Source: Mycolicibacterium madagascariense (GTDB taxonomy: Bacteria > Actinomycetota > Actinomycetes > Mycobacteriales > Mycobacteriaceae). From it: DNA of 64,000 nt. Below the pieces are notes generated by a model that did no database searches, was not told where the DNA came from, and saw nothing but the letters and a program-made list of their open reading frames with translations. Positions 1-64,000 of the stretch are shown one piece after another; positions within the stretch are counted from its first letter, which is position 1; every line of letters begins with the position of its first letter. The stretch lies in NCBI RefSeq assembly GCF_010729665.1, contig NZ_AP022610.1, positions 4,960,001 to 5,024,000 of the forward strand, in the 5' to 3' direction. Both the position numbers and the translations under genes were made by a program.

Positions 1-342
1 ATCGGCGACCGGGCCCTCCAGTTGTGCGGCGGAGGTGAGCATCCGCGGCGCCCCGACTTCGGCGATCGTCAGTGCGCGCAACTCCTCGACGTGGTCGCGC
101 ATCGCCTGCTGGAGCTGCCGGATGCAGCGGACCCGGAGTTCGACGTCGGTCGACCAGTCGGTGTCGTCGAACGCGCGCCTCGCGGCGCCGATCGCGGCGT
201 CCATGTCCGCGGCGTCCGCATCGGCCGCCACGCCCAGCACCTCTTCGGTGGCCGGGTTGACGGTGGGGAACGTGCCCGCATGGCCCGCCGACAGCGTGCC
301 GTCGATGAACAGTCGACTCTCGGCGGAGCCCAGTAACGCCAT
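1..342 (-). CDS. Aldehyde dehydrogenase, N-terminal part (cut by window edge)
   Basis: The minus strand from the ATG at 342 reads 114 residues without a stop and runs off the window. The start MALLGSAESRLFIDG, then FPTVNPATEEVLG and the AIGAARRAFDDTDWS stretch, is the typical N-terminus of NAD(P)-dependent aldehyde dehydrogenases, covering the first strands of the cofactor domain. The catalytic Cys and Glu lie outside the window. It is divergent from the TetR gene with 173 bases between, and an inverted repeat at 363-376 sits just upstream. Its neighbours match the M. tuberculosis aldA (Rv0768) locus, so it is probably that orthologue, oxidising an aldehyde produced by the P450/dehydrogenase cluster. 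The substrate is unknown. Confidence 0.85.
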   Translation of the reverse strand, partial: MALLGSAESRLFIDGTLSAGHAGTFPTVNPATEEVLGVAADADAADMDAAIGAARRAFDDTDWSTDVELRVRCIRQLQQAMRDHVEELRALTIAEVGAPRMLTSAAQLEGPVAD

Positions 343-362
343 GCACACTCCCGTTCATTTCC

Positions 363-376
363 TGGACAACTGTCCG
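363..376. promoter_or_regulatory. Palindromic operator candidate, copy 1
   Basis: Perfect arms GGACA and TGTCC separated by two bases (364-375). It lies 22 bases upstream of the aldehyde dehydrogenase ATG. The same arms recur at 510-521, so the pair is probably bound by the adjacent TetR protein. The function is inferred; the symmetry is seen directly. Confidence 0.6.
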
Positions 377-508
377 GCTGTCTGAGAACGAACCATAACC
401 GCCGCGACGTGCCGGTGGCAAGGAAAGACGGCGTTCAGCGGTCAAAAGCCCGAGACAGCAGTGCTTTCAGTGAATCGACTTGCCGAGCGGCACGACCGTC
501 GGATAACT

Positions 509-522
509 TGGACATGTGTCCA
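509..522. promoter_or_regulatory. Palindromic operator candidate, copy 2, over the TetR start
   Basis: GGACA-TG-TGTCC at 510-521 overlaps the GTG start (516) of the TetR gene. A -10-like GATAAC lies at 502-507, eight bases before the GTG, suggesting a leaderless transcript whose start point is inside the operator. That geometry fits autorepression. Confidence 0.6.
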
Positions 523-1127
523 GTGATGCCGTGGTTGCGATCACAGATGGGTCGACGGCGGGTGCGGGTGAGGCGCCGCGCAACCGCAGGCAGGAGGAGA
601 CCTTCCGCAAGGTGCTCGCCGCAGGAGTGGAGATGTTGCGCGAGTCGTCCTACGCCGATCTCACCGTGCGGGCCGTCGCGGCCCGCGCCAAGGTCGCCCC
701 CGCCACCGCGTACACCTACTTCTCGTCGAAGAATCACCTCATCGCCGAGGTGTATCTGGATCTGATCCGCCAGGCGCCGTACTTCACCGACGTCAACGAG
801 AGCCGCGTGACGCGCGTGGACAGGACGTTGCGCAGCCTGGCGCTGGCCGTCGCCGACGAGCCCGAGGTCGCCGCCGCCTGCACCACCGCCCTGCTCGGCG
901 GCGGCAACGACGACGCCGTCGGCCGCGTGCGGGAGCGCATCGGCGCCGAGATCCACCGCCGCATCACCTCGGCCTACGGCCCGGAGCCCGACCACCGGCT
1001 GCTGTCGGCGCTGGAGATGACGTTCTTCGGCGCCCTCGTCCAGGCGGGCAGCGGCTACTTCACCTACCACCAGATCGCCGACCGGCTGGCATACGCGGTC
1101 GGCCTCATCCTGGGAGACGCTCCATGA
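516..1127 (+). CDS. TetR-family regulator of the CYP51 cluster (Rv0767c-like)
   Basis: 203 residues. An N-terminal helix-turn-helix lies at about residues 25-70 (RRQEETFRKVLAAGVEML, then LTVRAVAARAKVAPATAYTY and FSSKNHLIAEVY), the TetR signature. The C-terminal half is all helical and would bind an unknown ligand. The GTG start at 516 is placed by an upstream -10-like element and leaves the complete DNA-binding domain. Its stop overlaps the next gene (cyp123) by four bases, so it heads the operon. It probably represses itself and the divergent aldehyde dehydrogenase through the two GGACA-N2-TGTCC palindromes. Family assignment is firm; the ligand is not known. Confidence 0.9.
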   Translation: MSSDAVVAITDGSTAGAGEAPRNRRQEETFRKVLAAGVEMLRESSYADLTVRAVAARAKVAPATAYTYFSSKNHLIAEVYLDLIRQAPYFTDVNESRVTRVDRTLRSLALAVADEPEVAAACTTALLGGGNDDAVGRVRERIGAEIHRRITSAYGPEPDHRLLSALEMTFFGALVQAGSGYFTYHQIADRLAYAVGLILGDAP

Positions 1128-2338
1128 CCGTCGACGGCACGGGGGTGCTGCTGGACCCCTACGACTACGACTTCCACGAGGACCCCTACCCGTACTACAA
1201 GCGGCTGCGCGACGAGGCGCCGCTCTACCGCAACGACGAGCTCGGCTTCTGGGCGCTGTCGCGGCACGCCGACGTCCTCGCCGGTTTCCGCAACAGCACG
1301 ACGCTGTCCAATCGCGAGGGCGTGTCGCTGGATCCGGTCTCGCGCAACAAGCACGCGTCCAAGACGATGTCCTTCCTCGCCATGGACGACCCCGACCACC
1401 TCAGGTTGCGCACCCTGGTGTCGAAGGGCTTCACCCCGCGCCGGATCCGCGAGCTCGAACCGCGGGTCACCGAGATCGCCGTACGACATCTCGACGTCAT
1501 GATGGAACGGGCCGCAGACGGTGGCACCGTCGACTACGTCGCCGAATTCGCCGGCAAGCTGCCCATGGACGTCATCAGCGAGCTGATGGGCGTGCCGGAG
1601 CCCGACCGCGACCGGGTGCGGGCCTGGGCCGACGGCGTCATGCACCGCGACGACGGCGTCACCGACGTCCCGCCCGAGGCGATCGAGGCCTCGCTCAACC
1701 TCATCGTCTACTACCAGGAGATGGTTGCCGAGCGACGCAAGAAGCCCGCCGAGGATCTGACGTCGGCACTGCTGGAGGCCGAGATCGACGGCGACCGGCT
1801 CACCGACGACGAGATCATCGGCTTCATGTTCCTGATGGTCATCGCGGGTAACGAGACGACCACGAAACTGCTTGCGAATGCCGCTTTTTGGGGTGCCAAG
1901 AACCCCGATCAGATCGAGCCGCTATACGACGATCCGGGTCGCATCCCGCTGTGGGTCGAGGAGACATTGCGCTACGACACCTCCAGCCAAATCCTGGCGC
2001 GGCTGGTGACCGGCGACATGACGTTGTACGACACCACGATTCCCGATGGCGACGTCCTGCTGCTGCTGCCCGGGTCGGCCCACCGTGACGAGCGCGCCTT
2101 CGAGCGGCCCGACGAGTATCTGATCGGTCGCGACATCGGCGCCAAGCTCCAAAGCTTCGGCAGCGGTGCGCACTTCTGCCTCGGCGCCCATCTGGCCCGC
2201 ATGGAGGCACGGGTGGCGCTCGCCGAGCTGTTCACCCGAATCCGGGGATACGAGGTGGACGAGGCCAACGCCGTCCGCGTCCACTCGAGCAACGTCCGCG
2301 GATTCGCCCACCTCCCCATCAGCGTGAAGGCCCGATAG
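1124..2338 (+). CDS. cyp123: Cytochrome P450, CYP123-like
   Basis: 404 residues, normal length for a soluble bacterial P450. The I-helix oxygen-binding motif is MVIAGNETTT, the ExxR follows as EETLR, and the haem-binding loop is FGSGAHFCLGAHLA with its thiolate cysteine. It overlaps the TetR gene by four bases (ATGA) and is followed immediately by an SDR, then CYP51 and a ferredoxin. That order is the one found at M. tuberculosis Rv0766c (CYP123). Electrons probably come from the shared ferredoxin encoded at 4562-4768. The substrate is not known. Confidence 0.88.
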   Translation: MTVDGTGVLLDPYDYDFHEDPYPYYKRLRDEAPLYRNDELGFWALSRHADVLAGFRNSTTLSNREGVSLDPVSRNKHASKTMSFLAMDDPDHLRLRTLVSKGFTPRRIRELEPRVTEIAVRHLDVMMERAADGGTVDYVAEFAGKLPMDVISELMGVPEPDRDRVRAWADGVMHRDDGVTDVPPEAIEASLNLIVYYQEMVAERRKKPAEDLTSALLEAEIDGDRLTDDEIIGFMFLMVIAGNETTTKLLANAAFWGAKNPDQIEPLYDDPGRIPLWVEETLRYDTSSQILARLVTGDMTLYDTTIPDGDVLLLLPGSAHRDERAFERPDEYLIGRDIGAKLQSFGSGAHFCLGAHLARMEARVALAELFTRIRGYEVDEANAVRVHSSNVRGFAHLPISVKAR

Positions 2339-3159
2339 ATGCCCCGTTTCGCCCCACTGCCCGATCGTCGGCCGGCCATCGTGGCGGGTGCCTCCGCCGG
2401 CATCGGCGAGGCCACCGCCATCGAGCTCGCCAGACGCGGTTTTCCCGTCGCGCTCGGCGCCCGCCGGGTCGAGAAGCTCGACGACCTCGTCGGCAAGATC
2501 ACCGCCGACGGCGGCGAGGCCGTGGGTTTTCACCTCGACGTCACCGACCCCCACTCGGTGCGGTCGTTCGTCGCGCAGGCCGAGGACGCCCTCGGTGAGA
2601 TCGAGGTGCTCGTCGCGGGCGCCGGAGACACCTACTTCGGCAAGCTGGCCGACATCAGCAGCGATGACTTCGACTCGCAGTTGCAGATCCACCTCGTCGG
2701 GGCCAACCGGCTGGCGACGGCGGTGCTGCCCGGCATGCTCGAACGCCAGCGCGGTGACCTCATCTTCGTCGGCTCCGACGTCGCGCTGCGCCAGCGGCCG
2801 CACATGGGTGCCTACGGCGCCGCCAAGGCCGCCCTCGTCGCGATGGTCACCAACTTCCAGATGGAGTTGGAGGGCACGGGCGTTCGCGCATCGATCGTGC
2901 ACCCGGGGCCCACGAAGACGTCGATGGGCTGGAGCCTGCCGGCCGAACTGATCGGTCCCGCGCTGGAGGACTGGGCCAAGTGGGGACAGGCCCGGCACGA
3001 CTACTTCCTGCGCGCCTCGGACCTCGCCCGTGCGATCACCTTCGTCGCCGAGACCCCGCGCGGCGGGTTCATCGCGAACATGGAACTCCAACCGGAAGCG
3101 CCGTTGGCCACCACCACGGGCCGACAGAAGCTCGCCCTCGGCGAGGAGGGAATGCCGTC

Positions 3160-3163
<4 letters not shown>
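2339..3163 (+). CDS. Short-chain dehydrogenase/reductase (Rv0765c-like)
   Basis: 274 residues. The Rossmann nucleotide loop is GASAGIGEA near residue 18; Ser lies in the VGSDVALRQRP strand and the catalytic YGAAK follows. This is the classical SDR triad, so NAD(P)-dependent oxidation or reduction of a hydroxyl or keto group is expected. The ATG at 2339 directly follows the cyp123 stop codon and its own stop overlaps cyp51 by four bases, so translation is coupled along the operon. Position between two P450s suggests it acts on a P450 product. The substrate is unknown. Confidence 0.88.
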
Positions 3164-4768
<1,605 letters not shown>

Positions 4769-4770
4769 CG

Positions 4771-5313
4771 ATGGCATCCACACGCGCAGCCTTGGACGAC
4801 TGGGTGCAGCGCTGGCTGCAGGCCAACGCGGACGCCGAGAAGGCCGGTGACTGGAAGCCGCTGGCCGACTTCTACGCCGACGACGCCACCTACGGCTGGA
4901 ACATCGGGCCCAAGGAAGACGTCATGTGCATCGGCAAGGACGAAATCCGGGACATCGCACTGGGTTTGGAGATGGAGGGCCTGGAAAACTGGGTCTACGA
5001 ATACCAGAAGGTGCTCGTCGACGAACAGCAGAGCGAGATCGTCGGGTTCTGGAAGCAGATCGTGAACAAGGGCGACGGCTCACGCGACGAGATCTACGGG
5101 ATCGGCGGCAGCTGGTTCCGGCTCGACGACCAGCTGCTCATCGAATGGCAGCGCGACTTCTTCGACTTCGGCCACGTCGCCCACATGTTCGGTCAGCTCA
5201 TCAGCTCCGGGGACCTCACGCCGACCATGCAGAAGCGCATCGAGCGCAGCGTCGCGGGCGAGAAACTGCCGGGTTACTACCCGCTCGGTCAGAGCCCCGT
5301 GCCGATCTGGTGA
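4771..5313 (+). CDS. SnoaL-like/NTF2-fold protein (Rv0762c-like)
   Basis: 180 residues. The N-terminal half (WVQRWLQANADAEKAGDW, then PLADFYADDATYGWNIG) looks like an NTF2/SnoaL-type cone, a fold used by isomerases, cyclases and dehydratases. The C-terminal 60 residues contain a Trp/Phe-rich stretch and LPGYYPLGQSPVPIW, unlike standard SnoaL proteins. A strong GGAGAAGGA ribosome site precedes the ATG at 4771, two bases after the ferredoxin stop. It is the last gene of the TetR-cyp123-SDR-cyp51-ferredoxin operon. No catalytic function can be assigned from sequence; the conserved place beside CYP51 suggests an accessory role with its substrate. Confidence 0.82.
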   Translation: MASTRAALDDWVQRWLQANADAEKAGDWKPLADFYADDATYGWNIGPKEDVMCIGKDEIRDIALGLEMEGLENWVYEYQKVLVDEQQSEIVGFWKQIVNKGDGSRDEIYGIGGSWFRLDDQLLIEWQRDFFDFGHVAHMFGQLISSGDLTPTMQKRIERSVAGEKLPGYYPLGQSPVPIW

Positions 5314-5321
5314 CGATCCCA

Positions 5322-5382
5322 CCAAGCAGTTGCTTGGGGTGGCTGTGACGCAGTTAACTAGAGGCTCTAGTCTGTGATCACA
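5322..5382. promoter_or_regulatory. Cluster of three palindromes upstream of adhB
   Basis: CCAAGCA-GT-TGCTTGG at 5322-5337, CTAGAGGCTCTAG at 5358-5370 and TGTGATCACA at 5373-5382 fill the 91-base gap before adhB. The first could end the upstream operon as a hairpin or be an operator. TAGTCT (5368-5373) could be a -10 element overlapped by the second palindrome. A dedicated regulated promoter for adhB is inferred. Confidence 0.45.
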
Positions 5383-5404
5383 TACCGAGTCGAGAGAGGT
5401 TCAG

Positions 5405-6532
5405 ATGAAGACCAAGGGCGCTCTGATCTGGGAATTCAACAAGCCGTGGTCGATCGAGGAGATCGAGATCGGTGACCCCGTCAAGGACGAGGTCAAGATC
5501 CAGATGGAAGCGGCGGGCATGTGCCATTCCGACCATCACCTCGTTACCGGCGGCATTCCGATGATGGGCTTCCCGGTGCTCGGCGGCCACGAGGGCGCCG
5601 GCGTCGTGACCGAGGTCGGTCCCGGCGTCGAGGACATCGCGCCGGGTGACCACGTCGTGCTGTCGTTCATCCCGTCCTGCGGCAAGTGCCCGTCCTGTCA
5701 GGCCGGCATGCGCAACCTCTGCGATCTGGGCGCCGGACTGCTGGGCGGCACCGCGGTCTCCGACGGCACCCACCGCATCACGGCCAACGGCCAGCCCGTC
5801 TTCCCGATGACCCTGCTCGGCACGTTCAGCCCGTACATGGTGGTGCACCGCAGCTCGGTCGTGAAGATCGACCCGTCGATCCCCTTCGAGGTGGCCTGCC
5901 TGGTGGGCTGCGGCGTCACCACCGGTTACGGCTCGGCCGTGCGCGCCGGTGACATCCGGCCCGGTGACGACGTCGCGATCATCGGCGTCGGCGGGGTCGG
6001 CATGTCCGCGCTGCAGGGTGCGGTCAACGCGGGCGCACGCAACCTCTTCGTCGTCGAGCCGGTCGAGTGGAAGCGCGACGCAGCACTGAAGTTCGGTGCG
6101 ACACATGCATATCCGGACATGGAGGCTGCGTTCGCCGGTGTCGCCGAGGTGACCCAGGGACTCATGGCCAAGCAGGTCATCGTGACCGTCGGCGAGCTGC
6201 ACGGCAAGGACGTCGACAACTACGTCAACCTGACGGCCAAGGGTGGCACGACCGTCGTGACGGCCATCGGCAGCATGATGGACACCGACGTGTCGCTCAA
6301 CCTGGCGATGCTCACCCTGCTGCAGAAGCGCTTGCAGGGCACCATCTTCGGTGGCGGCAACCCGCACTTCGACATCCCCCAGCTCCTGTCGATGTACAAG
6401 GCGGGCAAGCTCAACCTCGACGACATGATCACCCGGCAGTACAAGCTGGAGCAGATCAACGACGGTTACACCGACATGCTCGAGGGTCGCAACATCCGCG
6501 GCGTCATCCGCTTCACCGACGCCGACAGGTAG
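5405..6532 (+). CDS. adhB: Zinc-dependent alcohol dehydrogenase, NDMA-dependent type (AdhB)
   Basis: 375 residues, medium-chain dehydrogenase family. The catalytic zinc ligands are in GMCHSDHH and GGHEGAG; the structural zinc lobe has CGKCPSCQAGMRNLC. The Rossmann loop is GVGGVGMSALQGAV near residue 200. It matches the mycobacterial AdhB group and, from memory, the Rxyl_3153-type NDMA-dependent alcohol dehydrogenases, which hold their nicotinamide tightly and are linked to mycofactocin as external electron acceptor; that link is knowledge of the family, not visible here. AGAGAGG precedes the ATG. Three palindromes upstream suggest its own promoter. It probably oxidises an alcohol made by the upstream P450s. 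Confidence 0.92.
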   Translation: MKTKGALIWEFNKPWSIEEIEIGDPVKDEVKIQMEAAGMCHSDHHLVTGGIPMMGFPVLGGHEGAGVVTEVGPGVEDIAPGDHVVLSFIPSCGKCPSCQAGMRNLCDLGAGLLGGTAVSDGTHRITANGQPVFPMTLLGTFSPYMVVHRSSVVKIDPSIPFEVACLVGCGVTTGYGSAVRAGDIRPGDDVAIIGVGGVGMSALQGAVNAGARNLFVVEPVEWKRDAALKFGATHAYPDMEAAFAGVAEVTQGLMAKQVIVTVGELHGKDVDNYVNLTAKGGTTVVTAIGSMMDTDVSLNLAMLTLLQKRLQGTIFGGGNPHFDIPQLLSMYKAGKLNLDDMITRQYKLEQINDGYTDMLEGRNIRGVIRFTDADR

Positions 6533-6536
6533 TCCC

Positions 6537-6956
6537 GTGACAACCGTCGAACAAGCGCCGGTGGCGACGGCGTCGGAGGCGTCGTGGCGGTGCGTGCAGG
6601 CCGGTGACCGCGCCGGCTGGCTCGCGCTGATGAGCGACGACGTCGTCATCGAGGACCCGATCGGCGAGGCCGTCACCAATCCCGACGGTCGCGGCATCCG
6701 CGGCAAGGAGGCGGTCGCGGCGTTCTACGACGCCAACATCGGGCCGAACCGTCTGACGGTCACGCGCGAGGCGACCTTCCCGTCGAGCTCGCCGACCGAG
6801 ATCGCCTACATCCTGGTGTTGCACACCGTCTTTCCGAACGGGTTCACCGCGACCGTACGCGGGGTGTTCACCTACCGGGTCGACGACGCCGGCCTCATCA
6901 CCAACCTTCGCGGCTACTGGAACATGGATGCCATGGAGTTTGGGCAGGAAGACTGA
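6537..6956 (+). CDS. SnoaL/ketosteroid-isomerase-like protein (Rv0760c-like)
   Basis: 139 residues with the NTF2-type pattern: an N-terminal helix (EASWRCVQAGDRAGWLALMS), then DDVVIEDPIGEAVTNPDG and a beta-sheet ending in GYWNMDAMEFG. The M. tuberculosis homologue has a ketosteroid-isomerase fold that, as I recall, binds steroid-like ligands without clear isomerase activity. The GTG start lies four bases after the adhB stop, so the two are co-transcribed. Together with AdhB it probably handles a steroid- or lipid-like alcohol or ketone. The catalytic role is uncertain. Confidence 0.85.
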   Translation: MTTVEQAPVATASEASWRCVQAGDRAGWLALMSDDVVIEDPIGEAVTNPDGRGIRGKEAVAAFYDANIGPNRLTVTREATFPSSSPTEIAYILVLHTVFPNGFTATVRGVFTYRVDDAGLITNLRGYWNMDAMEFGQED

Positions 6957-7807
6957 ACGGCGCCGTCGTCGTCGGCGGTTCCCGGGGAATCGGGCTCGCG
7001 GTGGCCGAACTCCTGGCCGCCGACGGCGTCGGGGTGGTGATCAACGGGCGCGACGACGAGGCCGTCTCCTCCGCCGTCGCCCGGGTCGGCGGTAGCGCCA
7101 TCGGCCTGCCCGGTTCGCCGGCCGACCCGAAGATCGCCGACGCGCTCGTCGCGACCTGCCTGAGTGAATTCGATTCCGTCGACGCCCTGATCAACTGTGC
7201 CGGCATCGCCGAGCCTGCGGGGTCCTCGATCCTCAACGTGACGTCGGGGCAGTTCCACGATCTGCTCGACGCGCACCTCGGCACGGTGTTCGAGACCTGC
7301 CGGGCGGCCGCGCCCGAGATGGTGGCCCGCGGCGGCGGCGCCATCGTCAACACCAGCTCGTTCGCGTTCCTCGGTGACTACGGCGGAACCGGCTATCCGG
7401 CCGGCAAGGGCGCCGTCAACAGCCTGACGCTGGCAATTGCTGCCGAGCTGAAGTCAGCCGGTGTGCGCGCCAACGTCGTGTGCCCTGGCGCAAAGACGCG
7501 GTTGTCGGAGGGGCCGGAGTACGAGGCCCAGATCGCCGATCTGCACCGGCGCGGACTTCTCGACGAGGTCAGCACCAGGGGTGCGCTCGACGCCGCGCCG
7601 CCCGAGTACGCCGCGCCGCTGTACGCGTACCTGGCGAGTGATCTGGCGAAGCACGTCACCGGCCAAATCCTGGTCGCCGCTGGCGGGTTCGTCGGCCGGT
7701 TCGACCGGCGGCCGCCCAGCGTGCTCGCCTACCGCGATCACCACGACGCGCCACCGTGGTCGCCGGCCGAGCTGGACGGTGTGCTGGGCAACCGCGGCGA
7801 GGCCTGA
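6953..7807 (+). CDS. Short-chain dehydrogenase with apparent CTG start
   Basis: The reading frame encodes a complete SDR: VVVGGSRGIGLAV at the N-terminus, NCAG, Ser in NTSSFAFLGDYGG, catalytic YPAGK and CPGAKTR. No ATG, GTG or TTG precedes the Rossmann loop in this frame; the first such codon (GTG at 7001) would delete it. The only sensible initiator is CTG at 6953, which overlaps the stop of the previous gene (CTGA) just after AGGAAG, suggesting coupled translation. An alternative is a sequencing error or a mutation crippling the gene. The protein would be 284 residues. The substrate is unknown; it extends the adhB/SnoaL operon and has no counterpart I recall at this place in M. tuberculosis. 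Confidence 0.8.
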   Translation: MNGAVVVGGSRGIGLAVAELLAADGVGVVINGRDDEAVSSAVARVGGSAIGLPGSPADPKIADALVATCLSEFDSVDALINCAGIAEPAGSSILNVTSGQFHDLLDAHLGTVFETCRAAAPEMVARGGGAIVNTSSFAFLGDYGGTGYPAGKGAVNSLTLAIAAELKSAGVRANVVCPGAKTRLSEGPEYEAQIADLHRRGLLDEVSTRGALDAAPPEYAAPLYAYLASDLAKHVTGQILVAAGGFVGRFDRRPPSVLAYRDHHDAPPWSPAELDGVLGNRGEA

Positions 7808-7849
7808 GAACTGGACAAGTCAGCAAAGATGCGTCATGGTCGTCTAGTG

Positions 7850-8191
7850 ATGAACCGTTCTCCCCGATCCCTGAAGCCTCGTTTGCTGGCAGCAGCCGCT
7901 GGGCTCGCCGTGGCCGCCGCGCCGATCGCCGTCGCGCCCGCCCACGCCGACGGCGCCGACGACGCCTTCTTTGCCGCCCTGGGCGCCGCGGGCATCGGAG
8001 TCAACGAAACCGTCGCCAGGACCGTCGCACACAGCGTCTGCCCGTCGCTGAAGAAGGGCGCCAAGTCGTTTGCCTGGACGGTGTCGGGCGTGGTCGCCGG
8101 CGGCGTCCCGCGCGAGGTCGCCACCACGTTCACCGGGCTGGCCGTGCGGTCCTACTGCCCCGAGATGATCAAGTCGACGCTGGGCGTCTAA
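7850..8191 (+). CDS. DUF732-family secreted protein
   Basis: 113 residues from the ATG at 7850 (an in-frame ATG at 7829 would add seven). A Sec signal peptide (RLLAAAAGLAVAAAPIAVA, cleavage near AHA-DG) is followed by a small helical domain, DDAFFAALGAAGIGVNE, one Cys in HSVCPSL and a second in VRSYCPEMI. The two spaced cysteines and final YCPE motif are typical of the DUF732 family, very common in mycobacteria and of unknown function, exported to the envelope. It lies 42 bases after the SDR and meets the glycosyltransferase gene tail to tail with no gap. Confidence 0.8.
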   Translation: MNRSPRSLKPRLLAAAAGLAVAAAPIAVAPAHADGADDAFFAALGAAGIGVNETVARTVAHSVCPSLKKGAKSFAWTVSGVVAGGVPREVATTFTGLAVRSYCPEMIKSTLGV

Positions 8192-9427
8192 CTAGCGCCG
8201 GTGCACGCCGAACACGCGGCGCAGCGCCACGAAGCGCACCAGCGTAGCCACCAGGTTCGCCACCACCAGGACCGACAGTTCGCCCACCCGGCCGATGGGC
8301 AGGTGGCACCGGTGCACCACGAACAGTGAGCCGCTGGTGATCGCCAGACCGAAGGCGAACACCACCAACCCATGCAGTTGATGTCGGGCGGCGCCGGTGG
8401 CACCGCGCACGCCGAAGGTGAAGGCGCGGTTGGCCGCGGTGTTGGCGATGGCCGTCACCAGCAGTGCGACGAGATTGGCCACCTGCGAACCCAGCACCGG
8501 ATGCAGCACCAGGTACAGCAGGGCGTAGGCGAGCGTGCTCGCCACCCCCACGATGCCGAACCGGACCAGTTGGCCGACCATCCCCTTCGGGACACCGGGC
8601 ACCAGCGGTTCGCGCCCGAGCGCGGCCTGCAGTTCGCGCAGCGGCAGCGCCCCGGTAGCCAGTGCGCGGCCCACCCGCCAACAACCCTTGAGGTCCTCGA
8701 CCGCGGTGCGCACGACGTCGACCCGCGAATCGGGGTCGTCGATCCAGTCGACCGGCACCTCGTGGATGCGCAGGCCGGCCCGTTCGGCGATGACCAGCAG
8801 CTCGGTGTCGAAGAACCAGCCGGTGTCGACCACCAGCGGCAACAGCTGGCGGGCCACGTCGGCGCGGATGGCCTTGAAACCGCACTGCGCATCCGAGAAG
8901 CGCGCCCCCAGCATGCCGCGGAGCATCAAATTGTAACTGCGGGAGACGAATTCGCGTTTCGGACCGCGTATCACGCGGGAGGACGCCGTCAGCCGGGTGC
9001 CGATCGCGACGTCGGAGTGACCCGACACCAGCGGGGCGACGAGCGGCATCAGCGCGGTCAGATCGGTCGACAGGTCGACGTCCATGTAGGCGACCACGTC
9101 GGCGGGCGACGCAGTCCACGCCGCGTGCAGCGCACCACCGCGCCCCTTCGCACCCAGGTGCATGACGTAGACGTGCGGCAGCTCTTCGGCCAGACGTCGC
9201 GCGACGGCCAGCGTGCCGTCAGTACTTGCGTTGTCCGCCACGGTGATTCGGGCCGGATACGGCACCTCCGCGGCCAGGAACCGAGACAGCCGACGGATGC
9301 AGTCGCCGAGTGCGCGTTCTTCGTCGAACACCGGGATGACGACGTCGAGCACATAGCTCGGCTCACTGGGTCGCGACGAGGACCAGGTAAGGCCGCCGGC
9401 CTTGGTCGACTTCGCCAGGTCGGTCAC
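8192..9427 (-). CDS. Glycosyltransferase family 2 fused to GtrA membrane domain
   Basis: 411 residues from the GTG at 9427. Residues 1-250 form a dolichol-phosphate-mannosyltransferase-like GT2 domain: [27 protein letters not shown] and the metal-binding [10 protein letters not shown]. From about residue 270 to the end is a GtrA-type domain with four hydrophobic helices (for example [20 protein letters not shown] and [17 protein letters not shown]). Such fusions transfer a sugar from a nucleotide donor to polyprenyl phosphate and hold or flip it in the membrane for cell-wall glycans. A TTG at 9448 is an alternative start. It is divergent from the HIT gene. The sugar is unknown. Confidence 0.88.
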
Positions 9428-9564
9428 GATTCCACGGTCCCGACGCAAGCTGCCACCGCTCTGCCCCGGCGCTGAGAACCGACTGTCAGCAGGTTTGCTC
9501 GACGTCCCGGGTCATCGAGCGGCCCGCAACGTCGTGCCCGTCCCCGGGCTGGCATGCTCGACCC

Positions 9565-9969
9565 ATGGCCTCCGTCTTCACCAAGATCATCAACCGCGAG
9601 ATCCCCGGTCGATTCGTCTACGAGGACGACGACGTCGTCGCCTTCCTCACGATCGAACCCATGACGCAGGGGCACACGCTGGTGGTCCCGCGCGAGGAGA
9701 TCGACAACTGGCAGAGCGTGGACCCGGCGGCCTTTCAGCGCGTGATGGCGGTGGCGCAGCGCATCGGCCGCGCCGTGTCGACGGCGTTCGGCACCGAGCG
9801 GTCGGGCTTGATCATCGCCGGGCTCGAGGTGCCGCACCTGCACGTCCACGTGTTCCCGGCCCGCGACCTGGCCGACTTCGGGTTCGCCAACGTCGACCGC
9901 AACCCGTCACCGGAATCCCTCGACGAGGCGCAGACCAAGATCAAGGCCGCACTGGCACAACAGGATTGA
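9565..9969 (+). CDS. HIT-family nucleotide hydrolase/transferase (Rv0759c-like)
   Basis: 134 residues. It starts with [20 protein letters not shown] and carries the histidine triad as [10 protein letters not shown], the catalytic HxHxH motif of HIT proteins that cleave nucleoside phosphoramidates or dinucleotides. Length is normal for the family. It stands alone between the divergent glycosyltransferase and convergent phoR, in the same relation to phoR as in M. tuberculosis. A role in sterol metabolism is not suggested by the sequence. Confidence 0.92.
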
Positions 9970-10015
9970 GGTGGGCGGCCCTCCCCCCACGGCGGTCCTC
10001 AGCCCAGAGCAGCCC

Positions 10016-11464
10016 TCAGCCCACGGCGGCGGGCACGTCCGCGGCGGCCACGTCCGCGATCCGCGGCAGCTGCACGGTGAACCGGCAGCCGGACCCCGGC
10101 GCCGTCGTGACGCCGACCGTGCCGCCATGGGCGCTCACCAGCGAGTCGACGATGGACAGCCCCAGCCCCGAGCCACCGCTGGTGCGCGCCCGCGAGGAGT
10201 CGGTCCGGTAGAACCGTTCGAAGATGCGGTGGGCGTCGTCGCGGCTCATGCCCGGCCCCTCGTCGCACACCTCGAGGATCGCGTGGTCCTCCTCGGTGCC
10301 GACGCGGATCGAGATGCTCGCGGTCTCCGGGGTGTGCTGCAGTGCGTTCGCCACCAGGTTGCCCAGCACCTGCCGCAACCGCGCCTCGTCCCCGACGACC
10401 TCGGGGATGCCCGGCCCGTCGAACACCTCCATCGTGATGCTGCGCTTCGGCGCGATCGAGCGGGCGTCGTGCACGGCGTCGCTCGCCAGCGCCAGCAGAT
10501 CGACTCGGCGTTGCTCCAGTGGCCGCTGCGCGTCCAGGCGGGCCAGTAGCAGCAGATCCTCGACCAGCAGACCCATGCGCTGCGACTCGCTCTCGATGCG
10601 ACTCATCAGCAGCTCGACGTCGCGCGCGGCACCCTGGCGGTACAGCTCGGCGAAGCCGCGGATGGTCGTCAGCGGGGTGCGCAGTTCGTGGCTCGCGTCG
10701 GTGATGAAGCGCCGCATCCGGTCCTCGGACGTGCGCGCCTGTTCCGCCGACGCCTCGGACGAGGCGACCGCGCGCTGGATCTGGGCGAGCATGCCGTTCA
10801 GCGCGAGGGACAGCCGGCCGACCTCGGTGCGCGAATCACGTTGCGGGATGCGGCGATCGAGCTCGCCGGCGGCGATCGCCGCAGCGGTCTGCTCGACTTC
10901 GACCAGGGGACGCAGGCTGCGGTGCACCACGGCAAAGCCCGCGATGCCGAGCACCAGCAGCACCGCGACGCCGATGCCCACCTGCGACCACGTCAGGGCC
11001 CGCACGGTCGACGACACGTCGGACAGGTCGATCGCCACGGTGGTCAGTTCGCCGTGCAGACCCCGCACCGTCATCGCCCGCCACTGGACGTTCGAATGGT
11101 CGATGGACCCCACGGTGACCGGGACGGGACCGACGTCGTTGCTATCGGGCAGTGCGGGCTCGGCCTCGCGGTCGTTGACCGCCATCCAGATGCGGCCGTC
11201 GGAGTCGATGCCCCTGACGTAGAAGTTCGACGGTGGCCGCGCCGGGTTCGGATCCTCGATCGGGGTGGTGGGCATGCGGCGCGGCGCCTGCGCCCAGCCC
11301 CGCGAGGCGTCGAGCAGTGTCTCGTCGACGCGGTTTATCAGGCTGTGCCGCATGATCGAGGTGACGGCGATCCCGGAGGCGAGCAAACCGCAGGCCACCA
11401 GCACCAGGGTCGCTGCGACCAGCCCCACCCGAAGGGGGATGCCGCGCGCACGCAAACCTGCCAT
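10016..11464 (-). CDS. phoR: Sensor histidine kinase PhoR
   Basis: 482 residues from the ATG at 11464, which aligns with known PhoR starts; an ATG at 11512, nine bases after phoP, is an alternative. Transmembrane helices lie at about 11-35 and 159-182 with a periplasmic sensor loop between. A HAMP domain follows (about 183-235), then the dimerisation helix ITDASHELRTPLTTIRGFAE with phospho-acceptor His259, and the ATPase domain (NLVANALQHTP, DEGPGMS, GGSGLGLSIV). PhoR phosphorylates PhoP; in mycobacteria the pair responds to acid and related envelope stress and controls lipid and secretion genes. It lies downstream of phoP in one operon. Confidence 0.97.
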   Translation of the reverse strand: MAGLRARGIPLRVGLVAATLVLVACGLLASGIAVTSIMRHSLINRVDETLLDASRGWAQAPRRMPTTPIEDPNPARPPSNFYVRGIDSDGRIWMAVNDREAEPALPDSNDVGPVPVTVGSIDHSNVQWRAMTVRGLHGELTTVAIDLSDVSSTVRALTWSQVGIGVAVLLVLGIAGFAVVHRSLRPLVEVEQTAAAIAAGELDRRIPQRDSRTEVGRLSLALNGMLAQIQRAVASSEASAEQARTSEDRMRRFITDASHELRTPLTTIRGFAELYRQGAARDVELLMSRIESESQRMGLLVEDLLLLARLDAQRPLEQRRVDLLALASDAVHDARSIAPKRSITMEVFDGPGIPEVVGDEARLRQVLGNLVANALQHTPETASISIRVGTEEDHAILEVCDEGPGMSRDDAHRIFERFYRTDSSRARTSGGSGLGLSIVDSLVSAHGGTVGVTTAPGSGCRFTVQLPRIADVAAADVPAAVG

Positions 11465-11521
11465 TCCCCCATTGTGCAAAAAGCGAGGCCGTTGCCGAGC
11501 GATCTCGCGCATCCAGGGTGC

Positions 11522-12241
11522 TTAGCGCGGCTCGCGCAGCACGTAGCCCACCCCGCGCAGCGTGTGCAGCAGCCGCTTCTCGCCGGTGTCGATCTTGCGG
11601 CGAAGGTACGACACGTAGGACTCGACGACGTTGACGTCGCCCCCGAAGTCGTAGCGCCAGACGTGGTCGAGGATCTTCGGCTTGGACAGCACCGTGCCCG
11701 CGTTGATGATGAAGTACCGCAGCAGGGTGAACTCGGTCGGCGACAGCGACACGGGTTCGCCGGCCTTCCACACCTCGTGGGTGTCCTCGTCGAGTTCGAT
11801 GTCGGCGAAGGTCAGCCGCGCACTGCGGGGCTCCTCCACGCCGCGGCCGGACCGCCGCAGGATGACGCGCAGCCGCGCCACCACCTCTTCGAGGCTGAAC
11901 GGCTTGGTGACGTAGTCGTCGCCGCCGAGCGTGAGGCCGGCGATCTTGTCCTGCAGCGAGTCGCGCGCGGTGAGGAACAGCGCAGGCGAGTCGATGCCGT
12001 CGGCGCGCAGCCGACGCAGCACGCCGAAGCCGTCCATGCCCGGCATCATGACGTCGAGGATCACGGCATCGGGGCGGACCTCGCGCGCCTTGTCCAGTGC
12101 GGCAGGCCCGCTCGACGCGGTGTGCACCTCGAAGCCCTGGAACTTCAGGCTCACCGAGAGCAGCTCGACGATGTTCGTTTCGTCGTCGACGACGAGCACG
12201 CGCGCTTCTGGGACCGATTCCGTGCTTGCAGCCATGGCCAT
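11522..12241 (-). CDS. phoP: Response regulator PhoP
   Basis: 239 residues from the ATG at 12241; the frame is open up to a TTG at 12259, and GGAGG lies 11 bases before 12241. The receiver domain has acidic residues in VLVVDDE, phospho-acceptor Asp63 in ILDVMMPG and Lys113 in DDYVTKPFS. The OmpR-type winged helix follows, with LSPTEFTLLRYF, VESYVSYLRRKID and the end GVGYVLREPR, nearly identical to M. tuberculosis PhoP. It binds direct repeats and activates or represses genes for lipids, acid adaptation and secretion. A matching direct repeat at 12287-12304 suggests control of its own promoter. Confidence 0.98.
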   Translation of the reverse strand: MAMAASTESVPEARVLVVDDETNIVELLSVSLKFQGFEVHTASSGPAALDKAREVRPDAVILDVMMPGMDGFGVLRRLRADGIDSPALFLTARDSLQDKIAGLTLGGDDYVTKPFSLEEVVARLRVILRRSGRGVEEPRSARLTFADIELDEDTHEVWKAGEPVSLSPTEFTLLRYFIINAGTVLSKPKILDHVWRYDFGGDVNVVESYVSYLRRKIDTGEKRLLHTLRGVGYVLREPR

Positions 12242-12286
12242 GCCATCAATGTCCTCCAATTTCTGTCCATTGACGCTGCGGGGGGA

Positions 12287-12304
12287 CTGTGAGCTTCCTG
12301 TGAG
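12287..12304 (-). promoter_or_regulatory. PhoP-type direct-repeat box upstream of phoP
   Basis: CTGTGAG-N4-CTGTGAG on the plus strand, that is CTCACAG-N4-CTCACAG in the phoP direction, an 11-bp period. Known mycobacterial PhoP boxes are 7-bp direct repeats of TCACAGC type with four bases between. It starts 46 bases upstream of the phoP start. A third CTGTGAG at 12335-12341 lies nearer the divergent repeat-protein gene, so PhoP may act on both. Confidence 0.7.
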
Positions 12305-12362
12305 TCACTCCCGTGGCTATCTTCTCGCCGATTGCTGTGAGCCCCGCCATAGACTGAGCGCC

Positions 12363-13178
12363 ATGAACCTCGGCAGAGCGCTCGTCGACGCGGTCACCGC
12401 GCCGGTCCGCATCGGGCTGGCCGTTGCCGACGTGGGCCTCGGGATCGCCGGGGAGACGCTGCACGTCGTCCAGCGCGGAATCGGCGACGGCACGGTCCCC
12501 ACCGGGCGGTCCTCGTTCGCCCAGATGCTCGGCCTCGAAGAGGCGGTGGAGCGCGCCAATCGACTGGCCCACCTCATGGACGACGACGCCCCGCTCGGGC
12601 GCGCGCTGGCCCCCGACGGCCCCATCAACCGGTTGCTCCGCCCGGGCGGCATCGTCGATCAGCTCACCGCCGAGGGCGGACTGCTCGACCGGCTGACGGC
12701 GGAGAACGGACCCGTCGCCCGTGCCGTCGCCCCCGGCGGACTGATCGATCAGCTGACCTCGGAGGGTGGCCTCGCCGACCGGCTCACCACCGACGACGGC
12801 GCGATCTCCCGACTCATTGCGCCCGGCGGCCTGGCCGATCAACTCCTCGCCAACGACGGGCTCATCGAACGCGTGCTCCGCGAGGACGGCGTTGCCGACA
12901 AGCTGCTCTCCGAGGGCGGTCTGCTCGACACCCTGACCGCCGAGCAGGGGCCGCTGCTGAAACTCGCCGACGTTGCCGACACCCTCAACCGGCTCGCTCC
13001 CGGACTGGAGGCCCTGGCGCCGACGATCGACGCCCTGCACGAGGCCGTCATCACGCTCAGTCAGGTGGTCAACCCGTTGAGCAACATCGCGGGCCGCATT
13101 CCCCTGCCGCGGTCTCGCACACGTCGCCCCACGCCCCGGCCGGTGACCTCGCAGCGGATCGTGGACACCGACGAATGA
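12363..13178 (+). CDS. Decapeptide-repeat protein divergent from phoP
   Basis: 271 residues. The N-terminal 70 residues are amphipathic (LVDAVTAPVRIGLAVADVG). Residues 71-200 are 13 uninterrupted ten-residue repeats of the form L-x-x-x-G-x-(L/I/V)-x-(D/E/A)-(R/Q/K), for example LTAEGGLLDR, LTSEGGLADR and LIAPGGLADQ. A helical stretch follows and the C-terminus is basic (RSRTRRPTPRPVTS). No signal peptide is evident. A -10-like TAGACT at 12350-12355 lies seven bases before the ATG, suggesting a leaderless transcript. It occupies the place of Rv0756c in M. tuberculosis; function is unknown. The regular period suggests a solenoid or an extended surface-binding helix array. Confidence 0.85.
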   Translation: MNLGRALVDAVTAPVRIGLAVADVGLGIAGETLHVVQRGIGDGTVPTGRSSFAQMLGLEEAVERANRLAHLMDDDAPLGRALAPDGPINRLLRPGGIVDQLTAEGGLLDRLTAENGPVARAVAPGGLIDQLTSEGGLADRLTTDDGAISRLIAPGGLADQLLANDGLIERVLREDGVADKLLSEGGLLDTLTAEQGPLLKLADVADTLNRLAPGLEALAPTIDALHEAVITLSQVVNPLSNIAGRIPLPRSRTRRPTPRPVTSQRIVDTDE

Positions 13179-13183
13179 CCCGA

Positions 13184-13189
13184 TACGAT
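13184..13189 (+). promoter_or_regulatory. -10 element for tRNA-Thr
   Basis: TACGAT ends 10 bases before the first base of the tRNA and lies just after the stop of the repeat-protein gene, so the tRNA probably has its own promoter. Confidence 0.45.
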
Positions 13190-13199
13190 CCCTACCAGT

Positions 13200-13274
13200 G
13201 CCTCCTTAGCTCAGCGGTAGAGCAACGCTCTTGTAAAGCGTAGGTCGTCGGTTCAATCCCGACAGGGGGCTCCA
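13200..13274 (+). tRNA. tRNA-Thr (anticodon TGT)
   Basis: A complete cloverleaf: acceptor stem GCCTCCT (13200-13206) pairs with AGGGGGC with one G-U pair; D-arm AGCTCAGCGGTAGAGCA; anticodon stem ACGCT/AGCGT with loop CTTGTAA, anticodon TGT at 13232-13234; T-arm with GGTTCAATCC. The CCA end is encoded (13272-13274). It reads ACA threonine codons. Confidence 0.97.
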
Positions 13275-13285
13275 CCTCCGAGCAC

Positions 13286-13320
13286 GGGCATGCGCTGGCG
13301 CGCTACGCCGACGCATGCCC
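13286..13320. terminator. Hairpin between tRNA-Thr and the collagen-like gene
   Basis: GGGCATGCG (13286-13294) pairs perfectly with CGCATGCCC (13312-13320), and inner bases (GGCG/CGCC) can extend the stem. No T-run follows on either strand, as is common in mycobacteria. It sits between two convergent genes and probably ends both transcripts. Confidence 0.6.
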
Positions 13321-13332
13321 GATACCTCTTCT

Positions 13333-14160
13333 CTAGCGCTGCGACCCGCCACGCTCGGCGGGCAGCGGCGGCAATTGCGAGGTGTCACCCGGGTTGGGGT
13401 TGGCCGGCGGGCGCGCGGAAGAATCTCCCGGCGCGGCCGGGGCCGACCCGCCCGACGGCGGTGGCGGCGGGGCTTGCTCGCCTGCCCCGGGTCCGCCGGG
13501 TCCTTGACCGGGTCCGCCAGGTCCCTGACCGGGGCCTTGACCGGGGCCCTGACCGGGTCCGCCGGGGCCGCCGGGTCCTTGACCGGGCGGGGGAGGCGGC
13601 GGCCCGCCGGGCCCACCCGGTCCGCCGGGTCCACCAACTCCGGGTCCCCCGGGTCCGCCGAATCCGGGTCCACCGGACGGAGGTGGCGGCGGTCCACCGG
13701 GCCCACCCGGCCCACCGGGTCCACCGGGCCCACCCGGCCCGCCGAAACCGGGTCCGCCAGGTCCGCCGGGTCCGTGGGGTCCACCCGGGCCGCCGAAACC
13801 GGGCTGGTGCGCTCCCGGCGGCGGTGGCGGACCCTGGGGCCCGTATCCGGGGCCGAACCCGGGGTCCGGCTGGTCGACGGCCGCGGTGCCGACCGTCAAC
13901 GACATCATCGGGTGCGCGTCGACCGCCCAGCCGCCGAACAGGCCGACCACCAGACCGACGAGCGCAGACCCGACCGCCACCCCGACCGGGTGTTGGCGGG
14001 CGGGCGCGGTGACCGACTCCCACCGACCGCGTCGCCGCTCCGGCTCCACCTCCGGCTCGCGGGCCTGCGCCGGTTCTGCGGTTCCGTACAACTGGGCGGT
14101 GGGGGCTTCGTCGCCCTCCCTCTCACTCGAAACATCATGTGCTGCTTCGTCATTGCTCAT
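13333..14160 (-). CDS. Collagen-like Gly/Pro-rich single-pass membrane protein
   Basis: 275 residues from the ATG at 14160, preceded by GGGAG. Residues 1-57 are charged and hydrophilic with no signal peptide. One transmembrane helix (about 58-80, VGVAVGSALVGLVVGLFGGW) is followed by a long tail, about residues 98-235, of GPGGPGGP, GFGGPGG and GQGPGG repeats with PPPPP interruptions, ending in a Pro/Ala-rich segment. The topology would be cytoplasmic N-terminus with an external Gly/Pro tail. It is transcribed away from a response regulator 121 bases upstream whose partner kinase also has a Pro-rich external segment. Function is unknown; the low-complexity tail makes family assignment unsafe. 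Confidence 0.75.
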   Translation of the reverse strand: MSNDEAAHDVSSEREGDEAPTAQLYGTAEPAQAREPEVEPERRRGRWESVTAPARQHPVGVAVGSALVGLVVGLFGGWAVDAHPMMSLTVGTAAVDQPDPGFGPGYGPQGPPPPPGAHQPGFGGPGGPHGPGGPGGPGFGGPGGPGGPGGPGGPGGPPPPPSGGPGFGGPGGPGVGGPGGPGGPGGPPPPPPGQGPGGPGGPGQGPGQGPGQGPGGPGQGPGGPGAGEQAPPPPPSGGSAPAAPGDSSARPPANPNPGDTSQLPPLPAERGGSQR

Positions 14161-14280
14161 CAGCGACTCCCATTCTCTTCGTGTGCCGATGGCCGCGACG
14201 CTAATGACGGAGGGTGAAGCCAACCTGAAGCCCGCCACATCTTCAGACTGAGTTCAGGAGGGCCACGTCAGAATGGGTGC

Positions 14281-14975
<695 letters not shown>

Positions 14976-14979
<4 letters not shown>

Positions 14980-16463
14980 CCACGGGCACACCGACACCCA
15001 CGCCGTCACTGCGGCGACGCGTGATCCTCGGCGCCCTCGTCCTGCTGGCGGTGCTCTTGGTGTTGCTGGGCGTCGTGATCGACCTCCTGATCGGCGCCCA
15101 GGCCCGTCGCGACATGCACGACCGGATGATGGCGGGCGTCGCCCGGGCCAATGCCCTCGTGACCGCGGGGACCCCGCCGGCGCAGGTCGCGGCCGAACTC
15201 AACGGCGGCGGCATCAGGGCCCTGCTCGTCGCCCCGGACGGCAGCACCTACGGGGATCAGTCCGTGTCAACGGATCTCACCGACGGCGCCGTCGCGCCGC
15301 TGCCCCCACCACCCCCGCCACCGGAGCCCGGGGGACCCGAACCCGGCGGACCCGAACCCGGCGGACCTGGTCCCCCGCGGCCGCCGCCACCGCCTCCCGA
15401 CGCGAGCGCAACGGCCACGATCCGTCCCCTGCCCGGCGGCGGGAAGGTGATCCTGGTGGCCGACACCACGTCGACGACGAAACTGCTGCAGCAGCTTCGC
15501 ATCATCCTGGTCGCCTCGGGTCTCGCCGTGCTGGTGATCGCGGCGATCGGGGTGGCGCTGGTGGTCCGCGGCGCGATGGTGCCCCTGCACAGGCTCACCG
15601 GCGTCGCGGAGTCCATCACCGGCGGAGACCGCGGACGTCGCGTGCGCCCCGACCGTCCGAGCACCGAATTAGGCCGCGCCGCAACGGCTTTCGACACCAT
15701 GCTCGACGCCCTGGAGTCCTCGGAGAGCCGCGCCAGGACGGCCGCCGACACCGCCGCCAAGGCCGAATCCGCGACGCGGGCCTTCCTCGCCGACGCCGCG
15801 CACGAGCTGCGCACCCCGATCGCGGGCATACAGGCCGGCGCCGAGCTGATCGTGCAGGCGGCCAGCCAACGCGACGACGAGGAGGCCGCCGCCCAGCGGC
15901 ATCGCGCCGAACTGGTGCTCACCGAAGCCCGCCAGGCCGGCCGGCTCGTCGGCGACATGCTGGACCTCAGCCGCATCGACGCGGGGCTCCCCCTGGACCT
16001 GCAGCGGTGCGACCTCGTCGCGCTGGCCGAGGCCGAACGCGATCGCAGCGCGATGCTGGCGCCCGCGATCACCGTGCGACGCGTCGGCGTCCCGTCGCTG
16101 ACGATCACGGCGGATCCGAGCCGGATCGCGCAGATCCTCGCCAACGTGCTCGACAACGCCCGCCGCCACACCCCCGCCGGCGGCACCATCGACGTCGACG
16201 TGCAATCCGCCGCCGGGCGCGCCGAGGTGACCGTCACCGACACCGGACCCGGCGTGCCCGAGGGTCAGCGGTCGCGGATCTTCGAGCGACTGGTCCGCCT
16301 CGACGAGGCGCGGGCGCGCGACGGCGGCGGCGCCGGGCTCGGTCTGCCGATCGCCCGCGCGCTGGCCCGCGCCCACGGCGGCGACCTCGTCTGCGTCGCG
16401 CACGGCTCGGGCGCCCGGTTCCGGTTGTCGCTTCCGCTCGAGGGGACGCCGACCGCACGCTGA
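14976..16463 (+). CDS. Sensor histidine kinase with Pro-rich extracytoplasmic segment
   Basis: 495 residues from a GTG that overlaps the regulator stop (GTGA). Transmembrane helices lie at about residues 16-37 (VILGALVLLAVLLVLLGVVI) and 170-195. The external part contains a run of PPPPPPPEPGG and three PEPGG units before PRPPPPPP. A HAMP domain follows, then the dimerisation helix FLADAAHELRTPIAGIQAG with His276, and the ATPase domain (NVLDNARRHTP, DTGPGVPEG, GGAGLGLPIA). It should sense an envelope signal and phosphorylate the upstream regulator. The Pro-rich external segment is unusual and resembles the composition of the neighbouring Gly/Pro-rich protein. Confidence 0.93.
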
Positions 16464-16533
16464 CCCGCCGACATCGGCTCTCGCTGGTCCGTCCCGTCGG
16501 ACCGCTACACTCCCCCGGAGCGAAGGGGGCGCC

Positions 16534-16893
16534 GTGGCGGAGGCTGGATTCTGGATCGTCTGGGGCATCCCCACCCGCGGGCGCGAGCGTCGGGCGCTGG
16601 AGCTGCTCAAGACCTCGACCACGGGTTATCTCGACGAGCTGCGCCGCGACGGACGGATCGAACGCCACGACGCCGCGATCCTGCGCCCGCAGAGCACCGA
16701 ACTCGGCGGCTTCATCCTGATCCAGGGCAGCACCGAGCAGCTCGACGCGCTCCGGGAGGACGCGACGTTCCAGCAGTGGGTCACCCAGATCCAGCTGGTG
16801 GCCGACCGGGTGGGCATCGTCGACGCGTGGGTCAATAACGGCCTCCCGGAGGCTTACGCGCTCTACGATGAGGCCCTTCGCGCACTCGACTGA
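16534..16893 (+). CDS. Conserved small cytoplasmic protein of unknown function
   Basis: 119 residues from a GTG with a strong GAAGGGGG ribosome site; TACACT at 16504-16509 may be the -10 element. The order suggests beta-alpha-beta: AGFWIVWGIPTRGRERRALE, then GGFILIQGSTEQLDALRED and QIQLVADRVGIVDAWVN. The layout resembles dimeric alpha/beta-barrel or muconolactone-isomerase-like proteins, but no catalytic motif is evident. It stands between the kinase and the DUF4185 gene with its own apparent promoter. Function is not assigned. Confidence 0.75.
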   Translation: MAEAGFWIVWGIPTRGRERRALELLKTSTTGYLDELRRDGRIERHDAAILRPQSTELGGFILIQGSTEQLDALREDATFQQWVTQIQLVADRVGIVDAWVNNGLPEAYALYDEALRALD

Positions 16894-16991
16894 CGGTTCA
16901 GCCAGGCGTCGCCCGGTAACGCGCGGGGCACGTGTGGCGAAAGCTGCGAGTGGGGCGTGTCGACCCCGTTCCACCGTCAGAAGGGCCCTGC

Positions 16992-19157
16992 ATGGGAGCG
17001 TCCGCGTACATCGGTCGAGTGGGGACCCTGGCCGTCGCGCTGGGCGTGGGAACCGCGATCGCGACGGGATCCGGGGTGGCCGTCGCGGATTCCGCGTCGA
17101 GCCCCTCGGCCAGCTCGAGCACGTCGGACTCGAAGGCCGGCACCTCGGCCGGCTCGGACGCGAAGACCACGGGGGCGGACGCCTCGGCGTCGGGCACGGG
17201 CCAGGCCGCGAGCACCCCCGCCGAGTCGACCAGCAAGCCCGAGCCGACCACCAAGTCCGAGCCGACCACCAAGTCCGAGCCGACCACCAAGCCCGCATCC
17301 ACGCCAGGCGAGTCCACCCCGGCGCCCACCTCGTCGACCAATGCACCCGCGTCGAGCACCACCTCCACGACCGTCGGCGACGGCGTCGTGGTCAGCGCGC
17401 AAAGCACGACGGGGACGTCGGGAGCGGCGCCCAGCGCCACCCCAGACCCCACCCACGAGCCGACGCCCACGCCCACGCCCACGAAGGCAGCCGAGTCGAA
17501 GACCACCCACCCGACCGCCACCACGCCGGCGGCCACCACCCCCGCGGTCACCACCCCCGCAGTCACCGCAACGAAGACCACCGCGGCGTCGCCCTCGCCA
17601 ACCCCCAAGGTGCAGAACACGATTGCGGCCCAGTCCGCGGCCGCCGCCGACGTGGCCGTCGCCCAGTCGATCTCGATACCGACGGCCGCCGTCGTCCTCA
17701 CCCCCGCGCCGGCACCGAGGGTCGCGCTGCCGACCCCGCTCGAGGTCGTGCGCGGCGTCGTGTCCACGGTCGTGGGTTGGGCGCTGGGCCCGCTCCTCGG
17801 GTCGGGGCCCGCCGCGCCGCCCGCCCCGCCGCTGGCGTGGTCGCTACTGGCCTTCGCGCGGCGCGAGTTCGACGACTTCGTCACCGCGGTGACCGGCCGG
17901 ACCACCCAGGTGTCGGCGCCGACGCTGACGCTGGCCGCTGCGACGACCGCCCTGGCGCAGGCGGCGGTCAACCTGCCCGGCTTCCCGCTGCCGGGCGCGC
18001 AGTTGAGCCCATCGACGCAGTTCGTCCAGTGGCTCACCGGCAACTACCAGACCGGCAACCCGCTGATCGCGAACACGTTGAGCCGTTTCGGGATCGACGG
18101 CACCGACGTCGGCGTCACGTGGGACAACGGGATGGTCGACGATCCGAGCACGCCGTACGACGAGCACCAGGTGCTGATGGCGTTCGGCGACACGTTCAGC
18201 GGCCCGAACATGACCGGCAACTGGCGCTTCAACGTGCTGCTGCGCAGCGCCGACACCGATCTGTCCGACGGGGAGACCATCCCCAACGGAGAGTGGTTCA
18301 ACGGCAACATGTTTGGCGGTACCCCGCTGAGCAGCCCCACCACCGCCCGCCAGATCATCCACCCCGATGGCTTGCCCGCCGGCATCACGCTGATCCCGAC
18401 GGCGGGCGTCTCGATCCCCACGCCGGGCACCCAGTTCGGCGTCACCCAGTACCTGAACTTCATGTCGGTGACGAACTGGGGCGCCCCCGGCACGTGGACG
18501 ACGAACTACTCGGCGATCGCGTACTCGACCGACAACGGCGAGAACTGGACCGTCGCACCGTCGTCGGTCCGCTACAACGATCCCTTCAGCGGCAACGCCA
18601 AGTTCCAGCAGGGCGCCTTCGTCCGGCCCGGCGACGGCTACGTCTACAGCTACGGCACGCCGAACGGCCGCCAGGGCGCGGCCTACGTGTCCCGCGTCGC
18701 GGAGAAGGACATCCTCGACACGACCAAGTACGAGTACTACAACAAGGGCTCGGCGGGCGGCTGGTTCGGCATCGGCGCCGTCAAGGCGGGCTGGTACAAG
18801 AACCAGCCCGCGAAGGCGTCGGCGATGTTCGGCCAGAGCAGCGGCGCCTGCGGTGTCGCGACGCCGGGCACCCAGGTCAGCGAGATGTCGGTGCAGTACA
18901 ACAAGCTGCTGAACAAGTACGTGGTCCTCTACGGCGATCAGTTCAACAACATCGTCATGCGGACGTCGGACACCCCGCAGGGCACCTGGTCGGCGGCGAA
19001 GGTCCTGATGGCACAGCAGTCCGGCGGCATCTACGCCCCGATGATGCACCCGTGGTCCCCGTCCACGATGGGCACGGGCACCGACCTGTACTGGAACCTG
19101 TCGCTGTACTCGGAGTACAACGTCATGCTGATGAAGACCGATCTGACCAAGGTGTAG
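16992..19157 (+). CDS. Large secreted DUF4185-type protein with Ser/Thr/Pro stalk
   Basis: 721 residues from the ATG at 16992, preceded by AGAAGGG; an in-frame GTG at 16932 is less likely. A signal peptide (YIGRVGTLAVALGVGTAIA, cleavage near VAVADS) is followed by about 200 residues rich in Ser, Thr, Pro, Ala and Lys, including four TTKSEP/TTKPEP-like units and KAAESKTTHPT segments. A linker leads to a globular domain of about 400 residues with NGMVDDPSTPYDEHQVLMAF, GDTFSG, YSTDNGENW and MHPWSPSTMGTGTDLYWNLS, matching the DUF4185 beta-propeller-like family of mycobacteria. Such folds resemble glycan hydrolases or binding modules. It is probably an envelope-anchored or secreted polysaccharide-acting protein; activity is unproven. 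Confidence 0.85.
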   Translation: MGASAYIGRVGTLAVALGVGTAIATGSGVAVADSASSPSASSSTSDSKAGTSAGSDAKTTGADASASGTGQAASTPAESTSKPEPTTKSEPTTKSEPTTKPASTPGESTPAPTSSTNAPASSTTSTTVGDGVVVSAQSTTGTSGAAPSATPDPTHEPTPTPTPTKAAESKTTHPTATTPAATTPAVTTPAVTATKTTAASPSPTPKVQNTIAAQSAAAADVAVAQSISIPTAAVVLTPAPAPRVALPTPLEVVRGVVSTVVGWALGPLLGSGPAAPPAPPLAWSLLAFARREFDDFVTAVTGRTTQVSAPTLTLAAATTALAQAAVNLPGFPLPGAQLSPSTQFVQWLTGNYQTGNPLIANTLSRFGIDGTDVGVTWDNGMVDDPSTPYDEHQVLMAFGDTFSGPNMTGNWRFNVLLRSADTDLSDGETIPNGEWFNGNMFGGTPLSSPTTARQIIHPDGLPAGITLIPTAGVSIPTPGTQFGVTQYLNFMSVTNWGAPGTWTTNYSAIAYSTDNGENWTVAPSSVRYNDPFSGNAKFQQGAFVRPGDGYVYSYGTPNGRQGAAYVSRVAEKDILDTTKYEYYNKGSAGGWFGIGAVKAGWYKNQPAKASAMFGQSSGACGVATPGTQVSEMSVQYNKLLNKYVVLYGDQFNNIVMRTSDTPQGTWSAAKVLMAQQSGGIYAPMMHPWSPSTMGTGTDLYWNLSLYSEYNVMLMKTDLTKV

Positions 19158-19167
19158 GCGGCGAATC

Positions 19168-19647
19168 GTGAAGTGCTCGTTGGTGATTGGCGCTGCGGTG
19201 GCCGCGCTGCTGGCGTCGCCGTCCGGGGCGGCCCGCGCCGACCCCCTGCCGCCGGCCCCCGACGCACCGTGCGCCGCCGACGTCGACGGTGCGCTGACGT
19301 GGCCCGTCGGCGCCAAGGCGCCCCTCGGATGCGCCGACGGACGATGGGAACCGGTCACCGATCCCTACCCGATCAGCGCGAAGTGGGCGAGCTACGGCCC
19401 GTCGATGACGCTGCACGGCCAGGGCAGGCCCAACCCCAACCTCCTCTCGGGTGTCTGGACCGCCACCCCGTTGAGTCCCGAAAGTGCTTGCAGTGCAACG
19501 CAATCTGCCGTCATCCCGGGAAGTCCGACGGTGGGTCCGCCACGGGTCGACCGGGCCGCGGCCGGTCAGCCGCTGTCGTTCGACGTGGTGCCGGTGCTCT
19601 TCACCATCGAGATGAGCGGCGACTGTCTGTGGCAGCGCGCCGACTAG
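19168..19647 (+). CDS. Secreted protein of unknown function
   Basis: 159 residues from a GTG, ten bases after the DUF4185 gene, so probably co-transcribed. A signal peptide (MKCSLVIGAAVAALLASPSG, cleavage near ARA-DP) precedes a mature part with four cysteines at regular places (PCAAD, LGCADG, ACSAT, DCLWQ), likely two disulfides, and the motif WEPVTDPYPISAKWASYGPS. I do not recognise the family. Its export and operon place suggest it acts with the DUF4185 protein at the cell surface. Confidence 0.75.
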   Translation: MKCSLVIGAAVAALLASPSGAARADPLPPAPDAPCAADVDGALTWPVGAKAPLGCADGRWEPVTDPYPISAKWASYGPSMTLHGQGRPNPNLLSGVWTATPLSPESACSATQSAVIPGSPTVGPPRVDRAAAGQPLSFDVVPVLFTIEMSGDCLWQRAD

Positions 19648-19655
19648 GTCCCACC

Positions 19656-19694
19656 GCTCGGGCCCGAGCCCCGATCGGTCGACGCACCTAGACT
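19656..19694 (+). promoter_or_regulatory. Palindrome and -10 element before xdhC-like gene
   Basis: A perfect 14-bp palindrome GCTCGGGCCCGAGC (19656-19669) and a TAGACT at 19689-19694 lie in the 54-base gap. The -10 ends seven bases before the GTG at 19702, the spacing of leaderless mycobacterial transcripts. The palindrome could be an operator or the terminator of the preceding gene. Confidence 0.45.
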
Positions 19695-19701
19695 CGACTA
19701 C

Positions 19702-20820
19702 GTGCGCGACGTGCTCGACGAGCTGCTCTCGGTGTGGCGGGCCGGAGGGACCGCCGGCCTGGCCACCGTCGTGCGCACGATCGAATCCGCCCCTCGCACG
19801 GCGGGCGCGGCGATGGTGGTCTCCCCCAGCGGTTCGGTGGCGGGCTCGGTGTCCGGCGGCTGCGTCGAGGCCGCGGTGTACGAGCTGGCCAACGACGTGG
19901 TGCAGACCGGAACGCCGCAGCTGCAGCGCTACGGCATCACCGACGACGATGCGTTCGCCGTCGGGCTCACCTGCGGCGGCATCATCGACGTCTTCGCCGA
20001 ACCCGTCTCCCGACGCACGTTCCCCGAGCTGGACGCGGTGGCGCAAGCCATCGCCGCGGGCCGACCGACGGCGACGGCCACGGTGATCGGACATCCCGAC
20101 GCCGACCGCGTCGGGCGCCGGATCGTCCTCGACGAGACCGCCGCCGCGGGTTCGCTGGGCTCGCGCAGGGCCGACGACGCCGTCGTCGACGACGCCCGCG
20201 GACTGCTGGCCGCGGGCCGGACCACGGTGCTCACCTACGGTCCCGATGGCGAGCGTCAGGGCGACGGGATGGCGGTCTTCGTCGCGAGCTACGCACCCCC
20301 GCCGCGGATGATCGTCTTCGGCGCCATCGACTTCGCCGCCGCGCTCACCCGGCAGGCCGCGCTGCTCGGCTACCGGGTCACGGTGTGCGACGCCCGGCCG
20401 GTCTTCACGACGCAGGCCCGCTTCCCCACCGCCGACGAGATCGTCGTCGACTGGCCCGACCGCTACCTCGCCGCCCAGCAGGCCATGGGCGCCATCGACG
20501 CGCGCACCGTGATCTGCGTGCTGACCCACGATCCCAAGTTCGACGTGCCGGTGCTGTCGGTGGCGCTGCGCCTGCCGCAGGTCGGGTACGTCGGCGCGAT
20601 GGGATCGCGCAAGACCCACGTCGACCGGCTCGACCGGCTGCGGCTGGAGGGGCTGACCGACGCGCAGATGAGTCGGCTGGCCAGTCCCATCGGACTCGAT
20701 CTCGGCGCTCGCACCCCGGAGGAGACGGCGGTGTCGATCGTCGCCGAGATCATCGCCAAACGCTGGGGCGGTGGCGGCCGTCCGCTGGCCGAGGTGGACA
20801 CGCGCATCCACCGCGGGTGA
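19702..20820 (+). CDS. XdhC/CoxI-family protein
   Basis: 372 residues from a GTG. The N-terminal XdhC domain has VRTIESAPRTAGAAMVVSPS and GSVSGGCVEAAVYELA with the conserved Cys; the C-terminal Rossmann-type part has RMIVFGAIDFAAALTRQAAL, THDPKFDVPVLSVAL, GYVGAMGSRKTH and the family end PIGLDLGARTPEETAVSIVA. XdhC proteins insert the sulfurated molybdenum cofactor into xanthine- or CO-dehydrogenase-type enzymes. No molybdenum hydroxylase gene is in the window, so its client lies elsewhere. A leaderless start is suggested by the -10 element at 19689. Confidence 0.9.
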   Translation: MRDVLDELLSVWRAGGTAGLATVVRTIESAPRTAGAAMVVSPSGSVAGSVSGGCVEAAVYELANDVVQTGTPQLQRYGITDDDAFAVGLTCGGIIDVFAEPVSRRTFPELDAVAQAIAAGRPTATATVIGHPDADRVGRRIVLDETAAAGSLGSRRADDAVVDDARGLLAAGRTTVLTYGPDGERQGDGMAVFVASYAPPPRMIVFGAIDFAAALTRQAALLGYRVTVCDARPVFTTQARFPTADEIVVDWPDRYLAAQQAMGAIDARTVICVLTHDPKFDVPVLSVALRLPQVGYVGAMGSRKTHVDRLDRLRLEGLTDAQMSRLASPIGLDLGARTPEETAVSIVAEIIAKRWGGGGRPLAEVDTRIHRG

Positions 20821-20841
20821 CGGCGGGTCGGGTCGGGTCGG

Positions 20842-21681
20842 TCAGCCCGTCACGCCGCGCAGGCCGTCGGCGCCGAACACCGGTTCGAGCATCGAGGAGT
20901 AGTCCGGTCCCCGGCGCAGTTGCTGGCCGCCGTCGACGTTGATGACCTGCCCGGTGATCCAGCTCGCCGCGTCGCTGAGGAGGAACACCGCGGCGGCCGC
21001 GACGTCGGTGACCTCGCCAACCCGCGGCAGCGGGGTGTTGATGCGGTAGTCCTCGCTGAGCTCGGGTGAATCCAGCACCAGCGCCACGAGATCGGTGCGG
21101 ATGAGACCGGGGCGGATGGAGTTGACCCGCACCCGGGACGCCCCGAGTTCGTCGGCGCCCAGCTGCACGAGGTGATCGATGCCGGCCTTGCTGACGCCGT
21201 AGGCGCCGAACCAGCGGTGGGTGTTGCTCGACGCGATCGACGAGATGGCGACGAACGAACCGCCGCCGGTGCGCACCATCTCCTTGGCGCTGTGCTTGAG
21301 CACGTACATGCTCCCGTTGACGTTCAGGTCGACGGTGCGGCGCCACGCCTCGGAGTCGACCTGGGTGATCGGGCCGATCGTCTCGGATCCGCCCGCGCAG
21401 TGCACGACGCCGTTCAGCCTGCCGTGCCACGCCGTGGCGGCCTCCACCATGGCGCTCACCTCGTCCTCGTGGGTGACGTCGGCGGGTTCGTAGCGGACCT
21501 CGCCGGCTCCGTCGGGGGCCTGCGCCGCGATCTCGTCGCGCGCGGCCGCGAGGCGGTCGGCGTTGCGGCCGACCAGCATGACGTCACCGCCGGAGGCGAC
21601 GACCGCGGCGGCCACGCCCTTGCCGATGCCGCTGCCACCGCCGGTGACGATGATGGTGCGATCCGCCAGCGAAAGATGCAT
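20842..21681 (-). CDS. SDR oxidoreductase under a KstR-type box
   Basis: 279 residues from the ATG at 21681, preceded by GAGGGGC. The classical SDR motifs are TGGGSGIGKG, NADRLAA (cofactor selectivity), CAGG, Ser in ISSIASSNTHRW, catalytic YGVSK and RPGLIRTDLV. It is an NAD(P)-dependent dehydrogenase. A palindrome matching the KstR operator (21702-21715) lies 21 bases upstream, which places the gene in the sterol regulon although it is about 14 kb from the nearest catabolic gene. It probably oxidises a hydroxyl on a sterol nucleus or side-chain intermediate. The precise substrate is not visible. Confidence 0.9.
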   Translation of the reverse strand: MHLSLADRTIIVTGGGSGIGKGVAAAVVASGGDVMLVGRNADRLAAARDEIAAQAPDGAGEVRYEPADVTHEDEVSAMVEAATAWHGRLNGVVHCAGGSETIGPITQVDSEAWRRTVDLNVNGSMYVLKHSAKEMVRTGGGSFVAISSIASSNTHRWFGAYGVSKAGIDHLVQLGADELGASRVRVNSIRPGLIRTDLVALVLDSPELSEDYRINTPLPRVGEVTDVAAAAVFLLSDAASWITGQVINVDGGQQLRRGPDYSSMLEPVFGADGLRGVTG

Positions 21682-21701
21682 CGTTGCCCCTCGAGGAAAA
21701 C

Positions 21702-21715
21702 TAGAACACGTTCTC
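21702..21715. promoter_or_regulatory. KstR operator candidate (TAGAACACGTTCTC)
   Basis: Matches TnnAACnnGTTnnA, the KstR palindrome known from mycobacterial sterol catabolism. It lies between the minus-strand SDR (start 21681) and a plus-strand small secreted protein (start 21910); proximity favours the SDR as target. Confidence 0.75.
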
Positions 21716-21909
21716 GTAATGGAACCACGGCGGTCCTCGGGGGGCCAGCGAGGGTGGCTCGCCGTCACAGCCGCCGCGAAGTCAGCTCCCAGAAACCGTA
21801 CGACCGCACCACTTCTTCGCGCGAAGACCGCTGCCATCGGCGCTCATCAGCGTATTGTCACCTGTGTAAGGACCAGCCCGTGACGGCTCACCCAAGGGAA
21901 GGCGTGGCG

Positions 21910-22254
21910 ATGACTACCCGGACGACACCCCGACAGACCTCATCCCGACGACTGCTCCTCGCCGGCGGCTTCGCCGTCGCGATCGCGGCCGCCCCCGCCG
22001 CCGCGCTGTTCTCCGGGACGCCCGCGGCGCCCACCTTCGGGGCGTGCGTCAACGGCGAGACCGCCGACACCTACACCAACGTCTGCACCCCGGACCTCGT
22101 GCCCAACTCGTCCTCGCTGCCCGCCGTCGACGGCATCCCGTGTACGGGCGGCAACTCCGGGCAGTGCATCGGCCTGTCCGAGAACGCTCCGCAGTACCAG
22201 GCGCCCAACTCGACGATCGGGTCCAGCCCCACCGTCCACGGCTCCACCGACTAG
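21910..22254 (+). CDS. Four-cysteine small secreted protein, paralogue 1
   Basis: 114 residues from the ATG at 21910 (AAGGGAAGG upstream; a GTG at 21880 is also in frame). A signal peptide (RRLLLAGGFAVAIAAAPAAA) precedes a mature part with C-x12-C (ACVNGETADTYTNVC) and C-x7-C inside DGIPCTGGNSGQCIGLSE, ending GSSPTVHGSTD. Two further copies follow at 22330 and 22797. Similar short mycobacterial proteins are sometimes labelled intersectin-EH binding proteins; from memory, and not a functional proof. Probably exported with two disulfides; role unknown. Confidence 0.85.
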   Translation: MTTRTTPRQTSSRRLLLAGGFAVAIAAAPAAALFSGTPAAPTFGACVNGETADTYTNVCTPDLVPNSSSLPAVDGIPCTGGNSGQCIGLSENAPQYQAPNSTIGSSPTVHGSTD

Positions 22255-22329
22255 CTGCTCGCTCCGACACGCACCCAGTGAACTAGCGGTATCTGCGCAG
22301 AGCGCTGCCAGCTTCCGTACGATCCCCGC

Positions 22330-22686
22330 ATGTCGCTCTCCGGATCTTCCGTCCGCCGCCTCCTGATCGCCGGCGCATTCATGCTCGCCGTCTCCGCCGG
22401 GCCTGCTATCTCGGCGCTCGCCGCCCCATCCGCGCCGCTGGCCGACTGCGCGGTCGGCGAGGACGCCGACGCATACACGGGCGAATGCGTGCCGTTCGCC
22501 GTCCCCAACTCGCCGGCGCCGTTCACGACCACCGCGGCCAACCCCGACGTGCCCGAGGTCGACGGCGTCCCGTGCACCGGCAGCGACTCCGGCGCGTGCA
22601 TCGGGCTGGCCGAGGACGCCCCGCAGTACGTCGCGCCCGAGTCGACCATCGGGTCGAGTCCCACCGTCACGGGCTCGACGAACTGA
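22330..22686 (+). CDS. Four-cysteine small secreted protein, paralogue 2
   Basis: 118 residues. A signal peptide (RRLLIAGAFMLAVSAGPAIS) precedes the same scaffold as its neighbours: DCAVGEDADAYTGEC, DGVPCTGSDSGACIGLAE, and the end GSSPTVTGSTN. TACGAT at 22318-22323 ends six bases before the ATG, so the transcript is probably leaderless and the gene has its own promoter rather than depending on paralogue 1. Closest to paralogue 1 in its C-terminal tail. Function unknown. Confidence 0.85.
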   Translation: MSLSGSSVRRLLIAGAFMLAVSAGPAISALAAPSAPLADCAVGEDADAYTGECVPFAVPNSPAPFTTTAANPDVPEVDGVPCTGSDSGACIGLAEDAPQYVAPESTIGSSPTVTGSTN

Positions 22687-22796
22687 CCCGCTGAGCGGGC
22701 AACCTGCCGATCTGGTGCGGATTTCCTGCAACGTCCCTAGAATTCCCTGGACGGGGCGTCAATTATCGGCGTACCTTCCCGCGATCTCGAGAAAGC

Positions 22797-23150
22797 GTGA
22801 CCATGGCGCACTGTGACATCTCCCTACGACGCATGATCCTCGCCGGCGGCTTCGCGCTGGTGCTCGCGGGCGGACCGGCGGTGGTCGCGCTGTCGACGCC
22901 GGCGATCGCGGGCGCCGTGACGTCGTGCCAGCCGGGCGAGGAGGAGGACCTCTACTCGGGCGCCTGCCTGCCCCACACCGCGCCGAGTTCGCCCGCGGGC
23001 GGCGGCTCGGCGGTCGACCCGATCCCGGGTGGTTCGCTGTCGGCGGTCGACGGCGTGCCGTGCACGGGTGGCGACACCGGCAAGTGCATCGGACTGCAGG
23101 AGGACGCGCCGCAGTTCCAGCAGCCCCCAACGAGCATCGACGGCCAGTAG
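22797..23150 (+). CDS. Four-cysteine small secreted protein, paralogue 3
   Basis: 117 residues from a GTG; an ATG two codons later is equally possible. The signal peptide (RRMILAGGFALVLAGGPAVV) is followed by SCQPGEEEDLYSGAC, a Gly/Ser/Pro linker and DGVPCTGGDTGKCIGLQE, keeping the C-x12-C and C-x7-C spacing of the other copies. The C-terminus ends soon after (PQFQQPPTSIDGQ) and lacks the GSSPTV tail of paralogues 1 and 2. It is the copy nearest the otsA gene pair. Function unknown. Confidence 0.85.
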   Translation: MTMAHCDISLRRMILAGGFALVLAGGPAVVALSTPAIAGAVTSCQPGEEEDLYSGACLPHTAPSSPAGGGSAVDPIPGGSLSAVDGVPCTGGDTGKCIGLQEDAPQFQQPPTSIDGQ

Positions 23151-23164
23151 CGGCGATCGGACCA

Positions 23165-23189
23165 GGCGATTCGACGAGTCGCCTAGAGT
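23165..23189 (+). promoter_or_regulatory. Promoter region of the small gene-otsA pair
   Basis: A near-perfect 19-bp inverted repeat (23165-23183, arms GGCGA and TCGCC with matching inner TCG/CGA) directly abuts TAGAGT (23184-23189), which ends seven bases before the ATG at 23197. This looks like a leaderless promoter with an operator over the -10 spacer. The binding protein is unknown. Confidence 0.4.
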
Positions 23190-23196
23190 TGATGCC

Positions 23197-23361
23197 ATGG
23201 CTGCCAAACCAGATCCCGCCGAAATCGGCGACGTCGAACCACTCGCCGACAGCACGGCCCGTCAGGCGCGGCGCGTCGTCGCCGCCTACGCGACCGACGC
23301 CGACGAATGCCGGGTCTTCCTGTCGATGCTCGGCATCGGACCGGCGAAACTCGAGGCATAG
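23197..23361 (+). CDS. 54-residue conserved protein upstream of otsA (Rv3489-like)
   Basis: 54 residues: an acidic N-terminus (MAAKPDPAEIGDVEPLADST) and a helical segment ARQARRVVAAYATDADECRV ending in FLSMLGIGPAKLEA. Its stop is immediately followed by the GTG of otsA. M. tuberculosis has a gene of the same size in the same place, which supports a real coding gene despite its length. No domain is recognised. It may be a small partner or regulator of trehalose-phosphate synthase, but only gene order suggests this. Confidence 0.75.
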   Translation: MAAKPDPAEIGDVEPLADSTARQARRVVAAYATDADECRVFLSMLGIGPAKLEA

Positions 23362-24855
23362 GTGAATCCGGAGGAAGGCCAACCAGCTGACTCCGGGATC
23401 TCCGGCTCCGACGACACCGAGGGCGGTAACTCCGACTTCGTGGTGGTCGCCAACCGGCTGCCGATCGACATGGTGCGCCTGCCCGACGGCAGCACCGACT
23501 ACAAGCGCAGTCCTGGCGGCCTCGTGACGGCGCTCGAACCCTTGCTGCGCAAGCGGCACGGCGCCTGGATCGGCTGGCCCGGGATCACCGACGGCGACGA
23601 AGAACCGATCTTCGAAGACGGGCTCGAGATGCGCCCGGTGCGCCTGTCGGACGACGACTTCGCCGAGTACTACGAGGGTTTCTCCAACGCGACCCTGTGG
23701 CCGCTCTACCACGACGTGATCGTCAAGCCGGTGTATCACCGCTCGTGGTGGGACCGCTACGTCGAGGTGAACCGTCGCTTCGCCGAGGCCACCGCCAGCG
23801 CAGCCGCGCACGGCGCCACGGTGTGGGTGCAGGACTACCAGTTGCAGCTGGTGCCCAAGATGCTGCGCATGCTGCGCCCGGACCTGACGATCGGCTTCTT
23901 CCTGCACATCCCGTTTCCCCCGGTCGAGCTGTTCATGCAGATGCCGTGGCGCACCGAGATCATCGAGGGCCTCCTCGGCGCCGACCTGGTGGGCTTCCAT
24001 CTGCCCGGCGGCGCGCAGAACTTCATGATCCTGGCCCGACGGCTCGTCGGCGCCAACACGTCGCGGGCCAGCGTGGGCGTGCGCTCCCGGTTCGGTGAGA
24101 TCCAGGTCGGCTTCCGCACGGTCAAGGTCGGTGCGTTCCCCATCTCGATCGACTCCGACGACCTCGACGCCAAGGCGCGCCACCGCGACGTCCGTCAGCG
24201 CGTCAAGGACATTCGCGCGGAGTTGGGACATCCGCGCAAGGTGCTCCTCGGCGTGGACCGGCTGGACTACACCAAGGGCATCGACGTCCGCCTGCATGCG
24301 TTCTCCGAGCTGCTCGACGAGGGCCGCGTCGACGCGAGCGACACCGTGCTCGTCCAACTGGCGACCCCGAGCCGGGAGCGCGTCGAGAGCTACAAGGCCA
24401 TGCGCGAGGACATCGAGCGCCAGGTCGGTCACATCAACGGCGAGTACGGCCAGGTCGGGCATGCGGTCGTGCACTACGTGCACCGGGCGCTGCCGCGCGA
24501 CGAGCTCATTGCGTTCTTCGTGGCGGCCGACGTCATGCTGGTGACTCCCCTACGCGACGGCATGAACCTCGTCGCGAAGGAGTACGTCGCCTGTCGCAGC
24601 GACCTCGGCGGTGCGCTCGTACTGAGCGAATTCACCGGCGCCGCAGCCGAACTGCGCCAGGCGTATCTGACCAACCCGCATCACCTCGACGGGGTGAAGG
24701 ACGCGATCGAGGCGGCGCTGACGCAGTCGCCCGAGGAGGGCCGCCGCCGCATGCGGGCGATGCGCCGTCAGGTGCTGGCCCATGACGTCGACCGGTGGGC
24801 CCGCTCGTTCCTCGACGCCCTCACCGCGACGAAGGACACCGTCAGATCGGAGTGA
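23362..24855 (+). CDS. otsA: Trehalose-6-phosphate synthase OtsA
   Basis: 497 residues, GT20 family. Motifs in order: [70 protein letters not shown] and [14 protein letters not shown], covering the donor and glucose-6-phosphate sites. It makes trehalose 6-phosphate from a nucleotide glucose and glucose 6-phosphate, the first step of the OtsAB route feeding trehalose to mycolate export and stress protection. The GTG start abuts the preceding small gene. The 3-prime end overlaps the convergent mam4B gene by 14 bases. No phosphatase (OtsB) gene is nearby. Confidence 0.97.
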
Positions 24856-25336
24856 TGTCCTGGATCCGCCAGTCCCGGCCGACCTTCTGGTAGTCGACCC
24901 GCAGGCGGCTGCCGTCGTAGAGCGGCTGCTTGGTCTTGTCGGTGAGGGTGCGGTTCATGAACACCATCACCGAGCCCGACGTGCGGTGTGCGGCAAGCAT
25001 TCCCACGCCGACGACGTTGACCTGGCTGACGATCTGGCGGTCCTTGGCCGCGGGCACCACGTTCTTGGTGGTGTCCTCTTCGTACTCGCGACGGAAGTCC
25101 GGGGTCAGCAGTTTGGCGGCGTCGATGCGGCTGCGCTCGATGGTCTGGTAGTCGAAGCCCAGGATCATCGGAATCTGCTGGGCCGCCAGCCCCGGTAGCT
25201 CGGCGCTGGTCTCCTGAGCGCCGACGCGCTCGACGCGGTTCCAGTACAGGATGCCGCCGACGCCGCTCAGCACCACGAACGCCAGCGCGAGCAGCGCGCC
25301 GACGAGCACCACCAGCCTGGACTGCAGGCGGCCCAT
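24842..25336 (-). CDS. mam4B: Mce-associated membrane protein (Rv3492c-like)
   Basis: 164 residues. One N-terminal transmembrane helix ([20 protein letters not shown]) is followed by an external domain with [20 protein letters not shown] and [14 protein letters not shown], the fold of Mce-associated proteins. These are thought to stabilise or assemble the Mce complex in the cell envelope. It starts by one-base overlap (TGATG) with the upstream mam gene and is the last gene of the mce4 operon. The name mam4B follows common use for the second Mce4-associated gene. Confidence 0.88.
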
Positions 25337-26025
25337 CAGTTGCCTCCGTCGGGATACTTCAGGTCGTAGCCGGTCATGCGGCCGTTGTCGTCCTCGTGCA
25401 CGATGACCCGGAGCCGGTAGGGCTTGGAGGGCGCGTTCACGCCGTCGATGTTGGTGACGGTCACCCGCACCGAGACCAGCACCGAGGCGTTGTCGGCGGT
25501 CTCGTCGATCTTCTCCAGTGCGGCGCCGTTGATGACGGCCTCCGAACTGGCGTTCGTGTCGTGGAAGATGGCCTTGAGGTTGTCGACGTTGTTGCCCTGG
25601 CTCATCATGTCGCGCAGCGGTCCGCTGAGGCCGTCGACGAACCGGTTCACGCTCTCGTCGATGGTGTTTTGGGTGTAGCTGAACATGTTGACCACGGTCT
25701 GCGACGCCGTGTCGACGAATCGCTGATCCCGGGCGGTGGCCGCCTCGGCGTGCCGCTGCTGCACCAGGAGCAGAGCGACCAACCCGCCGATGACCGCGAC
25801 GAGGACGGCGGTGCTGCCGACGCCCAGCGCGGCCACCAGGGCGCCGTGGGACCGGCGCCGCGGCGGCGGCCCAACGGGTTTGGCGGGACGCACCCGCACG
25901 ACCGCGGGTGAGTCGACGACCACCTGCGTCGGCGCCTCGGGCACGACGCCGGTGGCCGGGCCCGCGGCCCGCGACGCCCGCCTGCGCGGGGCAGTCTTCG
26001 TCCCCGAATCGGGTGTCTCACTCAC
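25336..26025 (-). CDS. mam4A: Mce-associated membrane protein (Rv3493c-like)
   Basis: 229 residues from a GTG directly after the mce4F stop. A basic, Ala/Pro-rich cytoplasmic N-terminus (about 1-60) precedes one transmembrane helix (ALVAALGVGSTAVLVAVIGG) and an external domain with RDQRFVDTASQTVVNMFSYT, SGPLRDMMSQGN and a C-terminal beta-rich part. It has the same architecture as the next gene product. Homologues near mce loci support Mce transport; the molecular role is not established. Confidence 0.88.
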   Translation of the reverse strand: MSETPDSGTKTAPRRRASRAAGPATGVVPEAPTQVVVDSPAVVRVRPAKPVGPPPRRRSHGALVAALGVGSTAVLVAVIGGLVALLLVQQRHAEAATARDQRFVDTASQTVVNMFSYTQNTIDESVNRFVDGLSGPLRDMMSQGNNVDNLKAIFHDTNASSEAVINGAALEKIDETADNASVLVSVRVTVTNIDGVNAPSKPYRLRVIVHEDDNGRMTGYDLKYPDGGN

Positions 26026-27744
26026 TTACGCCTGCCTCGGATCCAACATCAGGTCGACCCACGTCTCTGCGGAGTTGACCTTGTCCATGCCGCTGGCGTA
26101 GACGCCCGTTCCCCCCGCGGGGTCGACGAATACGCCGGTCTTGGAATCGTACGTCGTCGTGGCGGGAGCGCTCGCCTGCGGCGGCGTCCCGTCGGCGGGC
26201 GCCGGCGGCACGTCGGCCGGTGCCGGAGCTGGTGCAGGAGCCGGAGCGGGCGCCGGGGGTGGCGGGGCGTCGGGCGCGGGTCTGCCGTAGGGCGGCACGA
26301 TCTGGTCCGGCGGCGCGTCGAACGGGTGCGGCGGCGGCGGTGGCCCCGGGTCACTCGGCGGGTAGGGCAGCGGGAACGGCGCATTCGGCGCCGGGCCCGG
26401 GCCGGGTGCGACGCCGGGCGGCAGCTGCACCACCGGTGGTCCGGGGTCGTAGTCCGCACCCGGTGGGATCATCGGAAACTTGTTGGGCGGGGTGATGTTT
26501 CGGTCATTGGTGACGGGCGTGCTGCCGTACGGGACCGGCGGACCGCGCCACGGGTTGCTGCCCAGCGGTACGTACCCGCGGGGGTCGCGGCACAGCTGAA
26601 TCGTCGGCGCCCGGCGGCCGGGGAACTCCTGGCAGGGATAGTTGCGTGCGCCGCGCACCACGGACGGATCGTTCTGGGCGGCCTTGCAGTAGAGGTCCGT
26701 CGGCAGGTCGCGCAGCGTCGTGTCGGCGGGCGTCCTGATCAGCGGCGGGGGGATGAACCCGACCGAGCAGGGCGGCGGATCGCCGAGGTCGACCTTGAAG
26801 TCGAGCTTGCCGCCCTCGTCGGTGGGCACGCCGCCCGCCACCGTGTTCAACGCGGCGAGCAGGGCGGGGAAGATGACCAGGGCCTGCTCGATCGACTTGT
26901 GGTAGATCACGCCGATGCGGCCGACGTTCGCGAGGTTGGCCGCCAGCACGGGGAAGCTGGGCCGGATGCCCTCGAACGTGGTGTCGGCCGCCTGCGCCGC
27001 ACCCGGCGCGGTCTGCAGCACCGAGCGCAGCTGCGGATCGGCGTGGGTGACCTCGGTGGTGAACCTGGCCAGCCCGTCGGCGAGTGACTTGACGTCGTCA
27101 CCGCTGCGGATCTGGGCGTCGAGGAAGGGACCGGCCTGGTCGATCAGCTGGTTGATCTGGCCGGAGTTGGCGTTGGCCTCGTCGACGATCAGCCGGGTCG
27201 ACTGGATGATGCGCGACAGCTCGGGCCCGGATCCGTTGAACGCCTTGAACGTCTCGCGCAGCAGATCCTGCAGGCGGCTGTTCCCGACGCTGTTGACCAA
27301 CGAATTCGCTTGCGTCAGAAGGTCGTCGATGTCCTGACCGATCGCGGTGCGGTCCAGGCCGATGTTCGCGCCGTCGGCCAGCATTCGCTTCGAGGGGTCG
27401 GCCGGGGGCACCAGGTCGACGTACTGCTCACCGACGGCGGACACGCTCTTCACGGTGGCGGTGACGTTGTCGGGCACCGGCGTGTCGGTGTTGAGCCGCA
27501 TGGTGGCGACCACGGCGTCCTTGTCGAGGCCCACCTGCTCGACGCGTCCGATGGTCACGCCGCGGTAGGTGACGTTGGCGTTCTGATAGAGCCCGCCGCC
27601 CGCCTTGAAGTCCGCCGTCACGCGGTAGGCCCCGAGACCGACCGCCGCGGGCAGGTGCAGGTAGAAGGTGGAGATCAGGCCGACGCAGATCACCGTGACG
27701 ATCGCGAAGATCGTCAACTGGATGCGGGTGAGACGGTCCAGCAC
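26026..27744 (-). CDS. mce4F: Mce4F, sterol importer subunit
   Basis: 572 residues from a GTG overlapping the mce4E stop (TAGTG). An N-terminal helix (RIQLTIFAIVTVICVGLIST) anchors it; the Mce/MlaD domain follows (YRVTADFKAGGGLYQNANVT, YRGVTIGRVEQVGL), then a long helical region with LTQANSLVNSVGNSRLQDLL. The C-terminal 170 residues are strongly Pro-rich (PPPPHPFDAPPDQIVPPYG and APAPAPAPAPA), longer than the domain needs. As the sixth Mce protein it would complete the hexameric tunnel passing cholesterol across the envelope to the YrbE permease. Confidence 0.96.
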   Translation of the reverse strand: MLDRLTRIQLTIFAIVTVICVGLISTFYLHLPAAVGLGAYRVTADFKAGGGLYQNANVTYRGVTIGRVEQVGLDKDAVVATMRLNTDTPVPDNVTATVKSVSAVGEQYVDLVPPADPSKRMLADGANIGLDRTAIGQDIDDLLTQANSLVNSVGNSRLQDLLRETFKAFNGSGPELSRIIQSTRLIVDEANANSGQINQLIDQAGPFLDAQIRSGDDVKSLADGLARFTTEVTHADPQLRSVLQTAPGAAQAADTTFEGIRPSFPVLAANLANVGRIGVIYHKSIEQALVIFPALLAALNTVAGGVPTDEGGKLDFKVDLGDPPPCSVGFIPPPLIRTPADTTLRDLPTDLYCKAAQNDPSVVRGARNYPCQEFPGRRAPTIQLCRDPRGYVPLGSNPWRGPPVPYGSTPVTNDRNITPPNKFPMIPPGADYDPGPPVVQLPPGVAPGPGPAPNAPFPLPYPPSDPGPPPPPHPFDAPPDQIVPPYGRPAPDAPPPPAPAPAPAPAPAPADVPPAPADGTPPQASAPATTTYDSKTGVFVDPAGGTGVYASGMDKVNSAETWVDLMLDPRQA

Positions 27745-28940
27745 TAGGGCTTCCCCCCGTCGTGCTGGGTCGCCGTGCCCGGCGGGATCTTGAACGGATC
27801 GGCGGCCTGTCCGGACAGATTCGCCATTGCCCCGGTGAGGAAGTCGGGCGGGTTGACGACCTCGTCGAGGTGCTTCATGTTCGGGTCGAGGCCCTTGGAG
27901 GTGGTGAACACCGACTCACCCGTGCGGCGCACCGTGAGGTCGAACGTCACGAACACGTTGAGGTAGTCACCGCGCACCGCGTTGCGCAGGTACTTGTAGT
28001 GGAACGGGAACGTCGGGAGGAACTCGAGGTCCTTGATGAAGTCGTCGGCATTGTCGTTGAGCGCCTTGATGACTGGATACAGGTCCTTGAAGTCGGCCGC
28101 GAAGTCGTCCTTGATGCCCGAGAGCACGTGGGCACCCACGTTGGCGAAGGTCCGCAGGGCGGTGAACGCGTCGACGATGTTGGTGCGGTTGTCGTTGAGC
28201 ACCTTGAGCGCGGCGGGCAGGCTGTCCAGCGCGCGCCCGAGGCTGTCCTTGCTCTTGGCCAGGATTCCGGCGAAGCGGTTCAGCCCGTCGAGAGCGGAGA
28301 TGATGTCACCGGTCTGCTGCTCGAGGGACGTGGTCAGCTCGGCCAGCCGCGGGATGAGGTCGGCGAACTGTCCGGAGCGGCCGGCGACGGCCGCGAACGT
28401 CTCGTCGGTGATGTCTTGCAGCGCACCGAGATTGCCCTTGTTGACCACGACACCGAGGGACGACAGCACTTCCTCGGTGGTGGGATAGCGACCGGCCCGC
28501 TCGAGGGGGATGTTCGAACCGTCGCGCAGCCTGCCGTCGGGCGGTTGGTCCACCGGCGGCGCGAGGTCGATGTGCTGTGACCCCAGCAGCGAGGTCTGGG
28601 CGACCTTCGCGGTCGCGTTGGCGGGCAGGTCGACGCTGCCGTTCAACGACACCTTGACCGCCGCATAAAAGCTGCCGTCGGGCTTCTGCCGGGCCTCCAC
28701 GCCGGACACGCTGCCGACGGTGACGTCGTCGACCATGACCGGCGAGTTCTGCGGCAGCGTCGCGACGTCGGGCAGCTCGACGGTGACGGTGTAGGAACCG
28801 CTGCCGTGCCCCTCGGTGCCCGGCATGTCCAGTGAGTTGAGGCCACCGAAGGCGCAGCCGGCCAGCAGCACCGCGCCGGAGCCGATGACCACGGAGTTGC
28901 GACCGAGGCGTAACGCCGTGCGCGACAACGATTTCGGCAT
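27744..28940 (-). CDS. mce4E: Mce4E lipoprotein (LprN), sterol importer subunit
   Basis: 398 residues. A lipoprotein signal with lipobox LAGC (VVIGSGAVLLAGCAFGG) is typical of the fifth Mce protein of each operon. The Mce domain has YTVTVELPDVATLPQNSPVM and VDDVTVGSVSGVEARQ, and the long helical needle follows with a C-terminal FTTSKGLDPNMKHLDEVVNP. It would be lipidated at the outer face of the plasma membrane and take part in the Mce4 channel for sterol uptake. The ATG overlaps the mce4D stop by one base. Confidence 0.96.
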   Translation of the reverse strand: MPKSLSRTALRLGRNSVVIGSGAVLLAGCAFGGLNSLDMPGTEGHGSGSYTVTVELPDVATLPQNSPVMVDDVTVGSVSGVEARQKPDGSFYAAVKVSLNGSVDLPANATAKVAQTSLLGSQHIDLAPPVDQPPDGRLRDGSNIPLERAGRYPTTEEVLSSLGVVVNKGNLGALQDITDETFAAVAGRSGQFADLIPRLAELTTSLEQQTGDIISALDGLNRFAGILAKSKDSLGRALDSLPAALKVLNDNRTNIVDAFTALRTFANVGAHVLSGIKDDFAADFKDLYPVIKALNDNADDFIKDLEFLPTFPFHYKYLRNAVRGDYLNVFVTFDLTVRRTGESVFTTSKGLDPNMKHLDEVVNPPDFLTGAMANLSGQAADPFKIPPGTATQHDGGKP

Positions 28941-30400
28941 CAGTTACCTCCCGACTCGGCAGGCAGTGGCGCGGCCGGCGGCGGGGCGGCGGCTGGCGGG
29001 CCGGCGGCGGGGCCCGGGTCCGGCGCGGGTCCCGGCAACGGTCCGGCACCGTCGGGCGGGGTGCTGTACCCCATCTGCGGCGCACCCGCCTGCGACACCT
29101 GACCCGGTATCGGGGGCGGCGGCAGCAGCAGGTCACTGATCCGACCGTCGGGTCCGATGGTCGGCGGCGTCACGCCGGGCGCGGGCTGCCACTGCAGGTA
29201 CGGCACGGGCGTCTGGGCCTTCGCCTCGGTCGCGGGGGTGTCGTAGATGATCTGGCCCTTGTACGCCGTGATGCTGTTGATCGGATGGAACAGGATGGGC
29301 GGGTAGTTCACGGCAAGGCGCTTGAACACCGGGCCCATCCGCTCGCGGCAGATCTCCGCGCGCTTGTAGTTGTCCGGTGACGCGCCGACGTCGAACGTGC
29401 CGCCGCAGATGAACTGCACCGGGTTGGCGAAGTTGGGCAGCGACAGCAGGCCGCCGACGGTGCCCTGCGCGGGGTTGTAGATGTTGTAGAAGTTCGCCAG
29501 CCCATTCGGCGTGATGTGCAGGATCTGCTCGATGTCGTCGCTGTGCTCGGTCAGGATGTTGGTGAAGTCGGTGAGCTTGCCGATCTGGGCGATAAGGGCC
29601 TGATTGTTCTGGTTCAGGAAACCCCTGACGTCGACGAGCGCCTGATTCAGCGCGCCCAGCGTCTGGTCGAGGTCCTTGCCGCTGTCGGCGAGCACCTGCG
29701 ACACCGAGGCGACGTGGTTGGTGAACTGCACGATCTGCTCGTTGCTGTTGGACAGTGCGTTGACGAGCACCTGCAGGTTGCGCACCGTGCCGAACAGGTC
29801 GGCGCGGGAATCGCCGAGGCGGCCCGCCGTCTGGGACAGTTCGCGCAGCGCATTGCGGAACGAGTCGCCGTTGCCGTCGAACGTGTCGGCCGCCTGGTTG
29901 ACGAAGGCGGCCAGCGGACCCTGCAGGTCGCCCTGCTGAGGACCGAGCGACGCACTCAGTTCGGTCAGCTGCTTCTTGACGTCGTCCCACTCGACGGGCA
30001 CGCCGGTGCGGTCGAGGCCGATCTGGGCGCCGTCGGCCATCACCGGGCCGTTGGTGTAGGCCGGGGTGAACTGAATGAACCTGGCCGACACCAGGTTTGG
30101 CGCGATGATGATCGCGCGGGCGTCGGCGGGCAGCTTGACCCCGCTGTCGACGTCCATCGTGACCTTGACGTCCTCCGCCCGCGGTTCGATGGAGCGGATC
30201 TTGCCGACCGGCACGCCGACCACCCGGATGTCGTCACCCGGGTAGAGGCCCACCGTGGACGGGAAGTACGCGGTGACCTGGTGGCTCTTGGCCTGCGGCC
30301 ACACCAGGTACGCGCCACCCAGCAGCCCGACCACCAGCATCGCGATGACGGCGATGCGCAGCACCCGGGGGGTCGACGACGGCGAACTGTGTTGGCTCAT
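28940..30400 (-). CDS. mce4D: Mce4D, sterol importer subunit
   Basis: 486 residues. An N-terminal helix (VLRIAVIAMLVVGLLGGAYL), the Mce domain (HQVTAYFPSTVGLYPGDDIR, VVGVPVGKIRSIEPR), a helical region (about 150-330) and a conserved Cys-containing segment (FICGGTFDVGASPDNYKRA, EICRERMGPVFKRLAVN). The last 90 residues are Pro/Ala-rich. It is one of the six periplasmic Mce subunits for sterol import. The ATG overlaps the mce4C stop by four bases, indicating coupled translation. Confidence 0.96.
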   Translation of the reverse strand: MSQHSSPSSTPRVLRIAVIAMLVVGLLGGAYLVWPQAKSHQVTAYFPSTVGLYPGDDIRVVGVPVGKIRSIEPRAEDVKVTMDVDSGVKLPADARAIIIAPNLVSARFIQFTPAYTNGPVMADGAQIGLDRTGVPVEWDDVKKQLTELSASLGPQQGDLQGPLAAFVNQAADTFDGNGDSFRNALRELSQTAGRLGDSRADLFGTVRNLQVLVNALSNSNEQIVQFTNHVASVSQVLADSGKDLDQTLGALNQALVDVRGFLNQNNQALIAQIGKLTDFTNILTEHSDDIEQILHITPNGLANFYNIYNPAQGTVGGLLSLPNFANPVQFICGGTFDVGASPDNYKRAEICRERMGPVFKRLAVNYPPILFHPINSITAYKGQIIYDTPATEAKAQTPVPYLQWQPAPGVTPPTIGPDGRISDLLLPPPPIPGQVSQAGAPQMGYSTPPDGAGPLPGPAPDPGPAAGPPAAAPPPAAPLPAESGGN

Positions 30401-31455
30401 GGCGACTTCGGCCTAATGATCAGGCGCTCGGAGATGAACCCGCGCAGATAGTCGGCGAGGCTGTCCGGCAGCTTGCCCGGCTGGAAGTACGTGTCCAACA
30501 GCACTTCCGACAGCGTCGCGGGTGGCAGTCCGTAGAGGTTGATCTGGAAGCCGGGACCCGATCCGACGACCTCGCCGAGGGCCGTCGCGTAGGGCGGCAG
30601 GCGCTTGAGCGCCTCGCCGATGTGGTCGCGGCGCGCCAGCAGGTCGTCCAGGACCGCATTCAGCTTCTGCAGGGCCGGGTTGAACTCGCGCTTGTTGTCG
30701 GCCACGAAGCCCGAGAGCTGTTGGGAGACACCCTGAATCCCACCGATGAGCTCGCTGAGCGCCTGCCGCCGCTCGTCGAGTGCGGCGAACAGCTCGTTGC
30801 CGTCGGTGATCAGCTGGTTGACCTGACCGGCCCGCTGGGCGAGGGTGTCGGACACCTTCTTGGCATGGGCGAGCAGCTGTTCGAGCGCTTCGTCGCGCTT
30901 GTTCAGGCTGCGCGACAGACCCGCCACGCCGTCCAGGGCGCCGCGCAGCTCGGGCGTCGCGTCGTGCAGCGTGTCGGTCAGCGTCTGCAGCGCCTGCTCG
31001 AACCTCGGCTTGTCCAGCTCGCCGGCGTTCTCGCCGAGATCCTGCAGCGCGGTGTTGAGGGTGTACGGAGTCGTGGTGCGGCCCAAGGGAATCACCGTCG
31101 AGCTGCCCGCGCCCTTCGGAGCCACCGACAGCGACTTCTGCCCCAGCACGGTGTCGGTCTTGATCGACACCAGCGACTGGTCGCCGACGCGCACCTTGCG
31201 ATCGACGGTGAAGTTCACCTTGGCCGAAGCGCCGGCCAATTCGATCGAGGACACCTTGCCGACCTTGATGCCCGACACGCTGACGTCGCTGCCGGGGGTG
31301 ATGCCACCCGCGTCGGTGAAGTACGCGACGTAGTTCTTGCCCTGCGGCCAGAACGGCAGACCGGTGTAGCCGAACGACACCAGCACGAGGCACGTGACCA
31401 GGGCGATGCCGAAGATTCCGGTGCGGACGGGATTGCCTTCGCCGGGTTTAGCCAT
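30397..31455 (-). CDS. mce4C: Mce4C, sterol importer subunit
   Basis: 352 residues from the ATG at 31455; the frame is open further upstream inside mce4B, but this start gives the usual short N-terminus before the membrane helix (RTGIFGIALVTCLVLVSFGY). The Mce domain has NYVAYFTDAGGITPGSDVSV and SGIKVGKVSSIELAG. The helical needle follows, with a C-terminal NLYGLPPATLSEVLLDTYFQ. It overlaps the end of mce4B by eight bases and mce4D by four. It is a subunit of the Mce4 sterol transporter. Confidence 0.96.
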   Translation of the reverse strand: MAKPGEGNPVRTGIFGIALVTCLVLVSFGYTGLPFWPQGKNYVAYFTDAGGITPGSDVSVSGIKVGKVSSIELAGASAKVNFTVDRKVRVGDQSLVSIKTDTVLGQKSLSVAPKGAGSSTVIPLGRTTTPYTLNTALQDLGENAGELDKPRFEQALQTLTDTLHDATPELRGALDGVAGLSRSLNKRDEALEQLLAHAKKVSDTLAQRAGQVNQLITDGNELFAALDERRQALSELIGGIQGVSQQLSGFVADNKREFNPALQKLNAVLDDLLARRDHIGEALKRLPPYATALGEVVGSGPGFQINLYGLPPATLSEVLLDTYFQPGKLPDSLADYLRGFISERLIIRPKSP

Positions 31456-32482
31456 TGTCGGAACACCTCCCCTTCGACGGATCGGGCGGCCCACCGAACG
31501 GGATCAGGATGTCACTGCCCGCCGGGCCGTTGATCTTGATCCGGATCGAGCAGTAGTAGATGTTGAAGAACGACCCGTAGGCGCCAAGGGCGTTAAGCCG
31601 CAGATAGTTCTCGGCGAGCGGCTCGATGACCTTGTTGACGTCGGCCTTGCGCTCGTCCATCCGCTGGGCGAACGGGCGGAGGTTCTCGATGACGCCCTGC
31701 ACCGGTCGGCGGCCGTGGAGCAACAGGTCGGTCAGATCGCTGGTCGCCGAGGCCAGCGGCGGGATGGCGCCCGCGATCGGGTCGCGGTTCTGGGCGAGGC
31801 CGGTGATGAGCTGCTGCAACTGGTTGACGCTGGAGTCGAACTGGGCGCCCTTGGCGTCGATCGTGCCGAGCACCGCATTGAGGTTGTTGATGGTGTCGCC
31901 GATGAGCTGGTCGCGCGCCGAGAGGTCCTGAGTGAACGACGACGTGCTGGCCAGCAGCGTGGCCAGCGAGCCGCCCTGCCCCTGCAGCAGCTCGATGATC
32001 GCGTTGCTGACCTCGTTGACCTTGTTGCCGTCGAGACCCTTGAGCACGGGACGCAGACCGCCGAGCAGCGCGTCGAGGTCCAGCGCCGGCTGCGTGTTCG
32101 ACTTCGGAATGGTCGCACCGACCGGCAGCTTGCGCAATTCGCCTGGGCCAGAAGTGATTTCGAGGTAGCGATCACCGACCAGGTTCTGGTAGCGCACCAC
32201 GGCCCGGGTGGAGGTGTAGAGCTGATAGCGGTCGTCGACGTCGAACGTCACGTCGACGGTGTTGTCGGGGTTGAGGTCGACGCCCTCCACCGAACCGACC
32301 GGCACCCCGGCGATCCGGACGTCCTGGCCCGGCTTGAGCCGCGACGCCTCGGTGAACGTGGCGTGGAACGTGCGACCCGACGCGAAGCGGAACTGGCCGA
32401 ACACCACCACCAGGCCCGCGGCCACCAGCAGCATGACGACGGTGAAGATGCTGACGTTGAGGAGCGTGCGATCGCGCTTCAT
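31448..32482 (-). CDS. mce4B: Mce4B, sterol importer subunit
   Basis: 344 residues. An N-terminal helix (LNVSIFTVVMLLVAAGLVVV), the Mce domain (RTFHATFTEASRLKPGQDVR, IAGVPVGSVEGVDL), the helical region, and a C-terminal conserved segment with YGSFFNIYYCSIRIKINGP. It is one of the six Mce proteins of the operon and probably part of the hetero-hexameric sterol channel. The ATG overlaps the mce4A stop by one base. Confidence 0.96.
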   Translation of the reverse strand: MKRDRTLLNVSIFTVVMLLVAAGLVVVFGQFRFASGRTFHATFTEASRLKPGQDVRIAGVPVGSVEGVDLNPDNTVDVTFDVDDRYQLYTSTRAVVRYQNLVGDRYLEITSGPGELRKLPVGATIPKSNTQPALDLDALLGGLRPVLKGLDGNKVNEVSNAIIELLQGQGGSLATLLASTSSFTQDLSARDQLIGDTINNLNAVLGTIDAKGAQFDSSVNQLQQLITGLAQNRDPIAGAIPPLASATSDLTDLLLHGRRPVQGVIENLRPFAQRMDERKADVNKVIEPLAENYLRLNALGAYGSFFNIYYCSIRIKINGPAGSDILIPFGGPPDPSKGRCSDNG

Positions 32483-33678
32483 CAGTAGTCATCCCTTTCC
32501 GCGTAGGCGCCGTGGAACAGGAACTGCAGCGTGGACGGAGCGTCGAACTGCAGCTCGGTGTTCGGCTGGAACGGGACGTAGGCGTTGTCGGTGACGAGGA
32601 ACGGCGTGTGGTACCACGACCCGCCGTACTGCTTGCTCGGCACGTCGGGCAGGCCCCGGCAGTTGGGCCCGCCGGACGCATTGACCATGGGCAGGCTCTC
32701 CGGGTAGGTGTACGCCGGTGCGCCGGGCAGGAAGTTCGACGCGACGAACAGGCCGGGCCGGATGCCGCCGATGATCGGGGCGAAGCGGTCGACCGCGATC
32801 GACGTGCCCTTGAGGATGCACCCGATCTCCGGTGAGTAGTCACCCGCCACCTTGAGCGGGGCCCGCAGTCGCTGGACGGCGGCGATCAGGTCCTCGGCGC
32901 CGGGCTGCAGCGTCGCGGTGCCGTTGTTGGCCAACCCGGTCGCGGCCAGCAGCGTGGCGTTCAGGTTGTCCTGCTGATCGACGAGGGTCTTGCTGATGGT
33001 GGGCAGGTTGTCGAACACCGTCACCAGATCGGGTGCGGCGTCGGCATAGACGTTGCCGACCTGGCCGGTCTGCTGGAAGACCTGCTGGAGCTCGGGCAGC
33101 TTCGGGTTGAACTTCTGCAGGAACGTGCTCAGCCCGGACAGCGACGCGCCGAGGTCGTCGCCGTTGCCGCGCAGACCTTCGCCCAGCGCACTGAGCGTGG
33201 CGTTGAGGTCGATCGGGTCGATCTTCTGCAGGGTGTCGGTGAGCGACTGGAAGAGCGTGTTGACCTCGAGTTGCACGTCGGGCGCGGCGACCTGGGTGCC
33301 CGGCCGCAGCGAGCCGCCCTCCGGTTGCTCGGGGGTCAGGAACTCCACCGACTTGGCGCCGAACACCGTGGTGCTCGCGATGCGCACCTTGGCGTTGGCG
33401 GGCACGTAGCGCAGCTCGCTGCTGTCGACCGACAGCGTCAGCTTCGCGCGGTCGCCGGCGTAGTCGATCGCCGACACCTTCCCGATCTGGATGCCGCGGT
33501 ACTTGACCTTGGCGTCGGTCTCCATCACCAGGCCGGCGCGCGGCGCGGTCACCGTGATGGTGTCGGTGGGGGTGAAGGCCGCGGTGTAGGACAGGTAGGT
33601 GAAGACGACGGCGACGAGCAGCACGGCCGCGAGGATCGCCGCGGCGATCCGCACGTGACTGCGCTTGGCGTCACCCAT
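32482..33678 (-). CDS. mce4A: Mce4A, sterol importer subunit
   Basis: 398 residues. An N-terminal helix (IAAAILAAVLLVAVVFTYLS), the Mce domain (DTITVTAPRAGLVMETDAKV, YRGIQIGKVSAIDYAG), a helical needle (about 130-270) and a C-terminal segment with AYTYPESLPMVNASGGPNCR and GGSWYHTPFLVTDN. It is the first Mce subunit after the two YrbE permeases, 12 bases downstream of yrbE4B. Mce4A is required for cholesterol import in M. tuberculosis; the same role is expected here. Confidence 0.97.
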   Translation of the reverse strand: MGDAKRSHVRIAAAILAAVLLVAVVFTYLSYTAAFTPTDTITVTAPRAGLVMETDAKVKYRGIQIGKVSAIDYAGDRAKLTLSVDSSELRYVPANAKVRIASTTVFGAKSVEFLTPEQPEGGSLRPGTQVAAPDVQLEVNTLFQSLTDTLQKIDPIDLNATLSALGEGLRGNGDDLGASLSGLSTFLQKFNPKLPELQQVFQQTGQVGNVYADAAPDLVTVFDNLPTISKTLVDQQDNLNATLLAATGLANNGTATLQPGAEDLIAAVQRLRAPLKVAGDYSPEIGCILKGTSIAVDRFAPIIGGIRPGLFVASNFLPGAPAYTYPESLPMVNASGGPNCRGLPDVPSKQYGGSWYHTPFLVTDNAYVPFQPNTELQFDAPSTLQFLFHGAYAERDDY

Positions 33679-33690
33679 CTCTCGACCCTT

Positions 33691-34533
33691 CTATCCGGAC
33701 AGGTTGAAGTTGCCCGACGCGCCGTAGACGGCCAGGGAGATGAACAGGGTGATCGTGACGACGACGATCAGCGAGGTCCGCACGGCCTGCCCGACGGCGA
33801 TGCCGACGCCGACCGGTCCGCCGGACGCGTTGTAGCCGTAGAAGGTGTGCACCAGCATCACGGCGATGGACATGACGATGGCCTGCAGGAACGACCACAG
33901 CAGATCCGTCGGCACCAGGAACGTGTTGAAGTAGTGGTCGTAGAGACCCGCGGACTGTCCGTTGATGAACACGGTGGTGAACCGCGCCGCGAAGAAGGCC
34001 GCGAGCACGGACAGGGAGTAGAGCGGGACGATCGCGATCAGGCCCGCGATGATCCGGGTCGAGACGAGGTAGGACACCGAGTGCACGGCCATCGCCTCGA
34101 CGGCGTCGATCTCCTCGGCCACGCGCATCGCGCCCAACTGTGCGGTGGTGCCCGCACCGATGGTGGCGGCCAGGGCGATGCCCGCGATGACCGGCGCGAC
34201 GATGCGGACGTTGAGGAACGCCGAGAGGAATCCGGTGAGCGCCTCGATGCCGATGTTGCCCAACGACGAATAACCCTGGACCGCGATGACGCCGCCGGAG
34301 GCCAGGGTCAGGAAGGCGGCGACGCCGACCGTGCCGCCGATCATCACCAAAGCGCCTGCGCCCATGGTCATTTCGGCGATCAGCCGGATCGTCTCGCGGC
34401 GGTACCGGGTCAGCGCGTTGGGGATGTACCGTACCGACTCCCCGTAGAACAGGGCTTGCTCGCCGATGACGTCGACGGCCTTGGGCACCCCGCGGAAGAA
34501 CCGCCGGATGCGCAGCGTGGCGTCGTAGCTCAT
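33691..34533 (-). CDS. yrbE4B: YrbE4B, MlaE-type permease
   Basis: 280 residues from the ATG at 34533 (MSYDATLRIRRFFRGVPKAV). Five or six hydrophobic helices carry the MlaE/YrbE core, including TMGAGALVMIGGTVGVAAFL and the conserved cytoplasmic loop AQLGAMRVAEEIDAVEAMAV. It pairs with YrbE4A as the membrane permease that hands sterol from the Mce tunnel to the cytoplasm, energised by the shared ATPase Mkl encoded elsewhere. Its start lies at the end of a 96-bp block of three tandem repeats, each with the same ATG and purine-rich ribosome site, so other initiation points compete upstream. Confidence 0.96.
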   Translation of the reverse strand: MSYDATLRIRRFFRGVPKAVDVIGEQALFYGESVRYIPNALTRYRRETIRLIAEMTMGAGALVMIGGTVGVAAFLTLASGGVIAVQGYSSLGNIGIEALTGFLSAFLNVRIVAPVIAGIALAATIGAGTTAQLGAMRVAEEIDAVEAMAVHSVSYLVSTRIIAGLIAIVPLYSLSVLAAFFAARFTTVFINGQSAGLYDHYFNTFLVPTDLLWSFLQAIVMSIAVMLVHTFYGYNASGGPVGVGIAVGQAVRTSLIVVVTITLFISLAVYGASGNFNLSG

Positions 34534-34626
34534 CGCGACCGTCTCTTCTTCGCCCAAGCGCTCATCGCGACCGTCTCTTCTTCGCGCAAGCGCTCATCAT
34601 GACCGTCTCTTCTTCGCGCAAGCGCT
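34531..34626 (-). repeat. Three 32-bp tandem repeats at the yrbE4A-yrbE4B junction
   Basis: Copies at 34531-34562, 34563-34594 and 34595-34626 differ by at most three bases. In the minus direction each holds an ATGAGC and a purine run GAAGAAGAGAC about 12 bases before the next ATG. The first ATG (34629) overlaps the yrbE4A stop as ATGA; the last (34533) is the yrbE4B start. Because 32 is not a multiple of three, upstream ATGs read short frames such as MSACAKKRRS. It looks like a duplicated translation-initiation region. Confidence 0.9.
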
Positions 34627-34628
34627 CA

Positions 34629-35405
34629 TCAGCGGGCCAACACTCGGACCCCGACCGCCGTCAGAATCACGTTGATGACGAACAGGCAGATGAACGCGTA
34701 GACCACGGTCTCGTTCACGGCCACGCCGACGCCCTTGGGGCCGCCCTTTACCGTCAGCCCCCGGTAGCAGCCGACGAGGCCGGCCATCAAGCCGAACAGC
34801 AGCGCCTTGAACATCGCGAGGACGAGCTCGCCGAGCCCGGTGAGGATGGTGAGCCCGTTGATGAAGGCGCCCGGGTTGACGCCCTGGAGGAAGACCGAGA
34901 AGACGTAGCCACCGGAGATGCCGATCGCACACACCAGACCGTTGAGCAGCAGCGCCACCAGCGTGGAGGCCAGCACGCGGGGCACCACCAGTCGCTGGAT
35001 CGGATCGATGCCCAGCACCCGCATCGCGTCGATCTCCTCGCGGATGGTGCGGGCACCGAGGTCGGCGCAGATCGCGGTCGCCCCGGCGCCGGCCACGACG
35101 AGCACCGTGACCACGGGGCCCAGCTGGGTGATGGTGCCGAACGCCGTACCGGCGCCGGAGAGGTCCGCCGCGCCGATCTCGCGCAGCAGGATGTTGAGCG
35201 TGAAGGCCACCAGCACGGTGAACGGGATGGCGACCAGCAGCGTCGGGATGAGCGAGACGCGCGCGATCATCCACGTCTGCTCGAGGAACTCGCGGAACTG
35301 GAACGGCCTGCGCCAGATCTTGACGAAGGTGTCCAGGGACATCTCGAAGAAGCCGCCAACGGCCCGAGCCGGAGCCGTCAGCTGTTCCTTCAACCTAGGC
35401 TCCAT
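34629..35405 (-). CDS. yrbE4A: YrbE4A, MlaE-type permease
   Basis: 258 residues. Membrane helices include LIPTLLVAIPFTVLVAFTLN and TQLGPVVTVLVVAGAGATAI; the conserved cytoplasmic loop is CADLGARTIREEIDAMRVLG. It is the first gene of the mce4 operon and forms the permease dimer with YrbE4B. The ATG is 113 bases downstream of a KstR box (35518-35531), with a second box at 35607-35620, so import is probably derepressed with the rest of sterol catabolism. Its stop codon overlaps the first ATG of the tandem repeat block. Confidence 0.96.
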   Translation of the reverse strand: MEPRLKEQLTAPARAVGGFFEMSLDTFVKIWRRPFQFREFLEQTWMIARVSLIPTLLVAIPFTVLVAFTLNILLREIGAADLSGAGTAFGTITQLGPVVTVLVVAGAGATAICADLGARTIREEIDAMRVLGIDPIQRLVVPRVLASTLVALLLNGLVCAIGISGGYVFSVFLQGVNPGAFINGLTILTGLGELVLAMFKALLFGLMAGLVGCYRGLTVKGGPKGVGVAVNETVVYAFICLFVINVILTAVGVRVLAR

Positions 35406-35517
35406 TCTCTCCGACGGGGTCGAGAAGTCTTTTGGCGAATCTTCGCCGACTCGGAGCCGCGACGCTTCCCCTACCCCGCGGTCGAGCGCTGCCCTGAGTG
35501 AGCCGGATCATATTAAC

Positions 35518-35531
35518 TAGAACGTGTTCAC
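35518..35531. promoter_or_regulatory. KstR operator candidate (TAGAACGTGTTCAC), mce4 proximal
   Basis: Matches TnnAACnnGTTnnA. It lies 113 bases upstream of yrbE4A and is the nearer of two boxes in this gap, so it probably covers the mce4 promoter. Confidence 0.85.
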
Positions 35532-35606
35532 AGTGTCAAAGAACGGAGAAATTGCCCAAGATCGACCTATCATCGCTGGTCAGAGCAGGTGTGACCAAGG
35601 TCATTC

Positions 35607-35620
35607 TGTAACGTGTTCTA
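35607..35620. promoter_or_regulatory. KstR operator candidate (TGTAACGTGTTCTA), mce4 distal
   Basis: A second full match, 76 bases further from yrbE4A and 31 bases past the hsd4A stop codon. Two boxes before one operon could give tighter repression by KstR dimers. Confidence 0.8.
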
Positions 35621-35630
35621 GTGCTCACAG

Positions 35631-35658
35631 GAGACTGACAATCGAGACTGTCAGTCTC
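35631..35658 (-). terminator. Hairpin over the hsd4A stop codon
   Basis: GAGACTGACA (35631-35640) and TGTCAGTCTC (35649-35658) pair perfectly around an eight-base loop. The hsd4A stop codon lies inside the stem. No T-run follows. Probably it ends the fdxD-hsd4A transcript, leaving mce4 to its own promoter. Confidence 0.55.
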
Positions 35659-36565
35659 GCGACGACATCAGTGCGGTGGCCGAGAATCCCAACTCGGGGT
35701 CACGATCAGCAAAGTAGTCACCAAGCGTTGACCCTAGGTTGTCGACGGCCCAGGCGTCCGAATCCGCGGTGAACTGCTTCTCGGCCGTCGGCGCCGCCAC
35801 CAACGTCACCGTCGGACCATAGACGATGAAGAGCTGGCCGTTGACGCCTTCGGCCGCGGGCGAGGACAAGAAGTGCACCAGGGTGACGACGTGCTCGGGG
35901 GACAACCCGTCGACCTGCCCCTCCGGCAGCTCGGGGGCGTCGCCGAACACGTCGGCGGTCATCGCCGTCCTGGCGCGCGGCGCGATCGCGTTGGCCCGCA
36001 CCCCGTACCGGCCGAGGCCACGCGCCGCCGTCAGCGTCAGGGACGTGATCCCCGCCTTGGCGGCGCCGTAGTTGGCCTGCCCCACCGGGCCCGCGAGACC
36101 GGCCTCCGACGAGGTGTTGACGAGGCGGCCGTAGACGGTGCCGCCATTCTGCTTGGCCTTGTCGCGCCAGTAGGTCGCGGCATTGCGGGTGAGCAGGAAG
36201 TGACCGCGCAGGTGCACCGCGATGACGGCGTCCCAATCCTCGTCGGTCATGTTGAACAGCATCCGGTCCCGGGTGATGCCCGCGTTGTTCACGACGATCG
36301 CCAGCCCGCCGAGACCGTCGGCCGTGGCGACGAGTTCGTCGGCGGTGCTGCGCGCGCTGATGTCACCGGCCACCGCGACGCCCTTGGCGCCCACGGTGGC
36401 GATCTCGTCGAGGACGTCGGACCGGTCGAGGGCCCCCGCGACGTCGTTCACGACGACCGTCGCGCCCGCACGCGCCAGGCCGATCGCCTCGGCCCGTCCC
36501 AGCCCCGCGGCCGCGCCCGTCACCACGGCCACGCGGCCGCTCAAATCCGTCGATGCAGTGCTCAC
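35651..36565 (-). CDS. hsd4A: Hsd4A-type SDR, side-chain 3-hydroxyacyl-CoA / 17-beta-hydroxysteroid dehydrogenase
   Basis: 304 residues from a GTG. Cofactor loop VVTGAAAGLGRAEA, NNAG, Ser in NTSSEAGLAGPVGQ and catalytic YGAAK are intact; the C-terminal tail (GPTVTLVAAPTAEKQFTADS) is typical of the MFE-2-like subfamily. Homologues oxidise the 3-hydroxyacyl-CoA of the sterol side chain and also 17-beta-hydroxysteroids. It follows fdxD by 13 bases and both are read from the KstR-box promoter at 36846. The stop codon sits in a hairpin before mce4. It fits Rv3502c. Confidence 0.92.
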   Translation of the reverse strand: MSTASTDLSGRVAVVTGAAAGLGRAEAIGLARAGATVVVNDVAGALDRSDVLDEIATVGAKGVAVAGDISARSTADELVATADGLGGLAIVVNNAGITRDRMLFNMTDEDWDAVIAVHLRGHFLLTRNAATYWRDKAKQNGGTVYGRLVNTSSEAGLAGPVGQANYGAAKAGITSLTLTAARGLGRYGVRANAIAPRARTAMTADVFGDAPELPEGQVDGLSPEHVVTLVHFLSSPAAEGVNGQLFIVYGPTVTLVAAPTAEKQFTADSDAWAVDNLGSTLGDYFADRDPELGFSATALMSSRD

Positions 36566-36578
36566 TTTACGAATACCT

Positions 36579-36770
36579 CTAGTCCTTGCGAAGGAGGGCG
36601 GCCCGCGGGCACTCGGCGATGGACTGCTCGGCCAGGGCCACCTGGTCGTCGGGCACCGGGTCGGCGGTGACCACGGCGTAGTCCTCGTCGTCCAGATCGA
36701 ACAGGTCCGGGGCTATCCCCACGCACACCGCATTGCCCTCGCAACGGTCACGATCGACCTCCACCCGCAT
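36579..36770 (-). CDS. fdxD: Ferredoxin FdxD
   Basis: 63 residues from the ATG at 36770, set by a perfect GAGGAGG ribosome site five bases upstream. Cys12 and Cys18 (CEGNAVC) plus a CPRAAL motif near the C-terminus give a single-cluster ferredoxin in which Asn replaces the second cysteine of CxxCxxC, pointing to a 3Fe-4S or altered 4Fe-4S cluster. It is the first gene of the minus-strand pair with hsd4A, controlled by the KstR box at 36846. It probably donates electrons to sterol-oxidising P450s such as CYP142 (or CYP125, not in the window). Confidence 0.92.
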   Translation of the reverse strand: MRVEVDRDRCEGNAVCVGIAPDLFDLDDEDYAVVTADPVPDDQVALAEQSIAECPRAALLRKD

Positions 36771-36845
36771 CAGAACCTCCTCGCCACGTGGTGCGGACGT
36801 CCCGCCCAGCGTCGGCACAGAATAACCGTGCCTGGATTCCAAGAC

Positions 36846-36859
36846 TAGAACGTGTTACA
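36846..36859. promoter_or_regulatory. KstR operator candidate (TAGAACGTGTTACA)
   Basis: Centred between divergent fdxD (start 36770) and fadE26 (start 36915). It can control both directions. Confidence 0.85.
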
Positions 36860-36914
36860 ACCGGGAAGGCCCAGTGCCACCCCGGAGCAATGCGCACAGG
36901 ATAGGACGGCAGCG

Positions 36915-38099
36915 ATGCGGATCGGCTACAGCCCCGAGCAAGAGGACTTGCGCCGCGAGTTGCGCTCGTACTTCGCCAGGTTGATGACCCCGGAGCGGGC
37001 CGAGGCACTCAGCGCGGGCGACGGCGGTGAGATGGGCCGCGGCAACGTCTACCGCGACACCGTCAAGCAGATGGGCACCGATGGGTGGCTGACCCTCAGT
37101 TGGCCCAAGGAGTACGGCGGCCAGGAACGCACGCCCATGGACGGGTTGATCTTCAACGACGAGGCGTCCATCGCGAACGTGCCGGTGCCGTTCCTGACGA
37201 TCAACAGCGTCGCGCCGACGATCATGCACTTCGGCAGCGACGAGCAGAAGAAGTTCTTCCTGCCCAAGATCGCGGCGGGCGAGCTGCACTTCTCGATCGG
37301 CTACTCCGAGCCGGGCGCGGGCACCGACCTCGCCGCACTGCGCACGACCGCGGTGCGCGACGGCGACGACTACGTCGTCAACGGCCAGAAGATGTGGACC
37401 AGCCTCATCGCCTACGCCGACTACGTGTGGCTCGCGGTGCGCACCAACCCGGAGGCCAAGAAGCACCGGGGCATCTCGATGCTGATCATGCCGACCACCG
37501 CCGAGGGTTTCTCGTGGACCCCGGTGCACACGATGTCCGGCGTCGACACCAGCGCGACCTACTACCAGGACGTGCGGATCCCGGCGACCAACCTGGTCGG
37601 CGAGGAGAACGCCGGCTGGAAGCTGGTGACCAACCAGCTCAACCACGAACGCGTCGCGCTGGTCTCCGCCCAACCGGTGTTCGCCGCGCTCGGCGCCGTC
37701 CGCGAGTGGGCGCAGAACACCAAGGACGTACATGGCAACCGGCTCATCGACTCCGAGTGGGTGCAGCTGAACCTGGCGCGCGTGCACGCCAAGGCCGAGG
37801 TGCTCAAGCTGATCAACTGGGAGCTGGCGTCCGCGACGGACGACGCCCCCTCACCCGCCGACGCGTCGGCGGCCAAGGTCTACGGCACCGAGATGGCCAC
37901 CGAGGCCTACCGCCTGCTGATGGAGGTGCTCGGCACGGCGGCCACCCTGCGTTCGGACTCGCGGGGTGCGCTGCTACGCGGCCGGGTCGAACGCATGCAC
38001 CGGTCCTGCCTCATCCTCACCTTCGGCGGCGGTACCAACGAGATTCAGCGTGACATCATCGGCATGGTCGCCCTCGGCCTGCCCCGAGTGAACCGGTAA
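36915..38099 (+). CDS. fadE26: Acyl-CoA dehydrogenase FadE26 (ChsE4), sterol side chain
   Basis: 394 residues. It keeps the acyl-CoA dehydrogenase core: WPKEYGGQERTPM, FSIGYSEPGAGTDLAALRTT, MWTSLIAYADYVWLAVRTNP, and the C-terminal FAD/dimer segment TFGGGTNEIQRDIIGMVALG. In M. tuberculosis FadE26 and FadE27 form an alpha2beta2 enzyme (ChsE4-ChsE5) that desaturates the CoA ester of the C8 side chain at the start of beta-oxidation. The ATG at 36915 follows a KstR box and the next gene starts 16 bases later, consistent with one operon through fadD17. Confidence 0.95.
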   Translation: MRIGYSPEQEDLRRELRSYFARLMTPERAEALSAGDGGEMGRGNVYRDTVKQMGTDGWLTLSWPKEYGGQERTPMDGLIFNDEASIANVPVPFLTINSVAPTIMHFGSDEQKKFFLPKIAAGELHFSIGYSEPGAGTDLAALRTTAVRDGDDYVVNGQKMWTSLIAYADYVWLAVRTNPEAKKHRGISMLIMPTTAEGFSWTPVHTMSGVDTSATYYQDVRIPATNLVGEENAGWKLVTNQLNHERVALVSAQPVFAALGAVREWAQNTKDVHGNRLIDSEWVQLNLARVHAKAEVLKLINWELASATDDAPSPADASAAKVYGTEMATEAYRLLMEVLGTAATLRSDSRGALLRGRVERMHRSCLILTFGGGTNEIQRDIIGMVALGLPRVNR

Positions 38100-38115
38100 C
38101 GGAGCGAGGACTCAC

Positions 38116-39213
38116 ATGGACTTTTCGACGACCGAGGCCGCAGGCGATCTCGGTGGACTGGCCCGTTCGATCGTGGACACCGTCTGCACGCCGGACCGGC
38201 AGCGCGAACTGGACACGCTCGACGAGCGCTTCGACCGCGAGCTGTGGTCCAAGCTGATCGCCGCGGACGTCCTGTCCACGACGGCGCCGGAGTCGTTGGG
38301 CGGCGGCGGTTTCGGGGTTCTGGAGGAGACGGCCGTCCTGGTCGCGCTGGGACGGCAGATCGCGGCCGTGCCCTACCTCGAGTCGGTCGTGCTGGCCGCA
38401 GGGGCCCTGGCGACGTTCGGATCCGAGGCGCTGCAGCAGGATTGGGCCGCCCCCGCCGTACGGGGTGAGAAGATCCTGACCGTCGCACTCGACGGCGAGA
38501 TGGGGCAGGGTCCGGTACGGGCCACGACTTCCGGAGAGGGTCACCGGCTCACCGGTTCGAGGGCACTGGTCGGTTACGCACCGGTCGCCGACGCCTTCCT
38601 GGTGCCCGCCGAGACCGACGCCGGCACCCGGGTGTTCCTCGTCTCGGCCCGGGATTCCGGCGTTTCGGTCAGCTCGCTGGACACCACCGGCCACGGCAGC
38701 GTCGGGCACCTCGACCTGCAGGGCGTGGAGGTCGACGCCACTCGCGTCGTCGGTGGCGACGAGGTCGCGGCGTGGCTCACCACGCGAAGCACGTTGGGCC
38801 GCAGCGCCTTTCAGCTCGGGGTCCTGGAGCGTGCGCTCGAGCTCACCGCGGAGTACGCCAGGGAGCGTGAGCAGTTCGACCGGCCCATCGGCAGCTTCCA
38901 GGCCGTCGGCCAACGCCTCGCCGACGGCTACATCGACGTCAAGGGACTGCGCCTGACGGTGACGCAGGCGGCCTGGCGGCTGTCGGAGGACCTGCCGTCG
39001 GATCTGGAGGTCGGCACCGCCGCGTTCTGGGCCGCCGAGGCGGGCCACCGCGTCGCACACACCGCGGTCCACGTGCACGGCGGCGTCGGCATCGACGTCG
39101 ACCACCCCGTGCACCGCTACTTCCTGGCCGCCAAGCAGACCGAGTTCGCGGTCGGCGGAGCGACGGGCCAGCTGCTGCGCATCGGCCGCGAACTGGCCGA
39201 GACGCCCGCCTGA
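38116..39213 (+). CDS. fadE27: Acyl-CoA dehydrogenase FadE27 (ChsE5), sterol side chain
   Basis: 365 residues. The acyl-CoA dehydrogenase pattern is weaker than in FadE26, with VHVHGGVGIDVDHPVHRYFL near the C-terminus, REQFDRPIGSFQAVGQRLAD before it, and no SEPGxGTD motif. That fits the subunit lacking some FAD/CoA contacts in the ChsE4-ChsE5 heterotetramer. It lies between fadE26 and fadD17 with gaps of 16 and 3 bases, in the same KstR-controlled operon. Confidence 0.94.
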   Translation: MDFSTTEAAGDLGGLARSIVDTVCTPDRQRELDTLDERFDRELWSKLIAADVLSTTAPESLGGGGFGVLEETAVLVALGRQIAAVPYLESVVLAAGALATFGSEALQQDWAAPAVRGEKILTVALDGEMGQGPVRATTSGEGHRLTGSRALVGYAPVADAFLVPAETDAGTRVFLVSARDSGVSVSSLDTTGHGSVGHLDLQGVEVDATRVVGGDEVAAWLTTRSTLGRSAFQLGVLERALELTAEYAREREQFDRPIGSFQAVGQRLADGYIDVKGLRLTVTQAAWRLSEDLPSDLEVGTAAFWAAEAGHRVAHTAVHVHGGVGIDVDHPVHRYFLAAKQTEFAVGGATGQLLRIGRELAETPA

Positions 39214-39216
39214 CCG

Positions 39217-40749
39217 GTGACCGAGGCGCGCAACCCGACCGTCGCCGATCTGCTGACACCCCTCGTCGACGTCACCGATCGTGGTGTCCACGAACGGGAT
39301 TCGTTCGTCTGCTGGCGTGATCACCTGCTGGCGGGCGCTCAGCTGGCCGCGGCCCTGCGGGCTCGCCTCGATCCGGCCAGGCCGCCGCACGTCGGGGTGC
39401 TGCTGGGCAATACCACGTTCTTCTCGACGGTCCTGGTGGCGGCGGGACTCACCGGGCTGGTGCCGGTCGGGCTCAATCCGACGCGGCGCGGCGACGCGTT
39501 CGCCCGTGACGTCGACAGGGCCGACTGCCAGTTCGTCCTGACCGACGACGCCGCCTCGGCACCGCGGGGCGTCGACGTCGTCGACGTCGGATCACCCTCG
39601 TGGACAGAGGAATTGGCCGCCCACCGCGGTACCCCGGTGAGCGTCGCCGACCTCGGCCCCGACGACCTCTTCATGTTGATCTTCACCTCGGGCACCAGCG
39701 GTGAGCCCAAGGCCGTCCGCGTGACGCACGAGAAGGTGGCCTTTCCCGGCACGATGCTCGCACAGCGGTTCGGGCTCACCCGCGACGACACGTTCTACCT
39801 GTCCATGCCGCTGTTCCACTCCAACGCCATCATGGCGGGCTGGGCGGTCGCCGTCGCCGCGGGCGGGTCGATTGCGTTGCGGCGCAAGTTCTCCGCCTCG
39901 CAGTTCATCCCGGACGTGCGACGCTTCGGCGCCACGTACGCCAACTACGTCGGCAAGCCGCTGTCCTACGTCCTGGCCACCCCGCCCCGCGCCGACGACG
40001 CCGACAACCCGCTGCGGATCATGTACGGCAACGAGGGCGCCCCGCGCGACCTGCCGCGGTTCGCCGAGCGGTTCGACACCGTCGTCGTCGACGGCTTCGG
40101 CTCGACCGAGGGCGGCATCGCGATCGGTCGCACCCCCGACACCCCGGACGGCTCGCTCGGACCGCTGACCGACGAGGTCGCCATCGTCGACGTCGACACC
40201 GGTGAGCCGTGTCCGCCGGGCCGGGTCGGCGAGCTGGTGAACCCCAAGGGGCGGGGCTGGTTTCGCGGCTACTACCGGGACACGGCCGCCGAGGACGAGC
40301 GCATGGCGGGCGGGGTCTACCACAGCGGCGACCTCGCCTACTGCGACGACGCCGGATACGTCTACTTCGCAGGCCGTCTCGGCGACTGGATGCGGGTCGA
40401 CGGCGAGAACCTCGGCACCGCACCGATCGAGCGGATCCTGCTGCGTCACCCCGACGTCCTCGAGGCCGCCGTCTACCCGATCCCCGATCCCGCGGTCGGT
40501 GACCGGGTGATGGCCGCCGTCGTCTTGGTGCCGGGGGCCACGTTCGACGCCGACGACTTCCAGACGTTCCTCTCCGAGCAGAGCGACCTGGGTCCCAAGC
40601 AGTGGCCCGCCTTCGTGCGAATCGCCACCGCGCTACCCCGCACCGAGACGTTCAAGGTGCTCAAGCGGGTGCTGTCGGCGCAGGCGCTGGACTGCGACGA
40701 TCGGGTCATCGCGATCGACGGCCGTACCGTCCGCAGTTGCCCGCCGTAA
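39217..40749 (+). CDS. fadD17: Steroid-CoA ligase FadD17
   Basis: 510 residues from a GTG three bases after the fadE27 stop. ANL-superfamily motifs in order: P-loop FTSGTSGEPKAV, DGFGSTEGG (A5), YHSGDLAY (A7), RLGDWMRVDGEN and a C-terminal lysine region ending LPRTETFKVLKR. It activates a carboxylic acid through an acyl-adenylate to its CoA ester; in M. tuberculosis FadD17 prefers sterol acids with the shortened C5 side chain. It is the last gene of the fadE26 operon. Confidence 0.94.
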   Translation: MTEARNPTVADLLTPLVDVTDRGVHERDSFVCWRDHLLAGAQLAAALRARLDPARPPHVGVLLGNTTFFSTVLVAAGLTGLVPVGLNPTRRGDAFARDVDRADCQFVLTDDAASAPRGVDVVDVGSPSWTEELAAHRGTPVSVADLGPDDLFMLIFTSGTSGEPKAVRVTHEKVAFPGTMLAQRFGLTRDDTFYLSMPLFHSNAIMAGWAVAVAAGGSIALRRKFSASQFIPDVRRFGATYANYVGKPLSYVLATPPRADDADNPLRIMYGNEGAPRDLPRFAERFDTVVVDGFGSTEGGIAIGRTPDTPDGSLGPLTDEVAIVDVDTGEPCPPGRVGELVNPKGRGWFRGYYRDTAAEDERMAGGVYHSGDLAYCDDAGYVYFAGRLGDWMRVDGENLGTAPIERILLRHPDVLEAAVYPIPDPAVGDRVMAAVVLVPGATFDADDFQTFLSEQSDLGPKQWPAFVRIATALPRTETFKVLKRVLSAQALDCDDRVIAIDGRTVRSCPP

Positions 40750-40834
40750 AGGAACCGGACAGGCACGCAAACTAGTCTGACGCCCTCGAGGCCGGTCCGA
40801 CGGTCCGCGAGTCACCACATCGAGGAGTCACGTC

Positions 40835-41530
40835 ATGAGTTCGTCCGTACGGCTGCTCGCGGCCACCGCCGCGACCGCTCTGGCCGCCGTCGTCCTGTCC
40901 AGCTGCGGCTCGAACGCCACGAGCGCGACGGGCAGCACCAGTTCGGCCGCGAGCAGCACCCCGACGACGAGCACCGCGCCGCCCGCGTCGGGCCCGAACC
41001 CGACCATCGCGAGCTACATCAAGGACAGCGGCATCACCGAAGCCGGGATCAAGGTGGACGACCCCAAGGCCCCCGCGGTGAAGATCCCCGTGCCCGCAGG
41101 ATGGTCGACCGTCGACAAGGACAAGCTGCCCGACTACGCCTTCGAGGCGTTGGTCTACGGCGCCCCCGAGTTCGCGGCCGACCCGCCCAACGTCGTCGCG
41201 CTCTGGTCGAAGCTGAGCGGTCAGGTCGACCCGCGGAAGATCCTCGAACTCGCCCCCGGCGAACTGCGCAACCTGCCGAACTACGTGCCCACGAACGCGG
41301 GCGAGGCGGGCACGCTCGGCGGGCACCCCTCCTACACGCTCGGCGGGACGTTCGTCCGCGGCGGGGCGACGCGCTCGATCGCGCAGACCACGATCGAGGT
41401 GCCCGCGCCCGACGGCCTCTACGTGCTGCAGCTGAACTTCGATGGACCCGTCGCGGCGAGCCAGGTGCTTGCCGCCGCCACCGACGAGATCGACCGCGGC
41501 ACCACCATCACCGACCCGTCCAGCAGCTAG
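40835..41530 (+). CDS. LpqN/LpqT-family lipoprotein
   Basis: 231 residues. The signal ends in a lipobox VLSSC (ATALAAVVLSSCGSN), followed by a Ser/Thr/Pro linker and a domain with TIASYIKDSGITEAGIKVDD, KIPVPAGWSTVDKDKLPDYA and LGGTFVRGGATRSIAQTTIE, the pattern of the mycobacterial LpqN/LpqT family. These envelope lipoproteins have been linked to cell-wall lipid handling. It stands alone after fadD17 with its own GAGGAG ribosome site, and its end overlaps the convergent monooxygenase-like gene by four bases. No KstR box precedes it. Confidence 0.85.
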   Translation: MSSSVRLLAATAATALAAVVLSSCGSNATSATGSTSSAASSTPTTSTAPPASGPNPTIASYIKDSGITEAGIKVDDPKAPAVKIPVPAGWSTVDKDKLPDYAFEALVYGAPEFAADPPNVVALWSKLSGQVDPRKILELAPGELRNLPNYVPTNAGEAGTLGGHPSYTLGGTFVRGGATRSIAQTTIEVPAPDGLYVLQLNFDGPVAASQVLAAATDEIDRGTTITDPSSS

Positions 41531-42642
41531 CCGCGGATCCCGTCGAGTCGCGTGGTGGCGTCCTCGAAACCCGTGACCAGTTCGGCGATGATGTCGGCGA
41601 CGGGCCGAATCTCGTTCATCCGCCCCACGATCTGACCGACCGGCATCGCGACGGCGGTCGGATCGGCGGATTCGCTCATGCGCTGGTGCGCCTCGCTGAC
41701 GAGGATGTTCTGCAGCGGCATCGGCAACGGCTCCGGTGCGCCGTCGGCATCCCAGGCGTCGGTCCACCGACTCTTGAGCAGCCGCGCCGGCTTGCCGGTG
41801 TAGATGCGCCGGCGCACGGTGTCACTCGACGTCGCGGCGAGCATGGCCTCCTGGATCACCGAACGCCCCGACGGCAACCGCTCGCCGAGGTCGTACTCGG
41901 CGGCGGTGAGGAACGCAGAACCCATCCACACCCCTTGCGCCCCAAGGGCAAGCGCCGCCGCGACCTGACGCCCACTCCCGATGCCACCGGCGGCGAGGAC
42001 GGGCGTGTCCCCCACCGCGTCGACCACCTCGGGCACCAGCACCATCGAGGCGATCTCACCGGTGTGCCCGCCCGCCTCGTGGCCCTGGGCGATCACGATG
42101 TCGACGCCGTTGTCGGCATGGCGCCGAGCATGTTTGGCGCTGCCGGCCAGGGCCGCGACCGGCACCCCCGCCGCATGCACCTGGTCGATGACGTCCTTGG
42201 GCGGTGAACCCAACGCGTTGGCGATGAGCTTGATCGGATGCTTGACCGCGACCTCGACGTGGGACCGCGCGACCGAATGCAGCCATCCGAGAACGCCTTC
42301 CGAACGCGCTTCGTCCTCGGGCAGCGGTGGGACGCCGAGGTCGGCGAGCGTCTTGGCGACGAAGTCGCGGTGGCCCTGCGGGATCAGCTTGTCGATGTCC
42401 ACGCTGGTGCCCTCGGTGGGCACCTTGGCGGGCATGACGATGTCGACGCCGTAGGGCTTGCCGTCGGTGTTCTCGTCCATCCACTGCAGGACCCGCTCGA
42501 GGTCGTCGGCGGCGTTGAACCGCACGCAGCCCAGGACGCCGAGACCACCGGCGCGGGTGACCGCGGCGGCCACCTTCTCCGACGGGGTGAAGACGAAGAT
42601 CGGGTAGTCGATGCCGAAGCGATCACACAGTTCGGTACGCAT
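41527..42642 (-). CDS. Nitronate monooxygenase-family flavoprotein
   Basis: 371 residues. The FMN-binding TIM barrel has RFGIDYPIFVFTPSEKVAAA, AAVTRAGGLGVLG, IVIAQGHEAGGHTG with its conserved His, VLAAGGIGSGRQVAAALALG and GVWMGSAFLTAAE. The family includes nitronate monooxygenases but also enoyl-reductase-like enzymes, and many mycobacterial members act in lipid metabolism. It overlaps the fadD19 stop by one base (TAATG), so it belongs to the fadD19 transcript under the KstR box at 44306. A reductase or oxidase step on a sterol intermediate is more likely than nitronate detoxification. Confidence 0.87.
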   Translation of the reverse strand: MRTELCDRFGIDYPIFVFTPSEKVAAAVTRAGGLGVLGCVRFNAADDLERVLQWMDENTDGKPYGVDIVMPAKVPTEGTSVDIDKLIPQGHRDFVAKTLADLGVPPLPEDEARSEGVLGWLHSVARSHVEVAVKHPIKLIANALGSPPKDVIDQVHAAGVPVAALAGSAKHARRHADNGVDIVIAQGHEAGGHTGEIASMVLVPEVVDAVGDTPVLAAGGIGSGRQVAAALALGAQGVWMGSAFLTAAEYDLGERLPSGRSVIQEAMLAATSSDTVRRRIYTGKPARLLKSRWTDAWDADGAPEPLPMPLQNILVSEAHQRMSESADPTAVAMPVGQIVGRMNEIRPVADIIAELVTGFEDATTRLDGIRG

Positions 42643-44294
42643 TACGCTCCTGCCCCAACGTGTTTGGCGTGCACTTCATCGGCGGGCCCGGCCTCGGTGA
42701 CGTCCTTGGCCCAGCGGTAGTCGGGCTTGCCCGCGGGTGACCGCTTGACCTCGGTGACGTACCAGAGGCTGCGCGGCACCTTGTACCCCGCGATCTCGCT
42801 GCGCACGAACGCGTCGAGCTCGGCCAGCGTCGGCCTGGCGCCCTCGCGGGGGTGCACGACGGCCGCGACGTGCTGGCCGAAGCGGGCGTCGGGCACGCCG
42901 ACGACGAGCGCGTCGAAGACGTCGGGATGACCCTTCAGCGCGGCCTCGACCTCTTCGGGATAGATCTTCTCGCCACCGCTGTTGATCGACACCGAGCCGC
43001 GACCGAGCATCGTGACGCTGCCGTCGGCCTCGACCTGCGCGTAGTCGCCGGGGATCGCGTAGCGCACGCCCTTGATGGTCTGGAACGTCTCCGCGGTCTT
43101 CTTCTCGTCCTTGAAGTAGCCCACTGGGATGTGCCCGCGCTTGGCGATGATGCCGCGCACCCCCGAGCCGGGGACGACCTCGTTGCCGTCCTCGTCGAGC
43201 ACCACGGTGTTCTTGTCGATCGTCACGCGCGGACCGCCGGTGTGCGACTGGCCCTTCGCCACGATGCTGGTGCCGCCGAACCCGGTCTCCGACGAGCCGA
43301 TCGAGTCGGTGATGACGCGGTTGGGCAGCAGTTCGAGGAACTTCTCCTTGATGCTCGTCGAGAACAGCGCCGCGGTGCTGGCCAGGAGGAACAGGGAGCT
43401 GAGGTCGTACTCGGTCCCCTTCGCCTGGTGTGCGAGCAGTGCGTCGAGCAGCGGCCGCGCCATCGCGTCACCGGTGAAGAACAGCAGGTTCACCTTGTGC
43501 TCGTGGATGGCCCGCCACACCTCGTCGGCGTTGAATTCCGGTGCGAGCACCACGGTTTGGCCCGAGAACAGCGACATCCAGGTGGCCGACTGGGTGGCCC
43601 CGTGGATCATTGGCGGGATGGGCAGCCGGATCATCGGTGGGTTCGCGGCGGCCTGCTTCGCCAGGTCGTACTCGTCGGCGATCGGCTCGCCCGTCGCAAA
43701 GTCGGTGCCGCCGAACAACACTCGGTAGATGTCCTCGTGGCGCCACATGACGCCCTTCGGAAAGCCCGTCGTGCCACCGGTGTAGAGCAGGTAGATGTCG
43801 TCGGCGCTGCGCGGACCGAAGTCGCGCTCGGGCGAGCTCCCGGCGATCGCCGAGTAGAACTCGACGCCGCCGTAGCGCTGGTAGTCGGCGTCACTGCCGT
43901 CCTCCACGACCAGGATGGTCTTGACGGCGGGGACGTCCGGCAGCACGTTGGCGACGCGGTCGGCGTACTGACGTTCGTGGACGAGCGCCACCATGTCCGA
44001 GTTCTCGAACAGGTACCGCAGTTCGCCCTCGACGTAGCGGAAGTTGACGTTGACCAGGATGGCGCCCGCCTTCACGGTGCCGAGCATCGCGATGACGATC
44101 TCGATGCGGTTGCGGCAGTACAGGCCGACCTTGTCGTCCTTCTGCACTCCCTGGTCGAGGAGGTAGTGCGCGAAGCGGTTCGCCTGCTCCTCCAACTCGG
44201 CATAGGTGAGCCGTTGGTCGCCACAGATCAGGGCGACGCGGTCTGGCACGGCGTCGATGGCGTGCTCGGCGAGATCGGCGATGTTGAGGGCCAC
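42642..44294 (-). CDS. fadD19: Steroid-CoA ligase FadD19
   Basis: 550 residues from the GTG at 44294 (MALNIADLAEHAIDAVPDRV); the frame is open far upstream through echA19, but this start matches FadD19. ANL motifs are LYTGGTTGFPKGVMWRHEDI, DSIGSSETGFGGTS, MLGRGSVSINSGGEKIYPEE and a C-terminal KRSPAGKPDYRWAK with the adenylation Lys. It forms the CoA ester of sterol acids with the full C8 side chain and is needed in rhodococci for C24-branched phytosterols. It is divergent from echA19 around a KstR box. Confidence 0.96.
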   Translation of the reverse strand: MALNIADLAEHAIDAVPDRVALICGDQRLTYAELEEQANRFAHYLLDQGVQKDDKVGLYCRNRIEIVIAMLGTVKAGAILVNVNFRYVEGELRYLFENSDMVALVHERQYADRVANVLPDVPAVKTILVVEDGSDADYQRYGGVEFYSAIAGSSPERDFGPRSADDIYLLYTGGTTGFPKGVMWRHEDIYRVLFGGTDFATGEPIADEYDLAKQAAANPPMIRLPIPPMIHGATQSATWMSLFSGQTVVLAPEFNADEVWRAIHEHKVNLLFFTGDAMARPLLDALLAHQAKGTEYDLSSLFLLASTAALFSTSIKEKFLELLPNRVITDSIGSSETGFGGTSIVAKGQSHTGGPRVTIDKNTVVLDEDGNEVVPGSGVRGIIAKRGHIPVGYFKDEKKTAETFQTIKGVRYAIPGDYAQVEADGSVTMLGRGSVSINSGGEKIYPEEVEAALKGHPDVFDALVVGVPDARFGQHVAAVVHPREGARPTLAELDAFVRSEIAGYKVPRSLWYVTEVKRSPAGKPDYRWAKDVTEAGPADEVHAKHVGAGA

Positions 44295-44305
44295 GGCACC
44301 TAAAC

Positions 44306-44319
44306 TAGAACGTGTTACA
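44306..44319. promoter_or_regulatory. KstR operator candidate (TAGAACGTGTTACA)
   Basis: Lies 12 bases upstream of the fadD19 GTG and 45 bases before echA19. It probably controls both divergent genes; for fadD19 it would cover the transcription start. Confidence 0.85.
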
Positions 44320-44363
44320 TTTCGTGACAAGTCTGTGGCGACGAAGCTGAAAGGCAGGCACCA

Positions 44364-45164
44364 GTGAGCGAGGCCGACGGAAGCCCCGATGCCCTCATCG
44401 AGCAGCGCGGACACACCCTGATCCTGACGCTCAACCGGCCCGAGTCCCGCAACGCGCTGTCGACCGAGATGCTCTCGATCATGGTCGAGGCATGGGACCG
44501 CGTCGACAGCGATCCGGAGATCCGTTCGTGCATTCTGACCGGCGCGGGTGGCTACTTCTGCGCGGGCATGGACCTCAAGGCCGCCACCAAGGCGCCCCCG
44601 GGGGACTCGTTCAAGAGCGGCGCCTACGACCCGTCGCGCATCGACGGTCTGCTCAAGGGCCGACGCCTCACCAAGCCGCTCATCGCCGCCGTCGAGGGCC
44701 CCGCGATCGCCGGTGGTACCGAGATCCTGCAGGGCACCGACATCCGCATCGCCGGCGAGAGCGCGAAGTTCGGCATCTCCGAGGCGAAGTGGAGCCTGTA
44801 CCCGATGGGCGGCTCCGCGGTGCGGCTCGTCCGGCAGATCCCGTACACGATCGCGTGCGACCTGCTGCTGACCGGGCGGCACATCACCGCCGCCGAGGCG
44901 CTGTCCTACGGACTCATCGGCTACGTGGTGCCCGACGGCACCGCGCTGGACAAGGCGCTGCAGATCGCCGAGCTGATCAACGCCAACGGCCCGCTGGCCG
45001 TGCAAGCCATCCTGCGGTCGATCCACGAGACCGAGGGCATGCACGAGAACGACGCCTTCAAGATCGACACCAAGATCGGCATCGAGGTGTTCCTCAGCGA
45101 CGATGCCAAGGAGGGCCCGCGGGCGTTCAAGGAGAAGCGGCCCCCGAACTTCCAGATGAAGTAG
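44364..45164 (+). CDS. echA19: Enoyl-CoA hydratase EchA19, sterol side chain
   Basis: 266 residues from a GTG. The crotonase fold shows [20 protein letters not shown], the first oxyanion strand [14 protein letters not shown], and the second at [20 protein letters not shown], with [20 protein letters not shown] following. It hydrates the unsaturated side-chain CoA ester in beta-oxidation. The M. tuberculosis enzyme prefers bulky steroid-CoA substrates. It shares a KstR box with the divergent fadD19. A hairpin at 45191-45252 follows and probably ends the message. Confidence 0.95.
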
Positions 45165-45190
45165 CTGCACTCCCGGGCTCACTTTCTCCG

Positions 45191-45252
45191 CGCGAGCAGA
45201 CGCAAAACTCCCCTTACTCCGGCGTGTCGCGGCACCTTTGCGGCTGCTCGCG
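45191..45252. terminator. Hairpin with GCGAGCAGACGCAAA arms, copy 1
   Basis: CGCGAGCAGACGCAAA (45191-45206) and its near-complement (45237-45252, one mismatch) flank a 30-base loop after echA19. The same arm sequence forms another hairpin at 48646-48706. It overlaps the region before the MFS gene start and could be a terminator or a dispersed mycobacterial intergenic repeat. Confidence 0.6.
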
Positions 45253-45297
45253 AGGGGTGGGGCGGACGCGTCGGGACCGCTGGCGAATGATGGGCCG

Positions 45298-46656
45298 GTG
45301 GCACAGCACAACACCGCGCTCACCGAGATCGGTCAGCGCCTCGACCACCTGCCCGTCGGACCGATGCACCGCAGGGTGGTCGTCGCGATCGGGCTGGGCC
45401 TGTTCTTCGAGATCTACGAGATCTTTCTGTCCAGCACCATCAGCACCACCCTCAAGACGCAGTACGACCTCGACGGCACCACGTTGAAACTGCTGCTGGC
45501 GTCGACCTTCGTCGGCATGTTCATCGGGTCGGCCGCACTCGGCGGGCTCGCCGACCGCATCGGCAGGCGGCGGGCCTTCCTGTTCAACCTCGTCTGGTTC
45601 TCGACGTGGTCGCTGATCGGCGCCTTCTCCCCCGCGCCATGGTTTCTGGTCGCCACCAGGTTCCTCGCCGGCATCGGTGTCGGCGCGGAGTATCCGGTCG
45701 CCGACGCCTACCTGTCCGACGTGCTGCCCAAGACGGACCGCGGACGCTTGGCGGCGTGGGCCTACACGTGGTCGTTCGTGGCCGTGCCCGCGCTCGGGTT
45801 CCTGTCGCTGGCGCTGACCAAGCGCAGCCTCCTCGGCATCCCGGGGTGGCGGCTGCTCCTGGTGCTCGGAGCCGTCGGCGCCGTGCTGGTGATGCTGATG
45901 CGCCGAGGGTTGCCGGAATCACCGCGCTGGCTGGCCAGTGTCGGACGCGACGCCGACGCCAGGGCCGCGCTCGCGCAGTTCGAGACCGGCGCGCCACCCG
46001 CACCCGCCGCACCTGACGAGCCCGCACCCGCACCCGCAGTAGCCACCAATCCCATTGCACGACTGCGCATTTCGCCGTATCCCGAACGCCTCGGCATGCT
46101 GGGCGTCTTCCACGTCTGCCAGGCGTTCGGCTACTACGGGTTCGGCACGCTCGCGGCGCTGGTGCTCGTCAGCCGCGGGTACGACGTCACCTCGTCGCTG
46201 CTCTACACGGCGCTGTCGTTCCTGGGCTACCCGGTCGGATCGGCACTGTCGGTGCCGCTCTTCAAGCGAGTCGAGCGCAAGTACCTGGTGCTGGCGACGA
46301 TCGCCGCCCTGGCGGCCTTCGGCCTCCTGTTCGCGACGGTTCCCAGCCCGGCCCTGATCGTCCTGTTCGGCTTCCTCACCACCGCGACGAGCAACGTCTT
46401 CTCCAACGTCTACCACGTCTATCAGGCCGAGATCTTCCCCACCGACGTGCGGGCGACCGCTGTCGGCTGGACCTACTCGCTGTCCCGATTGTCCAGTGCA
46501 GCATTGCCGTTCGTTCTCATCCCGGTGCTCGACGACTATGGTGCCGGCGCGATGTTCACCGTCGTCCTCGTCGCACTCGGCATCGCCGCGGGGGTCGTCG
46601 CGTGGGTCGGCCCGCGGACCTCACGGCGCAACCTGGAGGAGATCAACCCGGTCTAG
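45298..46656 (+). CDS. MFS transporter, sugar-porter/organic-acid type
   Basis: 452 residues from the GTG at 45298, chosen because upstream in-frame sequence lies in the hairpin. Twelve hydrophobic segments are visible. MFS signatures are LGGLADRIGRRRAFLFNLVW between helices 2 and 3, a central acidic-Pro-Ala linker (about 225-255), and YHVYQAEIFPTDVRATAVGW with SRLSSAALPF in the second half. Residues in EIYEIFLSSTIST resemble the organic-acid/aromatic-acid branch. It probably moves a small polar compound by proton symport or export. It sits between echA19 and cyp142, its stop overlapping the cyp142 end by four bases. I recall no such gene at this place in M. tuberculosis. Confidence 0.85.
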   Translation: MAQHNTALTEIGQRLDHLPVGPMHRRVVVAIGLGLFFEIYEIFLSSTISTTLKTQYDLDGTTLKLLLASTFVGMFIGSAALGGLADRIGRRRAFLFNLVWFSTWSLIGAFSPAPWFLVATRFLAGIGVGAEYPVADAYLSDVLPKTDRGRLAAWAYTWSFVAVPALGFLSLALTKRSLLGIPGWRLLLVLGAVGAVLVMLMRRGLPESPRWLASVGRDADARAALAQFETGAPPAPAAPDEPAPAPAVATNPIARLRISPYPERLGMLGVFHVCQAFGYYGFGTLAALVLVSRGYDVTSSLLYTALSFLGYPVGSALSVPLFKRVERKYLVLATIAALAAFGLLFATVPSPALIVLFGFLTTATSNVFSNVYHVYQAEIFPTDVRATAVGWTYSLSRLSSAALPFVLIPVLDDYGAGAMFTVVLVALGIAAGVVAWVGPRTSRRNLEEINPV

Positions 46657-47876
46657 TCGAGCACCCGCGCCGTCGGCGTGAACACCACCGGCATGGCCTC
46701 GGGACCGCTGACGAAGTTGGCCGGCCGCAGCGGGACCCGGGCGTTGTCGGCCAGCCGCAGATCGGGGAGGCGCTCCAACACGCGCCTGGTCATCATCGAC
46801 AGCTCGAGGCGGGCCAGCTGGTTGCCGAGGCAGAAGTGCGCGCCGAAGCCGAACGCCATGTGTCCATTCGGATTTCGGTCGATGCGGAAATTCTCGGGGT
46901 CGCCGAACACGGCTTCGTCGAAGTTGGCCGACTCGAACATCAGCATGAGCTTCTCGCCCTCGCGCAGCTCGGTGCCGTGGAACGTGGTGTCCGCGGTGAG
47001 CGTGCGGCACATGTTCTTCACCGGCGAGGTCCACCGCAGCATCTCCTCGATCGCGCCGGGCAGCAGGTCGGCGTTGGCCACCAGTGCATCCCACTGATCC
47101 CGGTGTCGCAGCAGCTGTTCGGTGCCACCGGAGAGCGTGTGCCGCGTGGTCTCGTCACCACCGATGAGGATGAGCAGCGTCTCCATGACGATCTCGTCGT
47201 CGGACATCCGCTGGCCCTCGACCTCGGCGTTGACGAGGATCGAGAACAGGTCCTCGGTAGGCTCGGACCGACGCTTGGCGATGATGTCCATCGTGAAGGC
47301 GGTGTATCCCGCGAACGCCGCCATCATGGCCTGCGCCGACGTCTCGTCGATGTGCGAGCTCAGCCCGGTGACCAGATCGTCGGACCACTCCAGCAGCATG
47401 CCGCGCTCCTCGGGCAGCACGCCGAGCATGTCGCCGATGACCGCCATGGGCAGCGGGGCGGCGATGTCGCGGACGAAGTCGCACTCCCCGCGTTCGCACA
47501 CCGAATCGATCAGCGTGTCGCACAGCGTGGCGATCGACGGCACCTTGTCCATCACGCGCTTGCGGGTGAAGCCGGAGTTGACGAGCTTGCGCCGCACGAC
47601 GTGCGCGGGATCGTCCATGTCGATCATGTAGGGCATGCCCGGCGTCTCGGGCCTGATGCCGCCGGTGCTGGAGAACAGCTCGGGATTGCGCTCGGCGTCG
47701 AGCACCGCCTGATGGCTTGCGGCGGCGGCCAACCCGTTGCGGTCGCGAAACACCGGTTGGTGCAGGCGCATCCAGCGATAGGCCGCGCGGGCGTTCCCGT
47801 CGGCGTAGAACGTGCCGTCGGTCAGGTCCACGTCGGGCTTCGTCGCCGAATCTTGCTCCGGCAGAACGGTTCTCAT
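46653..47876 (-). CDS. cyp142: Cytochrome P450 CYP142, sterol C26/C27 oxidase
   Basis: 407 residues. The I-helix is LLILIGGDETTRHTLSGGTE, the ExxR is EEMLRW, and the haem loop is FGFGAHFCLGNQLARLELS. The whole protein follows M. tuberculosis CYP142, including FVRDIAAPLPMAVIGDMLGV. It hydroxylates the terminal side-chain carbon of cholesterol or cholestenone and carries on to the acid, the substrate of FadD19. It overlaps the upstream decarboxylase-like gene by four bases and is read from the KstR box at 48600. Redox partner is probably FdxD. Confidence 0.96.
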   Translation of the reverse strand: MRTVLPEQDSATKPDVDLTDGTFYADGNARAAYRWMRLHQPVFRDRNGLAAAASHQAVLDAERNPELFSSTGGIRPETPGMPYMIDMDDPAHVVRRKLVNSGFTRKRVMDKVPSIATLCDTLIDSVCERGECDFVRDIAAPLPMAVIGDMLGVLPEERGMLLEWSDDLVTGLSSHIDETSAQAMMAAFAGYTAFTMDIIAKRRSEPTEDLFSILVNAEVEGQRMSDDEIVMETLLILIGGDETTRHTLSGGTEQLLRHRDQWDALVANADLLPGAIEEMLRWTSPVKNMCRTLTADTTFHGTELREGEKLMLMFESANFDEAVFGDPENFRIDRNPNGHMAFGFGAHFCLGNQLARLELSMMTRRVLERLPDLRLADNARVPLRPANFVSGPEAMPVVFTPTARVLD

Positions 47877-48589
47877 GCGATCTCCTTGGCGTCGCCGAAC
47901 GTCATCTCCACGTTGTCGGCAGAACTCGACAACATCGCGCGCTTGGGGAAGCCTAGCGACGCGAGCTCCCTCGCGTAGGGATGTTCGCCAAGCCGGACGC
48001 GCACGCCGCCGGGTCGGTAGCGGACGCCGAAAAGGCGCATCTCCCCGGCGGTTTCGCGGGTCACGCCGTCCAGATGCGAATAGGTCGGATGGACCTGCGT
48101 CTTGCCGGTGAAGGCTGACGGCACCGGAAGTCCCGGACGGAAGTCCATCCCGACGGCGAACTGGCCGTCGATGCCGACGTCGAAGCTGAACCGCCTTCCA
48201 TCGCGAACAGCGAAGTCCGCCAACACCTTCGGATATCCCCAGATCGACCGACCCGCCGCCATGGTGAACTCCCCGTCGACGGGGAGGTGGTGGATGAAGG
48301 CGCCCGCCGACTGCAGTGCCTTCAGACCGGTCGCGTCGGATCCCGGCGGGTTGACCATGACGTTGGTGCCGTACTCGAGATAGCGGCCGAGGTCGCCGTC
48401 GACGTACTCCATCAGCATCAGCACGACGATCGCCTTGGTCGGCCGGTAGCGGCAGACCCGCAGTCCGCTGTAGTCGACGAGGCGCTGGGCGGCGTCGGCA
48501 TCGACGGAGAACATCGCCATGTGCTGAGTCGCCGCGCGCACCCGCACGGGCATCGTGACGACGCTGCCTGCGATCGTGTGCTCGGTCAC
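47873..48589 (-). CDS. Acetoacetate-decarboxylase-fold protein (Rv3519-like)
   Basis: 238 residues from a GTG. It has the layout of the acetoacetate decarboxylase superfamily: VPVEYV-type strands here as VVLMLMEYVDGDLGRYLEYG, VHHLPV-like FIHHLPVDGEFTMAAGRSIW, and GYPKVLADFAV, a motif conserved in that family. The Schiff-base lysine of true decarboxylases cannot be assigned with confidence, although GYPKVL offers one. TAGATT (48596-48601, minus strand) lies six bases before the GTG and touches a perfect KstR palindrome, so transcription is probably leaderless and KstR-repressed. It forms an operon with cyp142. Its step in sterol degradation is unknown. Confidence 0.85.
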   Translation of the reverse strand: MTEHTIAGSVVTMPVRVRAATQHMAMFSVDADAAQRLVDYSGLRVCRYRPTKAIVVLMLMEYVDGDLGRYLEYGTNVMVNPPGSDATGLKALQSAGAFIHHLPVDGEFTMAAGRSIWGYPKVLADFAVRDGRRFSFDVGIDGQFAVGMDFRPGLPVPSAFTGKTQVHPTYSHLDGVTRETAGEMRLFGVRYRPGGVRVRLGEHPYARELASLGFPKRAMLSSSADNVEMTFGDAKEIA

Positions 48590-48599
48590 ACGCTGAATC

Positions 48600-48613
48600 T
48601 AGAACGTGTTCTA
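48600..48613. promoter_or_regulatory. Perfect KstR palindrome (TAGAACGTGTTCTA)
   Basis: Full match on both arms. It overlaps the -10 element of the minus-strand gene at 47873-48589 by two bases, so bound KstR would block RNA polymerase directly. Confidence 0.9.
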
Positions 48614-48642
48614 GACAAGTTGCAACAAGTGTCTACTTCGAT

Positions 48643-48709
48643 CCCCGCGAACAGACGCAAAAGGCCCTCGAGAGGGCCATTTCAGGGCCGTTTGCGTCTG
48701 CTCGCGGGG
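48643..48709. terminator. Hairpin with GCGAGCAGACGCAAA arms, copy 2
   Basis: Arms of 19 bases (48643-48661 and 48691-48709) pair with one mismatch; the loop holds a second hairpin GGCCCTC-GA-GAGGGCC (48663-48678). It lies just after the stop of the minus-strand F420-type gene (48718), a fitting place for its terminator. It shares arm sequence with the hairpin at 45191. Confidence 0.6.
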
Positions 48710-48717
48710 ACGAGCAG

Positions 48718-49749
48718 CTACACCAGGGCGGCGAGGTCGCGGATCTGCTCCGGCGACCGGGCGCCGATCACCATCATCGTGACGCCCGAGGCCTCCCACG
48801 CCTTGATCTGCTCGCGGACGTAGTCGAGGTTGCCGACGATCGCCGAGTCGTCGACGAGCTCGTCGGGGATGACCTTGGCCGCCTCGTCCTTGCGGTTGCT
48901 ACGGAACAGCGCGGTGACCTCGTCGACGACGTCGGAGTACCCCATCCTGCGATACACGTCGGCGTGGAAGTTGGTGTCCTCGGCCCCCATTCCGCCCATG
49001 TACAGCGCGAGATGCGGCTTCATCAACTCCATCACGCCGGGCCGGTCGTCGGTCACCACGACCTGGGCCGTCGCGCAGATCTCGAAGGTCTCCCGCGTCC
49101 GGCGCGCACCCGGCCTGGCGAAGCCCTCGTCGAGCCACTCGTTGTACATGTCGGCGATGCGCGGCGAGTAGAAGATCGGCAGCCAGCCGTCGCAGATCTC
49201 GGCCGCCAGCGCGACGTTCTTCGGGCCTTCGGCGCCCAGCATCACGGGGATGTCGGCGCGCAGCGGGTGGGTGATGGGCTTGAGGTTCTTGCCGAGACCG
49301 GTGGTGCGCTCGCCGGTCAGCGGCAGCGGATAGTGCGGTCCGTCGCTGTGCACCGGCGCCTCGCGCGCCCACACCTGGCGCAGGATGTCGACGTATTCGC
49401 GGGTGCGCGCCAACGGCTTCGGGAACTTCGCGCCGTACCACCCCTCGACGACCTGTGGCCCCGAGACGCCGAGGCCGAGGATGTGTCGCCCGCCGGAAAG
49501 GTGGTCGAGCGTCAGCGCGGCCATCGCGCACGCCGTGGGGGTCCGCGCCGACAGCTGGATGACCGACGTGCCGAGCCGCAGCCGGGTGGTCTCGCGGCCC
49601 CACCAGGCGAGCGGGGTGTAGGCGTCCGAACCCCATGCCTCCGCCGTGAAGACGGTGTCGAAACCGGCCGCCTCGGCTTCGGCGACGAGTTCGGCGTGGT
49701 TGGTGGGCGCCTGCGCGCCCCAGTATCCAAGCTGCAAGCCAAGCTTCAT
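48718..49749 (-). CDS. F420-dependent LLM-class oxidoreductase (Rv3520c-like)
   Basis: 343 residues. The luciferase-like monooxygenase barrel shows KLGLQLGYWGAQAPTNHAEL, FDTVFTAEAWGSDAYTPLAW, SGGRHILGLGVSGPQVVEGW and ALAAEICDGWLPIFYSPR, the pattern of mycobacterial F420-dependent enzymes. The cofactor F420H2 would let it reduce or dehydrogenate a steroid intermediate; the reaction is not known. It starts 32 bases from a KstR box (49782) shared with the divergent DUF35 gene, which puts it in the sterol regulon. Confidence 0.88.
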   Translation of the reverse strand: MKLGLQLGYWGAQAPTNHAELVAEAEAAGFDTVFTAEAWGSDAYTPLAWWGRETTRLRLGTSVIQLSARTPTACAMAALTLDHLSGGRHILGLGVSGPQVVEGWYGAKFPKPLARTREYVDILRQVWAREAPVHSDGPHYPLPLTGERTTGLGKNLKPITHPLRADIPVMLGAEGPKNVALAAEICDGWLPIFYSPRIADMYNEWLDEGFARPGARRTRETFEICATAQVVVTDDRPGVMELMKPHLALYMGGMGAEDTNFHADVYRRMGYSDVVDEVTALFRSNRKDEAAKVIPDELVDDSAIVGNLDYVREQIKAWEASGVTMMVIGARSPEQIRDLAALV

Positions 49750-49781
49750 GTGGACGCCTTCCCGGATCTTGCCACGATAGT

Positions 49782-49795
49782 TAGAACCTGTTCTA
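49782..49795. promoter_or_regulatory. KstR operator candidate (TAGAACCTGTTCTA)
   Basis: Perfect arms with a CT centre. It lies between divergent genes starting at 49749 and 49805, only nine bases before the latter GTG, so it covers both promoters. Confidence 0.87.
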
Positions 49796-49804
49796 CTCGA
49801 TGCC

Positions 49805-50809
49805 GTGACCGCCAGCCAAAGTAGCCCGGCCCATGTCCGACCACATACGGAAGACCACGAGCCGCCACTTTCAGCTCCGCTGAAGCTGTCATTCGACTAC
49901 ACCCGTTCGGTCGGACCGGTGCTCAGCCGGTTCTTCACCGAACTGCGCGGACGGCACGTCGTCGGCGTCCGCGGATCGGATGGCAGAGTGCACGTTCCGC
50001 CTGCCGAGTTCGACCCCGTGGACTACGCGCCGCTGAGCGAGATCGTACCGGTGGCCAGCGTGGGAACGGTCGTTTCGTGGAGCTGGCAGCCGGCGCCGCT
50101 GGCCGGCCAACCGCTCGACCGCCCGTTCGCATGGGCGCTCGTCAAGCTCGACGGCGCCGACACCGCACTGCTGCACGCGGTCGACGCCGGCTCCCCCGAC
50201 GCGATCAGCACCGGGGCCCGGGTGCACGTGCACTGGGTCGACGAGCCGGTCGGCGCGATCACCGACATCGCCTACTTCGCACTCGGCGACACGGCGGAGG
50301 ACGTGCCCGAGGTGGCAGACGACCGCGACCCGGTGACCATGCTCGTCGTCCCCACCGAGCTCGAAATCCAGCACACCGCCTCCCATCCCGAGAGCACGTT
50401 CCTGCGCGCGCTGGAGGAGGGCAGGCTCGTCGGCGCCAGGACGGGCGCGGGCGGAAAGGTGTACTTCCCTGCGCGCGAAGCGGATCCGGCCACCGGCCAA
50501 CAGCTCGACGAGTTCGTCGAGCTGCCGGACAAGGGTACGGTGACGACGTTCGCCATCATCAACATCCCGTTCGCCGGGCAGCGCATCAAGCCGCCCTACG
50601 TGGCGGCCTACGTCCTGCTCGACGGCGCCGACATCCCCTTCCTGCACCTCGTCACCGAGATCGACGCGGCCGACGTCCGGATGGGCATGCGCGTCGAGGC
50701 GGTGTGGAAGCCCCGCGAGGAGTGGGGGCTCGGCATCGACAACATCGACTACTTCCGGCCGACGGGTGAGCCCGACGCCGATTACGACACGTACAAGCAC
50801 CACCAGTGA
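49805..50809 (+). CDS. Tandem DUF35 OB-fold protein without zinc ribbon (Rv3521-like)
   Basis: 334 residues from a GTG. Two halves repeat the same plan: LRGRHVVGVRGSDGRVHVPP with GTVVSWSWQPAPLAGQPL, and LEEGRLVGARTGAGGKVYFP with GTVTTFAIINIPFAGQRIKP, each followed by an ALLHAVDAG/IPFLHLVTEI strand. These are two DUF35 OB-fold modules. There is no cysteine in the whole protein, so the zinc ribbon normal in DUF35 proteins is absent. DUF35 proteins such as ChsH2 partner thiolase-like aldolases; the next two genes encode such proteins. It is controlled with them by the KstR box at 49782. Confidence 0.88.
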   Translation: MTASQSSPAHVRPHTEDHEPPLSAPLKLSFDYTRSVGPVLSRFFTELRGRHVVGVRGSDGRVHVPPAEFDPVDYAPLSEIVPVASVGTVVSWSWQPAPLAGQPLDRPFAWALVKLDGADTALLHAVDAGSPDAISTGARVHVHWVDEPVGAITDIAYFALGDTAEDVPEVADDRDPVTMLVVPTELEIQHTASHPESTFLRALEEGRLVGARTGAGGKVYFPAREADPATGQQLDEFVELPDKGTVTTFAIINIPFAGQRIKPPYVAAYVLLDGADIPFLHLVTEIDAADVRMGMRVEAVWKPREEWGLGIDNIDYFRPTGEPDADYDTYKHHQ

Positions 50810-50858
50810 GGGGTCGCTCTACCAATGATTGACAGCGAGAAGCGGAGCGGGATCGCGC

Positions 50859-51914
50859 ATGACTGAAGTAGCCGTCGTCGGCTTCGCCCACGCCCCGCAC
50901 GTGCGCCGCACCGAGGGGACCACCAACGGCGTCGAGATGCTGATGCCGTGTTTCGCCGAGTTATACGCCGACCTCGGCATCGAACAGACCGACATCGGGT
51001 TCTGGTGCTCCGGATCGTCGGATTACCTTGCCGGACGGGCCTTTTCGTTCCTGTCGGCCATCGATTCGATCGGTGCGGTGCCGCCCATCAACGAGTCGCA
51101 CGTGGAGATGGACGCCGCGTGGGCGCTGTATGAGGCCTACATCAAGATCCTGACGGGTTCGGTCGACACGGCGCTGGTCTACGGCTTCGGCAAGTCGTCG
51201 GCGGGCATACTGCGCCGGGTGCTGGCCCTGCAGACCGACCCATACACCGTCGCGCCGCTGGTGCCCGACGCCGTGTCGACGGCCGGGCTGCAGGCGCGCC
51301 TCGGTCTGGACGCCGGGACGTGGACCGCCGAGCAGATGGCTCAGGTCGCGCTCGACGCCATGGCGGCCGGCGGCCGGACCGACTCCCTCGAACTCGCGGA
51401 CTCCGTCGACGAGCTGCTCGACCGGCCGTACTTCGCGGATCCGTTGCGCCGCCACGACATCGCGCCGATCACCGACGGCGCGTCGGCGATCGTGCTGGCC
51501 TCCGGTGACCGGGCCAGGGAACTGCGCGAGCGTCCGGCGTGGATCACCGGCATCGAACACCGCATCGAGACCCCGGTGCTCGGCGCCCGCGACCTCACCA
51601 CGTCGCCGTCGACGGCGGCGTCAGCGAAGGCGGCCCTCGGCGGGGATGCCGGGTCGATCGACGTGGCCGAGATCTATGCCCCGTTCACCCATCAGCACCT
51701 CATCCTCACCGAGGCGATCGGGCTGAACAGCGACACGAAGGTCAATCCGTCCGGTGGCGCGCTGTCGGCCAACCCGATGTTCTCGACGGGACTGGAGCGC
51801 ATCGGCTTCGCGGCCAGGCACGTCTTCGACGGCTCCGCCTCGCGGGTGCTGGCGCACGCGACGAGTGGTGCTGCGCTGCAACAAAATCTGGTCGCGGTCA
51901 TGGAGGGCAGGTAA
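50859..51914 (+). CDS. ltp4: Thiolase-like lipid-transfer protein Ltp4
   Basis: 351 residues from the ATG at 50859. The SCP-x-type thiolase fold is recognisable (EVAVVGFAHAPHVRR, DIAPITDGASAIVLAS, AEIYAPFTHQHLILTEAIGL and VNPSGGALSANPMFSTGLER). The nucleophile cysteine loop of true thiolases is replaced by SHVEMDAAWA, so Claisen thiolysis is unlikely. In rhodococci ltp3 and ltp4 are needed for C24-branched sterol side chains. It probably forms a heteromer with Ltp3 and the DUF35 protein and cleaves a carbon-carbon bond as an aldolase. It overlaps ltp3 by one base. Confidence 0.9.
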   Translation: MTEVAVVGFAHAPHVRRTEGTTNGVEMLMPCFAELYADLGIEQTDIGFWCSGSSDYLAGRAFSFLSAIDSIGAVPPINESHVEMDAAWALYEAYIKILTGSVDTALVYGFGKSSAGILRRVLALQTDPYTVAPLVPDAVSTAGLQARLGLDAGTWTAEQMAQVALDAMAAGGRTDSLELADSVDELLDRPYFADPLRRHDIAPITDGASAIVLASGDRARELRERPAWITGIEHRIETPVLGARDLTTSPSTAASAKAALGGDAGSIDVAEIYAPFTHQHLILTEAIGLNSDTKVNPSGGALSANPMFSTGLERIGFAARHVFDGSASRVLAHATSGAALQQNLVAVMEGR

Positions 51915-53089
51915 TGGCTGGACAGCTCGCCGCGGTGCTGGGCACCGGGCAGACGAAGTACGTCGCCAAGCGCAAGGACGTCTCGATGAACGGCCTCGTC
52001 CGCGAGGCCATCGACAAGGCGCTGGCGGATTCTGACTCGACGTTCGACGACATCGACGCCGTGGTCGTCGGCAAGGCGCCCGACTTCTTCGAGGGCGTCA
52101 TGATGCCGGAGCTGTTCATGGCCGACGCGGTCGGAGCGACGGGCAAGCCGCTGATCCGGGTGCACACCGCGGGATCGGTCGGCGGGTCGACGGCTGTCGT
52201 CGCGGCGAGCCTGGTGCAGTCGGGCAAGTACGAGCGCGTCCTGACGATGGCGTGGGAGAAGCAGTCGGAGTCGAATGCCATGTGGGCGTTGAGCATTCCG
52301 GTGCCGTTCACAAAGCCGGTCGGCGCGGGGGCGGGTGGCTACTTCGCGCCGCACGTGCGGTCCTACATCCGGCGCTCGGGCGCCCCGACGCACATCGGCG
52401 CGATGGTGGCGGTCAAGGATCGTCTCAACGGCGCCAAGAACCCGCTGGCGCACCTGCAGCAACCCGACATCACGCTGGAGAAGGTCATGGCGTCGCAGAT
52501 GCTGTGGGACCCGATCCGGTTCGACGAGACCTGCCCGTCGTCGGACGGCGCGTGTGCGCTGGTGATCGGCAACGAGCGGATCGCCGACGCACGGGTCTCC
52601 GACGGCCATCCCGTCGCGTGGGTGCACGCCACCGCCCTGCGCACCGAACCGCTGGCCTACTCCGGCCGCGATCAGGTCAATCCGCAAGCCGGTCGCGACG
52701 CCGCGGCCGCACTGTGGCGCGACGCCGGCATCACCTCGCCCATCGACGAGATCGACGTCGGTGAGGTGTACGTCCCGTTCTCGTGGTTCGAGCCGATGTG
52801 GCTGGAGAACCTCGGCTTCGCCGCCGAGGGCGAGGGGTGGAAGCTCACCGAGGCCGGCGAGACCGCCATCGGTGGCCGCATCCCGTTCAATCCCTCCGGG
52901 GGCGTGCTGTCGAGCAATCCGATCGGCGCCTCGGGCATGATCCGGTTCGCCGAATCCGCGATCCAGGTGATGGGCAAGGCGGGCGAGCACCAGGTGCCCG
53001 GCGCCCGCAAGGCTCTCGGGCACGCCTACGGCGGCGGTTCGCAGTACTACTCGATGTGGGTGGTGGGGGCCGACAAACCCACCGCGTGA
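51914..53089 (+). CDS. ltp3: Thiolase-like lipid-transfer protein Ltp3
   Basis: 391 residues; the ATG overlaps the ltp4 stop (TAATG). Thiolase-fold motifs include LAAVLGTGQTKYVAKRKDVS, the central RVHTAGSVGGSTAVVAASLV where thiolases have the active Cys but this protein has Ser or Gly, DETCPSSDGACALVIGNERI, VGEVYVPFSWFEPMWLENLG with a conserved Tyr, and GHAYGGGSQYY. Loss of the nucleophile and presence of the Tyr resemble the steroid aldolase Ltp2. With Ltp4 and the DUF35 protein it probably cleaves a sterol side-chain CoA ester. Confidence 0.9.
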   Translation: MAGQLAAVLGTGQTKYVAKRKDVSMNGLVREAIDKALADSDSTFDDIDAVVVGKAPDFFEGVMMPELFMADAVGATGKPLIRVHTAGSVGGSTAVVAASLVQSGKYERVLTMAWEKQSESNAMWALSIPVPFTKPVGAGAGGYFAPHVRSYIRRSGAPTHIGAMVAVKDRLNGAKNPLAHLQQPDITLEKVMASQMLWDPIRFDETCPSSDGACALVIGNERIADARVSDGHPVAWVHATALRTEPLAYSGRDQVNPQAGRDAAAALWRDAGITSPIDEIDVGEVYVPFSWFEPMWLENLGFAAEGEGWKLTEAGETAIGGRIPFNPSGGVLSSNPIGASGMIRFAESAIQVMGKAGEHQVPGARKALGHAYGGGSQYYSMWVVGADKPTA

Positions 53090-53128
53090 TTACCTCGCCA
53101 TGAACCGGGCGGCGTAGCGTCGAGGCAC

Positions 53129-53818
53129 ATGTCGTGCCAAACCCGTTACCGCTACCGCCCTTTCACCAGGTCGTCACTGCGGTCACCGTTGCCTCGATAC
53201 CTGTTCGCCGCCGTGAGCGCGCTGCTCGCGATTGCTCTCGGCGGATGCGCGCCGCCCGGCGGGGGCACCACCGCCAGCACCTCGCACAGCGCCGCGCCGA
53301 CGTTGCCGACGATCCCCTTCACCTCCACGACCACCTCCACGACCGCGGCGCCGCAGCCGGTCGACTACCGCCGTCTCCTGCTCAGCGCCGCCGACCTGAC
53401 CGATGCCGAGGACACGTTCACCGAGCAGTCGAGCAACGCGAATCCCAATGGCTCGCCGGGCGCCAGTGCGTTCTTCGTCAACGCCAAGGACAGCCGGGCC
53501 ATCGTCGACACCTTCCTGGTCTACCCGGACGCGGCCACGGCGGCGGCGACGCTGACGCAGGCCGCCGGCACGCTGCCCACCCTGGTGAAGGGCGGCACGC
53601 CCAAGCCGCTGCCGGTGGGGACCGACGGGGTCATCGTCTCGGGCGCCCACCCGACCGAGGACAAGGCCGTCACCCTGATCTTCTTCGCCGAGGGCAAGGC
53701 CCTGGTCCGACTGGAGTTCCAGAGTGCGACCGGCGACCCCACGAAGGAGGGCCGCGCCACGGCGGTGGCCAAGATGCAGGACATCGCGCTGCGCGCCGGG
53801 CTCGCCGGCCCCGAGTAG
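53129..53818 (+). CDS. Probable lipoprotein of unknown function
   Basis: 229 residues. A basic start and hydrophobic stretch lead to a lipobox ALGGC (FAAVSALLAIALGGCAPPG), then a Ser/Thr linker (TTTSTTAAPQP) and a globular part with YRRLLLSAADLTDAEDTFTE, VDTFLVYPDAATAAATLTQA and VTLIFFAEGKALVRLEFQSA. This layout resembles mycobacterial lipoproteins with a PknH-sensor-like or LpqN-like fold, but I cannot fix the family. It follows ltp3 by 39 bases and converges on the carbonic anhydrase gene. A role in sterol uptake is possible by place only. Confidence 0.75.
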   Translation: MSCQTRYRYRPFTRSSLRSPLPRYLFAAVSALLAIALGGCAPPGGGTTASTSHSAAPTLPTIPFTSTTTSTTAAPQPVDYRRLLLSAADLTDAEDTFTEQSSNANPNGSPGASAFFVNAKDSRAIVDTFLVYPDAATAAATLTQAAGTLPTLVKGGTPKPLPVGTDGVIVSGAHPTEDKAVTLIFFAEGKALVRLEFQSATGDPTKEGRATAVAKMQDIALRAGLAGPE

Positions 53819-53822
53819 CGGC

Positions 53823-54353
53823 TCAGCCCTCGACGGGCACCAGCCCGTCGGCGTAGCGTCGGGCGAGGTCCTGGTAGGCGCCGGGGTTGACGTTGACCCA
53901 CATCTCCGCGCCGGTGCCCGCGATGGGTCCGCGCACCTTCGCCGGGGCACCCGTGACGAACACCTCGTCGGGGATCTTGGTGCCGCCGGTGACGAGCGAG
54001 TGCGCGGCCACCAGGCTGCGGCGCCCGATCACGGCGCCGTCGAGCACCGTCGCGTGGTTGGCGATGACGGCCTCCTGACCGACGTGGACGCCGTGGATGA
54101 CGCAGCCGTGGGCGATGGTCGCACCGGGGCCGACGTCGACGGGGATGCCGGGAGGGGCGTGCAGGACGCAGCAGTCCTGCACGTTGGCGCCCTCGCGGAC
54201 GATGATGGGGGCGAAGTCGGCTCGCAGCACGGCGTTGAACCACACCGAGGCGCCCGCCTCGACGTGCACGTCACCGACCAGCGTGGCCGTCGGAGCGACG
54301 AAGGCGGAGGGGTCGACGACGGGCGATCTGCCCTCGAACGCGTACAGCGGCAT
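53823..54353 (-). CDS. Gamma-class carbonic anhydrase-like protein (Rv3525c-like)
   Basis: 176 residues of left-handed beta-helix hexapeptide repeats (PTATLVGDVHVEAGASVWFN, VGPGATIAHGCVIHGVHVGQ, VIGRRSLVAAHSLVTGGTKI). His residues in CVLH, AHGCVIHG match the zinc positions of gamma carbonic anhydrases. Many such proteins are PaaY-like thioesterases or have no known activity, so carbonic anhydrase action is not certain. It is divergent from kshA around the KstR box at 54409, and so is probably co-induced with steroid degradation, perhaps protecting CoA pools as PaaY does. Confidence 0.88.
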   Translation of the reverse strand: MPLYAFEGRSPVVDPSAFVAPTATLVGDVHVEAGASVWFNAVLRADFAPIIVREGANVQDCCVLHAPPGIPVDVGPGATIAHGCVIHGVHVGQEAVIANHATVLDGAVIGRRSLVAAHSLVTGGTKIPDEVFVTGAPAKVRGPIAGTGAEMWVNVNPGAYQDLARRYADGLVPVEG

Positions 54354-54408
54354 CGTCTAGGTATACCGCAGCTGAGAGACCTGACATTGCGCGCCAAGGG
54401 AGAAAAAC

Positions 54409-54422
54409 TGTAACGTGTTCTA
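54409..54422. promoter_or_regulatory. KstR operator candidate (TGTAACGTGTTCTA)
   Basis: Lies between the divergent carbonic-anhydrase-like gene (start 54353) and kshA (start 54454), 31 bases before the kshA GTG. Same sequence as the distal mce4 box. Confidence 0.85.
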
Positions 54423-54453
54423 GTTAGAGAGCCGAGCAACGGGAGGCCCCACC

Positions 54454-55617
54454 GTGAGTACCGAAACCGCAGGCGTGCGCGAGATCGACACCGGCGCGCT
54501 GCCGGACCGCTACGCCAGGGGCTGGCACTGCCTCGGCCCGGTTGCGGACTACCGCGACGGGAAGCCGCATTCCGTGCAGATCTTCGGCACCAAGCTGGTG
54601 GTCTTCGCCGACTCGCAGGGCGAGGTCAAGATCCTCGACGGCTACTGCAGGCACATGGGTGGCGACCTGTCCCAGGGCACCATCAAGGGCGACGAGGTCG
54701 CCTGCCCGTTCCACGACTGGCGCTGGGGCGGTGACGGCAAGTGCAAACTGGTCCCCTACGCCAAGCGGACACCGCGCCTGGCCCGCACCCGGGCCTGGAC
54801 CACCGACGTCCGCAGCGGACTGCTCTTCGTGTGGCACGACCACGAGGGCAACCCGCCGCCGGCGGAGGTGCGCATCCCCGAGCTGCCGGAGTTCGACAGC
54901 GACGACTGGACGCAATGGCGCTGGAACTCGATCCTCATCGAGGGCGCCAACTGCCGCGAGATCATCGACAACGTCACCGACATGGCGCACTTCTTCTACA
55001 TCCACTTCGGCCTGCCGACCTACTTCAAGAACGTCTTCGAGGGCCACGTCGCCTCGCAGTACCTCCACAACGTGGGCCGTCCCGACGTCAACGACCTCGG
55101 CACCGCCTACGGCGACGCGCACCTGGACTCGGAGGCGTCGTACTTCGGCCCGTCCTTCATGATCAACTGGCTGCACAACAACTACGGCGGCTTCAAGGCC
55201 GAGTCGATCCTCATCAACTGCCACTACCCGGTGACACAGGATTCGTTCGTGCTGCAGTGGGGCGTGATGGTCGAGAAGCCCAAGGGCATGGACGAGAAGA
55301 TGTCCGACAAGCTCTCCAAGGCGTTCACCGAGGGCGTCAGCAAGGGCTTCCTGCAGGACGTCGAGATCTGGAAGCACAAGACCCGCATCGACAATCCACT
55401 GCTGGTCGAGGAGGACGGCGCGGTCTACCAGATGCGCCGCTGGTATCAGCAGTTCTACGTCGACGTCGCCGACGTCACGCCGGACATGACCGACCGCTTC
55501 GAGATCGAGGTCGACACCTCGGCGGCCAACGAGAAGTGGAACGTCGAGGTGCAGGAGAATCTGCGGGTGGCCGAGAATCTGCGCCAGCAGGAGGCCGAGG
55601 AGCAGCCCGCCACATGA
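54454..55617 (+). CDS. kshA: 3-ketosteroid 9-alpha-hydroxylase oxygenase subunit KshA
   Basis: 387 residues from a GTG preceded by GGGAGG. The Rieske 2Fe-2S ligands are Cys65 and His67 (YCRHMGGDLSQG) and Cys84 and His87 (CPFHDW). The mononuclear iron site is in NVTDMAHFFYIHFG with His179 and His184; the third ligand Asp should lie near residue 300. KshA hydroxylates C9 of androstenedione-type steroids with electrons from KshB, causing ring B to open after 1,2-desaturation. It is under the KstR box at 54409 and overlaps the following small gene by four bases. Confidence 0.96.
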   Translation: MSTETAGVREIDTGALPDRYARGWHCLGPVADYRDGKPHSVQIFGTKLVVFADSQGEVKILDGYCRHMGGDLSQGTIKGDEVACPFHDWRWGGDGKCKLVPYAKRTPRLARTRAWTTDVRSGLLFVWHDHEGNPPPAEVRIPELPEFDSDDWTQWRWNSILIEGANCREIIDNVTDMAHFFYIHFGLPTYFKNVFEGHVASQYLHNVGRPDVNDLGTAYGDAHLDSEASYFGPSFMINWLHNNYGGFKAESILINCHYPVTQDSFVLQWGVMVEKPKGMDEKMSDKLSKAFTEGVSKGFLQDVEIWKHKTRIDNPLLVEEDGAVYQMRRWYQQFYVDVADVTPDMTDRFEIEVDTSAANEKWNVEVQENLRVAENLRQQEAEEQPAT

Positions 55618-56123
55618 CCTCGGCGCCCGACGGTGGTCCAATTGTCGGCTCCGCCGACGGTGACGCAGTCGGCTCCACCGACGGTGATCCGGTCGATCAG
55701 CTGGCGCGCTCGATGCTCAACCTGCTCGGTCACGACGACGACGAACCCGCCGTCGACACCGGGCGCGGGGGCGGAACATGGTCCAAGGCACCAGATTTCG
55801 CGGCCGACCCCGAGCGGGCGGCGGCGGTCAGGGAGGCGTCGGCCCGGGATCGGGAACGCTACCTCACCGCCGGGCTGACGCCGGTCGACTGCCGCTTCTG
55901 CCACGTCACCGTCGCCGTCAAGAAGCTCGGCCCGGAACACACTGCGGTGCAGTGGAGTTCGGAGGCCACGCAGCGCTGCGCGACGTTCGCAGACGTGCGT
56001 GCCGAAGGCGGGGACACCAGTCGCTGTCGGTCCTGCCCCAAACTCGTCGACAGCATCAGGCACGCCGTCGCCGAGGGTTGCCTGGAAGAGGAGTCGACGG
56101 CCCCCTCCCCCGGCGACGGCTGA
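55614..56123 (+). CDS. Conserved protein with four-Cys motif downstream of kshA (Rv3527-like)
   Basis: 169 residues; the ATG overlaps the kshA stop (ATGA), so translation is coupled. The N-terminal half is acidic and low in complexity (GSADGDAVGSTDGDPVDQLA). The C-terminal half holds DCRFCHVTV, a single Cys in TQRCATF, SRCRSCPKLVDS and GCLEE, a cysteine set that could bind zinc or an iron-sulfur centre. No enzyme family is recognised. Strict coupling to kshA suggests an accessory in steroid hydroxylation, for example electron delivery or assembly; this is inference only. Confidence 0.8.
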   Translation: MTSAPDGGPIVGSADGDAVGSTDGDPVDQLARSMLNLLGHDDDEPAVDTGRGGGTWSKAPDFAADPERAAAVREASARDRERYLTAGLTPVDCRFCHVTVAVKKLGPEHTAVQWSSEATQRCATFADVRAEGGDTSRCRSCPKLVDSIRHAVAEGCLEEESTAPSPGDG

Positions 56124-56132
56124 GCGACCCGG

Positions 56133-57281
56133 TCACAGACCGGCGAAGCGTTCCCTGACCTGTTCGTCGGTCAGCCCGTAGTCCGCGAGCGAGTAGGTGT
56201 GCTTGGGCGCGCGCGGACCCTGGCGGCTCTCCGCGTGGCTCGCGACCATGGCCGCACGGGCATCGTCGGTGAACTCGATGCCGAACGTGTCGTACACGTC
56301 GGCGACCACCGCGATGGGATCCTTGACGAGTTCGAAGTAGTCGAGGTCGTAGAAGTGCGACGAATCATGTTTGGCCCGTTCGGCATTGAACAACTCCAGC
56401 CCGCGCGACCACGTCTCGAGTGAATCCTGGCCGATGACCTCGCCGGTGAAGACGTTCGACCAGCCCTCCGTGGTGTGCTGCGCCAGTGAGCACATCGACG
56501 CCATGATGGTCTCGGCAGGGCGGTGGCACTGCACCACCAGCGCGTCGGGGTAGGTCGCGAACAGCGCGTCGAGGGCGAACAGGTGGCTGGGGTTCTTCAG
56601 CACCCAGCGCTTGTCGACGTCGTTCAGACCGATCAGTTGCAGGTTACGGCGATGGCGCGCATAGGGTTTGGTCCAGTCCCGCTGCGCCAGCCACCGCGAG
56701 TACGTCGGAATGTGCGCCAGGGTCTCATAGGACACCGAGTGCAGCGACTGGCGCAGCAGCTGCCAGCATTCCTCGACCTCGTCGGCGGTCATGTAGTGCA
56801 GGCCGGTGTAGTCCGGATTCTCCGCGTGCGCCTTGGCGTACTGCGCGTCGAGCTGCTGGAACGCCGGGTTCTGCGACCACGCCTCGCGCGGCGGACGCGG
56901 CTGCGGGAACTCCGCCAGCCAGAGCTCGAGTCCCTGATGCCTCGGGTCGGCCGTCAGCAGCCGGTGGATCGCCGTGGTGCCGGTGCGCGGCAGACCGGTC
57001 ACGAAGATCGGCCGCTCGATCGGCACGTCGACGTGCTCCGGGTACTGCTTGAACGCCGCCTCCGAGACCAGCCGGGCCACCAGCGCATTGCGCACGAAGA
57101 ACCGCTGCATCTTGCTGCCGAACTCGGTGAGATCGGCGTCGCGCCGGAACGATTCGAGCAGGACGCCGAGCGCCTCGCGGTAACCGTCGTCGTCGGAGCC
57201 GAAGTCGTCGAGCCCGCAGGCCTTCACGGCCGAGGCGTGCAGATCGTCGACGGTGCCCGGATCGGTGCGGATGGGACTCAC
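56133..57281 (-). CDS. PAPS-type sulfotransferase-fold protein (Rv3529c-like)
   Basis: 382 residues from a GTG overlapping the upstream SDR stop (GTGA). The 5-prime-phosphosulfate loop is RPIFVTGLPRTGTTAIHRLL, the 3-prime-phosphate region KRWVLKNPSHLFALDALFAT, and VVQCHRPAETIMASMCSLA follows, as in the Stf family of mycobacterial sulfotransferases. It would move a sulfo group from PAPS to a hydroxyl. It is the third gene of a minus-strand operon (58063-59205, 57278-58060, this gene) under the KstR box at 59278, so a steroid or steroid-like acceptor is likely. The acceptor has not been shown from sequence. Confidence 0.88.
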   Translation of the reverse strand: MSPIRTDPGTVDDLHASAVKACGLDDFGSDDDGYREALGVLLESFRRDADLTEFGSKMQRFFVRNALVARLVSEAAFKQYPEHVDVPIERPIFVTGLPRTGTTAIHRLLTADPRHQGLELWLAEFPQPRPPREAWSQNPAFQQLDAQYAKAHAENPDYTGLHYMTADEVEECWQLLRQSLHSVSYETLAHIPTYSRWLAQRDWTKPYARHRRNLQLIGLNDVDKRWVLKNPSHLFALDALFATYPDALVVQCHRPAETIMASMCSLAQHTTEGWSNVFTGEVIGQDSLETWSRGLELFNAERAKHDSSHFYDLDYFELVKDPIAVVADVYDTFGIEFTDDARAAMVASHAESRQGPRAPKHTYSLADYGLTDEQVRERFAGL

Positions 57282-58060
57282 GCCTTGTACTCCCCGCAGT
57301 TCACGTCGAGCGCCTGGCCCGTGATTCCGGTGGCCAGATCGCTGGCCATGAACAGGATCGCGGAGGCCACCTCGTCCTCGGTGGGCAGCCGCTTCAGATC
57401 GCTGTTGACGGCCGCGGCCCGGTAGATCTCGTCCACCGACGTGCCGTACTTGCCCGCCTGGTGTTCGAAGTAGCTCTGCAGCGTGCCGCCCCAGATGTAA
57501 CCGGGCAGAACGGAATTGACGCGGATGCCCTGCTCGCCCAGCTCGGTCGCCAGCGACTGGGACATCGCCAGCAGCGCCGACTTGGCCATCTTGTACGCCC
57601 CGTACTTGGCCTGCGAGTGGCGCACGACCATCGAGTTCACGTTGACGATCGACCCGTTCGCCTCGGCCAGCGCCGGCGTGAAGCCCTGGATCATCCGCAG
57701 GGCGCCGAACACCGTCAGCTCGATGGCGTCGCGCATGTGCTCGAAGGTGGTGTTGGCCAGCGGCCGCATCGAGGGCACCCGAAAGGCGTTGTTGATCAGG
57801 ACGTCCACGCGGCCGTACGCCGACAGCGTCTCCTCGACGAGGTGGTCGACCTCGGCATCGTCGGTAATGTCCGTACCCACCGACACCGCGCGCCGTCCGA
57901 GGTCGGCGATCTGCTTGGCGACGTCCTCCAGGCGCTCGACGGTGCGCGCCGCCAGCACCAGATCGGCGCCCTCCTGCGCACAGCGCCGCGCCAGCGTCGT
58001 GCCCAGCGCAGGACCGACCCCACTGATCACGACGACTTTGTCCTGCAGCAGTCCGGCCAT
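57278..58060 (-). CDS. SDR with atypical cofactor loop (Rv3530c-like)
   Basis: 260 residues. The expected TGxxxGIG loop reads SGVGPALGTTLA, the divergent form seen in some SDRs. DITDDAE, NNAFRVPSMRPLA in place of NNAG, Ser in NVNSMVVRHSQAKY and the catalytic YKMAK are present, and the C-terminus is normal (DLATGITGQALDVNCGEYKA). It should be an active dehydrogenase with altered cofactor binding. It lies two bases after the upstream gene and overlaps the sulfotransferase gene by four bases, in the KstR-marked operon. Confidence 0.88.
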   Translation of the reverse strand: MAGLLQDKVVVISGVGPALGTTLARRCAQEGADLVLAARTVERLEDVAKQIADLGRRAVSVGTDITDDAEVDHLVEETLSAYGRVDVLINNAFRVPSMRPLANTTFEHMRDAIELTVFGALRMIQGFTPALAEANGSIVNVNSMVVRHSQAKYGAYKMAKSALLAMSQSLATELGEQGIRVNSVLPGYIWGGTLQSYFEHQAGKYGTSVDEIYRAAAVNSDLKRLPTEDEVASAILFMASDLATGITGQALDVNCGEYKA

Positions 58061-58062
58061 GG

Positions 58063-59205
58063 TCAACCCACCATCCTCTCGCCAATCAGCTTCTGCCGCA
58101 ACGCTATCCGTGCGCGCCAGTCGTCGTCGGAGATCTTGTTGGCGTCGTAGTACGGCAGGGCGCCGGCCACCTCGTCGACGCCGACCAGCTGCACCGTCGG
58201 GCCGTCGGCCGGACCCATCTCGCGCGACACGCGCTGCCAGCGGAACTGGAGGAAGCCCCGGCGGTGGCCGAGCGTCTCGACCCAGTTGGTGACGCCGGGG
58301 TTCTGGTCGGACACCACGATCCGGATCTTCCCATCCGGATCCACCTGCGCCTGTGTGCCGTTCAGGGACGTCTGGTGGTTGATGTAGTCCAGCGAGATGT
58401 ACCAGAGGCTGCCGAGCTGGAACCCGAGATAGGGCGCGTCGGTCGCGGGCAGCACGAGGACGAGCGCCTGGTCCTCGGCGAGATCGAACTGACCGACCGA
58501 GGAGTACTGGGTGGCCAGTCCGCCCGGCGTCAGGCGGGGCGGCACCATCGTGTTGGGCGGGCTGTCCTGATAGAACCACTGCGGGAACTGCAGCCACGTC
58601 TTGACCCGCTGGACGAGCTGCTTGCCCGCGACCGCGTAGCGCTTCTCGATCTGCTCGCGGGTCAGCGGTGGGGGTGCCGTGCCCGCGGTGTCGGTGCGTG
58701 CGATGGCGAAGGTGCCGCGCTGCGCGGACCAGTCGTTGTAGACCTCGCGAATCACCAACTGCGCGGGCGTCTTCGGCATGAATCGCCATTCGAAGGTGCC
58801 GTCGGCGGTGATGTCGAGCTGGCGGTCGTCGAACGCGGTCTCGCTGTCGGGCACGTTGTCGTCGGTGTACTCGCCGCCGAGCAGTTGGAAGCTGACGTCG
58901 GTCGTGGTGCCGCGGCGCCCCGTCACGACGTACTCGTGGCCGGGCTGCACGCGCGTCCCGAAGTACATCGTGTCGGGGTTGTCGAGGCCCATCTTCGTGA
59001 ACGGACCCGTACCGCTGTGCAGGAAGGGGTGGTCGCGGTCGTAGTCGAAGGCGACGTGCGTGCAGGCGGCGATGCAGCCGGCCAGATACTGCAACCCCTC
59101 GAGCAGGTCGGCTTCGGTCTCGATGAACGGCGCTGCGGCGACGAGGCTCTCGGCTTCGGCGATGGCGTCGGCCAGCGGTTGCGACGTGCGAGCTGATGGG
59201 TGCAT
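58063..59205 (-). CDS. DUF1214-like protein heading the sulfotransferase operon (Rv3531c-like)
   Basis: 380 residues from the ATG at 59205 (GAGGA ten bases before); a TTG at 59241 is in frame but lies in a palindrome. No signal peptide. Motifs include FDYDRDHPFLHSGTGPFTKM, YVVTGRRGTTTDVSFQLLGG, EWRFMPKTPAQLVIREVYND and LGSLWYISLDYINHQTSLNG, a beta-rich plan resembling DUF1214 proteins. Function is unknown. It is first in the minus-strand operon with an SDR and a sulfotransferase, divergent from an IclR regulator with a KstR box between. Confidence 0.8.
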   Translation of the reverse strand: MHPSARTSQPLADAIAEAESLVAAAPFIETEADLLEGLQYLAGCIAACTHVAFDYDRDHPFLHSGTGPFTKMGLDNPDTMYFGTRVQPGHEYVVTGRRGTTTDVSFQLLGGEYTDDNVPDSETAFDDRQLDITADGTFEWRFMPKTPAQLVIREVYNDWSAQRGTFAIARTDTAGTAPPPLTREQIEKRYAVAGKQLVQRVKTWLQFPQWFYQDSPPNTMVPPRLTPGGLATQYSSVGQFDLAEDQALVLVLPATDAPYLGFQLGSLWYISLDYINHQTSLNGTQAQVDPDGKIRIVVSDQNPGVTNWVETLGHRRGFLQFRWQRVSREMGPADGPTVQLVGVDEVAGALPYYDANKISDDDWRARIALRQKLIGERMVG

Positions 59206-59234
59206 GACGGCGGCGTCCTCTGCATTTCCGCACT

Positions 59235-59250
59235 GGTCCAATATTGGACC
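59235..59250. promoter_or_regulatory. Perfect 16-bp palindrome near the IclR gene
   Basis: GGTCCAATATTGGACC is fully self-complementary. It lies 30 bases upstream of the minus-strand operon start and 67 bases before the IclR start, apart from the KstR box. Probably the binding site of the adjacent IclR protein. Confidence 0.65.
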
Positions 59251-59277
59251 GAGCTGGTAGATTCTTCTGCTCGACAG

Positions 59278-59291
59278 TAGAACGTGTTCTA
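59278..59291. promoter_or_regulatory. Perfect KstR palindrome (TAGAACGTGTTCTA)
   Basis: Identical to the box at 48600. It lies 26 bases before the IclR ATG and 73 bases before the divergent operon, so KstR can control both. Confidence 0.88.
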
Positions 59292-59316
59292 ATTCGAGTC
59301 AACGGGCGGGGTGAGC

Positions 59317-60189
59317 ATGGCGGACCGGACGTCGCCCCCGACCGAGCGCGTCGTCGCGATCCTCGACTTCCTGGCACGCCACCCGCACGACCGCTTCGGG
59401 CTCTCCGAGCTCGCCCGGCGACTGGCGTTGAGCAAGCCGACCTGCCTCGGCATCCTGACCACGCTGACCGACTCCGGCTACCTGGTCTGCGACGGCGTCG
59501 ACAAGCGCTATCGGCTTGGCCCGCAACTGATCTCGCTCGGGCACACCGCCCAGGAGTCCATGCGCGTCGACCCGAGCGCGCGCGAGGAGCTGCGGCGCCT
59601 GTCGGCCGCCTTCGACACCACCGCCGCCCTCTCGGCGGTGATCGACGACCGCATCACGCTCCTGGAGTTGGTCGGACCCTCCGACGTCGGTGTCCGCGTG
59701 GGGCAGAGCTATCCGTTCGCTCCGCCGGTCGGATTGATGTTCGTGCTGTGGGACGACCACGCGTTGCGCGACTGGCTCGCCAAGGAGCCGACGATCCCCC
59801 TGCGCACCGACTCCCACCGACTCGATCACGTGATCACCGAATGCCGCCGCAGCGGCTACCTCGTCGAACGGCTGACCCCGGGTGGGCGCCGGCTCTACGC
59901 CCTCATGGCGGGCATGTCGGACACGCTCCCCCAGGAACTGCAGGCGCTGCTGGGGGAGATGGTCTCCGACATCGGCGAGCGGGTGTACCTGCCCGGCGCG
60001 GGCGGCGCCCGGCAGCGGACCGACATCAGCGTCGTCTCGGCGCCGGTGTTCGACCACCACCACCGGCAGGCGATGGTGGTGTCCCTGCGGATCGGGCGCG
60101 CGGTCACCGACGTGGAGATCGGCAGGCTGGCGCGTGGCGTGGTGGACACCGCCGAGGTCCTGACCCGACGGCTCAGCGGTGCCCGCTAG
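59317..60189 (+). CDS. IclR-family transcriptional regulator
   Basis: 290 residues from the ATG at 59317 (GGGCGGGG upstream; a GTG at 59311 is too near it). The winged helix-turn-helix is at about residues 8-75 (TERVVAILDFLARHPHDRFG, then LSELARRLALSKPTCLGILT and RYRLGPQLISLG). The effector domain follows (about 80-285) with FDTTAALSAVIDDRITLLEL and APPVGLMFVLWDDHALRDWL. It probably senses an aromatic or steroid-derived acid. It is divergent from the sulfotransferase operon, with both a private palindrome and a KstR box between. I recall no IclR gene at this place in M. tuberculosis. Confidence 0.88.
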   Translation: MADRTSPPTERVVAILDFLARHPHDRFGLSELARRLALSKPTCLGILTTLTDSGYLVCDGVDKRYRLGPQLISLGHTAQESMRVDPSAREELRRLSAAFDTTAALSAVIDDRITLLELVGPSDVGVRVGQSYPFAPPVGLMFVLWDDHALRDWLAKEPTIPLRTDSHRLDHVITECRRSGYLVERLTPGGRRLYALMAGMSDTLPQELQALLGEMVSDIGERVYLPGAGGARQRTDISVVSAPVFDHHHRQAMVVSLRIGRAVTDVEIGRLARGVVDTAEVLTRRLSGAR

Positions 60190-60211
60190 ACGGGCATGCG
60201 ACCCTGGTCCG

Positions 60212-61009
60212 GTGCCGTCGCGTGCGCTCCTCGCCAGCCTGCTGACGCTGCTCACCATGGCCACGTCGGCGTGCCAGGCGCCACCCGCCGCGCCGGCGCA
60301 GGGGTCCGACCTCGACCGCATCGTCGGGGCGAAGGTGGTGCGGGTCTGCAGCACCGGCGACTACCGCCCCTTCACCTACCGCGATCCGCAGGGCCGGTGG
60401 AGCGGCCTGGACGTCGACCTCGCCCACGATCTCGCCACCCGCCTCGGCGTGCGACTCGACCTGGTGCCCACCACGTGGTCGTCGCTGATGCGCGACCTCG
60501 ACGACCACTGCGACCTGGCGATGGGCGGCATCACCATCACCCTCGACCGGGCGAAGAAGGCCCGGTTCTCCACGCCCTACCTGCGCGACGGCAAGGCCGC
60601 CGCGGTGCGCTGCGCCGACGCCGCCAGGTACCGGTCACTGGCCGACGTCGACCGCACCGAGGTGCGGGTCGTCGTGAACCCCGGCGGGACCAACGCCGAC
60701 TTCGACCACGCCACCCTGAAGAACGCGACGATCGTCGAGTACCCGGACAACGACACGATCTTCGAGCAGCTCGTCCAGGGCCGCGCCGACGTCATGATCA
60801 CCGACGCCAGCGAAGTCCGTTGGCAGACGGCGCGCAACCCGCTGCTGTGCGGCGTCGCCGTCGACCACCCGTTCACGTTCTCGCAGAAGGCCTATCTCGT
60901 GCCGCGCGCCGACGTGATGCTCCAGCAGTGGATCGACCAGTGGCTGAACCTGATCACCAACGACGGCACCTTCGCGGCCGTGAGCCAACGGTGGTTGGGC
61001 ACCGGCTAA
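60212..61009 (+). CDS. Periplasmic solute-binding / cyclohexadienyl-dehydratase-like protein
   Basis: 265 residues from a GTG. A signal sequence (ALLASLLTLLTMATSACQAP) ends in a cysteine with a marginal lipobox. The type II binding-protein fold shows GAKVVRVCSTGDYRPFTYRD, WSGLDVDLAHDLATRLGVRL, DLAMGGITITLDRAKKARFS, VVVNPGGTNADFDH and RADVMITDASEVRWQTARNP. The set GDYRPF, NPGGTN and DAxEVR is characteristic of PheC-type cyclohexadienyl (arogenate/prephenate) dehydratases, which evolved from amino-acid binding proteins. Either exported phenylpyruvate formation or amino-acid binding is possible; no ABC permease is adjacent, which favours the enzyme. Confidence 0.8.
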   Translation: MPSRALLASLLTLLTMATSACQAPPAAPAQGSDLDRIVGAKVVRVCSTGDYRPFTYRDPQGRWSGLDVDLAHDLATRLGVRLDLVPTTWSSLMRDLDDHCDLAMGGITITLDRAKKARFSTPYLRDGKAAAVRCADAARYRSLADVDRTEVRVVVNPGGTNADFDHATLKNATIVEYPDNDTIFEQLVQGRADVMITDASEVRWQTARNPLLCGVAVDHPFTFSQKAYLVPRADVMLQQWIDQWLNLITNDGTFAAVSQRWLGTG

Positions 61010-63132
61010 CTGGTGCTCGCGAGCGCGAACGGCAGCACGTCGGGCGCGCCGGCGGCACGCACCACGCGCGCCGCCATCGTCAGCGTCCACCCGGTGTCGG
61101 TCATGTCGTCGACGAGGAGCACCGGCCCGCCCGCGGCGCCGATGACCGACGCATCGGGCGGCTGCCACGAATCCTGCAGCGCCGCAACGCGATACGCCGA
61201 GTTGGCGGCCGTCACCGGACGGCGTTCCGGTGCGTACCGCAGGACCCCGAGGTCGGTGAGCCTGCCCAGCCTGGCGAGTTCGGAGGCCAGTGAGGAGATC
61301 AGCAGCGGGTGCCGGTCGGAGTCCATCGCGAGCACGGCGGTGGGCCGCGTCGTCCACCCCCAGGACGCCAGCACCGCGACCGCGGCCTTGACGACGTCCT
61401 CGCTCGCCGGCGCATCGGGCGCGTCGAGCAGGGCGCGCAACCGCGCACCCCAGCCGAGGTCGGTGAGCCGCCCGATCACTCGACCCGGGGCGGGACCGTC
61501 GCCGATCTTCCCGCTGAGCTGCACGCCGAGCTTGGCCAGGCCGGACGGCCACTGCTTGCGCGGGCTGATCTCGACGCCGGGGCGCATCAGCCGCTGCCGG
61601 GTCTCCTCGGCCGACGACGGATCGACCGCGGCGTCGTAGCGGTTGCCGGTGCAGTTGTCGCAACGCCCGCAGCGTTCGTCGGCCCCGAGTTCTGGATCGT
61701 CGAGCTGGCGCCGCAGGAACGCCATCCGGCAACCGTCGGTCGCCTGGTAGTCGAGCATGGCCTGCTGCTCGCGCCGGCGCGCCTCGTCGAGCTTGCGGTA
61801 GCGCGCCTCGTCGTACTCCCACGGCTCGCCGGTCGCCACCCAGCCGCCCTTGACGCGACGGACCGCGCCGTCGACGTCGAGCACCTTGAGGACCATCTCC
61901 AGCCGCGTCCGGCCCAGGTCCACCAGCGGCTCCAGCGCGGGCGTCGACTGCGGACGGTCGCGCTCGAGAGCGCCGATCACGTTGCGCACCATGGCTTCCG
62001 AGGGAAATGCCACCGACGAGAAGTAGCGCCACACGTCCTGGTCCTCGCGACCGGGCAGCAGCACCACCTCGGCGCTGTCGGTCGAGCGCCCGGCCCGGCC
62101 GACCTGCTGGTAGTACGCGATGGGCGACGACGGTGCGCCGAGATGGACGACGAAGCCGAGGTCGGGTTTGTCGAAGCCCATGCCGAGCGCCGACGTGGCG
62201 ATGAGCGCCTTGACGCGATTGGCCAGTAGATCGCCCTCCAGCTGCTCGCGCTCGCTGGTCTCGGTGGCGCCGGTATAGGCCGCGACCGCGTGCCCCCGAT
62301 CCCGCAGCAGCGTGGCGACGTCGTTCGCCTGCGCCACCGTCAGCGTGTAGACGATGCCCGAGCCAGGTAGCGAATCCAGGTGTGCGGCAAGCCAAGCCGC
62401 ACGCTGAGCAGGGTTGCCCGCCGTGACCACCGACAGCCGTAGCGATTCGCGGTCGAGCCCTCCGCGCAGGACCAGCGTGTCCTTCCCGCCGACGCCGAGC
62501 TGGCTGGCCACGTCCTCCACCACGCGGTCGTTGGCGGTCGCAGTGGTGGCCAGCACCGGGACGTCGGAACCGAGATCGGCCAGCAGCGTGCGGATCCGGC
62601 GGTAGTCGGGCCGGAAGTCGTGCCCCCAGTCCGACACGCAGTGCGCCTCGTCGACGACGACGAGTCCGGCGTCCTGCGCCAGCGCGGGCAGTACCTGATC
62701 GCGAAAGTCCGGATTGTTCAAGCGTTCCGGGCTGACCAGCAGCACGTCGAGCTCGCCGCCGCGGACGCGGTCGTGGATCTCACTCCAGTCGGCGACGTTG
62801 CTCGAGTTGATGGTCGCGGCATGGACGCCGGCCCGGTCGGCGGCGGCCACCTGGTTGCGCATGAGCGCCAGCAGCGGCGAGACGATGACCGTCGGCCCGA
62901 AGCCCGCGGCCCGCAGCAGCTTGGCGGCGATGAAGTACACCGCCGACTTGCCCCAGCCGGTACGCTGCACGACGAGCGCGCGACGGCGCTGGACGACGAG
63001 CGCCTCGATCGCGACCCACTGGTCGTCGCGCAGGACGGCGTGCGGTCCGGCGAGCTGTTCGAGGATGGTCTGCGCGTCCGCGCGGATCACGGGCGCGCGC
63101 AGCGACGGGAACGGGTGGGGGTCATCACTCAA
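61006..63132 (-). CDS. RecQ-like DNA helicase fused to a phosphoribosyltransferase domain
   Basis: 708 residues from a TTG overlapping the upstream stop (TTGA). Walker A is QRTGWGKSAVYFIA, the DEAH box is VVVDEAHCVSDWGHDFRPDY, motif III is LATTATAN, and motif VI is YQQVGRAGRSTDSAEVVLL; the RecQ zinc part ends in ERCGRCDNCTGN. The last 180 residues carry VLLVDDMTDTGWTLTMAARV, a phosphoribosyl-pyrophosphate-binding loop of the PRTase type. Such fusions occur in actinobacteria; the PRTase part may bind nucleotides rather than catalyse. A DNA-repair or recombination function is likely. The end overlaps the convergent upstream gene by four bases. Confidence 0.92.
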   Translation of the reverse strand: MSDDPHPFPSLRAPVIRADAQTILEQLAGPHAVLRDDQWVAIEALVVQRRRALVVQRTGWGKSAVYFIAAKLLRAAGFGPTVIVSPLLALMRNQVAAADRAGVHAATINSSNVADWSEIHDRVRGGELDVLLVSPERLNNPDFRDQVLPALAQDAGLVVVDEAHCVSDWGHDFRPDYRRIRTLLADLGSDVPVLATTATANDRVVEDVASQLGVGGKDTLVLRGGLDRESLRLSVVTAGNPAQRAAWLAAHLDSLPGSGIVYTLTVAQANDVATLLRDRGHAVAAYTGATETSEREQLEGDLLANRVKALIATSALGMGFDKPDLGFVVHLGAPSSPIAYYQQVGRAGRSTDSAEVVLLPGREDQDVWRYFSSVAFPSEAMVRNVIGALERDRPQSTPALEPLVDLGRTRLEMVLKVLDVDGAVRRVKGGWVATGEPWEYDEARYRKLDEARRREQQAMLDYQATDGCRMAFLRRQLDDPELGADERCGRCDNCTGNRYDAAVDPSSAEETRQRLMRPGVEISPRKQWPSGLAKLGVQLSGKIGDGPAPGRVIGRLTDLGWGARLRALLDAPDAPASEDVVKAAVAVLASWGWTTRPTAVLAMDSDRHPLLISSLASELARLGRLTDLGVLRYAPERRPVTAANSAYRVAALQDSWQPPDASVIGAAGGPVLLVDDMTDTGWTLTMAARVVRAAGAPDVLPFALASTS

Positions 63133-64000
63133 TCATGCAGGCAGCGCCGCAGGGCGGCCGTCAGGTGGTTCGCGCGCTGATCGCGCAGCGCGATCAGGTT
63201 GTTGACGTAGCCGAAGCCGGTCTGGCTGTCGGCGTCGGCGAAGCCGAGGCTGCCGCTGGCGCCGTCGTGCCCGAACGACGAGTCCGAGATCAGCGGCCGG
63301 AACGGGATGCCGTTGATGAGGAACCCCGTCGAGAAGCGACTGCCCGGCGCGTTGACCGCGCCCCGCCAGCCGGGCCCCGCCGACCGCACGGTGAGCGCGT
63401 CGGCGATCGACGCCCCGCTCAGCAGCGGGCCCGCGCCGACGGAGGACACTGCGGCGCCGTAGATGGCCGCCAGCGCGCGGGCGTCGACGATGGCGTTGGC
63501 CGCGGGAATCTGCGCGGCGTGGACGGCGGGGGTGTTGAAGTCGCCGTCGCACCCGTCGATCAGCGAGAACGGGAACGCCGAGCCCATCGTGACGGCCCGC
63601 ACCGCGGCGGCCCGGCCGGTCCGTCGCAGGACGGTCGAGAAGACCCGGTAGCCCGCGCGCAGCGCCCTCGAACGCGGCGCATGCATCCGAGCTACCCGGT
63701 GCTCCTGCTCGGCCGGCAGCCCGATCCACGCATTGGCTCCGGTCGGCCCGGCCAGGTAGTCGGCGACCAGGGCGCTGGGCATCAGCCCCGTGGCGCGGCG
63801 CAGGATCTCGCCGGTGAGCCAGCCGTAGGTCAGCGCGTGGTAGGCGTACGTGGTGCCGGGCGACCACAGTGGCCGCTGCGCCTCGATGGCGCGGATCACC
63901 GGCTCCCACGCCAGCACCTCGGCGAGGGACAGGTCGGCGTCGAGTGCCAGCAGCCCGGCGCGGTGGGCGAAGACGTCGCGAATCACGATGTCGCCCTTGC
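63129..64000 (-). CDS. Beta-lactamase-fold serine hydrolase, C-terminal part (cut by window edge)
   Basis: The frame is open to the window end; the in-frame GTG at 63986 falls inside a conserved segment (KGDIVIRDVFAHRAGL), so the true start and the SxxK nucleophile motif are outside. Visible are WSPGTTYAYHALTYGWLTGE with the Tyr of the YxN-like motif, and SFGHDGASGSLGFADADSQT with the third motif HDG in place of KTG. This is the EstB/LipE-type esterase or class C beta-lactamase-like family of mycobacteria, acting on esters or lipids. It precedes the RecQ-like gene with coupled translation. Confidence 0.85.
   Translation of the reverse strand, partial: KGDIVIRDVFAHRAGLLALDADLSLAEVLAWEPVIRAIEAQRPLWSPGTTYAYHALTYGWLTGEILRRATGLMPSALVADYLAGPTGANAWIGLPAEQEHRVARMHAPRSRALRAGYRVFSTVLRRTGRAAAVRAVTMGSAFPFSLIDGCDGDFNTPAVHAAQIPAANAIVDARALAAIYGAAVSSVGAGPLLSGASIADALTVRSAGPGWRGAVNAPGSRFSTGFLINGIPFRPLISDSSFGHDGASGSLGFADADSQTGFGYVNNLIALRDQRANHLTAALRRCLHD

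Follow-up and report, generated by a model that had tools for sequence, protein, structure and literature searches.

Organization of the yrbE4A-yrbE4B junction

The window, the whole 64-kb stretch of DNA that was analysed, carries on its minus strand two adjacent genes for MlaE-family permeases and, downstream of them, a gene for an MCE-family protein. Both permease genes matched TIGR00056 (MlaE-type permease; 33691-34533, E 1.1e-29, and 34629-35405, E 1.2e-44) with scores under the curated cut-off of the model, and the downstream gene matched TIGR00996 (MCE family) above the cut-off. From the gene order and the known layout of the operon, we take this to be mce4, which serves sterol import. 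The features at the junction are as follows.

34629..35405, minus strand: yrbE4A (MlaE-family permease), stop TGA at 34631-34629
34528..34630, minus strand: array of three 32-bp tandem elements (3.2 copies by TRF)
33691..34533, minus strand: yrbE4B (MlaE-family permease), ATG at 34533, alternative in-frame TTG at 34557
32482..33678, minus strand: first MCE-family protein gene downstream (TIGR00996), given as context

Two AACGTGTTC-type sites were noted upstream of yrbE4A (window 35518-35529 and 35610-35621), which are putative KstR operators by their resemblance to the motif. Farther away, the window holds a tRNA gene at 13200-13271 (Rfam RF00005) and, at 13487-13804, dense C/G-rich tandem repeats that look like Gly-Pro (collagen-like) coding sequence.

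The original prediction had described three 32-bp tandem repeats between yrbE4A and yrbE4B, and TRF found them at 34528-34630 with a period of 32, 3.2 copies, 95% matches and a score of 185, the top tandem-repeat score in the window (runner-up, 148). The array occupies the whole gap from the yrbE4A stop to the yrbE4B ATG. Four minus-strand ATGs lie upstream of that ATG, at 34629, 34600, 34597 and 34565, and a start at TTG 34557 would lengthen YrbE4B by 8 residues in frame.

Translation of every start showed that each unit is a mini-ORF of 10-12 codons whose TGA stop overlaps the next ATG.

34597..34629, minus strand: mini-ORF 1, MSACAKKRRS; TGATG, the start sharing one base with the yrbE4A stop; own stop at 34599-34597
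34562..34600, minus strand: mini-ORF 2, MMSACAKKRRSR; ATG at 34600 or 34597, overlapping the mini-ORF 1 stop; own stop at 34564-34562
34530..34565, minus strand: mini-ORF 3, MSAWAKKRRSR; ATGA start overlap with the mini-ORF 2 stop; own stop at 34532-34530

Depending on which ATG is used, mini-ORF 2 reads (M)MSACAKKRRSR, and the stop of mini-ORF 3 overlaps the yrbE4B start as ATGA. Read through these TGATG and ATGA overlaps, the order is yrbE4A, mini-ORF 1, mini-ORF 2, mini-ORF 3, yrbE4B, and the units chain stop into start because 32 is 2 mod 3. The overlap of each mini-ORF stop with the following start is an addition to the original prediction. The upstream ATGs had been taken for decoys in other frames. 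The frame analysis rejected the decoys, since every mini-ORF hands over by a stop/start overlap, and not all of these ATGs are in other frames: ATG 34629 shares the frame of yrbE4B, 96 nt away, in an ORF closed by a stop after 10 codons. That the first ATG overlaps the yrbE4A stop was correct, the overlap being TGATG inside TGATGA and not a simple ATGA. Judged from the sequence, the operon probably tolerates a roaming repeat here, since the overlap is rebuilt by the repeat's own tiny gene.

The unit belongs to a dispersed family

When the genome DNA was searched with the array region, 13 other matches appeared, and five of these lie inside one other array. Exact copies of the core, GAGCGCTTGCGCGARGA, number 27 in this genome and fall at ten separate loci; allowing up to two mismatches gives 51 matches vs 6 for the reversed pattern. 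Searching the genome with a covariance model of the core, R1, yielded 39 matches at E <=0.5, of which the weakest are no better than chance. Across the genus, which going by its named relatives is Mycobacterium/Mycolicibacterium, the exact core was present in 193 of 297 genomes, with a maximum of 100 copies in one, and the reversed pattern was found 0 times throughout.

In a sample of 298 genomes of the order, 43 had the exact core: 23 of 35 in the genus, none of the 20 from sister genera within its family, and 20 of 243 from other families, of which 15 belong to one family (f2). Of 296 genomes sampled from the phylum, 6 had the core, where the reversed pattern also matched 3 genomes; the 3 core genomes outside the genus had single matches each.

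A search of the window and four element loci at Rfam gathering thresholds gave no family except the one tRNA in the window. Among 50,697 phage records and 72,556 records of plasmids the array had no match, and a phage or plasmid vehicle was dropped as a candidate on this ground; the array matched 2 stretches in a collection of viral contigs. The 15-base core was absent from the literature searched, in which subscription literature is sparse, and no title or abstract start among the matches listed concerned the element.

According to a purely local account, the 6-bp microhomology ATGAGC was duplicated by slippage and no mobile family exists. Tandem copies within one locus do share the variable 3' half, which copies at different loci mostly do not, so the tandem expansion is local, and local duplication likely produced the second and third copies. 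That it also gave rise to the unit itself is contradicted by the dispersal of the same core over ten loci of this genome and 193 of 297 genus genomes, and we give the purely local account almost no credence.

Related arrays were observed beside the main family. At one locus of this genome outside the window (L129, C1:4218816-4219268), 14 units of a 33-bp version, with CGAC replacing TGAC, are read in frame as STDERLREEPA; this is the element turned into a coding repeat, at the apparent start of what we take to be a nicotinate phosphoribosyltransferase gene. In family f2, loci L149-L154, L162, L163 and L306 carry composite elements at gene junctions, with the same hairpin and a second part like GAGTGAGCATCGCAGCGAG; where these stand in tandem, their hairpins are 82-93 bp apart. 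Two genus genomes lacking the exact core have tandem 51- and 56-bp units (L294 and L307) of the same hairpin plan with different stems and loops (GCG-CGTG-CGC in L294, GCGCG-GCTA-CGCGC in L307).

Position of the element relative to genes

The position of the element was analysed at 90 loci, 10 from this genome (exact cores) and 80 from 13 other genomes. The latter were 13 of the 21 genomes with places listed, represented by the first places of each genome only; every listed cluster was used in 12 of the 13 and one of two in the remaining one (G174). Four regions of this genome with diverged matches were inspected and kept out of the counts. The counts include some loci more than once, as orthologues in different genomes, and the Fisher and binomial tests treat related loci as independent.

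The best coding frame was on the strand of the element upstream at 74 of the 90 loci and downstream at 77, and on both sides at 58 of the 75 loci where coding is clear both upstream and downstream. Relative to the ATG position of the element, the upstream stop lay at +1 or -2 at 50 of the 72 loci with clear upstream coding, leaving 22 with no upstream-stop overlap. At the other end, the mini-ORF stop overlapped a downstream start at 33 of the 69 loci with clear downstream coding (36 had no such overlap); the two alternative frames gave 0 and 9 of 69. These 33 overlaps comprised 23 of the -4 form and 10 of the TGATG form, and the mini-ORF started with ATG in 31, with ACG in one and with CTG in one. 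Overlap at both ends was found at 29 of the 58 loci that have clear coding in the same direction up- and downstream (29 of 90 overall). Full relays are common, not universal.

The remaining copies had the upstream stop only, some of them before genes on the opposite strand, and a minority lay inside coding sequence, as at L129. Coupling cannot be the purpose at some copies, because these lie in coding frames or before genes that are not co-directional. At two loci where the next gene is not co-directional (L213 and L217), the 32-bp period is kept. The array period was 2 mod 3 in 14 of 16 arrays with a stop overlap vs 4 of 13 others.

Empty and filled sites in relatives

From 110 junction loci, 107 yrbE4A-yrbE4B junctions were parsed, L043, L079 and L110 being dropped as unparsable. 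The insert-free forms included an ATGA overlap (cgATGAGCTAC), TGATGAGCTAC (a TGATGA join) and TAGTGAG joins; filled junctions had about 30-32 bp added per unit, and some junctions carried spacers not assignable to the element. The original prediction had yrbE4B begin ancestrally at an overlap and move away by repeat expansion. The insert-free relatives bear out the ancestral overlap, and the dispersed family tells against local expansion as the source of the unit.

The yrbE4B tree had 78 rows, 77 parsed named loci and the window (the named and unnamed sets overlap in genomes). With a unit called present at >=14 of 20 core matches, so that decayed copies (L061, L064) count as absent, 55 rows had no unit, 19 had one, two had two and two had three. 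Presence and absence required at least 17 changes on the tree, 9 of them forced by well-supported branches, in counts that do not separate gain from loss; unit presence is weakly clustered on the tree, because shuffled labels average 20.1 changes. Two genomes labelled M. peregrinum differ, with 2 copies (L088) and 1 (L092). At a second locus, four units follow an acyl-CoA dehydrogenase gene in this genome and 0 units were found in the four orthologues examined. Comparing copy number across relatives, as had been proposed, thus gave 0-3 units, so three copies are not a fixed block.

These differences bear on the suggestion that copy number acts as a rheostat, each unit lowering (or raising) YrbE4B relative to YrbE4A, with slippage selected for tuning. 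A range of 0-3 copies among relatives, including the two M. peregrinum genomes, would fit such a device, as would the reported correlation between the length of a MIRU-VNTR upstream of fpg1 and the fpg1 mRNA level in M. tuberculosis strains (PMC2734929). Tuning is not general, because 55 of the 78 junctions carry no unit at the threshold used, and with this unit length the chain of overlaps persists at any copy number; we regard the rheostat as improbable. Phase variation in the form first proposed is likewise unlikely: any number of 32-bp units keeps the relay intact, so no on/off switch would be expected.

Two records were noted during this comparison. In Mycolicibacterium pyrenivorans (L112) the match to yrbE4B covers 1149 bases, where 280 residues would take 840; the gene seems to be interrupted, or the match joins two pieces. 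The yrbE4B of a record labelled as an Acidobacteria MAG (UR.bin238; L097) stood among Mycolicibacterium rows on the tree, and the label is probably a binning error.

A proposed, covarying hairpin in the core

The core can be drawn as a hairpin, xGAYGA-GCG-CTTG-CGC-GARGAy, and a 24-nt form adds x2 and y2 outside. The hairpins of the window, for which the window coordinate of a model R1 match is the C1 coordinate minus 4960000, are listed below.

34609..34632, minus strand: hairpin of copy 1, 42.2 bits with model R1; foot CT (host side) pairs with AG
34577..34600, minus strand: hairpin of copy 2, 40.2 bits; outermost foot pair A/G unformed
34545..34568, minus strand: hairpin of copy 3, degenerate, 31.2 bits; stem mismatch GCG against GGC, foot mismatches C/A and G/G

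Among the 90 first copies, the Y and R positions were linked, GAT going with GAAGA and GAC with GAGGA, and they were paired in 87 (shuffle mean 74, maximum 81). The closing pair x-y was formed in 88, as C-G, T-A, G-C or T-G (shuffle mean 57, maximum 66), and x2-y2 in 62 (shuffle mean 44, maximum 55). The next position outward, x3-y3, did not pair (12 of 90 vs a shuffle mean of 22).

For a test of the whole structure, alignment A1 combined the 90 first copies with 20 of the 23 junction copies, giving 110 sequences, 49 of them distinct; it omits L059 and L066, which have the fewest core matches (15 and 14 of 20) and pair poorly, and L073, whose 24-mer is the same as that of L072. In A1, 89.8% of cells were paired vs 77.6% after shuffling (0 of 500 shuffles as high), and the covariation score was 0.383 vs 0.172 (0 of 500), falling to 0.164 or less when partners were slid by 1-3 columns, in a comparison where relatedness alone, even with no structure, can lift sequences above the shuffles. 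For two of the five whole-structure measures the shuffles were not clearly surpassed: pairs changed on both sides were as high in 45 of 500 and further pair types in 305 of 500.

Because the 90 sequences had been picked by their core, stems were also searched without the G-C outer pair. A pattern barring G-C at the outer stem pair gave 37 matches in 148 genomes vs 3 for the reversed pattern. Fully Watson-Crick stems made up 27 of the 37, 17 being ACG/CGT and 10 CCG/CGG (shuffle mean 12.8, maximum 22); the 37 include tandem neighbours and probably also orthologues, and therefore represent fewer independent events. We read the conserved GA flanks as putative tandem G.A steps on either side of the variable pair. 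The RNA minimum free energy was not below that of shuffled sequence in the three sequences folded (z 0.36, 1.09 and 0.16). The proposed fold was the best fold in one of the three, of the GAC/GAGGA form; for the array of the window a different fold was best.

The mini-ORF frame is kept at many sites, which would suit an MSACAK-like peptide acting as a functional product or as a leader-peptide sensor. The 33-bp array at L129 reads the same DNA in another frame, and double changes keep the stem but alter the codons, so that we consider a role of the peptide very unlikely.

Foot of the proposed hairpin and search for a mobilising enzyme

The foot of the proposed hairpin can pair with the last bases of the upstream host gene. 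At the 50 stop-overlap loci, x-y was paired in 50 and x2-y2 in 44, and at the other 40 loci in 38 and 18. In those later tandem copies whose preceding bases are not those of the host, x-y was paired in 11 of 16 and the outer pair in 5 of 16. The element may have selected its target bases, or copied them, when it inserted; alternatively, the hairpin may be maintained together with the host bases around the stop codon.

The first of these would fit a hairpin that is the single-stranded DNA substrate of transposition or template switching, the foot match reflecting target choice or templating and the RNA having no role. First copies have the best foot pairing and later ones with other preceding bases a poorer one, RNA folding energy is unremarkable, and GTAG-type REPs are described as often supplying stop codons to flanking ORFs too (PMC3733652). 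The marked preference for the coding strand (74 and 77 of 90) speaks against this account, being explicable by selection at the mRNA level, as do the greater frequency of the outer foot pair at stop overlaps (44 of 50 vs 18 of 40) and the lack of a Y1 transposase match in this genome. We hold a purely single-stranded DNA role to be a candidate at less than even odds.

REPs are associated with a Y1-type transposase. The Y1 transposase domain PF01797 was absent from this genome, and 8 of 10 other high-copy genomes likewise gave no match. Counting this genome, 2 of 11 many-copy genomes had a match, one at 23.8 bits only, vs 4 of 11 genomes without the exact core, and a Y1 transposase was rejected as the mobiliser, not being associated with the element.

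Comparison with known systems

MIRUs, whose units are given as 40-100 bp (PMC2734929), are described as apparently mobile, inserting at start codons and coupled at -4 nt (PMC12548453). The 32-bp element resembles them in being dispersed at many loci of a mycobacterial genome and in having an internal short ORF with a stop/start overlap, at the window and at part of the other loci. As far as the available MIRU accounts go, the insertion logic is the same, and MIRU units of 77 and 53 bp are, like 32 bp, 2 mod 3 (MIRU sources including PMC4128351 and PMC2453075). The unit spacing at L294 and L307 (51 and 56 bp) is near the 53-bp MIRU class.

The element differs from MIRUs in its distribution, 193 of 297 genus genomes, whereas M. 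leprae and the tuberculosis complex are reported as the only carriers of the MIRUs in the senX3-regX3 spacer (PMC4213456), and in its covarying hairpin, unmentioned in the portions of the MIRU descriptions available to us. A published senX3-regX3 spacer primer had no exact match in 396 genus genomes. We did not file the element as a MIRU because its 32 bp lies outside the 40-100 bp range, in a comparison by description, not by sequence.

With REPs the element shares the form of a high-copy hairpin repeat of 20-40 bp and, in the case of GTAG REPs, the supply of a stop to flanking ORFs. It differs in having no GTAG or CGTC tag as defined for REPs in the available text of PMC3733652, the flanks in A1 being GAY and GAR; in the absence of a PF01797 match from this genome; in its stop, a TGA joined to a start; and in its restriction, within the samples searched, to Mycobacterium and some other families of the order. 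A third likeness is to RTGA-coupled small ORFs, reported as over-represented in mycobacteria (PMC4633059): in both, a short ORF ends in a TGA that overlaps the RTG with which the next gene begins. The ORFs counted there, according to the available text, were those of leaderless transcripts, whereas here a repeated element lies between operon genes. The covarying hairpin embracing a stop codon may be a new feature.

Interpretation

We concluded, with a probability of about 0.8, that the array is an occupied site of a short dispersed mycobacterial family that inserts or survives at stop codons, mainly at stop/start overlaps, with a hairpin core and a relay of mini-ORFs. This conclusion draws on the dispersal, the site preference, the overlap chain, the empty sites, the interspecies differences in copy number and the covariation.

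The presumably mobile unit would insert, or survive, at a stop codon, above all at TGATG and ATGA overlaps. Since it starts and ends in an overlap, an arrangement in which A overlaps B would become one in which A leads through one or more mini-ORFs to B. Terminating ribosomes could re-initiate at each stop/start step, presumably with some efficiency, and for that reason the insert should be near-transparent to translation and perhaps near-neutral. Tandem copies would arise and be lost at the site after insertion. On sequence evidence, the most economical account appears to be an insertion element that, through its ends and length, would hardly disturb the translation of two overlapping genes.

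The hairpin would combine two putative tandem G.A steps, the variable Y-R pair and a foot pairing with the last bases of the upstream gene. That the core reads as a hairpin with a host-pairing foot suggests that the strand is recognised as a structure by a presumptive reader, either in the mRNA, at the stop codon, or in single-stranded DNA during insertion. A bolder version, which we find rather doubtful, is that an undescribed mobile family of RNA or single-stranded DNA hairpins wraps the upstream stop codon as a portable translational coupler, the number of units setting the number of re-initiation steps; the terminating ribosome would then melt the hairpin, read the mini-ORF and hand on.

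If our conclusion is right, a mobile element can be compatible with dense operons by bringing its own stop-start relay, with a length of 2 mod 3 as the design rule. The element may also, as a guess, explain short MSACAK-like ORFs or N-termini in mycobacterial annotations. With 0, 1, 2 and 3 units at one orthologous junction, re-initiation per step, and hence subunit stoichiometry, would be directly measurable.
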